38,646 nt of DNA from an uncultured Chromatium sp. (GTDB lineage Bacteria > Pseudomonadota > Gammaproteobacteria > Chromatiales > Chromatiaceae). Both the position numbers and the translations under genes were made by a program. The notes under the pieces are model-generated. The model was not told the origin of the DNA. It saw only the letters and a program-made list of their open reading frames with translations, and made no database searches. The DNA lies in the NCBI GenBank assembly GCA_903897335.1, contig CAIUAY010000049.1, positions 1 to 38,646 of the forward strand, given 5' to 3'. Positions 1 through 38,646 of the stretch are shown here, in pieces; positions within the stretch are counted from its first letter, which is position 1; every line of letters begins with the position of its first letter.

Positions 1-66
1 GGCGTCGTCGTCGATCACGCGCCGCGTCGTTTCCAGGGCTTGCTCTCGTTTCAAGGGGGCATCCAA
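1..66 (-). CDS. Possible 5' end of a gene running off the left edge
   Basis: A minus-strand frame is open from a TTG at 66 to the window edge and reads like protein (starts DAPLKREQALETTRR). An in-frame TAA lies a little upstream, so the gene must begin close to here. No strong ribosome binding site is visible, and another TTG seven codons upstream is an alternative start. Only about 22 codons are present and I do not recognise the product. It would lie downstream of tcdA on the same strand. Confidence 0.25.
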   Translation of the reverse strand, partial: MDAPLKREQALETTRRVIDDDA

Positions 67-144
67 ACGTCTGGATTGTCCCAGCAAACCGAGTGGGAGC
101 TTAACTTAATGGCAGTGACCTGAAGGCTGCGTAACATCAGTGAT

Positions 145-897
145 TCAGTCACTTGGTGATGGCACGGCATCAAGCAAACGCCGCGCCACTACTCCGGCCA
201 GCATCAGCCCAAAGATGGATGGGAGATAGCTGATGCTGCCATTGACGGCTCGCGGACGCCCGCGTTCGCTCGCTTCGGGAGGCAATGGCGGCAGCGGCGG
301 TTCACCCGACCAGACGACCAGGAGACCACGCCCGATGCCACGCCGTCGCAGACGGCGGCGCACCTCCCGCGCCAGTGGGCAAACCTCGGTGTCCATCAGG
401 TCGCCGACCTGCACCCGGGTCGGATCAAGCCGTCCGCCCGCGCCCATGCTGCTGACGATCGGAAGATTGAGGCGCAGGGCGGTCTCGATCAGCGCGAGTT
501 TGCTGTTGAGGCTGTCGATAGCGTCGATGATCTGATCGAATCCACTGGAAAGCAGGGCTTCCATGCCGTCTACCGCCAGAAAATCCTCGATCAGGGTCAG
601 GTGACAGGATGGATTGATGTCAGCGATGCGTTCAGCCATGACTTCAGCCTTGGGACGTCCAAGCGTGGAACCCAATGCCAGCAGTTGGCGGTTCAGGTTC
701 GATGCCGACACCCGGTCATGATCAGCCAGTGTCAGTGCACCCACCCCGGCGCGTGCCAGCGCCTCGGCAGCATAGGCACCGACCCCGCCCAGTCCGGCAA
801 TCAGAACATGGCTTGAGCGTAGACGCGCCACCCCAGCCTCGCCGATCAGGATGCGGGTGCGTTCAAAGAGTGGCGCATCACTGGGATCAGAACTCAT
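145..897 (-). CDS. tcdA: tRNA threonylcarbamoyladenosine dehydratase (TcdA/CsdL)
   Basis: This E1/ThiF-fold enzyme is expected to cyclise t6A at tRNA position 37 to ct6A, using ATP. The 250-residue protein carries the nucleotide-binding loop GLGGVG (35-40), the NLNRQ segment (67-71), the DAID strand (125-128) and the C-terminal GSISYLPSIFG signature (220-230) typical of TcdA rather than of ThiF or MoeB. One oddity is C173 in VCPLAREV, where as I recall the family usually has Asp before PLAR. The ATG overlaps the tatD stop (ATGA), so translational coupling is likely. Length is slightly shorter than the E. coli protein. Confidence 0.88.
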   Translation of the reverse strand: MSSDPSDAPLFERTRILIGEAGVARLRSSHVLIAGLGGVGAYAAEALARAGVGALTLADHDRVSASNLNRQLLALGSTLGRPKAEVMAERIADINPSCHLTLIEDFLAVDGMEALLSSGFDQIIDAIDSLNSKLALIETALRLNLPIVSSMGAGGRLDPTRVQVGDLMDTEVCPLAREVRRRLRRRGIGRGLLVVWSGEPPLPPLPPEASERGRPRAVNGSISYLPSIFGLMLAGVVARRLLDAVPSPSD

Positions 898-1667
898 GGC
901 AGTTTCAGCACGGCACGAGCCGTGGCTGTCGTCTGTGCTGCCAGATCAAACGGATCGGCGTCGCGAATTCGAGCGAGCGTGGCGAGCACATCCGGCAGAT
1001 ACTCTGGGCTATTGCGCTCGCCCTGATGCGCAGCAACGGTTAGATCGGGCGCGTCGGTTTCCAGCACGATAGCCTCCGGCGGTAATTGCGTGGCCAGACG
1101 CCGGAGCCGGGTGGATCGCTCGAAGGTTAGCATCCCGCCAAAGCCGAGCCTGAACCCCAGATCCAGATACTGATGAGCCTGTTGCAGACTGCCATTGAAG
1201 GCGTGTGCAATCCCGCCGACCACTGGCAGACGCCGCAGAGTGGCCAGCACGGCGTCATGTGCCTTGCGGACATGGAGCAGTACCGGTAGACCCGCGCTAC
1301 GAGCGACTTGCAGTTGTGACTCGAACAGCTGTTGCTGGCGTGTGCGATCCAATTCACGAACCACGAAATCGAGTCCAATCTCACCGATGGCGACCACTCG
1401 ATGATCGGCCACGACGCGCTCCAGGGCGGCGATATCAGTGTCATGATGCTGATCGAGATAGAGCGGATGCAGACCCAGAGCCGGATAAAGCATCGGCTCG
1501 TTCATCTGCGATGCACAGAGCGCCAGCAGATTTGCCCAGCCTGGTGCATAGATCGCCGGAATCACTAGCGCTACCAAACCCGCTGCGCCGCTGCGCTGTC
1601 TGACGGCGGCACGGTCGTTATCGAATTCGGGCGCGTCGAGATGGCAGTGGGTATCGATCAGTTCCAC
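894..1667 (-). CDS. tatD: TatD-family metal-dependent hydrolase/DNase
   Basis: The 257-residue TIM-barrel protein shows the TatD metal-binding set: HCH at 7-9, E96 in GEIGLD, H132 (LLHVR), H155 (IAHAFNG) and D205 (LETDAP). Family members are 3'-5' exonucleases or deoxyribonucleases acting in DNA repair or RNA quality control. The exact paralogue (TatD, YcfH or YjjV) cannot be settled from sequence alone. The start is a GTG at 1667 that overlaps the TAG stop of the upstream DUF2058 gene by one base, and the gene end overlaps the tcdA start. The three genes probably form one transcript. Confidence 0.85.
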   Translation of the reverse strand: MELIDTHCHLDAPEFDNDRAAVRQRSGAAGLVALVIPAIYAPGWANLLALCASQMNEPMLYPALGLHPLYLDQHHDTDIAALERVVADHRVVAIGEIGLDFVVRELDRTRQQQLFESQLQVARSAGLPVLLHVRKAHDAVLATLRRLPVVGGIAHAFNGSLQQAHQYLDLGFRLGFGGMLTFERSTRLRRLATQLPPEAIVLETDAPDLTVAAHQGERNSPEYLPDVLATLARIRDADPFDLAAQTTATARAVLKLP

Positions 1668-2209
1668 TACCAGATCAGATCGTCTGGAACCTGATACGCG
1701 GCATAGGGATCATCGGCATCGGGTTTCGCTGTCGGCTGGTTGCAGACTAGTACCAGACTGGCGTCGCGGGCGCGTATCCGCTCGACGAGTTCGGCGGGAA
1801 CTAGCTCATAAAACGTATCCTGACGCACCACGGCCAGACGCCCACCGACCAGTTTGGCGTGCTGTTCCTGATTGACATAGATCCGTTTGAGGGTTGCTCC
1901 GTCAGTGAAGTTGTAGGCCAGATCACCGCCGTCACGCACGACCCGGTTGGCATGGATAAGCTGGCGGATCTCGTTTTCAGCCGCCCGTAGCGCAGCTTCT
2001 TCCTGACGCTGGCGGTTTAGCTCACGGTCACGCCCAGCCTTCTCGACCCGCGCCCGCTCCGCTGCCGCACGCGCTTCAGCCGTCTCCACGGCAGGCTCGC
2101 GTCGCCCGCTCTGTTTGCTTTGCTTATGCTGTGTTGAACGTGCTTGCTTGAGCGTGTGTTCCTTGACTAAGCCAGCTTTGAGAAGCTGGTCTTGCAGTGA
2201 ATTACCCAC
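1667..2209 (-). CDS. DUF2058 (YaiL-type) cytoplasmic protein
   Basis: The product is 180 residues long. It begins GNSLQDQLLKAGLV, the usual start of DUF2058 proteins. A basic, Gln/Arg/Glu-rich helical middle follows, then a compact C-terminal region (NFTDGATLKRIYV onward). I chose the GTG at 2209 because GGAG lies eight bases upstream and the family normally starts here. An ORF open to 2317 would add 36 residues without family resemblance. The family is common in gammaproteobacteria and its role is unknown; the charged helical region suggests nucleic-acid or ribosome contact (inference). It is first in a tightly packed run with tatD and tcdA. Confidence 0.8.
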   Translation of the reverse strand: MGNSLQDQLLKAGLVKEHTLKQARSTQHKQSKQSGRREPAVETAEARAAAERARVEKAGRDRELNRQRQEEAALRAAENEIRQLIHANRVVRDGGDLAYNFTDGATLKRIYVNQEQHAKLVGGRLAVVRQDTFYELVPAELVERIRARDASLVLVCNQPTAKPDADDPYAAYQVPDDLIW

Positions 2210-2428
2210 GATAAGAGACTCCGGAATGAGCGTCTGATTCGAGTACGAACTGAGGTGGCTTGAGAGGATCTGACAGCGGACGCCTTGACGCAAGTGTCGC
2301 TGCCGGTGATCGCTCACACAATCCTGTCACCACAGGCTGACCATGGTTACAATAAAATGCTAACAGATGATTGATGACTGAATGTCAGCACATCCATTTT
2401 CCCATCCCTTCATCCCGGAGAGCCTTCA

Positions 2429-2944
2429 ATGCCCCGTCTGCGTCTGGTCTTCGCATTATCCCTGATCATCGCTCTGCCCGCTGTCGCGGCAAACACGCTC
2501 AGCGTCGGCTATGTCGACATGCAGCAGGTACTGGAGCAAAGCAAACTCGGCAAGCGTTTACAGGAACAGTTGCGTAAGGAATTCGAGCCCCGTGCTCGGG
2601 CTTTTGCGCAGGATGAACAGCAGATCCAGGCACTGCGTCAGGCGCTGGAACGTGATAAAGCCTTGATGAGTAAAGATCAATTGGCCAAGAAAGAAAAAGA
2701 GATCCAAGGCCGTATCGAGGACTATCAGAAAAAGACCCAGCCACTCCAGCAGGAACTGATGAAAGTCCAGCAGGAGAAAGGCCGTGAAATCGTCGCCCCG
2801 GCACGGGCTGCCGTCAACGCGGTGGCGGCGAGAAAAAAGCTGTCGATGGTGGTGGAGCACAGTCAGGCCGGGATGCTCTACATCGATCCATCACTTGAGA
2901 TCACCTCAGACGTGATCCAGGAACTGGATGCAAAAACCAAATAG
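2429..2944 (+). CDS. skp: OmpH/Skp-family periplasmic chaperone
   Basis: This 171-residue protein has an N-terminal signal peptide ending AVA at 18-20, followed by the typical OmpH opening VGYVDMQQVLEQS. A long charged coiled coil (about residues 40-125) forms the tentacles of the family. Skp trimers hold unfolded outer-membrane proteins in the periplasm on their way to the BAM complex. Unlike the usual bamA-skp-lpxD arrangement, this gene stands alone, so it could be a second paralogue. Whether it is the housekeeping Skp cannot be told from this window. Confidence 0.82.
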   Translation: MPRLRLVFALSLIIALPAVAANTLSVGYVDMQQVLEQSKLGKRLQEQLRKEFEPRARAFAQDEQQIQALRQALERDKALMSKDQLAKKEKEIQGRIEDYQKKTQPLQQELMKVQQEKGREIVAPARAAVNAVAARKKLSMVVEHSQAGMLYIDPSLEITSDVIQELDAKTK

Positions 2945-3110
2945 CGCCGCTCAACTGCCTGGTTGGTGAAGATGACCGGACTGTTTTGTCTTCGATCTCC
3001 TAGGTATACTTTTGCGGGTTTAGGCGTGCCATCTGCCGCCCAAAAACCTTCATGCTCGACCAAACCACTCATACCGCCAGCGCGGCGGTCGCCCTAAAGG
3101 ATCGAATATC

Positions 3111-3347
3111 ATGCTCGGTGAATCTCACGACCTGCGCCACGAATTCCCAGACCTGGAAAACAAGATTGCCATGCTGCGAGCCGCCAACCCCGAGTTTGCG
3201 CAACGCATGGATGAATATGATGCAACCGATGCGCATGTGCGCAACATCGAGGAACTGGGTACGCCAGTTGCCGATGAAACCATCGAAGAGCTGAAAAAAG
3301 AGCGCCTGCGCCTCAAGGATCTGCTCTATCTGATGCTGCGCGCCTGA
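3111..3347 (+). CDS. YdcH-family (DUF465) small protein
   Basis: The 78-residue product matches the YdcH pattern: an N-terminal HDLRHEFPDLENKI helix, a central DEYDATDAHVRNIEE segment, and a C-terminal KKERLRLKDLLYLML helix. These form a short helical hairpin. The family is widespread in proteobacteria and of unknown function. A TATACT hexamer near 3004 could be its -10 element, but the -35 is poor. The downstream metallo-hydrolase starts 35 bases after its stop. Confidence 0.8.
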   Translation: MLGESHDLRHEFPDLENKIAMLRAANPEFAQRMDEYDATDAHVRNIEELGTPVADETIEELKKERLRLKDLLYLMLRA

Positions 3348-3382
3348 ATCTGGTCGGCAATGGCGACCTAACCACTCCCCGC

Positions 3383-4021
3383 ATGGCTTACCGTATCCTA
3401 CCTGTCACGCCATTCCAGCAAAACTGTACCCTATTCTGGTGTGAGCAGACGCGACGCGCTGCCATCATTGATCCGGGTGGCGAGCCAGTACGCATTCTCG
3501 CGCTGCTCGCCGAGCTGGATTTGGTGCCTGAATCCATCCTCCTGACACACGGCCATCTCGATCATGTCGGTGCCAGCGCCGCGCTGGCCGCCCGTCTCAG
3601 TGTCCCCATTTTCGGGCCACATGCCGACGATGCCTTTTTGATCCATGCACTGTCTGAACAGTGCCAGATGTTCGGCTTCCCGCCGGTGGATGCATTCGAG
3701 CCTGATCAGTGGCTGCATCAGGGCGATCACATCCTGGTCGGCAAGGAACGGCTTGACGTGCTGCATTGTCCTGGTCATACGCCCGGTCATGTCGTGTTTG
3801 TCAATGCCCGCGAACGTCTGGCTCAGGTCGGTGACGTCCTCTTTCGCGGTTCCATTGGCCGCACCGATTTTCCGCGCAGCAATCACCGGCAACTCATCGA
3901 CTCGATTCAACAGCGACTCTTCCCGCTCGGTGACGATGTCCGCTTTATCCCCGGACATGGCCCCATGTCCACCATCGGTAACGAACGACGCACCAATCCA
4001 TTCGTCGTTAGCAAGGAGTGA
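3383..4021 (+). CDS. YcbL-type metallo-beta-lactamase-fold hydrolase (glyoxalase II-like)
   Basis: The 212-residue protein has the metal-binding motif THGHLDH (55-61), with H56, H58, D60 and H61. H132 (GHTPGH), D151 (VGDVLF) and H192 (PGHGP) complete the dinuclear site. Length and motifs fit the short glyoxalase II/YcbL group, which hydrolyses thioesters such as S-lactoylglutathione. The long C-terminal substrate domain of classical GloB is absent. The start has no strong ribosome binding site but gives the expected MAYRILPVTPFQQNC opening. The DUF349 gene follows after ten bases. Confidence 0.85.
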   Translation: MAYRILPVTPFQQNCTLFWCEQTRRAAIIDPGGEPVRILALLAELDLVPESILLTHGHLDHVGASAALAARLSVPIFGPHADDAFLIHALSEQCQMFGFPPVDAFEPDQWLHQGDHILVGKERLDVLHCPGHTPGHVVFVNARERLAQVGDVLFRGSIGRTDFPRSNHRQLIDSIQQRLFPLGDDVRFIPGHGPMSTIGNERRTNPFVVSKE

Positions 4022-4031
4022 CAGAGCCGAC

Positions 4032-6893
4032 ATGCTATTCGAGCGTTTTCTTAGAAAAACCACCAAAACTACGGTCGCTGGGGTCAAGTCGGCCACGGCC
4101 TCCCATAACCAGGAAACGCTGGTCGAACAGTCGCGTCATCCCGATCCCGCGCAGCGGCGCACGGCCATCAGCCAACTTCAGAACCTCGCCCTGCTGCGTC
4201 AGATGCTCGCCGATGACGCTGATTCCAGTGTGCGTGAAGCGGCCAGTACCCGCTACTGTCAACTGCTCTGCGACGGCAATCTCGACATTTCGCTGGCATC
4301 CCGGCTCGACGAACTTGCCCGCAGTGACGACCCGCATCTGATCGAGCGGATTGCCGTGGAGGCCATGCTTCCAGAGCTGCGACAGGCGGCGCTCGAACGT
4401 GTGCAATCTGCTGACGTGCTTGTTCAATGTGCCGTGCGGGATGCACTGGCTGCGAACCGCCATCTCGCCATCACGCAGCTACACGATAAACTGGCGCTGG
4501 AACAGGTGGCGCAGCAGATCGGCAAAAAAGACAAGACCATCTATCGCCTGGCACGTGAGAAATTGCGTCTGCTCGCCGAACAGGAAGAACGGCCACGGCG
4601 GATTCGCGCCCAGCGTCAGGAACTCTGCGCCAAGATTAAACGCTTGGGACGTCTAGGTCACTGGAGCCAGGATCGCGCACTCCTGGAACATCTCGACCGT
4701 CAATGGGTCGCACTCGATCACGATTATCAGGCCGATGCCGACGTGGCGGCGCATTATCAGTCCGAGCGCGAGCGTTTTCTGGTGGCCTATGCCAGCATTT
4801 GTGACGCACAGGCCAGCCAGCTTGCCCAGCATGAGGCGCTCGATACGGCACAGGCTGCACGTCAGGCACTGCTCGATGAGCTTGCGACAGCGTCCAGCCT
4901 GACCACGGAGCGTGACATTGAATCACTGTGCGAGCGGATCGGTCTGGCCTGGAACGCTCTCCCGCGCCTTCCAACCTCACTGCAACACCCGCTCAATGTC
5001 CGTTACGAATCGCTGCTTCAGGCCGCTGACGCCGCCCGACAGGCTGTTGCCGAACAGCGCCAGAAGCACGAGCGCCTGCTGCGGATACAGGCCCAGGTCA
5101 AACGGCTGCTCCATGAGACCAGGGTGCTGGATCATCAGCGCGCCAGGTCGCTGATTGATCAGGGACGCGCACTCGCTGCCACGCAACCCGATACTGGCAT
5201 CGCGGCGGATGTGATCGGTCTGGCCAAAAGGCTTGAATCCCGACTCGACCATCAGCGCAAACATGCCGAACAGCGCCTAAAACAGCTCCCGGAACGACTC
5301 ACCGAACTGGAAATCCATCTTGCCGCTGGCGAACTCAAGAAAGCCGACCCGCTGTATCAGAGCCTGCATGCCGGACTCGAACTTATCCAGTCCAGCGAAC
5401 TGCCCAGGGAGGCCACGACTGACATCGCCAGTCGGCTACGCATCCTTGCTCCCCAGTTGCGCGAACTCCAGCACTGGCGTCGCTGGGGCGCGGATCAGCA
5501 TCGGGAAACGCTCTGCACCGACATGGACGCGCTGATGAATGCCGATCTGCCGATGGAAGTGTTAGCCAATCAGTTGCATACACTGCAAATAGACTGGAAA
5601 CGGCTCGACCAGTCCGGTTCACCCGCCAATCAGGCGCTGTGGGAACGCTTTCATGCCGCATCGGAAGCGGTCTATGCCCGCTGCCGTCCCTTCATGGAGG
5701 CGCAGGCTGCCGAGCGCGACGCAAATCGGCTCGCCCGCGAAGCGGTCTGCCAGCAGATTGAGACGTTTTTAGGCCAGGTCGACTGGGAGCGGGTTGATTG
5801 GAAAAAGATCCTGCGAGCCGAACGCGAGACCCGCCAGACCTGGGCGGCGATTGGTGAAACCGAGGGACGTCATCGCAAAGGGCTGGAACGCCGTTTTCAC
5901 CAGTCGCTCAGACAGCTCGACCGGCGTTTGGATGCTGAGCGCAAAGCGAATCAGGCGCACAAACACCAGTTGATCGAACAGGTGCAGGCGTTGGCAGAGT
6001 CAACTGATCTGGATGCCGCCATCGAGCAGACCAAAGCGCTGCAACGTCAATGGCACACTACCGTTCCAGCGCGCCAGAAAGACGAGAACCGGCTCTGGCA
6101 GCATTTCCGCGCCGCCTGCGATGCTGTCTTTGAACGTCGGACGGCATTGCATCAGGCGCAGACGCACGAACTTCGGGACAATCTCGCCACCCGTGAGCGC
6201 ATCTGTCTCGATGCACAGACGCTGGCCACCAGCACAACCGATCCGCAGCGTCTCGCTGCCGGTCTGCGCGAGCTGGACGAACGCTGGAGCGCCGCCCAGA
6301 CTCTGCCGGTTCCGCGTCAATCCGCCAGCCAACTGGCACGACACTGGCACGACTGTCGTGACGCACTTGAACACAGCCTGTCCATCGGCCAGGAACAGCA
6401 ACGTCAGATGGCGTTCGATCAACTGCAACAGCAGTCTGATCTCTGTGAACGATTCGAACTCAGCGTACTCGGCGCAACCACTGACCCGCTTGATCCAGTC
6501 ACGGCGCGTCAATTGTGGCAGCAACTTCACAGCGCATCCTCAACCCCGCTGAGTCAGGCGTTATCCGCACGTTTTGAACAGGCACTTGATGCCATCCAGA
6601 GTCCAGAACGCCTCGCTGAACTCAGGCAACGTTACACGGATAATGGTCAGCAGCGCCGTCGGCTGTGTCTCCAGCTTGAAATCATCGCTGGCATCGAATC
6701 GCCCCCGGAGCTGGTACAGCAACGTCTGGAATTTCAGGTCGCCAGACTGGCCGAACGCATGGTCGAGGGCGAAGACGATCCACTCCAGGGCGCAACCCAA
6801 CTGCTGCACGAGTGGTATCTGTGCGGGCCGGCTCCCGTCGATGTCGCACTAACGGTGCGCTTTGAACGGGTTCGCCGTGCGCTTGCCACCTGA
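4032..6893 (+). CDS. Large DUF349-domain protein
   Basis: The 953-residue protein is almost entirely helical, rich in Gln, Arg, Leu and Ala, and has several DUF349-like repeats (W-x-RF/HF-x-A motifs, for example LWERFHAASEAVYAR and LWQHFRAACDAVFERR). The N-terminal ~200 residues look like HEAT-type helical pairs. There is no signal peptide or membrane segment, so it is cytoplasmic. Function is unknown. I chose the ATG at 4032 because the open frame upstream lies inside the hydrolase gene in another frame. Related proteins in gammaproteobacteria are of similar size. Confidence 0.8.
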   Translation: MLFERFLRKTTKTTVAGVKSATASHNQETLVEQSRHPDPAQRRTAISQLQNLALLRQMLADDADSSVREAASTRYCQLLCDGNLDISLASRLDELARSDDPHLIERIAVEAMLPELRQAALERVQSADVLVQCAVRDALAANRHLAITQLHDKLALEQVAQQIGKKDKTIYRLAREKLRLLAEQEERPRRIRAQRQELCAKIKRLGRLGHWSQDRALLEHLDRQWVALDHDYQADADVAAHYQSERERFLVAYASICDAQASQLAQHEALDTAQAARQALLDELATASSLTTERDIESLCERIGLAWNALPRLPTSLQHPLNVRYESLLQAADAARQAVAEQRQKHERLLRIQAQVKRLLHETRVLDHQRARSLIDQGRALAATQPDTGIAADVIGLAKRLESRLDHQRKHAEQRLKQLPERLTELEIHLAAGELKKADPLYQSLHAGLELIQSSELPREATTDIASRLRILAPQLRELQHWRRWGADQHRETLCTDMDALMNADLPMEVLANQLHTLQIDWKRLDQSGSPANQALWERFHAASEAVYARCRPFMEAQAAERDANRLAREAVCQQIETFLGQVDWERVDWKKILRAERETRQTWAAIGETEGRHRKGLERRFHQSLRQLDRRLDAERKANQAHKHQLIEQVQALAESTDLDAAIEQTKALQRQWHTTVPARQKDENRLWQHFRAACDAVFERRTALHQAQTHELRDNLATRERICLDAQTLATSTTDPQRLAAGLRELDERWSAAQTLPVPRQSASQLARHWHDCRDALEHSLSIGQEQQRQMAFDQLQQQSDLCERFELSVLGATTDPLDPVTARQLWQQLHSASSTPLSQALSARFEQALDAIQSPERLAELRQRYTDNGQQRRRLCLQLEIIAGIESPPELVQQRLEFQVARLAERMVEGEDDPLQGATQLLHEWYLCGPAPVDVALTVRFERVRRALAT

Positions 6894-6907
6894 TAGGCAA
6901 GCGTTCC

Positions 6908-7330
6908 ATGCTCCAGGTCAACCTTCACATCCAGATCGACGAATCCGAGCTGCATGAACAGTTCACCCGTTCACCTGGGCCAGGCGGCCAGCATGTCAAC
7001 AAAGTTGAGACCGCCGTACAACTGAAATTCGATGTCGCAGGATCGCCATCACTGCCAGAAGACGTCCGTCAGCGATTGTTGCGCTTAGGCGGGCGGCGCG
7101 TGGATGCGTCCGGGGTGCTGATGATCGATGCCCATCGCTTCCGCGCCCGCGAGCGTAATCGTCAGGATGCACGGGAGCGACTGGCCGCGCTGATTTTGCG
7201 CGCCACGCAGCGCCCCAAACCACGGATTGCGACCCGTCCCACCCGGGCATCGCAGGAACGGCGTCTCGACGCAAAACGCCGGACAGGCTGCAACAAGCGC
7301 CTGCGGCTCACGCGACCCAGCGACGACTGA
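6908..7330 (+). CDS. arfB: Alternative ribosome-rescue factor ArfB (YaeJ-type peptidyl-tRNA hydrolase)
   Basis: At 140 residues the protein is the same length as E. coli ArfB. It has the release-factor motif GPGGQHVNK with GGQ at 26-28, followed by a globular RF-1-like domain. A basic C-terminal tail (about 105-140, with many Arg and Lys) inserts in the empty mRNA channel of stalled ribosomes. It hydrolyses peptidyl-tRNA on ribosomes lacking a stop codon in the A site. It begins 14 bases after the DUF349 gene, so the two may be co-transcribed. Confidence 0.92.
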   Translation: MLQVNLHIQIDESELHEQFTRSPGPGGQHVNKVETAVQLKFDVAGSPSLPEDVRQRLLRLGGRRVDASGVLMIDAHRFRARERNRQDARERLAALILRATQRPKPRIATRPTRASQERRLDAKRRTGCNKRLRLTRPSDD

Positions 7331-7335
7331 CCGCG

Positions 7336-7515
7336 CTATTCGTCGATCTCGACCACCATCCCTGCGCCATTCGGCAGCCGGATAATCACCAGCCTGCCCA
7401 GCGTCGGATGACGGACAGTGCTGACGGTTATCTCTGACAGCGTTTTTTCCGCAATCAGCTCGCTCTCGCTCTTCAAGTCTTCGATAATTGCCGGTTCGAA
7501 ATCGATCAACCGCAT
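7336..7515 (-). CDS. Orphan 59-residue acidic protein, unknown
   Basis: This short ORF reads MRLIDFEPAIIEDLKS at its start and ends MVVEIDE. I chose the ATG at 7515 because GGAG lies nine bases upstream; a GTG five codons earlier is possible. The protein is acidic with alternating hydrophobic residues and no signal peptide or membrane helix. I recognise no family. It converges on arfB with a five-base gap. The 200 bases before it, up to the YbeL-type gene, hold no convincing gene, although a second small open frame (7516-7691) runs into it in another phase. A decayed longer gene is possible. Confidence 0.45.
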   Translation of the reverse strand: MRLIDFEPAIIEDLKSESELIAEKTLSEITVSTVRHPTLGRLVIIRLPNGAGMVVEIDE

Positions 7516-7731
7516 GATGGAAAACTCCACTCGATGGTGAGTTCCCCGAAGCGCGTCGGAATCCGCTCCATTGGCACCGCATCAGGGAACAGGAAACGCT
7601 GATCTAAACTTTGCCACCGGTGTTGGTGCAAAGGAACTGGAGCCGTTGTCGACGCAGACAAACAGGAGCGAGTCGACGAGATTAGCTGCATCGTGAGCGT
7701 GGTCTGGTCGAGCCACTAGTCCCGAAACGAA

Positions 7732-8271
7732 TCACGTTTTGTTTTCAGTCTCGTCAGTGCGCCGCCGAAAACGGGTTCTGCCACATTCCGCACAGGCCGG
7801 AATCCGTCCGGCCTTGACGAAATGCGTTTCAGCCCCGCAGTGATCGCAGATCAGCGTTCCCGGCCCAGTGATTTCGCCCGCCTGATACAGACTCATCTGA
7901 CGCGCCGTCTCGGCCCACTGGGCAAGTTGCAGACTGGTCTGGTCGGCAACCTGCGTAAACATGTCTACCATCCGCCGTTCGATCAGTTCCAGATCGAAGC
8001 GCCACCAGTCGCGCATCTCCTGCCCGGTCTCGGCGATGTAATTGGCGGCGTCCTCGATGTCGCGCTTGATGTAGTCAGAGACTTTATCCGCCTCCTCGCG
8101 GGTCAGCTCGCCGAGTTCAACCATGTTGTCCCGTGCTTTTTCCAGCATCTCGCGGAACTTTGGCACAGATTCATGCTGCGCCTTCTCAATCGTCTCGTGC
8201 GTTTGCCTGAGCATCTGCTCGTAGGCGTGAACCAGTTTATCGGTGGTATCGTGCTGGCGGTCTTCGGTCAT
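7732..8271 (-). CDS. YbeL-type zinc-ribbon protein (DUF1451)
   Basis: The 179-residue protein has a long helical region (about 10-130) followed by a C-terminal zinc ribbon with CDHCG and CAECG pairs. This is the DUF1451/YbeL architecture. The family is cytoplasmic and of unknown role; the ribbon suggests protein or nucleic-acid binding (inference). In E. coli ybeL is also divergent from leuS, so synteny supports the call. The divergent intergenic region to leuS is about 150 bases and should hold both promoters, but I could not pick convincing hexamers. Confidence 0.85.
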   Translation of the reverse strand: MTEDRQHDTTDKLVHAYEQMLRQTHETIEKAQHESVPKFREMLEKARDNMVELGELTREEADKVSDYIKRDIEDAANYIAETGQEMRDWWRFDLELIERRMVDMFTQVADQTSLQLAQWAETARQMSLYQAGEITGPGTLICDHCGAETHFVKAGRIPACAECGRTRFRRRTDETENKT

Positions 8272-8425
8272 GACGTGACTCCGGGTGAGGTCAGGATCGG
8301 TCGAGATTCAGGTGCGACGATGAACCTCTGCATGTGGCGCTTTAGAGATTAGGATAGCAAAAGCCTCTGCGGTATCCTTGAAAGATCCGGATTCACCCCA
8401 TTTCACCACCATCAGACCAGACTCC

Positions 8426-10978
8426 ATGCAGACCGACTACGACCCGCACGCCATTGAGGTTGACGCACAGCAATACTGGGAAGATCACCAGTCCTTTCGG
8501 GCTGTTGAAGACCCCACCCGTGAAAAATTCTATTGTCTGTCCATGTTCCCCTACCCGTCCGGTCGGCTGCACATGGGTCATGTGCGCAATTACACCATCG
8601 GCGACGTGATTGCCCGCTATCAGCGAATGCAGGGCAAAAACGTATTGCAGCCAATGGGCTGGGATGCCTTCGGCCTACCGGCTGAAAATGCGGCTATCCA
8701 GCACGGTATTCCGCCGTCGCAGTGGACGCGCTCGAACATCGCGTATATGAAAGGTCAGCTCAAGGCGCTCGGCTTCGGTTATGACTGGGAACGCGAACTG
8801 GCGACCTGCGACCCGGATTATTATCGCTGGGAGCAGTGGCTGTTCACCCGGCTAATGGAGAAGGGGTTAGCCTATCGCTCGCGGGCAACAGTCAACTGGG
8901 ATCCGATCGATCAGACCGTGCTAGCCAACGAGCAGGTCATCGACGGTCGGGGCTGGCGATCGGGCGCGCCGGTCGAGAAGCGGGAAATCGAGCAGTGGTT
9001 CGTGCGCATCACCGACTATGCCCAGGAACTGCTGGATGCGCTTGATGGGCTGGATGGCTGGCCGGAGCGGGTGCGCATCATGCAGCGCAACTGGATTGGG
9101 CGCTCCGAGGGCGTATCGATGGATTTTGGCATCGCCGGTTCTGATGAAACGCTCGGCATCTACACCACCCGCCCTGACACCCTAATGGGCGTGACCTATG
9201 TCGCGGTCGCCGCCGAGCATCCGCTGGCGCATCGCGTGGCGGCTGACAATCCTGACATTACCGCTTTCATTGAAGACTGTCGTCAGGGCGGCACCTCCGA
9301 GGCCGAAATCGAGACGATGGAAAAGAAAGGCCATCCACTCGGCATCGACGCCATCCATCCCATCACTGGCGAATTGGTTCCAGTATTCGCTGCTAACTTC
9401 GTACTGATGGGCTATGGCACCGGCGCGGTGATGGCCGTGCCCGCACATGATCAGCGGGATTGGGAGTTTGCCGAACGCTATGGCATCCCTAAAAAAGCGG
9501 TCATCCGTTCACTTGATGGCAGTCCGTGCGGAATTGAGGACGCTGCGTATACCGAAAAAGGCGTGCTGTTCGATTCCTGCGCCTTCGATGGCCTAACTTC
9601 GGCGCAAGCATTCGACGCCATCGCGGATTGGCTGTCGGAGCGTGGCCGGGGCGGCAAGACGGTCAACTTCCGGCTGCGCGACTGGGGCGTTTCGCGTCAG
9701 CGTTACTGGGGCTGCCCGATTCCAGTCATCCAGACCGCCGACGGTGGAACCCGTCCCGAAGCTGAGTTACCCGTGCGTCTGCCTGAAGATGTCATCGTCG
9801 ATGGTTCAGGCTCGCCGCTCAAAAAGATGCCGTCATTTTCCGATCTGTCTGGCGGCGAGCGCAGAGAAACCGATACCTTTGACACCTTTTTTGAATCAAG
9901 CTGGTATTACGCCCGTTATTGTTCGGCGGGCTGCGACACGGCCATGCTTGATGAACGTGCGAATTACTGGCTGCCGGTCGATCAATATGTCGGCGGGATT
10001 GAACATGCGGTACTGCATCTGCTCTATGCCCGTTTCTTTCATAAACTGATGCGCGACGAAGGGCTGGTCAACTGCGACGAGCCATTCAGGAACCTACTGA
10101 CCCAAGGCATGGTGGTCGCCGACACCTGGTATCGTGAAGATGCCGACGGGCGCAAGCACTGGTTCAATCCGGCTGAGGTCGAGGTTGAGCGTGATGACAA
10201 GGGCAAGCTGTTATCTGCCGTCCTCGTCTCCGATGGTCAGCCTGTCAGCTTCGGCGGTCTCGAAAAGATGTCCAAGTCGAAGAACAACGGCGTCGATCCA
10301 CAGTCACTAACCGAGCGTTATGGCGCGGACACGGTGCGCCTCTACACCATGTTCACCTCGCCGCCGGATCAGTCGCTGGAATGGAACGACGATGGGGTCG
10401 AAGGTGCATTCCGTTTTATCAAGCGACTGTGGGCGCTGGCAACGGGCGAGGCGCACTCAGGCGCAACATTGCACCCAGACACGCTGAATGATGCTGACCG
10501 CATGGCTCGCCGTGAAATCCATGCGGCGCTGAAAAAAGCGCTGTTCGACTATGAGCGCCAGCAGTTCAATACCGTGGTGTCGGCCTGCATGAGCATGGTC
10601 AACACGCTTCATCGGCTGGAACCCTCGCCAGCACAGACCAGCATCCTGCGCGAAGGCATCGGGATTGTGCTGCGTCTCCTGGCTCCGATTGCACCACATG
10701 TCACCCATCATCTCTGGCGTGAACTGGGCTTTGGCGAAGATATTCTGGCGTCGGCCTGGCCACAGGTCGATGACACGGCGCTTAAGCAAGACAGTATCGA
10801 ATACGTGGTGCAGGTCAACGGCAAGGTTCGCGCAAGTGTGCGGGTTCCGGTCGATGCGGATCGGGACAGCATCCAGACGGCGGCGCTGGCCAATGAACAG
10901 GTGCAGAAATTCATTGGCGATCAGTCTGTCCGTAAAGTCATCCTGGTGCCAAACAAGCTCATTAATCTCGTTGTCTGA
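8426..10978 (+). CDS. leuS: Leucyl-tRNA synthetase
   Basis: This class I synthetase charges tRNA-Leu. The 850-residue protein shows the HIGH-type motif HMGH (49-52), the inserted CP1 editing domain and the KMSKS loop (614-618). The C-terminal domain ends in [13 protein letters not shown], as in other bacterial LeuRS. I chose the ATG at 8426; an upstream TTG at 8378 would add 16 residues with no family resemblance. The gene opens the conserved leuS-lptE-holA block. No T-box or leader peptide is evident. Confidence 0.97.
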
Positions 10979-10997
10979 TCCCATGGCAGGGAAAACG

Positions 10998-11504
10998 ATG
11001 CACTGGTTAAGATGCAGGATCGCTTCATTTTCCCCGCTCCTGTTGGCGCTGTTGCTGTGTTCTGGCTGCGGTTTCCATCTGCGCGGCAGTCTTGAAATTC
11101 CGCCGGCACTCAACCCGATCCTGATCCAGGCGGCAACGACCTCGCCGGTGCGCCGTGCAATCGAGGATCTGCTGGCGAGCAGTAGCGTGCGCTTGACCAC
11201 AAACCCCGCTGAGGCCAGGCTGATTCTGCGGATTCTGTCCGAAGAGCGTGTTTCACGGGTGGCAGCGGTGGACGTCAACGGCAAGACGCTGGCCTTCGAG
11301 CTGCATTCTCTGGTGCGTTTCGATGCCGTGACACCAGACGGCACCCAAAAAGTCCCGCCACAAACCCTCGACCTGATGCGCAACTTCGATAATTCAGACG
11401 TTGAAATTCTGGGTAAACAGCTTGAAGAAAAGCTCATCTATACCGATTTTGCTGCCGATGCCGCTGACCGTATCCTGATGCGTCTGCGCGCCGTACTCAT
11501 TTGA
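10998..11504 (+). CDS. lptE: LPS-assembly lipoprotein LptE
   Basis: LptE plugs the LptD barrel in the outer membrane and helps insert lipopolysaccharide. The 168-residue product has a lipoprotein signal peptide with the predicted lipidated Cys at 24, followed by GFHLRG, the LptE hallmark. The lipobox is slightly unusual (LCSGC, with Cys rather than Leu at -3). I chose the ATG at 10998, preceded by AGGGA at good spacing; an ATG at 10983 is an alternative. It sits between leuS and holA exactly as in E. coli. Confidence 0.92.
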   Translation: MHWLRCRIASFSPLLLALLLCSGCGFHLRGSLEIPPALNPILIQAATTSPVRRAIEDLLASSSVRLTTNPAEARLILRILSEERVSRVAAVDVNGKTLAFELHSLVRFDAVTPDGTQKVPPQTLDLMRNFDNSDVEILGKQLEEKLIYTDFAADAADRILMRLRAVLI

Positions 11505-11510
11505 CGAGCC

Positions 11511-12524
11511 ATGCAACTGCGCTTCACCCAACTCGCCGACCAGCTCAAACGCACAGTGGCGCCGGTGTATCTGTGCTGTGGCGATGAACCCTATCAGCTT
11601 GGCGAGGCCGCACGTCTGGTGCGTGAACGGGCACGGCAGGCCGGATTCGACGAACGCGCCGTGCTGGATGCCGATGCAAGTTTCGACTGGGGATTGCTGA
11701 CGGCAGCCGCCGAAACCATGTCACTGTTCTCAATGCGCAAGCTGATTGAGCTACGCATCGGCAAACTCGGAAAAGAAGGCGGCGCGGCAATCCGCGCCTA
11801 TTGCCAGCGCGCCTGTTCAGACAACCTGTTATTGATCCTGGCGCCTGATCTCAAATGGAAGGATCTGCAAACCCCGTGGGTCAAGGCTGCCGAAGCGCTT
11901 GGGGTGTTGCTGGAGGTCAAGCCACTCAAGGAACGGGAGCTGCAAAGCTGGCTCAAGGCGCGACTGCTGGATGCAGGATTTCAGCCAGACGCCGGGGTTG
12001 CCGCGCTGCTGGCCGAACGCGCCGAGGGCAATCTGCTGGCGGCCGTGCAGGAGATCGAAAAACTGCGCCTGCTCCACGAGCCCGGTTCGCTAACTCTCGA
12101 TGATTTGCATGGCAATCTCGCCGACAGCGCCCGTTACGATCTGTTCGCCCTGACCGACGCGGCTCTCAACGCAGATCGGGCGCGGGTGCAGCACATCCTG
12201 TCGGTGCTGCGCGGCGAAGGCACTGCCGACACGCTGGTGCTCTGGGTGCTCGCCCGCGAATTGCGGATGCTGGTCGAGGTCGCTGGCGCCATGGCGCGAC
12301 GCGCCTCGCCTGAACCGCTGTTCACGGCTCATCGCGTTCCCCGTCTACGTCAGGACACGATCACGCAGGCGCTGAGGCGACTCCCGCCCATGCTTCTGCA
12401 ACGTCTGTTACAGCAATGTCTTCAAGCGGATCTCGCCATCAAAGGTCAGACCCCCGGCGATCCCTGGCAGCATCTGGCCAGCATTGCCGATGTCCTCAGC
12501 GGCGGCGCATCGCTCAGTTCATGA
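11511..12524 (+). CDS. holA: DNA polymerase III delta subunit
   Basis: HolA is the clamp-opening wrench of the clamp-loader complex that places the beta clamp on DNA. The 337-residue protein begins MQLRFTQLADQL, close to the usual start, and is near the E. coli length. It shows the family's YLCCGDEPYQLGEA opening strand and the C-terminal helical collar region. The start lies six bases after the lptE stop. nadD, which follows holA in E. coli, is absent; a convergent ProQ-domain gene abuts the stop instead. Confidence 0.93.
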   Translation: MQLRFTQLADQLKRTVAPVYLCCGDEPYQLGEAARLVRERARQAGFDERAVLDADASFDWGLLTAAAETMSLFSMRKLIELRIGKLGKEGGAAIRAYCQRACSDNLLLILAPDLKWKDLQTPWVKAAEALGVLLEVKPLKERELQSWLKARLLDAGFQPDAGVAALLAERAEGNLLAAVQEIEKLRLLHEPGSLTLDDLHGNLADSARYDLFALTDAALNADRARVQHILSVLRGEGTADTLVLWVLARELRMLVEVAGAMARRASPEPLFTAHRVPRLRQDTITQALRRLPPMLLQRLLQQCLQADLAIKGQTPGDPWQHLASIADVLSGGASLSS

Positions 12525-13175
12525 CTCTGCTGCCTTCACCTTCTTCTCGAACACCTGCACTGCCGGTTGCTCCAGCACGACCACTGCTCCGGCATCGGAA
12601 CCGGCCTGAGCACCGAGCTTGCCGGTCAGTGAGGCGACCCACTGCGGCCATTCCGCCTTGGCCTTCTCCAGCTTCTTCCAGGCTTTCAGGGGCAAGGTGG
12701 CGACCACCAGCGCGGTTTCCGTCTGGATGCCGATCTTCATCCCGGCCTTAACCGGTAGCGGTTTGGGCAGTTCAGTAAACTTGACAGTGAGTTCGAGGCG
12801 GCCTGACACAATATTCTCCGGGGTTAATGGGGCATCCTGCGGAAGTGCGGGCGTAGATTCCTGATTGGATGCGCTGCGCGGGGGCACGGTGCCCAACAGC
12901 ACAGACTGGGCGTTGGCGGCGTCTTCTTCGGACACGGCGCCTGCCGGCTGACCCTCAAGGTCGATGCGTGGTGCTCCAGCAAGCATGGCCTTGAGATAGG
13001 CGCGGCGTGAACAGTAACGCCACAGCATCCGCCGCACGTCCTTGAGGGGATGACCGGCCGCAATCAGATCCTTGTGGATGCCAAGCTTAAGCGGGCGCGG
13101 CTGGCTCCGATCAAAGCAGGCCGGATAGAGCGTGGGCAGATCGAGCGGCGGCGCTGGTGTGGTGTTGTCGGTCAT
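12519..13175 (-). CDS. ProQ/FinO-domain RNA-binding protein
   Basis: The N-terminal part (about residues 13-75) is a FinO/ProQ domain: LYPACFDRSQPRPLKLGIHKDL, then DVRRMLWRYCSRRAYLKAM and an LEGQPAG turn. Proteins of this family are RNA chaperones that bind structured small RNAs and mRNA 3' ends. The rest of the 218 residues is a low-complexity linker and a compact C-terminal region (about 120-215) that I do not recognise; it differs from the short Tudor-like end of E. coli ProQ. The stop codon directly abuts that of holA, with the genes convergent. Confidence 0.85.
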   Translation of the reverse strand: MTDNTTPAPPLDLPTLYPACFDRSQPRPLKLGIHKDLIAAGHPLKDVRRMLWRYCSRRAYLKAMLAGAPRIDLEGQPAGAVSEEDAANAQSVLLGTVPPRSASNQESTPALPQDAPLTPENIVSGRLELTVKFTELPKPLPVKAGMKIGIQTETALVVATLPLKAWKKLEKAKAEWPQWVASLTGKLGAQAGSDAGAVVVLEQPAVQVFEKKVKAAES

Positions 13176-13207
13176 GGTCTATGTCTGTGCGTTGACTGGA
13201 CAGTGGA

Positions 13208-13399
13208 TCAAGGCATGATGGGGTGCATGCCTGCCCCAAACAGCGCCGTCATGATCGCCACGACAATCCCGCCGATGAGGCTCAAAATGAGCATCGCGGG
13301 GATGGATGCAATGGCAACCTTGACCATTAAGACCACCATCGACCAGAACGGCATCTGAATATCGACGACAGTGACTTTCGTATTTTCTTCGTTATCCAT
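13208..13399 (-). CDS. Small inner-membrane protein (63 residues)
   Basis: After a charged N-terminus (MDNEENTKVTVVDIQMPFW) the protein has one long or two short hydrophobic helices (about 19-57), predicting an inner-membrane protein with an acidic cytoplasmic tail. I chose the ATG at 13399 because GAGG lies seven bases upstream. The frame stays open to an ATG at 13582, which would give 124 residues, but that extension lacks any recognised family. It begins 33 bases upstream of the window's ProQ gene on the same strand. I know no function. Confidence 0.6.
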   Translation of the reverse strand: MDNEENTKVTVVDIQMPFWSMVVLMVKVAIASIPAMLILSLIGGIVVAIMTALFGAGMHPIMP

Positions 13400-13724
13400 C
13401 TTATTGCCTCGGCGTGTCATGTCTGCTTTAGACAGGTCGTCTCGTGATGTCGTGCAGTACCGGCCAAAGTCGCCTGGAGTCTTGACGTGTTTGCCGGATA
13501 GGCCGCTCAGATCGGCCACGCGCTTAACTGTCGCATCCTGCGGATAATAGATCACTTCGCAGCGATCCGCTCTTTGGCGCATGAAACGCTGTGTGCGCTT
13601 GCCGAAGCACTGCCGGATAAATCATACTTAAGTCGTTGTAAAATTTTGTTAAAATTTTCCAGCGCCCTACGAATAAACGTCCCATCCCGCAAGAGCGGAC
13701 AAGGCGATCAGCACCGGCATCATC

Positions 13725-14642
13725 TTAATCGAGACAGTTTACAGTCTGCGGCAGTTGTGTGCGCACAACCCCGGCGAAGGCATCCAGCGCACGCTGGCGT
13801 GGAAAGCTGCGACGGTAGACCAGCGAGATGCGCCGACACGCTTCCGGCATGTCAAGTGGACGGATGACGATACCGTTCTCGGTCATGCAGCCGCTGCGAA
13901 TTGCCAGCGCCGGAACCAGTGTGCAGCCGAAACCAGCGGCGACCAGTTGCAGCAGTGTTTCCAGACTCGCGGCGCGCAGATCGGCCATCTCGCCTTGTGT
14001 CGGACGCTCTGCAAGATGGCAGACATCCATCACCTGATGGGTCAGACAGTGACCGTCTGCGAGCAGCAGCAGGTCAATATTCTCCAGATCCAGAGCCGTG
14101 ATCGTGGCGAGTTCATTGAGCGGATGATGCGTGGGATGCGCAAGCCAGAACGGTTCGTCGAACAGTGGCAGCGCGTCGAAATCACTGGCATCCACTGGCG
14201 TGGCCAGTAGCGCCGCGTCGATCTCGTGATGCGCGAGACGCAGCAGGAGCGAGTCGGTGATTTCCTCGGACAGCACCAGCCGCATCTTGGGATAGGCGTG
14301 TTTCAGGGGCACCAGCACCAGCGGCATCAGATAGGGACTGAGAGTGGGAATGGCGCCTATCCGCAGGGAACCAGCGAGTGGATCCTGATGGGCGCGGGCA
14401 ACCTGTTCGATCATTCCAGCCTGTTCGAGCGCCAGCCGGGCATGGTTCAGGATGATTTCGCCCACTGGCGTCACGTCGACCGAGCGGTTGGTGCGCTCGA
14501 AGATGACGACATCGAGTTCATCTTCCAGCTTTTTAATCTGGCCGCTGAGTGTTGGCTGACTGACGAAACAGCGGCTTGCAGCGCGCCCGAAATGGCGCGT
14601 CTCAGCGACAGCAAGGATATATTTGAGATCGCGCAGATTCAC
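13725..14642 (-). CDS. oxyR: Hydrogen-peroxide-sensing LysR-type regulator OxyR
   Basis: With a GTG start at 14642 the product is 305 residues, the same length as E. coli OxyR. The N-terminal winged helix-turn-helix (MNLRDLKYILAVAETRHF, then SQPTLSGQIKKLEDEL) is typical. The peroxide-sensing cysteines fall at C199 and C208 in ADGHCL and DVCHL, matching the E. coli positions, so redox sensing should be intact. A TTG at 14672 would add ten residues. No catalase or ahpCF gene lies beside it, so it probably acts on distant targets. Confidence 0.9.
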   Translation of the reverse strand: MNLRDLKYILAVAETRHFGRAASRCFVSQPTLSGQIKKLEDELDVVIFERTNRSVDVTPVGEIILNHARLALEQAGMIEQVARAHQDPLAGSLRIGAIPTLSPYLMPLVLVPLKHAYPKMRLVLSEEITDSLLLRLAHHEIDAALLATPVDASDFDALPLFDEPFWLAHPTHHPLNELATITALDLENIDLLLLADGHCLTHQVMDVCHLAERPTQGEMADLRAASLETLLQLVAAGFGCTLVPALAIRSGCMTENGIVIRPLDMPEACRRISLVYRRSFPRQRALDAFAGVVRTQLPQTVNCLD

Positions 14643-14692
14643 AGACGCATCATAACGGAAAAATGATCTCAATCCGTCTGCTGAAGCTCACT

Positions 14693-14920
14693 TAGGACTG
14701 ACGCAAAACGGGTGAACCGACGGCAAGTCTATGCCATTAGAGTCCTGCCAGTGCCGCAAGACCCGTATCCTGCGCAACCACACCGGCTATGCACGTCTCA
14801 AACACCTGGCCGCCGAAACCGGTCGAACCGTCTACCAACTCAAATACGGATTGCTCGACGACGATCTCATTTCAGCAACTGCAAAATCCATCGCTTCGCA
14901 TGGTGCTTGCGTAAGTCCTA
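14693..14920. mobile_element. Internally deleted insertion sequence with terminal inverted repeats
   Basis: The ends are inverted repeats: TAGGACTGACGCAA at 14693-14706 and its near-complement TTGCGTAAGTCCTA at 14907-14920, with one mismatch. Between them is only a C-terminal piece of a DDE transposase. At about 228 bp it cannot move by itself. I see no clear target-site duplication. The AGGACTTACGCA-type end is familiar from several IS and MITE families. It lies between oxyR and the divergent ldtD gene. Confidence 0.7.
14731..14919 (+). pseudogene. C-terminal fragment of a DDE transposase
   Basis: The frame from about 14767 reads ILRNHTGYARLKHLAAETG and then TVYQLKYGLLDDDL, which resembles the C-terminus of IS4-like DDE transposases (…RLK-LA-TVYQLK-GLLDDYL). 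No catalytic DDE residues remain. The fragment sits directly inside the right inverted repeat, so the IS lost its 5' and central parts. Confidence 0.55.
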
Positions 14921-14949
14921 TTCAGATGTCCGACAAAAAACGGTATAGT
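14921..14949 (+). promoter_or_regulatory. Predicted sigma70 promoter for ldtD
   Basis: TTCAGA (14921-14926) and TATAGT (14944-14949) are separated by 17 bases and lie 40 bases before the ldtD start. The -35 hexamer begins at the first base outside the IS remnant, so the insertion may have helped to shape this promoter. The -35 matches consensus at four of six positions and the -10 at five of six. Confidence 0.45.
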
Positions 14950-14988
14950 TGCCACATCTCTTCGATGACCCCTGATGGTGGTTAATTC

Positions 14989-16713
14989 ATGTTTTTGATC
15001 AATCGGTTGAACTGCCATGTCGTGGCATTGCTGGTCTTGGTTCTGCTGCCTGTCTCTGCATTCTCATCTCCGCTCTTGATTCAGACGCTGAGCACACTGC
15101 GCGACGCAAAAATGATCGGACTCGATGGCGTGCAACTCCTGTCGGGTCGGCTGCTTGCCGATTTTTATGAACGTCGGGGCAATCAACTGGTCTGGACTGA
15201 CCCGAAACGGATCAACGCACTTCTGGAACTGGCCGAAGATAGTCGTGCCGAGGGTTTTGTTCCTGAGGATTTTCATGCCGAAACCCTGCGTCTCCTGGCA
15301 GCGCCCCAAGTCTTAACGACACTTTCCGAATCGGATCGCATTGCTGCCGATTTGAAAATCAGCGATGCGCTGCTGCGCTATGTTCACCATACTCGCTTCG
15401 GCAAATTGGATCCGATCACCGTTGATCCAAAGTACCATGACCGCCCACCGATCCCTGAAGCCAAACTCCTTGACGATATGATGGGAGCGTTAGATGCCGA
15501 TGACGTCAAAGCCTTCCTGAACTCACGTATTGAACGTCCGTTCTGGTATCTCGCGCTCAGACAGGCGCTGTCGCGCTATTCTAGTACTGCGCATCTGGAG
15601 GGACTTTCGCCCTTGCCAGGCGGTGCGGCGCTGGCGCAAGGCAACCGCCATCCGCATGTCGCGCTCTTGCGTGAGCGACTCCGTGCGCTTGGTGAATACA
15701 CGCCATCTGTGATCAAGGATGCAAATCTGTTCGATGCCCAACTTCATGCCGATGTCATGCGCTTTCAGCAGCGTTTTGGACTCTCTCCAGATGGGGTGGT
15801 GGGGGCGGCGACGCTGGCGGCGCTGAACCAGTCTTATGACCCCAAAAAGGTAGAGCAGATTCGCATTAATCTGGAACGGATGCGCTGGTTTTACGCTGAT
15901 CTGCCACCGGATTATGTGTTTGTCGATGTCGCAGATTACCGGGTGCATGTGGTGCGTGACGGTGCGATTTCCTGGACGACGCGGGTCATCGTGGGCGAGA
16001 AAGACTCTCAGACGCCGATGTTCCGCGACACCATGGATCACCTGGTACTCAATCCAACCTGGATCGTGCCAATCTCGATCCAGAAAACGATGGGGCAGGT
16101 TTCAGCGCACTATGCCGTGGTTGATCGTCAGACCGGGCATAAATTTCAGGGCGGGGATGCAAGTAATTACAAACGTTATCAGATTGTCCAGGAACCGGGG
16201 CCAAAGAATGCGCTCGGACGTGTCAAATTCATGTTCCCAAACCGCCATTCAGTCTATCTGCATGATACGCCGAACAAGGGATTGTTTGCCCGTTCAAGCC
16301 GGGCGCTCAGTCATGGCTGTGTCAGGGTTCAGGATCCGGTCAAACTTGCCGAGATTCTGCTTGATGGTTCAGGCTGGGATCGCACCCGGATCGACCAGGT
16401 GATCGAGGAAGGTCGTACCCGTTATGTCAACCTTGCTCAAGGCTTGCCGGTACTGATCTATTACCTGACCGCCGTTGCAGATCAGCAGGGGAAGGTCAAT
16501 TTTCGACAGGATTTCTATGATCGTGATCCGCGACTGATCGAGATGTTTGCGGCACCTGTGCTCCATGCCCGTATCGCTTTCCCTGAAACGCCAGAACCCA
16601 CAGTTCTAGAATCAGAAGCACCAACAGCGCCTGCCGAACCGGAATCAGAGATACCGAACGATTCGGCACCCACGAATCAGGATCGTGTGCGCCTGACTGA
16701 AACAGTTGGTTAA
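14989..16713 (+). CDS. ldtD: L,D-transpeptidase of the LdtD (YcbB) type
   Basis: This periplasmic enzyme should form 3-3 meso-Dap crosslinks in peptidoglycan. The 574-residue protein has a signal peptide (about 1-26), an N-terminal scaffold domain, a peptidoglycan-binding domain (LHADVMRFQQRFGLSPDGVVG, about 250-285) and a YkuD catalytic domain with SHGCVRV, in which Cys444 is the nucleophile and His442 lies two residues before it. A proline- and glutamate-rich tail (about 525-574) is extra. GGTGG seven bases upstream supports the ATG at 14989. An RlpA-like cell-wall gene follows. Confidence 0.88.
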   Translation: MFLINRLNCHVVALLVLVLLPVSAFSSPLLIQTLSTLRDAKMIGLDGVQLLSGRLLADFYERRGNQLVWTDPKRINALLELAEDSRAEGFVPEDFHAETLRLLAAPQVLTTLSESDRIAADLKISDALLRYVHHTRFGKLDPITVDPKYHDRPPIPEAKLLDDMMGALDADDVKAFLNSRIERPFWYLALRQALSRYSSTAHLEGLSPLPGGAALAQGNRHPHVALLRERLRALGEYTPSVIKDANLFDAQLHADVMRFQQRFGLSPDGVVGAATLAALNQSYDPKKVEQIRINLERMRWFYADLPPDYVFVDVADYRVHVVRDGAISWTTRVIVGEKDSQTPMFRDTMDHLVLNPTWIVPISIQKTMGQVSAHYAVVDRQTGHKFQGGDASNYKRYQIVQEPGPKNALGRVKFMFPNRHSVYLHDTPNKGLFARSSRALSHGCVRVQDPVKLAEILLDGSGWDRTRIDQVIEEGRTRYVNLAQGLPVLIYYLTAVADQQGKVNFRQDFYDRDPRLIEMFAAPVLHARIAFPETPEPTVLESEAPTAPAEPESEIPNDSAPTNQDRVRLTETVG

Positions 16714-16758
16714 ATCATTGTATTTGAAAAGCAAATAGCTAAAAAGCGGGGTTCGTGC

Positions 16759-16787
16759 TGGCCAAACAGATATTTGGCATGTATTAT
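16759..16787 (+). promoter_or_regulatory. Predicted sigma70 promoter for the rlpA-like gene
   Basis: TGGCCA (16759-16764) and TATTAT (16782-16787) are 17 bases apart. Transcription would begin near 16794, leaving only about ten bases before the ATG at 16805. This favours the TTG start at 16853 for the gene downstream. Confidence 0.4.
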
Positions 16788-16852
16788 GCGCGCTCGGATC
16801 GACAATGCAGGGGCCTTCCGAGGTGCCTAAACGACACGCGAGAGGATTAGCT

Positions 16853-17293
16853 TTGGCTAAACAATATAGATGGTTAACCCCGCTCTTCCTGACGTTCACA
16901 ATCCTGCCGACAACACAAACTCAGGCGGCTATTACTGAAGGTACCGCCTCTTACTACGCAGACCATTTCCATGGTCGCAAGACCGCCAACGGCAACACGT
17001 TCGATACGCAAGACTTGACAGCCGCGCACCGTACCCTAAGTTTTGGCACCAAGGTTCTGGTCACCAATAAATCCAACGGCCGCTCTGTCGAGGTCACGAT
17101 CAATGATCGCGGTCCTTATGTGCATGGCCGCATGATCGACCTTTCCAAAAGTGCTGCCAAAGAAATCGGTATGCTTGGCAGCGGTACCGCACAGGTTGAG
17201 ATTCAGGTGGTGGATGCAGGCGATGCCATCAGTCGCTTCCAGCCAGCTCAATCAGCCAAGGCGGCTGAAGAACTCATGATGGATCTGTTCTAA
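16853..17293 (+). CDS. RlpA-like double-psi beta-barrel protein
   Basis: The core (about residues 30-120 from this start) is a double-psi beta-barrel with the RlpA signature: GTASYYADHFHGRKTANG, AAHRTLSFGTKVLVTN and INDRGPYVHGRMIDLS. RlpA enzymes are lytic transglycosylases that prefer denuded glycan strands, often at the septum. A cleavable signal peptide (about 1-25) is present. There is no lipobox and no SPOR domain, so it should be soluble and periplasmic. I favour TTG at 16853, with GAGAGG seven bases upstream; an ATG at 16805 would add 16 residues. The ldtD neighbour fits a cell-wall role. Confidence 0.8.
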   Translation: MAKQYRWLTPLFLTFTILPTTQTQAAITEGTASYYADHFHGRKTANGNTFDTQDLTAAHRTLSFGTKVLVTNKSNGRSVEVTINDRGPYVHGRMIDLSKSAAKEIGMLGSGTAQVEIQVVDAGDAISRFQPAQSAKAAEELMMDLF

Positions 17294-17306
17294 ACCTTTT
17301 GAAGCA

Positions 17307-17353
17307 GGCTTGCAGGTCTGTTTCTTCCCGATCAGGAAACCTATCTGCAAGCC
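17307..17353. terminator. Hairpin between convergent rlpA-like gene and nrdG
   Basis: GGCTTGCAG (17307-17315) is perfectly complementary to CTGCAAGCC (17345-17353). An inner GTTTC/GAAAC stem (17320-17324 with 17336-17340) extends it. There is no T tract on either side, so it is either an atypical bidirectional terminator or an mRNA 3'-end structure. Confidence 0.4.
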
Positions 17354-17396
17354 GCACCATGAGAACGGCGGGAGTTCCGCGAAACCAAGCTAAAGT

Positions 17397-18158
17397 CTAA
17401 CGATCCCTTAATGTCAGCCGAGCAAAGCGTTCTGCTGCAATCTCACTGCTCAACTGCTGTAATGGCACTGTCGCCTCTGGCAGGCTCGCATCCAAGGCGT
17501 GTCGGCTATCGCAGCGTTGCAAGGCATAGTTCCTAACGCCGACATCCGCCAACATCTGAGCGATGACGCCCACATCTGCGGAACTCCAGTTTGGCATCAC
17601 TGTGGTGCGAACCTCCAGCGGGATACCCGCCTCCAGCAACAGGGACAGACTTTCCCAGGCGAGCTTCCCTGAATCAGCAACACCTGTGATCGGCTCATAG
17701 TCTGCCGCCAGCGCCTTGATATCCAAACCAACCCAGTCAAGCAGTGGCAGCAACTGGCGTAAGCGTTCAGGATAGGCGCCACCTGTATGCAACCCGATCT
17801 TGAAACCAAGATCACGTACCTCGGACAGCGCGGCTGTCAGATCATGTTGCGCTGTCGGCTCGCCACCACTGAACACCACGGCATCGAGTAATCCCTTGCG
17901 CTGAATCAGAAAACGCCTGATCGTCGACCACGGAATCGAGGATTGTGCAGAGGCATCATGCAGATTCCAGTTATGGCAGTAACGGCAGCGCCAGGGACAG
18001 CACTGACAGAAGATGACAGTGGCCAGTTCGCCTGGATAGTCAATTGTGGTCAGTGGCGTCAGCCCGCCAACCCGTAATGCTGGAGCATGTGCGGTTGGCG
18101 TCATGGCGGATTTCCGCTCCAGAGCATGATTGACCAGGCGCTTGGAAGCTGGAGACAT
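17397..18158 (-). CDS. nrdG: Anaerobic ribonucleotide reductase activating protein (radical SAM)
   Basis: This enzyme uses a 4Fe-4S cluster and S-adenosylmethionine to install the glycyl radical on class III ribonucleotide reductase. The 253-residue protein has the radical-SAM motif CPWRCRYC (C54, C58, C61) and the GGEP loop (FSGGEPT). It is the third gene after nrdD and the small glycyl-radical ORF. An internal ATG at 18104 would give a more typical N-terminus (MTPTAHAPALRVGGL). I kept 18158, which starts nine bases after the upstream stop. I am unsure of this start. Confidence 0.9.
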   Translation of the reverse strand: MSPASKRLVNHALERKSAMTPTAHAPALRVGGLTPLTTIDYPGELATVIFCQCCPWRCRYCHNWNLHDASAQSSIPWSTIRRFLIQRKGLLDAVVFSGGEPTAQHDLTAALSEVRDLGFKIGLHTGGAYPERLRQLLPLLDWVGLDIKALAADYEPITGVADSGKLAWESLSLLLEAGIPLEVRTTVMPNWSSADVGVIAQMLADVGVRNYALQRCDSRHALDASLPEATVPLQQLSSEIAAERFARLTLRDR

Positions 18159-18167
18159 TGTCCGATT

Positions 18168-18362
18168 TCAGGCCGCGAGCTGCGTCACCCGGCGGTTGAT
18201 CTGTGGCTGCTCTGAAAAGTAGCAGCGTTCTTCGTGTTCGGCGCGTTTGCCATGGTTGAAGGCGGACACCGGACGATGATAGCCCATCACCCGCGTCCAG
18301 ACTTCGCAGGGCGTGCGCTCTTCGGTCATGAGTTCGATACGGATTTCTTTGTTGTCTTGCAT
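18168..18362 (-). CDS. Separate glycyl-radical domain of class III ribonucleotide reductase
   Basis: This 64-residue protein has the segment RTPCEVWTRVMGYHRP (16-31), then NHGKRAEHEER. That is the pattern around the glycyl radical of NrdD (RVCGY in E. coli). Gly27 would carry the radical. The large NrdD encoded just upstream lacks this motif, so this ORF should supply it in trans. AGGA lies eight bases before the ATG at 18362, arguing for independent translation. The frame stays open upstream to 18443, overlapping the nrdD end in another phase. It lies between nrdD and nrdG. Confidence 0.8.
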   Translation of the reverse strand: MQDNKEIRIELMTEERTPCEVWTRVMGYHRPVSAFNHGKRAEHEERCYFSEQPQINRRVTQLAA

Positions 18363-18399
18363 TGCTTCTTTCCTGTTGGAGTCCTGCGAGAAAGTCAAT

Positions 18400-18417
18400 G
18401 AGCGTGTTTTCACGCTC
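18400..18417 (-). other. Hairpin enclosing the nrdD stop codon
   Basis: On the coding strand GAGCGTG, AAAA and CACGCTC form a perfect seven-base-pair stem with a four-base loop. The nrdD TGA (18410-18412) begins within the 5' arm and runs into the loop. The 64-residue glycyl-radical ORF starts about 40 bases further on. There is no T tract, so it is not an obvious terminator; it may tune expression of the downstream gene or protect mRNA. Confidence 0.55.
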
Positions 18418-20464
18418 CGTTGTTGCATCCTGTCACGGCGCAACTCCGCTCAGCCTGCTTGCGGATCATGAGTTCCTGGTCGCAGATTGGGCAAAATGGA
18501 TGTTCACCGGCGAGATAGCCGTGAATGGGACAGATCGAGAACACGGGCGTCACCGTGATATAGGGCAGACGAAAATTCTCCAGTGCGCGACGCACCAGGC
18601 GCTTGCAGGCATCCGCCGATGAGATCTGTTCGCTCATATACAGGTGCAGCACGGTTCCGCCGGTATATTTGCTCTGCAATGTTTCCTGCATGGCCAGTGC
18701 TTCAAACGGATCATCCGTATAACCGACCGGCAACTGCGAACTGTTGGTGTAGTAGGGTGTCTCGCGGGTGCCCGCCTGAATGATGTCAGTGAAGCGTTTC
18801 TGATCCTCGCGGGCAAACCGATAGGTTGTCCCTTCGGCAGGTGTCGCTTCCAGGTTGTACATGTTTCCGGTGCTTTCCTGAAATTCCACCATCCGCATCC
18901 GCACATGATCGAGCAGACGACAGGCAAGCTGTTGTCCCCGAATAGTGGTGATGTCTTCTGCATCGGTCGTGAAATTGCGGATCATCTCATTGATGCCGTT
19001 GACGCCGATGGTCGAGAAATGATTGCGCAGTGTGCCTAGATAGCGTTTGGTGTATGGAAAAAGCCCCGTATCCATGTGGCGCTGAATCACCTTGCGCTTG
19101 ATCTCCAGACTGTTGCGAGCCAGGTTCAAGAGTCCATCGAGACGTGACAGCAGACCGGACTCGTCACCACGATGGATATGCCCCAGTCGAGCGCAGTTGA
19201 TCGTCACGACACCGAGTGATCCAGTCTGCTCTGCGGAGCCAAACAGACCGTTACCGCGCTTGAGCAGTTCGCGCAGATCGAGCTGCAAGCGACAGCACAT
19301 GGAGCGAACCATGTTCGGCGAGAGTTCTGAGTTGAGGAAATTCTGAAAATAGGGCAACCCATATTTTGCCGTCATTTCAAATAGATGGCATGTATTTTCG
19401 CTCTCCCATGGAAAATCTGCGGTGATGTTATAGGTTGGAATCGGAAAGGTGAAAATTCGCCCTTTGGCATCGCCCTCGGTCATCACCTCGATATAAGCAC
19501 GATTGATCAGATCCATCTCGGCCTGAAGGTCGCCATAGGTAAAAGGCTGCTCCACGCCGGCGATCACCGGCACCTGCTCGCGCAGATCTTCGGGGCAGAC
19601 CCAGTCGAAGGTGAGATTAGTAAAGGGCGTTTGACACCCCCACCGCGACGGCACATTCAGGTTATAGATCAGCTCCTGAATCGCCTGCTTGACATGCGGA
19701 TAGTCCAGTTCGTCGACGCGCACGAAAGGCGCCATGTAGGTATCAAAGCTCGAAAACGCCTGGGCGCCAGCCCATTCATTCTGAAGCGTGCCGAGAAAGT
19801 TGACGATCTGCCCGATGGCAGAGGACATGTGTTTAGGCGACCCTGCCTCAACCTTGCCCGGAACTCCGTTCAGACCCTCATTGAGCAGTGTGCGTAGCGA
19901 CCAGCCGGCACAGTAGCCTGCCAGCATGTCCAGATCATGAATATGAAAGTCGCCTTCGCGGTGAGCCTGGCCAATCTCAGGGGGATAGACATGATTCAAC
20001 CAATAATTAGCAATCATTTTGCCTGATGTGTTGAGGATCAGTCCGCCGAGCGAATAGCCCTGATTCGCGTTAGCTGCAACCCGCCAGTCGGAACGATCCA
20101 GATATTCATTGATGGAGCTGCTGACATCCACCAGCGTGCGCCGGTCGGCGCGCAGCTTGTGATGCTGCTCGCGGTAGATGATATAGGCGCGGGCGGTACC
20201 AAAATGGTTGGCGCTGATGAGCGTCTGCTCGACGACATCCTGGATGTCTTCGATGTCCGGCAGACGTCCGTCGCTGAAGCGGTGTGCGAGTACCTTGATT
20301 GCCTGCGCGGCTAACAGTCCGGCTTCGGCAGCACCAAATTCTCCACTGGCCTGGCCTGCACGTTGAATTGCAGACTCGATCTTGGCGGCGTCGAAGCAAA
20401 CCTCGACCCCGTCGCGCTTGATCACGCGAATGGGTGGGGCTGGAAAGTTCGTCTGGATTGCCAT
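18410..20464 (-). CDS. nrdD: Anaerobic (class III) ribonucleoside-triphosphate reductase, large part without glycyl-radical motif
   Basis: NrdD reduces ribonucleotides to deoxyribonucleotides without oxygen. The 684-residue protein has an N-terminal ATP-cone (about 8-100, IRVIKRDGVEVCFDAAKIE), the catalytic barrel (for example RGNGLFGSAEQTGSLGVVTIN) and a C-terminal metal-binding region CPIHGYLAGEHPFCPICD. It then stops at NNGA with no RVxGY glycyl-radical site, which lies on the next ORF. The ATG at 20464 has GAGG five bases upstream; a TTG at 20515 is less likely. NrdR-like boxes precede the gene. Confidence 0.93.
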   Translation of the reverse strand: MAIQTNFPAPPIRVIKRDGVEVCFDAAKIESAIQRAGQASGEFGAAEAGLLAAQAIKVLAHRFSDGRLPDIEDIQDVVEQTLISANHFGTARAYIIYREQHHKLRADRRTLVDVSSSINEYLDRSDWRVAANANQGYSLGGLILNTSGKMIANYWLNHVYPPEIGQAHREGDFHIHDLDMLAGYCAGWSLRTLLNEGLNGVPGKVEAGSPKHMSSAIGQIVNFLGTLQNEWAGAQAFSSFDTYMAPFVRVDELDYPHVKQAIQELIYNLNVPSRWGCQTPFTNLTFDWVCPEDLREQVPVIAGVEQPFTYGDLQAEMDLINRAYIEVMTEGDAKGRIFTFPIPTYNITADFPWESENTCHLFEMTAKYGLPYFQNFLNSELSPNMVRSMCCRLQLDLRELLKRGNGLFGSAEQTGSLGVVTINCARLGHIHRGDESGLLSRLDGLLNLARNSLEIKRKVIQRHMDTGLFPYTKRYLGTLRNHFSTIGVNGINEMIRNFTTDAEDITTIRGQQLACRLLDHVRMRMVEFQESTGNMYNLEATPAEGTTYRFAREDQKRFTDIIQAGTRETPYYTNSSQLPVGYTDDPFEALAMQETLQSKYTGGTVLHLYMSEQISSADACKRLVRRALENFRLPYITVTPVFSICPIHGYLAGEHPFCPICDQELMIRKQAERSCAVTGCNNGA

Positions 20465-20563
20465 CGGCGCCTCGAGGGATTCATGGTGACGATCAGTAAG
20501 CGGTTTTTCTTCCAAAATCAGGTGCTTTAAAACCGAACAGAAAAAACATAATTTTCGGCCATG

Positions 20564-20611
20564 ACACTATATCTTGTGGTATGCAAGTTTAGCGTCAACT
20601 AGATAGTGTGG
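20564..20611 (-). promoter_or_regulatory. Tandem NrdR boxes over the nrdD promoter
   Basis: Two 16-base sequences resemble the NrdR box (acaCwAtATaTwGtgt): ACACTATATCTTGTGG at 20564-20579 and CAACTAGATAGTGTGG at 20596-20611. Their starts are 32 bases apart, close to the three-helical-turn spacing usual for NrdR. On the minus strand a -35 TTGACG (20593-20598) and a -10 AAGATA (20570-20575) are 17 bases apart and overlap the two boxes, so NrdR-ATP/dATP binding should repress. The nrdD start is about 100 bases downstream. Confidence 0.72.
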
Positions 20612-20888
20612 CCACTCGTAAAATAACCTGATTTCTAACGGGGGTTATCCGGGAGAGCCAGAGGGATTTCAAAGGCTTGTTATGGAGGTGCCGTTCTGGT
20701 CAACGCATGCAGGATGGTGATGGAAATTTGATTCCAATCGGTTTTTCGCGCCATGAATAGCGTTGCCATGCGATCCATGGAACGAACCACTAAATCCAGA
20801 ATGATTGATCTGAGTCAATCTTTAAACAGAAGAGGTTGCGTAAACGCGATCAATGTGCATTGGCCTCGACAAGGCCAGATGTGGAATG
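20612..20888. promoter_or_regulatory. Gene-free region upstream of nrdD with FNR-like sites
   Basis: No credible ORF is present. TTGATCTGAGTCAA (20805-20818) matches nine of the ten specified bases of the FNR/Anr consensus TTGAT-N4-ATCAA. TTGATTCCAATCGG (20728-20741) matches eight. They lie roughly 110-220 bases upstream of the predicted nrdD promoter, too far for classical class II activation, so a second promoter or chance is possible. A TGGCCT/AGGCCA hairpin is at 20861-20877. Confidence 0.35.
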
Positions 20889-20920
20889 GTGATTGCGAGC
20901 GAGACCAGACTCGCAATCAC
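20889..20920 (-). terminator. Hairpin downstream of the response-regulator gene
   Basis: GTGATTGCGAG (20889-20899) and CTCGCAATCAC (20910-20920) form a perfect 11-bp stem with a ten-base loop, about 20 bases after the regulator stop. No T tract follows on the minus strand, so intrinsic termination would be weak; it may instead stabilise the mRNA 3' end. Confidence 0.45.
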
Positions 20921-20939
20921 GGATGACACCCGCCAGTGA

Positions 20940-21956
20940 TCAGATCACAGGCGCGTGAAGGATAAAAAACACAAGCGCAGCGGCACCGACTCCAATCATG
21001 ACGGCAACGGTGGTCAGCAGATACATCCGGCTCATGGCTGAACGCAGCGACTGTTCTAAGGTTTGAATCCGGTTTTGTGAGTCCAGCATTGCGGCATCGA
21101 TGCTCTCCTTCGATTCGCGCCGCGCCTGTGTAACGGCTTTGAGCGTGATGGATTCTGCGTTTGCGTCCTGCTTTCCGGCCTGGGAAGAATCGCTGCTTGC
21201 CAGCTTCAGCTCGAATTCACGCAGATGTTTTTCGACGGAATCCATCACCCGCGTCCGTTCGGCGGTCATTTCACGCATGAGCAGATCCGGCAGGGTCTCC
21301 GTGGCCAGGCGCGTACTCATCGCCTGAAAATCAGCCATGGTTGGGGTTGGCGCGGGGCTCTGGCGCGTTGCCTCCTGTGCTGTCAGACGCGATTCGATGA
21401 GGCGTCGTGATTCGTTCAGCAGATTCTCGGTAAGATCCCGCCGCAGGTCTTCAAGAATGGGTGTCAGCAGTCTGCCAAGTTTTGCCTCAACCTGCACGTC
21501 GATCCGTTTTACAAGCATCTCTTCAGACAGTTCGGGAGACGCTGACGGGGTTGCTGGAATCGACGGCGCGACCGGCGGAACCATGCCGCTCGACAGGCTG
21601 TCGCGGAGCCGGTCGAGAATGCCGGGAATAAGTTCAGCGGCAGCCGATTTGGGCAGAATCCCGAACACCCCCTTTTTATTTGCCGTAGCCACGAAATCAG
21701 GCTCTTCGTGCGAGGTACACATGATCACCGGGATCTGCGCGGTGCGCGGGTCTTCGCGGATGACTTCGAGTGCCTCGAAGCCATTGAGCCCCGGCATCAT
21801 GTGATCCATCAGGATCGCGTCGGGCAGTTGTGTTTTCAGAACCTCAAAGGCAGACTCAGCGCAGTCTGCCGTTTCGACTTCCACCCCGTGACGCTGAAGC
21901 TGAAGTCGCAGTGCATAGCGCGCGGATTTTGAATCGTCGACCAGAAGTATTTTCAT
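20940..21956 (-). CDS. Response regulator with coiled coil and C-terminal membrane anchor
   Basis: Residues 1-115 are a CheY-like receiver with D7/D8, phospho-acceptor D51 (LMDHMMPG), T81 and K103. Instead of a DNA-binding or enzymatic domain there is a Pro/Ser-rich linker, a long charged helical region (about 145-305) and one hydrophobic helix (MYLLTTVAVMIGVGAAALVFF, about 311-333) ending in HAPVI. This predicts a tail-anchored receiver protein. No histidine kinase is adjacent. I chose the ATG at 21956 (GGAAG seven bases upstream) over 21971. Function unknown; scaffolding of a membrane-associated signalling complex is an inference. Confidence 0.78.
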   Translation of the reverse strand: MKILLVDDSKSARYALRLQLQRHGVEVETADCAESAFEVLKTQLPDAILMDHMMPGLNGFEALEVIREDPRTAQIPVIMCTSHEEPDFVATANKKGVFGILPKSAAAELIPGILDRLRDSLSSGMVPPVAPSIPATPSASPELSEEMLVKRIDVQVEAKLGRLLTPILEDLRRDLTENLLNESRRLIESRLTAQEATRQSPAPTPTMADFQAMSTRLATETLPDLLMREMTAERTRVMDSVEKHLREFELKLASSDSSQAGKQDANAESITLKAVTQARRESKESIDAAMLDSQNRIQTLEQSLRSAMSRMYLLTTVAVMIGVGAAALVFFILHAPVI

Positions 21957-22045
21957 CCCATGACTTCCCATAGATAGCGTTTAATGGTTGACGTGGGGCA
22001 GTCCGCCGGACGCCGTTTCGATGGAGATGTTAAGTTAATTGTGCC

Positions 22046-22777
22046 ATGGCCGATAGCCGGATCACCTTTCGACGATACGACAGCGCGGCGCAGGTCGCCA
22101 CCGCAACCGTACAACAGATTTTGGCGGCAGCCGAATACGCCATTCAGCGACATGGACACTTTAGCGTCGTCATTGCAGGTGGTCGCACCCCGCTGGAGGT
22201 CTATCGACTGCTTGCCACGCATGACGCAGACTGGGAACGCTGGCAGCTCTTTTGTGGCGACGAACGCTGTCTGCCAGTGGATCACCCTGAACGTAACAGT
22301 CTGGCTGTCTCAGAGATTCTGCTGGACAGGGTACCCATTCCAGCGGTGCATTGGCATCCCATCCCGGCAGAACGGGGCGCCGAGATGGCAGCAGCCCAAT
22401 ATGACGTGCTCATCCGCTCACAACTCCCGTTTGATCTAGTTCTGCTGGGCATGGGTGAGGATGGGCATACGGCAAGCCTGTTTCCCGGTCATCCGGTTCC
22501 ACACGACGCGCTCGTCATCCCCATCCATCAGGCACCCAAACCACCATCTGAACGTGTCTCGCTCACCCCAAAAGCACTGGCCGCCAGTCATGCCATGCTG
22601 ATCCTGGTTACGGGCTCCGGCAAGCGCGAGGCGCTGGCGCAATGGCGGCGCGGGGTGACACTTCCAGTCGCAGTGGTTGCCGCCGCAGGACAGCAGGTTG
22701 AGGTACTCATGGATGGCGAGGCGGCAGATGAGATTTCCACACAGACTGAGTCAAGATGCCAACCCGATACCCACTGA
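22046..22777 (+). CDS. pgl: 6-phosphogluconolactonase
   Basis: This enzyme hydrolyses 6-phosphoglucono-lactone in the oxidative pentose-phosphate or Entner-Doudoroff pathway. The 243-residue DevB-type protein shows AGGRTPLEVY (44-53), CGDERCLPVDHPERN and GMGEDGHTASLFPG, all signature motifs. zwf and edd are not in this window. The gene overlaps polA by 22 bases in a different frame, so the two are likely co-transcribed. Confidence 0.92.
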   Translation: MADSRITFRRYDSAAQVATATVQQILAAAEYAIQRHGHFSVVIAGGRTPLEVYRLLATHDADWERWQLFCGDERCLPVDHPERNSLAVSEILLDRVPIPAVHWHPIPAERGAEMAAAQYDVLIRSQLPFDLVLLGMGEDGHTASLFPGHPVPHDALVIPIHQAPKPPSERVSLTPKALAASHAMLILVTGSGKREALAQWRRGVTLPVAVVAAAGQQVEVLMDGEAADEISTQTESRCQPDTH

Positions 22778-25473
22778 TCCTGGTCGATGCTTCCGGCTAT
22801 CTATTCCGTGCCTGGCACGCCCTGCCCAAGTTGACCAACTCACAGGGCGAGCCGACCGGCGCCCTGCTGGGTGTCATCAACATGCTGCGTAAACTGATCG
22901 AAGACTATCGACCCGAGTATCTCGGCGTCGTCTTTGACGCCGCAGGGAAGACGTTCCGCAACGATCTGTATCCAGACTACAAGGCGCACCGTCCGCCGCT
23001 GCCCGATGACCTGCGCGCACAGTTCCAGCCACTGCTGGCGGTCATCCAGGCAATGGGATTGCCGCTGCTGGTGATCCCGGAGGTCGAGGCTGACGATGTT
23101 ATCGGTACGCTGGCCACGCAGGCTGCCGCCCAAGGCATCCGCACCCTGATTTCAACTGGCGACAAGGACATGGCACAGCTCGTCAATGCCCATGTGACGC
23201 TGATCAACACCATGACCGACACCTTGCTCGATCCGGCGGGGGTCAAGAAAAAATTTGGCGTGCCACCGGAGCGCATCGCCGATTATCTGAGTCTGATGGG
23301 CGATGCCGCCGACAATATCCCCGGCGTGTTCAAGTGTGGCGAGAAGACTGCTGCCCGCTGGATTGCCGACTATGGCGATCTGGACGGCGTCATCGCCAAC
23401 GCTGGAGCCATCACCGGCAAAGTCGGCGAGAACCTGCGGGATATACTCGACCAGTTGCCACTATCACGCCAACTTGCCACCATCCGGCGCGATGTCCCGC
23501 TCGATTATAACCCGACCGATCTGCGACCAACGCCACCTGACATGGATGCGCTGCGCGGCTGGTATGAACGCTTTGAGTCACGCCGTCTGCTGGCGACCCT
23601 GGATCATTTGAATCAGGATGTCAGTCTGACCGGGGCACCGATCATTCCGTCGCCGCCCGTCCAAGTCAGCTATGACCTGATCCTCACTGCCGATGCCTTC
23701 GATGTCTGGATGGCACATCTGGAAGCTGCCGATCTGATTGCCTTCGATACTGAAACCACCGGCCTCGATACGCTGTGCGCCGAGCTGGTCGGCATCTCAT
23801 TTGCAGTTGAACCCGGTCAAGCGGCCTATTTACCGCTCGATCACTGCTATCCCGGAGCACCGGATCAGCTCGACCGGGATGCCGTGCTGAACCGTTTGAA
23901 ACCGTTGCTGGAGGATGCCGGTCGCGCCAAGGTAGGTCAGAACCTGAAATATGACATGGGCATTCTGGCGCGGTATGCCATCGAACTGCGCGGCATTGAC
24001 CATGACACCATGCTTGAAAGCTATGTCCTCGACAGCACCGCGACCCGGCACGACATGGATTCACTGGCCAAAAAATATCTCAACCATGACACCGTGCATT
24101 TCGAAGACATTGCAGGCAAGGGAGCCAAACAGCTCACCTTCGACCAGATCCCGCTGGAACAGGCCGGTCATTATGCCGCCGAGGATGCCGACATCACGCT
24201 GCGTCTGCATCGCGCCTTCTGGCCACGTCTGGACGCTATTCCGTCACTGGCACGGCTATACCAGTCCATCGAGATGCCGCTCGTCCCGATCCTGTCGCGG
24301 ATCGAACGTACTGGGGTACGCATCGACAGCGAACTGCTTGCGCAACAGAGTCAGGATCTGGGTCGGCGTATTGCCGAGCTGGAGACCCAGGCGTATGAAA
24401 CAGCCGGCCACCGCTTCAACATCGGATCACCCAAGCAGATCGGCGCGATTTTTTTCGAGGAACTGGGTCTGCCAATCCTTGTGAAAACGCCCAAGGGTGC
24501 GCCGTCCACGTCCGAAGCGGTACTGGAGCGGCTGACTGCCGAAGGTTACGCACTACCCGGCATCATCCTTGAGCATCGCAGTCTGTCGAAGCTCAAATCC
24601 ACCTACACTGACAAGCTGCCGCAGATGGTCAATCCCGCGACCGGGCGGGTGCATACCTCTTACCATCAGGCGGTAACGGCAACCGGACGGCTGTCGTCGA
24701 GCGATCCCAACCTTCAAAACATCCCCATCCGCACCGAAGACGGGCGACTGATCCGCCGCGCTTTCATCCCAGAACCGGGCTACCAGATACTTGCTGCCGA
24801 CTATTCGCAGATCGAGCTGCGAATCATGGCGCATCTTTCCGGCGATGAACGCCTGCTTGCAGCCTTTGCCAGCGGTCAGGACATCCACCGCGCCACCGCT
24901 GCCGAAATTCTCGGTCTGACGCCTGACGCAGTCACCAGCGAACAGCGCCGTTCGGCCAAAGCCATCAATTTCGGTCTGATCTACGGCATGTCCGCCTTCG
25001 GTCTGGCGCGTCAGCTTGGGATCAAGCGCAGCGCAGCCAAAGATTACGTTGATCGCTATTTCACCCGCTATCCGGGCGTCAAGGCATTCATGGAACACAT
25101 CCGCGCCAAAGCCCACGAAGATCGTTATGTCGAGACCCTGTTCGGGCGCCGTCTTTATCTCACTGACATCAATCACAGCAACCAGGGTCGCCGCGCCGCT
25201 GCCGAACGCACCGCCATCAACGCACCCATGCAGGGCAGCGCCGCCGACATCATCAAACGCGCCATGATTGCGGTGGATGACTGGATTCAGACTGAACGCC
25301 CACCGGTGCGGATGATCATGCAGGTTCATGATGAACTGGTGTTTGAGGTCGCTGAAAACGCCATCGACATGGCCAGCGAGCGCATTCGGTCAGCGATGGA
25401 ATCCGCAGCAGAACTGGCCGTGCCGCTCCTGGTCGAGATTGGCGTGGGCGAGAATTGGGATGAGGCGCATTGA
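22756..25473 (+). CDS. polA: DNA polymerase I
   Basis: PolA removes RNA primers and fills gaps. The 905-residue protein has all three domains. The 5'-3' exonuclease occupies about 1-290 (ILVDASGYLFRAWHAL, STGDKDMAQLV). The 3'-5' exonuclease keeps its acidic residues at D331 and E333 (AFDTETTGLD), so proofreading should be active. The polymerase has motif A around D682 (DYSQIELR), motif B (RRSAKAINFGLIYGMS) and motif C at 857-860 (VHDE). The ATG at 22756 lies inside the pgl end. A weak ribosome binding site suggests coupling to pgl. Confidence 0.96.
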   Translation: MPTRYPLILVDASGYLFRAWHALPKLTNSQGEPTGALLGVINMLRKLIEDYRPEYLGVVFDAAGKTFRNDLYPDYKAHRPPLPDDLRAQFQPLLAVIQAMGLPLLVIPEVEADDVIGTLATQAAAQGIRTLISTGDKDMAQLVNAHVTLINTMTDTLLDPAGVKKKFGVPPERIADYLSLMGDAADNIPGVFKCGEKTAARWIADYGDLDGVIANAGAITGKVGENLRDILDQLPLSRQLATIRRDVPLDYNPTDLRPTPPDMDALRGWYERFESRRLLATLDHLNQDVSLTGAPIIPSPPVQVSYDLILTADAFDVWMAHLEAADLIAFDTETTGLDTLCAELVGISFAVEPGQAAYLPLDHCYPGAPDQLDRDAVLNRLKPLLEDAGRAKVGQNLKYDMGILARYAIELRGIDHDTMLESYVLDSTATRHDMDSLAKKYLNHDTVHFEDIAGKGAKQLTFDQIPLEQAGHYAAEDADITLRLHRAFWPRLDAIPSLARLYQSIEMPLVPILSRIERTGVRIDSELLAQQSQDLGRRIAELETQAYETAGHRFNIGSPKQIGAIFFEELGLPILVKTPKGAPSTSEAVLERLTAEGYALPGIILEHRSLSKLKSTYTDKLPQMVNPATGRVHTSYHQAVTATGRLSSSDPNLQNIPIRTEDGRLIRRAFIPEPGYQILAADYSQIELRIMAHLSGDERLLAAFASGQDIHRATAAEILGLTPDAVTSEQRRSAKAINFGLIYGMSAFGLARQLGIKRSAAKDYVDRYFTRYPGVKAFMEHIRAKAHEDRYVETLFGRRLYLTDINHSNQGRRAAAERTAINAPMQGSAADIIKRAMIAVDDWIQTERPPVRMIMQVHDELVFEVAENAIDMASERIRSAMESAAELAVPLLVEIGVGENWDEAH

Positions 25474-25576
25474 ACCGCGTCTGGCATGTACTGATTGTCG
25501 TGCTGACTCATCCTGACATGCAGCAATGGGCATTATTGCGAATACGGCTTAATCTGCACGTTATGTGGAGTAACAC

Positions 25577-28500
25577 ATGAGTCGGCAGGGAGCATTCTGG
25601 CTATGGTTGCTCTACGTGTGCTTTGTGGTCTATGGCAGCCTGGTTCCCCTCGAATGGCATTTCCTGCCGCTTGATCAGGCATGGCTGAAATTTAGCGGAA
25701 TTCAGTTACTTGATGTGGGGGAGCAGGGTAGAGCCGACTGGATTGCCAATGGCGTACTGTATCTTCCTGTTGGCTTTCTCACAGTTAATCTCTTCAGTGG
25801 CAGGCATGTCCAGCAACCATCGCTGACGGCTTATATTTTATCCGTGCTGTTCGGAATCAGCCTGGCGTTTGGCGTGGAATTTCTGCAACTCTACTTTCCG
25901 CAACGCACGGTTTCCCTGAACGATCTGATGGCAGAAACCCTGGGTTCGCTGGCGGGGGCAACCCTGACCTTAGCGGGAGGTTTGCCCCAGTTCAGGAAAT
26001 TGCTTGACGCGCTTGTCGGCGATCCGACTCGCCTGACTGTCAGGCTCCTCCATGCTTATCTGATCGCTTACGTCATCCTGACGTTTTTTCCATACGACTT
26101 TGTGGTATCGGCAACCGAGCTGTCTGAGAAGTTTAACTCTGATTCCTGGGGGATTTTGCTGGCACCCGCCGCCAACGATTCGCTGTTCCGGCTGCTGGCA
26201 AAATTATCCGCCGAGATCGTTGCGGTCATTCCGTTTGGGATGTTGCTGGCCATGCGCTGGCGAACACAGGCGGGCGGACATCTCGCCCGCGCTGTTATCC
26301 TCGGATCACTTTTGGGATTTGTGATCGAGGGCGTGCAGTTTTTTCTGGTTTCAGGCATCACGCAGGGACTGTCAGTGTTGACTCGTGCTGGCGGTGTCGC
26401 TCTCGGACTGATTGCCGTGCAATCGTTTGGCACAACGCATCCAATCAAACTTGTGCATGTTCTGCGCCGCCACACACTGATTGCATCCATCCTCTATCTG
26501 CTGGCGCTGGTTGGTCTGAATGGCTGGTTTGCGCACGAGTGGCACGATTGGGCACATGCGCAGGCAACGCTTGGCACCGTTAGATTCCTTCCTTTTTATT
26601 ACCATTACTACACCACGGAGATGATCGCGCTGGTCAGCCTGCTGTCGGTGATCGCCATGTATGCGCCGATTGGGCTATTGAGCATGGTCAATGGAATCAC
26701 GCCGTTTTTAGCCGCGCTCATAGCAGCGTTGCTGGCCGCTGTGATCGAAAGCAGCAAACTGTTTCTCGACGGCTTGCATCCAGACCCCACCAATCTGCTG
26801 ATTGCCGCCACGACCGCTTCGCTGGCGTTTCTCTTGGCGGGGCGGATTCTAAAAAGCCTTGAACATCCAAGTGCCTTAACGTTAATGCCGGATGATTTGC
26901 CGACTGTCGTCTCGCCAATCAGCACCACGAGTGACCATCCGCCGACCAACGCCGCAGTCCCTTCAGGAACCCCAAATCTGTTCAGAACGATGGCCATCCT
27001 GCTGCTGCCTGCGCTGGCAATCATCTTGTTTGGCTGGTATTTCCCGTTTCACGGCATCCTGCTCGCACTGGGCATGACTGGATATGCGGCGCTGATCTGG
27101 CGCAGACCGGCATGGATTGTCTTTATCATCCCGTTTGGTCTCGTCGTTCTCGATTTCGCGCCTTGGAGCGGTTGGTACGTTGTTGACGAGTTCGATCTTC
27201 TGATGCTCGTCAGTCTTGCCGTCGCCTTTGCGCGACTGCCGCCGCTCTCAAAAGACCAGCGACACGGCAAGCGAACGGGCTGGCTTTGGATCCTGGTTGG
27301 CGGTTCGCTAGTAATCGGCGTGGCGCGGGCATTGTTTCCGTTCCAGATGCCAGAGATTGCTGGACTCATCCCCTATTTTTCGCCCTATAACGCCGTGCGC
27401 ATTGCCAAGGGAGCGGTCTGGTCATTACTGCTGTTGGAGATCGTTGTCCGGCTGTCGGCTACTGGCATCAATGTCATCGTGCGGTTCGGTCGCGGTCTGG
27501 TCGCCGGACTGGTCGCCGTGGTGATGGTGGTGATCTGGGAGCGGGCGGCCTTTCCGGGACTGTTTGATTTCGCAGATGTTTATCGTGTCACAGGCTCCTT
27601 TTCTCAGATGCATGTCGGGGGTTCGGATCTGGAAACCTACTTCATCGTGGCGGTGCCTTTTCTTGTAGTCGGGACGCTTGCCTCATCCCGCTGGCGCAGT
27701 TGGTTGGCTGGCTCAGTCCTCTTCGCGCTGACCACCTATAGCATGCTGGTGACGTTTTCACGCATGGCATACCTGGGTTATGCCGTGGTGGTTCTCGTCG
27801 CGCTCCTTGCCCACTTCAGCGCGAGCGGTCGGTTGGAAAACCATCAAGCCTGGTCTGGTCGGGCGGTTCTGGCAGCAGGACTGATCGTGTTGGGTATCGC
27901 AATCACGGTTCCGATCCTCAGCGGTTCATTTGTCCAAGAGCGGTTTGCGACGATTGGCACTGATCAAACCACGCGCATGAGGCACTGGCAGGACGCACTG
28001 AGAATGCGCGACCAGGACTTGGCAACCACTCTGTTTGGAATGGGCATTGGGCGTTTCCCCGACACGCATTACTGGCGTAGCACGGAAACCCATGCCGCCA
28101 GATTTGGGCTGGGCGTCGAGGGCGCGAATCCGTTCCTGAAACTGGCTCCGGGCTCGCCGCTGTATCTTGATCAATTCGTGACGCCGACACCCGGCGTAGG
28201 CTACCGGGTTGAATTGCGCCTGCGCAGCGCGAATCCCAAAACGCAAGTGACCGCCTCGCTCTGCGAGAAATGGCTATTGACATCGGCGCGTTGCGCGTCG
28301 GCCACGTTTGATGCCGGGGAGCAGGCGAGCTGGACGGTTCATCATGCCCAGTTGTCTGCGAATGACATCGGTGCTGGGATTCCTGTGCTGGGGCGAACGG
28401 TAAAGTTTTCGCTCAATTATTCGGCAGGCAGCGCCGTTGCGGACGTGGATGATGTGCGCCTGCTGGATGCCGAGGGTCGCCCACTGCTCGCCAACGGCGA

Positions 28501-29032
28501 CTTTTCACATGGTTTCGACCGCTGGTTTTTCAGCATCGACAACGATCTGCCTTGGCACACCTGGAGCCTGCCGGTCGGTTTGCTGTTCGATCAGGGCTGG
28601 TTTGGCCTGATGATGGCGGCGTTGATCTTCTTGGTGGCGCTGCGGCGGGTCGTGCGTGTCGTCTGTACTAGACACGCAGAGGCGAGCGCCTTGCTGGGAG
28701 CCCTGATCGGGATCGTGATGATTGGGTCAGTGAATACCGTCATCGACAGTCCACGGATGCTGTTTTTGATTTTGATGCTGATATTGTTCGGTTTGATTGA
28801 GTTTGCGAGGCCATCGGTAAAACGACACCGCTTGCGTTCAGCGAATGCCGATGCTGTCGGGCAGCGTGACAAAAGACAAAACGTAAGCAGCCATCAGTCG
28901 GCTGCCTGGCCAGAGCATGTGTTGGCAAGCGGAATACTTTGTCTGGAGTCGCTTCGCCGTCGGGTCAGGTTTGAGCGTTCAGAAAATTGCGCGGATCTTG
29001 TGGCCCGCGCAAATCGAGATCAAGGATTCTGA
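25577..29032 (+). CDS. Large membrane protein: three VanZ-like repeats fused to an O-antigen-ligase-like region
   Basis: The 1151-residue protein is mostly transmembrane. Three VanZ-like modules are seen at about 1-135 (EFLQLYFPQRTVSLNDLMAE), 160-280 (VIEGVQFFLVSG) and 320-420 (VIESSKLFLDGLHPDPTN). A short linker precedes a Wzy_C/O-antigen-ligase-like block (about 465-800, with VTFSRMAYLGY near 727). Then comes a soluble, probably periplasmic domain (about 830-988) and two more membrane helices. The basic C-terminal tail is poorly conserved-looking. GGAG six bases before the ATG supports the start. A role in polysaccharide ligation or polymerisation is an inference. Confidence 0.7.
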   Translation: MSRQGAFWLWLLYVCFVVYGSLVPLEWHFLPLDQAWLKFSGIQLLDVGEQGRADWIANGVLYLPVGFLTVNLFSGRHVQQPSLTAYILSVLFGISLAFGVEFLQLYFPQRTVSLNDLMAETLGSLAGATLTLAGGLPQFRKLLDALVGDPTRLTVRLLHAYLIAYVILTFFPYDFVVSATELSEKFNSDSWGILLAPAANDSLFRLLAKLSAEIVAVIPFGMLLAMRWRTQAGGHLARAVILGSLLGFVIEGVQFFLVSGITQGLSVLTRAGGVALGLIAVQSFGTTHPIKLVHVLRRHTLIASILYLLALVGLNGWFAHEWHDWAHAQATLGTVRFLPFYYHYYTTEMIALVSLLSVIAMYAPIGLLSMVNGITPFLAALIAALLAAVIESSKLFLDGLHPDPTNLLIAATTASLAFLLAGRILKSLEHPSALTLMPDDLPTVVSPISTTSDHPPTNAAVPSGTPNLFRTMAILLLPALAIILFGWYFPFHGILLALGMTGYAALIWRRPAWIVFIIPFGLVVLDFAPWSGWYVVDEFDLLMLVSLAVAFARLPPLSKDQRHGKRTGWLWILVGGSLVIGVARALFPFQMPEIAGLIPYFSPYNAVRIAKGAVWSLLLLEIVVRLSATGINVIVRFGRGLVAGLVAVVMVVIWERAAFPGLFDFADVYRVTGSFSQMHVGGSDLETYFIVAVPFLVVGTLASSRWRSWLAGSVLFALTTYSMLVTFSRMAYLGYAVVVLVALLAHFSASGRLENHQAWSGRAVLAAGLIVLGIAITVPILSGSFVQERFATIGTDQTTRMRHWQDALRMRDQDLATTLFGMGIGRFPDTHYWRSTETHAARFGLGVEGANPFLKLAPGSPLYLDQFVTPTPGVGYRVELRLRSANPKTQVTASLCEKWLLTSARCASATFDAGEQASWTVHHAQLSANDIGAGIPVLGRTVKFSLNYSAGSAVADVDDVRLLDAEGRPLLANGDFSHGFDRWFFSIDNDLPWHTWSLPVGLLFDQGWFGLMMAALIFLVALRRVVRVVCTRHAEASALLGALIGIVMIGSVNTVIDSPRMLFLILMLILFGLIEFARPSVKRHRLRSANADAVGQRDKRQNVSSHQSAAWPEHVLASGILCLESLRRRVRFERSENCADLVARANRDQGF

Positions 29033-29451
29033 AGGCCGCAGCCGTTATTACCACCTACCAACGTCGCATTTATTAAAGCAGGGGCTGGACTATCGCCACA
29101 GAATGAATACGAATCGCCTCCATTACTATGAACGGTGTATGAATACTTTCCACCACTTCCGTAGTCATAAGTCACCTTGCCATCAGTGCCAATGCTCCAA
29201 GATCCAACTGGCTCGCTTGGATCGACTGGGTGATCTTTACCTTTTTTGTAATCGATCAAATTATTGGCACCACCAGAAGTACCAGAATGAAATTCCTGCC
29301 ACTGATCGCCGTTATAGCTCGCACACACGGTTTTTCCGGGCAGCAATCCTTCGAGTTCAGACTGCGTAAGCGCCGTGCTATTACAATCAGCCGCGACAGC
29401 CCCCGAAAGACCGCAGAGCAGGGAGAAACCAACGATCTTGATTCTGTTCAT
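29020..29451 (-). CDS. Secreted small protein with four cysteines, unknown
   Basis: A signal peptide ends in AVAA (about 19-22 from the upstream ATG), leaving a mature protein of about 120 residues. It is rich in Gly, Ser, Tyr and Asn and has four Cys (24, 44, 119, 139 in the 144-residue numbering), enough for two disulfides. The central part reads GSWSIGTDGKVTYDYG and KYSYTV, suggesting a beta-sheet fold. GAGG upstream fits the second of two tandem ATGs (29451) better than the first (29454). The gene overlaps the end of the VanZ-fusion gene by 13 bases, convergently. I recognise no family. Confidence 0.65.
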   Translation of the reverse strand: MNRIKIVGFSLLCGLSGAVAADCNSTALTQSELEGLLPGKTVCASYNGDQWQEFHSGTSGGANNLIDYKKGKDHPVDPSEPVGSWSIGTDGKVTYDYGSGGKYSYTVHSNGGDSYSFCGDSPAPALINATLVGGNNGCGLQNP

Positions 29452-29454
29452 CAT

Positions 29455-29729
29455 TCACCTCAGTTTTAGATTGAACCGATACCTGTTTGACATCCCGCTG
29501 AATCCTCTCATGATCTAGTCACTGATGACCGCGCCATGTCTCAGCGTTCGTCAAACACACCATCAAACTGACGCAGTTTACTACGGTGTCCAATTACCAT
29601 GATGATTATTGATCACTCACCAACGCGGCCAGCAGATTGAGCAGCGTCGGTGGCGTGGGATCTTCAGTTCAACCGGAATGATGTTTTCCACTGCGCCACA
29701 TCGATAGCAACCCATGATCCATCTCAACT
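29455..29729. other. Gene-poor stretch with a possible frameshifted small ORF
   Basis: No intact gene is seen. On the minus strand a start at 29715 reads MGCYRCGAVENIIPVEL, and after a one-base frame change continues DPTPPTLLNLLAALVSDQ to a TAA at 29606. This looks like a short decayed gene with a CxxC pair, but I cannot name it. The rest of the stretch shows nothing. Confidence 0.3.
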
Positions 29730-29758
29730 TAAAGTATTAAAATACAGATACTTATAAT
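29730..29758 (+). promoter_or_regulatory. Possible promoter of the broken moaE
   Basis: A perfect -10 TATAAT (29753-29758) is preceded by a poor -35 near 29729-29735. An inverted repeat AAGTAT/ATACTT (29732-29737 with 29748-29753) overlaps it and could be an operator or chance. Confidence 0.3.
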
Positions 29759-29769
29759 TCACGTGCCAC

Positions 29770-29877
29770 GTGCAGACTGCGCCTTTCGACATCGCCGCAG
29801 AACAGGAATTAATGTGGCGCGGAAACACGCGCATTGGGGCGCTCGCGACCTTCGTTGGCCTGATGCGCGACCTCAAT
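29770..29877 (+). pseudogene. moaE: Truncated molybdopterin synthase large subunit (moaE)
   Basis: From the GTG at 29770 the frame reads QTAPFDIAAEQELMW, then NTRIGALATFVGLMRDLN, which matches the first ~36 residues of MoaE (…NPRIGAVVSFVGLVRD…). The resemblance stops at about 29877, where IS3-like sequence begins on the other strand. The rest of MoaE, including the catalytic Lys region, is not found downstream. MoaE transfers sulfur to precursor Z in molybdenum-cofactor synthesis; this copy cannot work. An intact moaE elsewhere is possible. Confidence 0.6.
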
Positions 29878-30031
29878 TTTCAAGCGTCCGATCTCGCTGT
29901 CAAGGCGCTCCGGCTCGCCTCCAGCCCCCCGGCCTTGAAGGTGGCGGTATCACGTTTGCGCTTCGCCCATCTCAACCGACCCCTTTCGGTTCAGTGTCGA
30001 GCTTAAGGGGCTGTCCGATTTTCGGAGTCCA
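29872..30031 (-). mobile_element. IS3-family left-end remnant
   Basis: On the minus strand the sequence starts TGGACTCCGAAAATCGGACA (30031 downward), similar to IS3-family ends. Then comes an orfA-like N-terminus (RWAKRKRDTATFKAG, 29931-29975). In another frame follows ERLDSEIGRLKIEVA (29866-29910), resembling the end of orfA. The middle is deleted and no orfB remains. It abuts the point where moaE breaks off. Confidence 0.45.
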
Positions 30032-30170
30032 CCATAACCCATTAGACGGCGATCATCCCGCAGGAATCCAGGCAGCCGTCATGAAAATGCGCTAACTATG
30101 GAATCAACCAGTGACTTTCTGCTACCATCTAGCGCCAATTTTCATCTATTCCCATTCGGAGAATTTGCCT

Positions 30171-30539
30171 ATGTCCGCAGTACTCAATGCGGTTGATTTA
30201 ACGCTGACTCAGGCCGCTCAGGAAAAGATGACCGAGCTGTTTCAGGACGTCGATGACACGGTTCAGGGTGTTCGTGTCTTTGCAACAGCGGGTGGCTGTA
30301 GTGGCGTCAGTTTCGGAATGACGTTCACCGACGCGATCAATGATGAAGACGCCATACTTGAGTTTGAAAGTTTCAAGGTCGTTGTCGATGACGGGACGCT
30401 TGACTACCTGCGTGGCGTTGAAATTGACTTCATTGATCAAGATGATGGCAATGCTACCTTCGTTTTTAACAATCTTCCGAAGATTGGCGGAGGTTGCCAA
30501 AGCTGTGGATCATCCACCTCCGGTGGCGGTTGTTCCTGA
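30171..30539 (+). CDS. A-type iron-sulfur carrier (HesB/IscA/ErpA-like) with atypical C-terminus
   Basis: The 122-residue protein has the A-type fold with C43 in ATAGGCSGVSFG. Standard IscA, SufA and ErpA end in CGCGSSF. Here the end is GGGCQSCGSSTSGGGCS, with C109, C112 and an extra C121. It should deliver Fe-S clusters to apo-proteins, but cluster binding may differ. I chose the ATG at 30171 with GGAG nine bases upstream; an upstream ATG at 30111 is unlikely. It lies just before argC, where erpA lies in some Pseudomonas (from memory). A strong terminator follows. Confidence 0.8.
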   Translation: MSAVLNAVDLTLTQAAQEKMTELFQDVDDTVQGVRVFATAGGCSGVSFGMTFTDAINDEDAILEFESFKVVVDDGTLDYLRGVEIDFIDQDDGNATFVFNNLPKIGGGCQSCGSSTSGGGCS

Positions 30540-30600
30540 CTGCCGGGCGCATCTGCTGCTTCATGATCAGACATCCTGGTAGCGTCACAGGATCTCACTG

Positions 30601-30627
30601 AAAGCGGCTTTTGCCGCTTTTGTTTTT
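30601..30627 (+). terminator. Rho-independent terminator after the Fe-S carrier gene
   Basis: AAAGCGGC and GCCGCTTT form an eight-base-pair stem with a TTTT loop, followed by TGTTTTT. It lies about 60 bases after the carrier stop and about 40 before the argC start, separating the two transcripts. Confidence 0.85.
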
Positions 30628-30665
30628 GATGATCGGCGATGTGCCGACCAGCGGAGTTGCCCAGC

Positions 30666-31697
30666 ATGATCAGGATTGGAATCGTTGGCGGTACCGGCTA
30701 CACGGGCGCGGAACTTCTGCGTATCCTAGCGCGTCACCCAGAGGCATCGCTGTCGGTGATCACGTCGAGAAGCGAGTCCGGATTATCGGTCGCTGAGTTG
30801 TTTCCGCATCTGCGTGGTCAGGTTGATCTGTGTTTTACTGAACCGGATGCCGATGCCCTTGCCGACTGTGATCTCGTCTTCTTCGCTACACCGAATGGAA
30901 CCGCCATGCGGTCTGCTCCAGAACTTCTGGAACGTGGCGTCCGCGTGATCGACCTGGCGGCAGATTTCCGTTTAAAGGATCCGGCAGTCTGGGAGCAATG
31001 GTATGGAACCCCCCATCAGTGCCCTGAACTGCTGGCCGATGCAGTTTACGGACTGCCTGAAATCAATCGCGATGCGATCCGGCAGGCACGTCTTATTGCT
31101 AACCCAGGCTGTTACCCAACCGCTGTCACGCTCGGTTTTCTCCCGTTGCTGGAAGGACGGGCAGTTGATCCGTCCTGGCTCATCGCGGATGCCAAATCCG
31201 GCGCAAGCGGCGCCGGACGCAAGGCGACGACCGGTCTTCTGATGGCTGAGATCGGCGAAAGCTTCAAAGCTTACTCGGTTGCCGGTCATCGTCACGCACC
31301 AGAGATTGCACAGAATCTCGAACACTTTTCAGGAATCGAGGTGAATTTAACCTTTGTTCCCCACCTGGTGCCGATGATTCGTGGGATTGAAGCGACCCTC
31401 TATGCGCGGCTGACCGACCCAGACATGGATCTTGAACAACTCTTTGCCGAACGCTATGCCAACGAGCCGTTTATTGATCTGATGCCGGATGGCCAGCATC
31501 CAGATACCCGTTCCGTGCGTGGTTCCAATGTCTGTCGTATCGTGGTGTCCCGTCAGGGAACGGCAGGCGTGGTCATTGTTCAATCGGTGATCGACAACCT
31601 CGTCAAGGGCGCGGCAGGTCAGGCGGTGCAGAACATGAACCTTATGTTTGGAATCAATGAATCGACAGGACTGGATGCGCTGGCTTTGCTGCCGTGA
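30666..31697 (+). CDS. argC: N-acetyl-gamma-glutamyl-phosphate reductase
   Basis: ArgC performs the third step of arginine synthesis, reducing N-acetylglutamyl phosphate with NADPH. The 343-residue protein has the nucleotide-binding loop GGTGYTG (8-14) and the catalytic Cys149 in NPGCYPT. The later GHRHAPEI region is also family-typical. Its length fits the long ArgC type. I chose the ATG at 30666, preceded by GGAG; an upstream ATG at 30639 would add nine residues. The stop TGA overlaps the ATG of lpxH by one base. Confidence 0.94.
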
Positions 31698-32470
31698 TGC
31701 ACGGCGATTCGCCGTCAAACGAGGTTCACTTGAGAGCCGAAACTCTGTTCATCTCCGATCTTCATCTTTCGCCAGAACGTCCAGCGACTGTTGATCTGTT
31801 TCTGGATTTTCTGGCGGTTCGCGCCAGACAGGCCACATGCCTTTACATTCTCGGCGATCTTTTTGATGCCTGGATCGGGGATGATGACGAGACGCCACTG
31901 AACACGACAGTCCGTGCGGCACTGCGCAAACTGACCGCGGCCGGCGTCAACTGTGCGCTGATGCACGGCAACCGTGATTTTCTGCTTGGCCGCGCCTTTT
32001 TCCGTGACACGGGATGTCAACGCTGTGCTGACCCAACCCTGATCCAGTGCGACAGTGAACCAACGCTGCTGATGCACGGCGATCTACTCTGTACTGACGA
32101 CAGAGCCTATCAGCAATTCCGTCGTCAGATCCGCAATCCCGTGGTGCAACGTCTCTTTCTCTGGAAATCATTAAAGAAACGGCAGGCGATGGCGGCGGAA
32201 TATCGTCGCAAGAGCGGTGACGCCAACGCCGCCAAACCAAAACAAATCATGGATGTGAACCAGGAGACAGTCATCGATGTGTTACGTCGCTTCGGGGCAA
32301 CCCGGCTGATCCACGGGCATACCCACCGACCCGCTGATCATCTGCTCTGGGTCGACGGGCGGCAGGCGCATCGCACCGTGCTGTCTGAATGGCATGACGG
32401 TCATGGAGAAGTGCTGGTGCGGACGTCTGGCGCATGGCGCCGCGAGCCGCTGAAAACACGTCTGCCATGA
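31697..32470 (+). CDS. lpxH: UDP-2,3-diacylglucosamine diphosphatase
   Basis: LpxH cleaves UDP-2,3-diacylglucosamine to lipid X in lipid A synthesis at the inner-membrane face. The 257-residue calcineurin-like protein has the metal motifs SDLHLS (D21, H23), GDLFDAWIGDD (D54), HGNRDFL (N92), MHGDLLC and HGHTHRP. The ATG at 31697 overlaps the argC stop; a GTG three bases earlier is equivalent. The gene ends 13 bases before the convergent purN stop. Confidence 0.93.
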   Translation: MHGDSPSNEVHLRAETLFISDLHLSPERPATVDLFLDFLAVRARQATCLYILGDLFDAWIGDDDETPLNTTVRAALRKLTAAGVNCALMHGNRDFLLGRAFFRDTGCQRCADPTLIQCDSEPTLLMHGDLLCTDDRAYQQFRRQIRNPVVQRLFLWKSLKKRQAMAAEYRRKSGDANAAKPKQIMDVNQETVIDVLRRFGATRLIHGHTHRPADHLLWVDGRQAHRTVLSEWHDGHGEVLVRTSGAWRREPLKTRLP

Positions 32471-32483
32471 CATGCGGCGACGG

Positions 32484-33143
32484 TTATTGGGCGCGATCAT
32501 CTGAGCATGACGGCTGCAACGGCGCGTCATCCAGCCAGACCTGTCCGTCTTCTCCCAGTCTGAGCCGTCCCTGCGCGAACCAGCGCACCACGGTTGGGTA
32601 GATCTGATGCTCCTGTTGCAGTACCCGCGCTGCCAGCGATGTGGCGTCATCATCAGGCTGCACCGGCACCCGCGCATGGAGAATGACCGGGCCGCCGTCG
32701 AGTTCAGCGGTGACAAAATGGACGCTGGCGCCATGTTCGGTTTCGCCGGCGTCGAGCGCCCGCTGGTGGGTGTGCAGGCCTCTGAATTTGGGAAGCAGTG
32801 AAGGATGGATGTTGAGCATCCGCCCGCGATAGTGGTTAACAAAAGCCGGGGTCAGAATCCGCATGAATCCAGCCAGCACCACCAGTTCCGGTTCATAACC
32901 GTCGACCAGATGCCGCAGCGCGGCGTCATAGGTGTCGCGGTCGGGATAGTCCCGATGGTTTAGAACAGCGGTTGGGATGTCGTGATGATGAGCACGGTCA
33001 AGTCCTTTGGCATCGCCCCGGTTGCTGATGACAGCGACACACTGCATCGGCAGTCCTGCGCTCTGGGCATCAAGCAGCGCCTGTAGATTGCTGCCGCTAC
33101 CGGAGATGAGCGCGACCACGCGCAGTCGCTGATCATCAGACAT
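32484..33143 (-). CDS. purN: Phosphoribosylglycinamide formyltransferase
   Basis: PurN transfers a formyl group from 10-formyl-tetrahydrofolate to GAR in purine synthesis. The 219-residue protein shows the [12 protein letters not shown] phosphate-binding opening, [16 protein letters not shown] and HGASVHFVT with the catalytic His and Asn motifs. Its start overlaps the purM end by eight bases, as in many proteobacterial purMN operons. The last few residues (PSCSDDRAQ) look unconserved. Confidence 0.94.
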
Positions 33144-34200
33144 GGCACGTCCCGCGTTGATAGATCACTGTTGGCGCTGAGGTGCTGCGCTCGATCTGAC
33201 CCATGACCCACGCCGTTTCACCTGCCGCCTGAAGCTGATCAAGTGCCGTCTGGACATCTTCGGGAGCCGTGCAGACGATCATGCCGACCCCGCAGTTGAA
33301 GGTGCGCAACATCTCTGTATCGGTGATGCCACCTTCAGTCTGAAGCCAGTCGAAGATCGCCGGACGCGCCCAGCTCTCCAGATCGATCCGTGCGCAGGTT
33401 CCCTGCGGCAGAACCCGTGGCAGATTTTCGGTAAGACCACCACCGGTGATGTGCGCGAGCGCATGGAGACGCAGTGAACGGGTCAGTGGGAGCAGTGAGC
33501 GGACATAGATGCGTGTCGGTGCAAGCAGACGGTCGGCGAGTGACAGGCCAGCCAGTTCCTGCGTCAGATCTGCGCCGCTGACGCTGATCACGCGCCGGAT
33601 CAGCGAGTAGCCATTGGAATGCGGCCCAGAGGAAGCGATCCCGATCAACGTATCGCCGGGCATGACCCGCTCGGGCAGGATCAGCGCGGATTTCTCGGCG
33701 ATCCCCACGCAGAACCCCGCCAGATCGTAATCGCCGTGACTGTACATGCCGGGCATTTCGGCTGTTTCGCCACCAGTCAGCGCGCAGCCGGCAAGTTCGC
33801 AGCCACGGGCAATGCCGCTGATCACTGAGGTCGCAACCTCGATATCCAGATGCCCGGTCGCGTAATAATCGAGAAAGAACAGTGGTTCGGCACCGCTGAC
33901 CAGAATGTCGTTGACGCACATGGCAACCAGGTCGATGCCGATGCTGTCATGACGATTCAGCTCGATGGCCAGCTTGAGTTTGGTGCCAACACCGTCGGTG
34001 CCGGAGACCAGCACCGGCTGGCGATAGTCTTCCAGTGGCAGTTCAAAGAGTGCGCCAAAACCACCCAGCCCGGTGATGACGCCGGGGCGGGCGGTCGCGG
34101 CAGCGAGTGGCTTGATGCGCTCAACAAGACGGGCGCCGGCATCGATGTTGACGCCAGCGTCACGGTAGCTCAGAGAGGTGGGACGGGAATCCTGCGACAT
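33136..34200 (-). CDS. purM: Phosphoribosylformylglycinamidine cyclo-ligase (AIR synthetase)
   Basis: PurM closes the imidazole ring to give AIR, using ATP. The 354-residue protein has [12 protein letters not shown] near its start, the [13 protein letters not shown] signature and [13 protein letters not shown]. The ATG at 34200 has GGAG five bases upstream; a TTG at 34230 would add ten residues. It is the first gene of the purMN pair and is divergent from the CDP-alcohol phosphatidyltransferase, 113 bases away. No PurR box was recognised in that gap. Confidence 0.95.
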
Positions 34201-34313
34201 GGTTGCTCCGGTAAAGGTGTGATCGGACAATTGTACCGGGAACCTTGGACAGCCGTTAGCGAGCGGGCTAGCATCACGCTTTTCCGTTACCGCGCCGGGT
34301 CAGGATCGTTATC

Positions 34314-34867
34314 GTGAAACCCAAGGATCTTCCAAATTTGATTAGTATGCTGCGGCTCATTGCCGTGATTCCAGTCGTCTATCTGCTGATTTCAGATGAA
34401 TTCGGCTGGGCATTGATGCTGTTTGCCGCCGCCGGAGTCTCGGATGGACTCGATGGTTTTCTGGCCAAACAGTATGGCTGGCAGAGTCGGTTGGGTGGCA
34501 TCCTCGATCCGCTGGCGGACAAGACTCTGCTAGTCTGCTGTTTTCTGGTACTGGGTTCGCTGGGTTTGATTCCGCTCTGGCTGGTGTTGGCCGTGGTGTT
34601 CCGGGATCTGGTGATTGTCGCGGGAGCCGTTCTTTATAACTATCGGGTCGAGGAGGTGCAGGCGGCTCCCATTCCCGTTAGCAAGCTCAACACGCTGATG
34701 CAGATCCTGCTGGTCGTGGCAGTCATTACCGATGCAGGCCCTTATCCCTTGCCAGTGGGCATGATGTCATCGCTGATCTGGGTCTGTTTCCTGACGGTGG
34801 TGGTCAGTGGATCGCAATATATCTGGATCTGGAGTCGCAAGGCCATCCGGCGTGGTCTGAAAGATGA

Positions 34868-34871
<4 letters not shown>
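34314..34871 (+). CDS. CDP-alcohol phosphatidyltransferase family membrane protein
   Basis: The 185-residue protein has about five membrane helices and the CDP-alcohol motif D44-xx-D47-G48-xx-A51-K52-x8-G61-xxx-D65-xxx-D69. Position 52 is Lys where the family usually has Arg. Members join a CDP-lipid to an alcohol, as in phosphatidylglycerol-phosphate synthesis. It is too divergent to call pgsA. The start is GTG with AGGA eight bases upstream. It overlaps the convergent hda end by four bases. Confidence 0.85.
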
Positions 34872-36225
<1,354 letters not shown>

Positions 36226-36452
36226 TTAGTCTATCAGCGTGTGCCGGATGCGTATCCAGACAATTTGGCGAAATGGATATCCGCAGAGCGTCACTGATTG
36301 GAGGACGTGAATTGAGAGTGAGCAATTTAAAATTGTACCAGACGCCAATCCTGCTCTCCGGCAGTACCAGGAAAGACGCGTTATCATCGTTTGCCTATCC
36401 CTAAACGCATTCAGAACAGCCTGAGTGCCTGGCCATTTTCCTCTGGAGAAAA

Positions 36453-37037
36453 ATGATGTTAATGAACAGCGCGATATCTAACCGTAACAGATGGCGCAAT
36501 GCCTGGATCTGGCAAGCGCTTTGCGTATCGCTGCTCTGGGTGACGGTTGCCTCTGCGGCGACTTCTGACGCGGAGTCTGGCTCGTCTTTTTTTGATTCAA
36601 CCGCCGGTCACTTAAAAGAGGAGCTCGCGACGGCAAAAGCCGAAGGTAAAAAAGGGATTCTGCTCGTGTTTGAAATGGACGGGTGTCCCTACTGCGAGCA
36701 CATGCGGACGACAGTACTCAATCAAGCAGCGGTGCAGGGCTACTTCAGAACGTATTTTCGGATTTTCACAATCAATCTCAAAGGCGATGTTGAAATCACC
36801 GATTTTTCTGGCGCACCCGTGACCGAAAAGGAATTCGCTGCGCAATTGGGCATCAGGATGACGCCGACATTTGCGTTTTTCGATCTGGATGGAAATCGAC
36901 TCACCCGATTCACCGGGGCAACCGATGATGCCGAGGAATTCATGTGGCTCGGCAACTATGTCGTCGAGGGTCATTACAACGATGTTCCGTTCAAGCAGTA
37001 TCAGCATGAACGTCAGGAATCGCTGGAGCAACGGTAA
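36453..37037 (+). CDS. Periplasmic thioredoxin-like protein (SoxW-like, COG2143 type)
   Basis: A signal peptide ends ASA at about 33-35. The thioredoxin-like domain has C78-P-Y-C81 (FEMDGCPYCEHM) and the cis-Pro segment MTPTFAFFD. The GDVEITDFSGAPVTEKEFA segment is typical of the SoxW/thioredoxin-related group of sulfur-oxidising bacteria. It likely reduces or exchanges disulfides on periplasmic redox proteins; the partner is unknown. GGAG precedes tandem ATGs at 36453 and 36456. Its stop overlaps the acylphosphatase start by one base. Confidence 0.82.
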   Translation: MMLMNSAISNRNRWRNAWIWQALCVSLLWVTVASAATSDAESGSSFFDSTAGHLKEELATAKAEGKKGILLVFEMDGCPYCEHMRTTVLNQAAVQGYFRTYFRIFTINLKGDVEITDFSGAPVTEKEFAAQLGIRMTPTFAFFDLDGNRLTRFTGATDDAEEFMWLGNYVVEGHYNDVPFKQYQHERQESLEQR

Positions 37038-37327
37038 TGGATACGTCTCCAGCCGCAGCAAAGGTCTGCTATCGCTGTCTGATCGGCGGTCAGGTGCAGG
37101 GTGTATTTTTTCGAGCAGCGACACGCGAGCAGGCGATGCGCCTAGGGTTGACGGGCTATGCGCGCAATCTCGCCGATGGCCGGGTGGAGGTCGTTGTTGC
37201 CGGTGAGATCGCAGCGGTCGCGCAGCTCCGTGACTGGCTGCGTACCGGCCCCACAATGGCGAGGGTCACAGGGCTGGTTTACGAACCGCTAGATTACCAG
37301 CCGCACTCTGGATTTATGATCGATTGA
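37037..37327 (+). CDS. acyP: Acylphosphatase
   Basis: The 96-residue protein has the acylphosphatase signature GGQVQGVFFRAATREQA with catalytic R26, and GYARNLADGRVEV with N44. It hydrolyses carboxyl-phosphate bonds such as acetyl phosphate or 1,3-bisphosphoglycerate in the cytoplasm. Its ATG overlaps the thioredoxin-like gene's TAA (TAATG), so translation is coupled, though the functional link is unclear. Confidence 0.92.
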   Translation: MDTSPAAAKVCYRCLIGGQVQGVFFRAATREQAMRLGLTGYARNLADGRVEVVVAGEIAAVAQLRDWLRTGPTMARVTGLVYEPLDYQPHSGFMID

Positions 37328-37331
37328 ACGT

Positions 37332-38117
37332 TCAATAGCCTTCAGAATGGAGCTGGGCTGACTCTGGATAATGTGCCAGCCGGACAACACGGGTGCTGAG
37401 CTGGCCTTCAGGATAGAGCACCAGTTCACGATAGCCGGGGGGCGTGGCATCGAGTGCGAAACTCATGCTGTCTGGTTTGAACTGGATGCAGGTCGATGGC
37501 GCACCGAGGATCTGGCAGTCTCCCTGAAAACTTTCAAATGCCTGATGAACATGACCAAAAATCACGCCTTTGACCTGTGGGTGGCGGGTGCAGAGGTGCA
37601 ACAGCGCAGCGCCATTTTCCACGCCGATCGGATCCAGCCAGGCGCTGTTGACCGGAACGGGATGGTGGTGGAGGAAAATCAGCGCGGCGACCCGGCTGTC
37701 TGAGAGCCATGCGTCGAGTTGGGCAAGATGCTCCGGTGGTAGATGTCCACGACTGAGACCGCAGATCACTGAATCCAGAAAGACGAGATCCCAGAAAGGC
37801 AGCCGCTGGATTTCAAAGGGTTTGACGGCTGCCGCACCAAGTGCCGTTTCCATCAGATCGCGACGGTCATGATTCCCCGCAAGACAGTAACAGGGCAGTC
37901 CGGTCGCTTCGAGCGCGGCGTGAAGCGCTGCATAGCCGTCTGGCGATGCGTCATGAACCAGATCGCCGGTCATGATCATTGCGTGTGCTGGTTGCGCGAG
38001 GGCGAGCGCCAGCACCGACGCAAAGCTGGAACGGGTCGTGATGCCAAGCAGTTGACCTGTCGGCGCTGCGAACAGATGCGGATCGCTGAGTTGTAACAGG
38101 CGCAGAGGTGTGTTCAA
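37332..38117 (-). CDS. cpdA: CpdA-type cyclic-nucleotide phosphodiesterase (calcineurin-like)
   Basis: The 261-residue metallophosphoesterase has LSDPHLF, TGDLVHD, AGNHDRR, LHHHPVP and FGHVHQ metal motifs and the APSTCIQFKP segment typical of CpdA (Icc). Those enzymes hydrolyse 3',5'-cAMP. The start is a TTG at 38117, which gives the expected distance to the first metal motif; there is only a modest ribosome binding site. It is convergent with acyP, four bases apart. Confidence 0.85.
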   Translation of the reverse strand: MNTPLRLLQLSDPHLFAAPTGQLLGITTRSSFASVLALALAQPAHAMIMTGDLVHDASPDGYAALHAALEATGLPCYCLAGNHDRRDLMETALGAAAVKPFEIQRLPFWDLVFLDSVICGLSRGHLPPEHLAQLDAWLSDSRVAALIFLHHHPVPVNSAWLDPIGVENGAALLHLCTRHPQVKGVIFGHVHQAFESFQGDCQILGAPSTCIQFKPDSMSFALDATPPGYRELVLYPEGQLSTRVVRLAHYPESAQLHSEGY

Positions 38118-38233
38118 GATGTGTCCGGGAGTTTAGATCCAGACGGCTTGCTGAAAACCGAAGGCGATATCATGCGCGTCGATCCAGAATGACGCAAAGC
38201 TCAAAAATTCTCACCAGGGCAATCGCATGAAAG
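38118..38233. other. Gap between cpdA and the transposase remnant
   Basis: This stretch should hold the cpdA promoter and the outer end of the ISAs1-like remnant. I see no ORF and could not identify an inverted repeat or clear promoter. Confidence 0.3.
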
Positions 38234-38473
38234 TCAAACGCTTCCAAGGAGATATTCGCGGTATGGATCGGAAGTCGCGGTGATCAACCGTCAGGTCTTG
38301 ATGCCACTGCTTCGCTGAATCGGGTCAAGACGGATAAGATTGAGGGTGATGTGCTTGAGAATCGCGAGATTGTGCGCGGTATCCCCTGTCCGGGCGCACC
38401 TCTGATCATCAGCGAAGGCAAGGTCTATGCGCCAGTGCAGGCGGTTTTCAACCAAGGCAATTGCATCAGATAA
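38234..38473 (-). pseudogene. C-terminal remnant of an ISAs1-family transposase
   Basis: The minus-strand frame reads ALVENRLHWRIDLAF, then NLAILKHITLNLIRLDP, closely resembling the ISAs1 C-terminus (…VENSLHWVLDVAF…NFAVLRHIALNLL…). An in-frame TGA at 38291-38293 interrupts it, after which RLITATSDPYREYLLGSV completes the expected end at 38234. An in-frame TAA also closes it upstream at 38474. It is therefore a dead fragment. Confidence 0.7.
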
Positions 38474-38518
38474 TTAGCTGATGCTGTTTGATCAAACCCA
38501 AGGAGGCTGCCATCCTCC
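38463..38518. repeat. Cluster of small inverted repeats
   Basis: GCATCAG/CTGATGC (38463-38469 with 38478-38484), the palindrome GTTTGATCAAAC (38486-38497) and GGAGG/CCTCC (38502-38506 with 38514-38518) lie in a row between the two transposase fragments. They may be IS-end debris or a weak terminator. Confidence 0.35.
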
Positions 38519-38549
38519 CCGACCTTTTGTTGTGTGTGGAGTCGGGACG

Positions 38550-38646
38550 ATGCGCGAAATACCCTGGGAGCTGGATCGGTCGCTGGCCGGATATTTCTCC
38601 GTGCTGGAAGACCAGCGCTGTCCGATCAACCGCCGCCCCACCCTGA
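38550..38646 (+). CDS. N-terminal part of a probable ISAs1-family transposase (open at right edge)
   Basis: From the ATG at 38550, with GGAG eight bases upstream, 32 codons are open to the window end. The segment LAGYFSVLEDQRCPINRRPTL resembles the N-terminus of ISAs1-type transposases (DYF-L-DPR……HPL). Its orientation is opposite to the C-terminal remnant beside it, so the two are not parts of one copy in order. Whether the rest is intact cannot be seen. Confidence 0.5.
   Translation, partial: MREIPWELDRSLAGYFSVLEDQRCPINRRPTL

Follow-up and report, generated by a model that had tools for sequence, protein, structure and literature searches.

How does this uncultured Chromatium sp. control its anaerobic ribonucleotide reductase, and what do two short palindromes in front of nrdD contribute? 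The window, by which we mean the whole stretch of 38,646 nucleotides analysed here, is contig C49 of a 3.29-Mb genome in 277 contigs (G000). A preliminary description had placed two 16-mers, 32 bp apart, before nrdD; we confirm their coordinates and the start-to-start spacing of 32. With a probability of roughly 90%, we propose that they form a composite NrdR operator of the operon nrdD–glycyl-radical ORF–nrdG, which would cover the promoter and lower transcription, with FNR-type activation in anoxia. The pair is composed as follows:

20596..20611, minus strand: NrdR box 1 (upstream in the orientation of nrdD), CCACACTATCTAGTTG (CAACTAGATAGTGTGG on the forward strand), 11/16, C4 and G13 kept
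20580..20595, minus strand: 16-bp spacer between the NrdR boxes, within the favoured spacer range
20564..20579, minus strand: NrdR box 2 (downstream), CCACAAGATATAGTGT (ACACTATATCTTGTGG on the forward strand), 14/16, C4 and G13 kept

Both boxes were scored against ACACWATATATWGTGT, which we take to be the NrdR-box consensus and which agrees with published probes; at 14/16 and 11/16 they match most of it, as had been claimed. Just 11 of the 38,631 16-mers in the window score at least 11, and the total of the two boxes, 25/32, is the highest of any pair in the window at a spacing of 31/32 bp. The runner-up in the window at this spacing that does not overlap the nrdD boxes totals 19, and the next best pair to retain all four C4/G13 bases totals 18; in the nrdD boxes all four of these base pairs are intact. 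Dinucleotide shuffling of the 430-bp upstream region, repeated 2000 times, never gave 25 (maximum 24), and a pattern search of the window with up to 3 mismatches returned 1 match against 0.06 expected. Across the 3.29-Mb genome, no site but the nrdD pair comes within 2 mismatches; three more appear at 3 mismatches, no excess over the 6 given by a reversed-pattern control, and none of the three is a pair scoring at least 21 at 31/32 bp. By eye, an 8-bp inverted repeat flanks the box region (20627-20634 / 20515-20522, AAATCAGG / CCTGATTT on the minus strand). An Rfam scan of the window at gathering thresholds gave no match.

The pair is widely conserved in relatives. Start-finding by tblastn took in 167 nrdD loci, 10 of them without a match; 2 of the 157 located were too short, and removal of redundancy left 131, namely 74 from the family and 57 from a wider search of named genomes. 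A pair scoring at least 21/32 at 31/32 bp stands upstream of nrdD in 71/74 family and 49/57 wider regions, a level reached by 0.07% and 0.5% of the respective shuffles (20 per region). Raising the threshold to at least 23 keeps 59/74 and 43/57 loci and zero shuffles. The family failures are L060, located only from query residue 77, L098 (G080), with in-frame stops in nrdD, and L095, where the pair is present further upstream; the wider loci without a passing pair are the eight L127, L134, L137, L151, L156, L175, L178 and L182. Of the 120 passing pairs, 113 retain all four C4/G13 bases, positions that also count in the score. Within the genus, 7/7 genomes in the collection carry the pair at 32 bp. 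The named best matches of NrdD are mostly Chromatiaceae purple sulfur bacteria (Allochromatium, Thiocapsa, Thiorhodococcus). Lack of conservation in relatives, which the preliminary description had named as evidence against its reading, is hence not what we found, and neither is the absence of the regulator that it had named alongside.

An nrdR gene lies on contig C210 of the same genome (209 bits against a cut-off of 124.65). Its product has both CxxC motifs and the DNA-reading residues D15/R17, and matches the NrdR of known structure with an E-value of 8.7e-59; TIGR00244 has matches in 136/146 family genomes. In the S. coelicolor structure, D15/R17 and the C4/G13 GC pairs make the DNA contact (PMC9110341). 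NrdR loaded with dATP and ATP assembles into a tetramer that occupies two boxes separated by about three turns, and acts as a repressor (PMC9110341, PMC12176259), and spacers of 15-17 bp were bound well by the four NrdRs assayed, except by that of Streptococcus at 17 (PMC12051234). The 16-bp spacer falls in the best-binding published range, in keeping with the earlier proposal of cooperative binding three helical turns apart. Judged by their sequence, the boxes are a genuine, well-supported and conserved NrdR site at nrdD, which is known biology and a fresh example of textbook control. Nucleotide-dependent binding of NrdR, repression and the exact transcription start are expected here by analogy with other species. 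In P. aeruginosa, loss of nrdR reportedly left anaerobic nrdD expression unchanged, so the strength of repression may vary with conditions.

Which promoter the boxes would act on depends on two further elements:

20805..20818, minus strand: FNR/Anr/Dnr-type site TTGACTCAGATCAA, a putative activator site some 200 bp above box 1
20586..20591, minus strand: TAAACT, a candidate -10 hexamer that aligns with TATAAT/TATACT/TATAGT of relatives, not picked up by the consensus scan

The boxes had been described as overlapping a predicted -35 and -10. A sigma-70 -35/-10 consensus scan of 20380-20960 does not support this, as it passed no pair; a likely -10 is placed in the spacer by the relatives, whose alignment has TATAAT-like hexamers between the boxes. 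Since no sigma-70 pair passes the scan, the promoter overlap rests on this alignment; given the hexamers in relatives' spacers, a bound NrdR tetramer should cover the promoter. NrdR on both boxes, with the -10 between them, would in this way lower transcription.

In anoxia, a protein of FNR type bound ~200 bp upstream would probably activate the operon. The inverted repeat TTGAYNNNNRTCAA has its sole window match at 20805-20818, with 0.11 expected. The genome encodes an FNR-like ORF (L287) in which, by eye, we recognise CRNCTLSSLC and ETISRLFTRFQ, presumably its CxxCx5C cysteine cluster and FNR recognition helix. All seven genus genomes have a site of this type 176-202 bp above box 1, two of them (G057 and G146) with a CTGA variant; in sister genera it is found about 6.5-45.5 bp above box 1 (63/120 loci). 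A site ~200 bp away is ill placed to contact RNA polymerase at a promoter in the boxes. In the interval from the FNR-type site to the boxes, 7/7 genus genomes conserve the block CAAGYCKTTGAAA (20667-20679, minus strand), and no promoter spacing was found that fits it.

Could the promoter then lie elsewhere? With the FNR-type site so far upstream, transcription could begin well above the boxes, near that site, and NrdR at the boxes would act as a roadblock that stalls or ends the transcript instead of blocking initiation. The missing consensus promoter at the boxes speaks for this, as does the constancy of the FNR-type site in the genus despite upstream neighbour genes that differ from genome to genome (by translation). 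Against it, relatives retain a -10-like hexamer in the spacer, and by eye no good -10 is visible downstream of the FNR-type site. We regard the roadblock as unlikely and prefer the reading in which NrdR blocks initiation at a promoter between its boxes.

Two further explanations would deny NrdR any role. Box 1 by itself, at just 11/16, might be put down to chance similarity in AT-rich DNA; we reject this, as no shuffle scored as high as the two boxes together and relatives conserve them, and give it next to no credence. That the palindromes belong to a different regulator and resemble NrdR boxes incidentally is also very improbable: nrdR is in the genome, C4/G13 are kept, the 31/32-bp spacing is common to 120 loci, and the site precedes a ribonucleotide reductase operon, the downstream ORF being identified as nrdD by PF13597 and NCBIfam NrdD.

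Is the same control extended to other reductases? The preliminary description had suggested looking for the tandem motif before other nrd operons. In the stretches read from this genome, no NrdR pair stands before nrdA or in the nrdB and nrdR loci; the pair is found at nrdD only, and its absence from those stretches leads us to reject NrdR control of the three other genes here. The genes nrdA and nrdB lie on separate contigs (L002, L037, L042). Among 29 class I/II loci of relatives, some have strong pairs (L258 with 30/32, L263 with 29/32) and others none, so absence at class I genes is not family-wide. Of the seven genomes of the genus, three (G057, G091 and G146) yielded no class I/II catalytic subunit, so that class III may be the sole reductase there.

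Comparison with known systems sets the locus in a familiar frame. E. coli likewise has paired 16-bp palindromes at the promoters of its class III and other reductases (nrdDG, nrdHIEF, nrdAB), 15 bp apart and bound by NrdR with ATP/dATP (PMC12176259); the window differs in its 16-bp spacer and in a genome where the pair is seen at nrdD but at none of nrdA, nrdB and nrdR. The P. aeruginosa nrdD promoter combines two NrdR boxes with an experimentally supported Dnr/Anr box, TTGACGCAGATCAA, nearly identical to TTGACTCAGATCAA of the window (PMC4409342, PMC5645315). That box lies 98 bp from the start codon; in the window, ~340 bp separate the site from the nrdD ATG, and the boxes follow ~200 bp below it. 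In Salmonella nrdDG, which is derepressed without NrdR, an NrdR pair and an FNR site also occur together; there, NrdR box 1 overlaps the FNR site, while in the window the two are far apart (PMC2892513). To the known examples of nucleotide-sensing control over the anaerobic reductase, the locus contributes another that is well supported. It has two peculiarities: in this genome we see the pair at the anaerobic enzyme alone, and throughout the genus the FNR-type site is out of its usual place. The NrdR site alone is of low interest; the part worth following is the split reductase and its phage copies.

The operon downstream of the boxes consists of three genes:

18410..20464, minus strand: nrdD catalytic ORF, with ATP-cone PF03477 and NRDD barrel/Zn motif PF13597 (2-530/562); NCBIfam NrdD
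18168..18362, minus strand: 64-aa ORF with glycyl-radical loop RVMGYHRPVSAFN, second operon gene, PF13597 (532-562/562)
17397..18158, minus strand: nrdG, the third gene, for a class III reductase activase of the NrdG2 type, TIGR02495 (193.3 bits against a cut-off of 131.15)

The catalytic ORF, for which start context favours ATG at 20464 over TTG at 20515, is devoid of the glycyl-radical loop; the 64-aa ORF that carries it has its own ribosome-binding-like AGGAAAG. We surveyed this split in 110 nrdD loci, 100 of them distinct once 10 duplicates were set aside. A separate ORF carries the loop in 96/100; one locus (L156) has it fused, and it was not seen in the other 3, whose contigs run out within 138 bp. 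The gap separating the NrdD stop from the loop motif measures 43 to 1680 nt. On these grounds we reject a frameshift or sequencing error behind the short NrdD, the loop being separate in so many loci and at such varying distance. As most relatives' NrdD lacks the loop, the small ORF beside nrdD has the look of an obligate subunit, as opposed to a spare. At the level of the class, 24/274 genomes have matches to a profile of the small ORF; in 5, the open frame is 613-773 aa long, which we read as fusion. A PDB search with the 64-aa ORF gave no direct match, and a literature search made largely outside subscription journals turned up no paper that we recognised as treating either an NrdD in two pieces or a class III glycyl-radical protein that stands alone.

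Two extra stand-alone glycyl-radical ORFs occur in the same genome. The copy at L201:3054-3305 (plus strand) sits between genes of the phage portal and minor head protein families, and the copy at L200:833-1063 (minus strand) is surrounded by ORFs that look phage-like by eye. Relatives of the L201 protein are found at 36 loci on viral contigs, mostly as small stand-alone ORFs; in some, such as L224, L225, L235, L236 and L237, the relative is part of a longer NrdD-like frame. A collection of annotated phage records yielded one weak match only. We tentatively suggest a two-piece class III reductase with its radical glycine on an exchangeable small subunit, prophage copies of which might replace the oxygen-sensitive part of the host enzyme; this is a possible reading, short of a probable one. 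Small stand-alone glycyl-radical domains are likewise known in YfiD/GrcA and T4 Y06I, the spare parts of pyruvate formate-lyase described in PMC8683613. The ORFs found here differ from these in resembling the class III reductase domain and in accompanying, in most relatives, an NrdD that lacks the loop. The same source raises the question of spare-part proteins for other glycyl radical enzymes (PMC8683613). If the glycyl-radical ORF and the phage copies act as exchangeable subunits, spare parts beyond pyruvate formate-lyase become testable.

In many relatives, nrdD has an in-frame insertion at residue 295/296; the window's nrdD is without one. The nrdD of G057 (L061) matches an intein splicing domain together with HNH and LAGLIDADG domains, which suggests that this gene holds two inteins.
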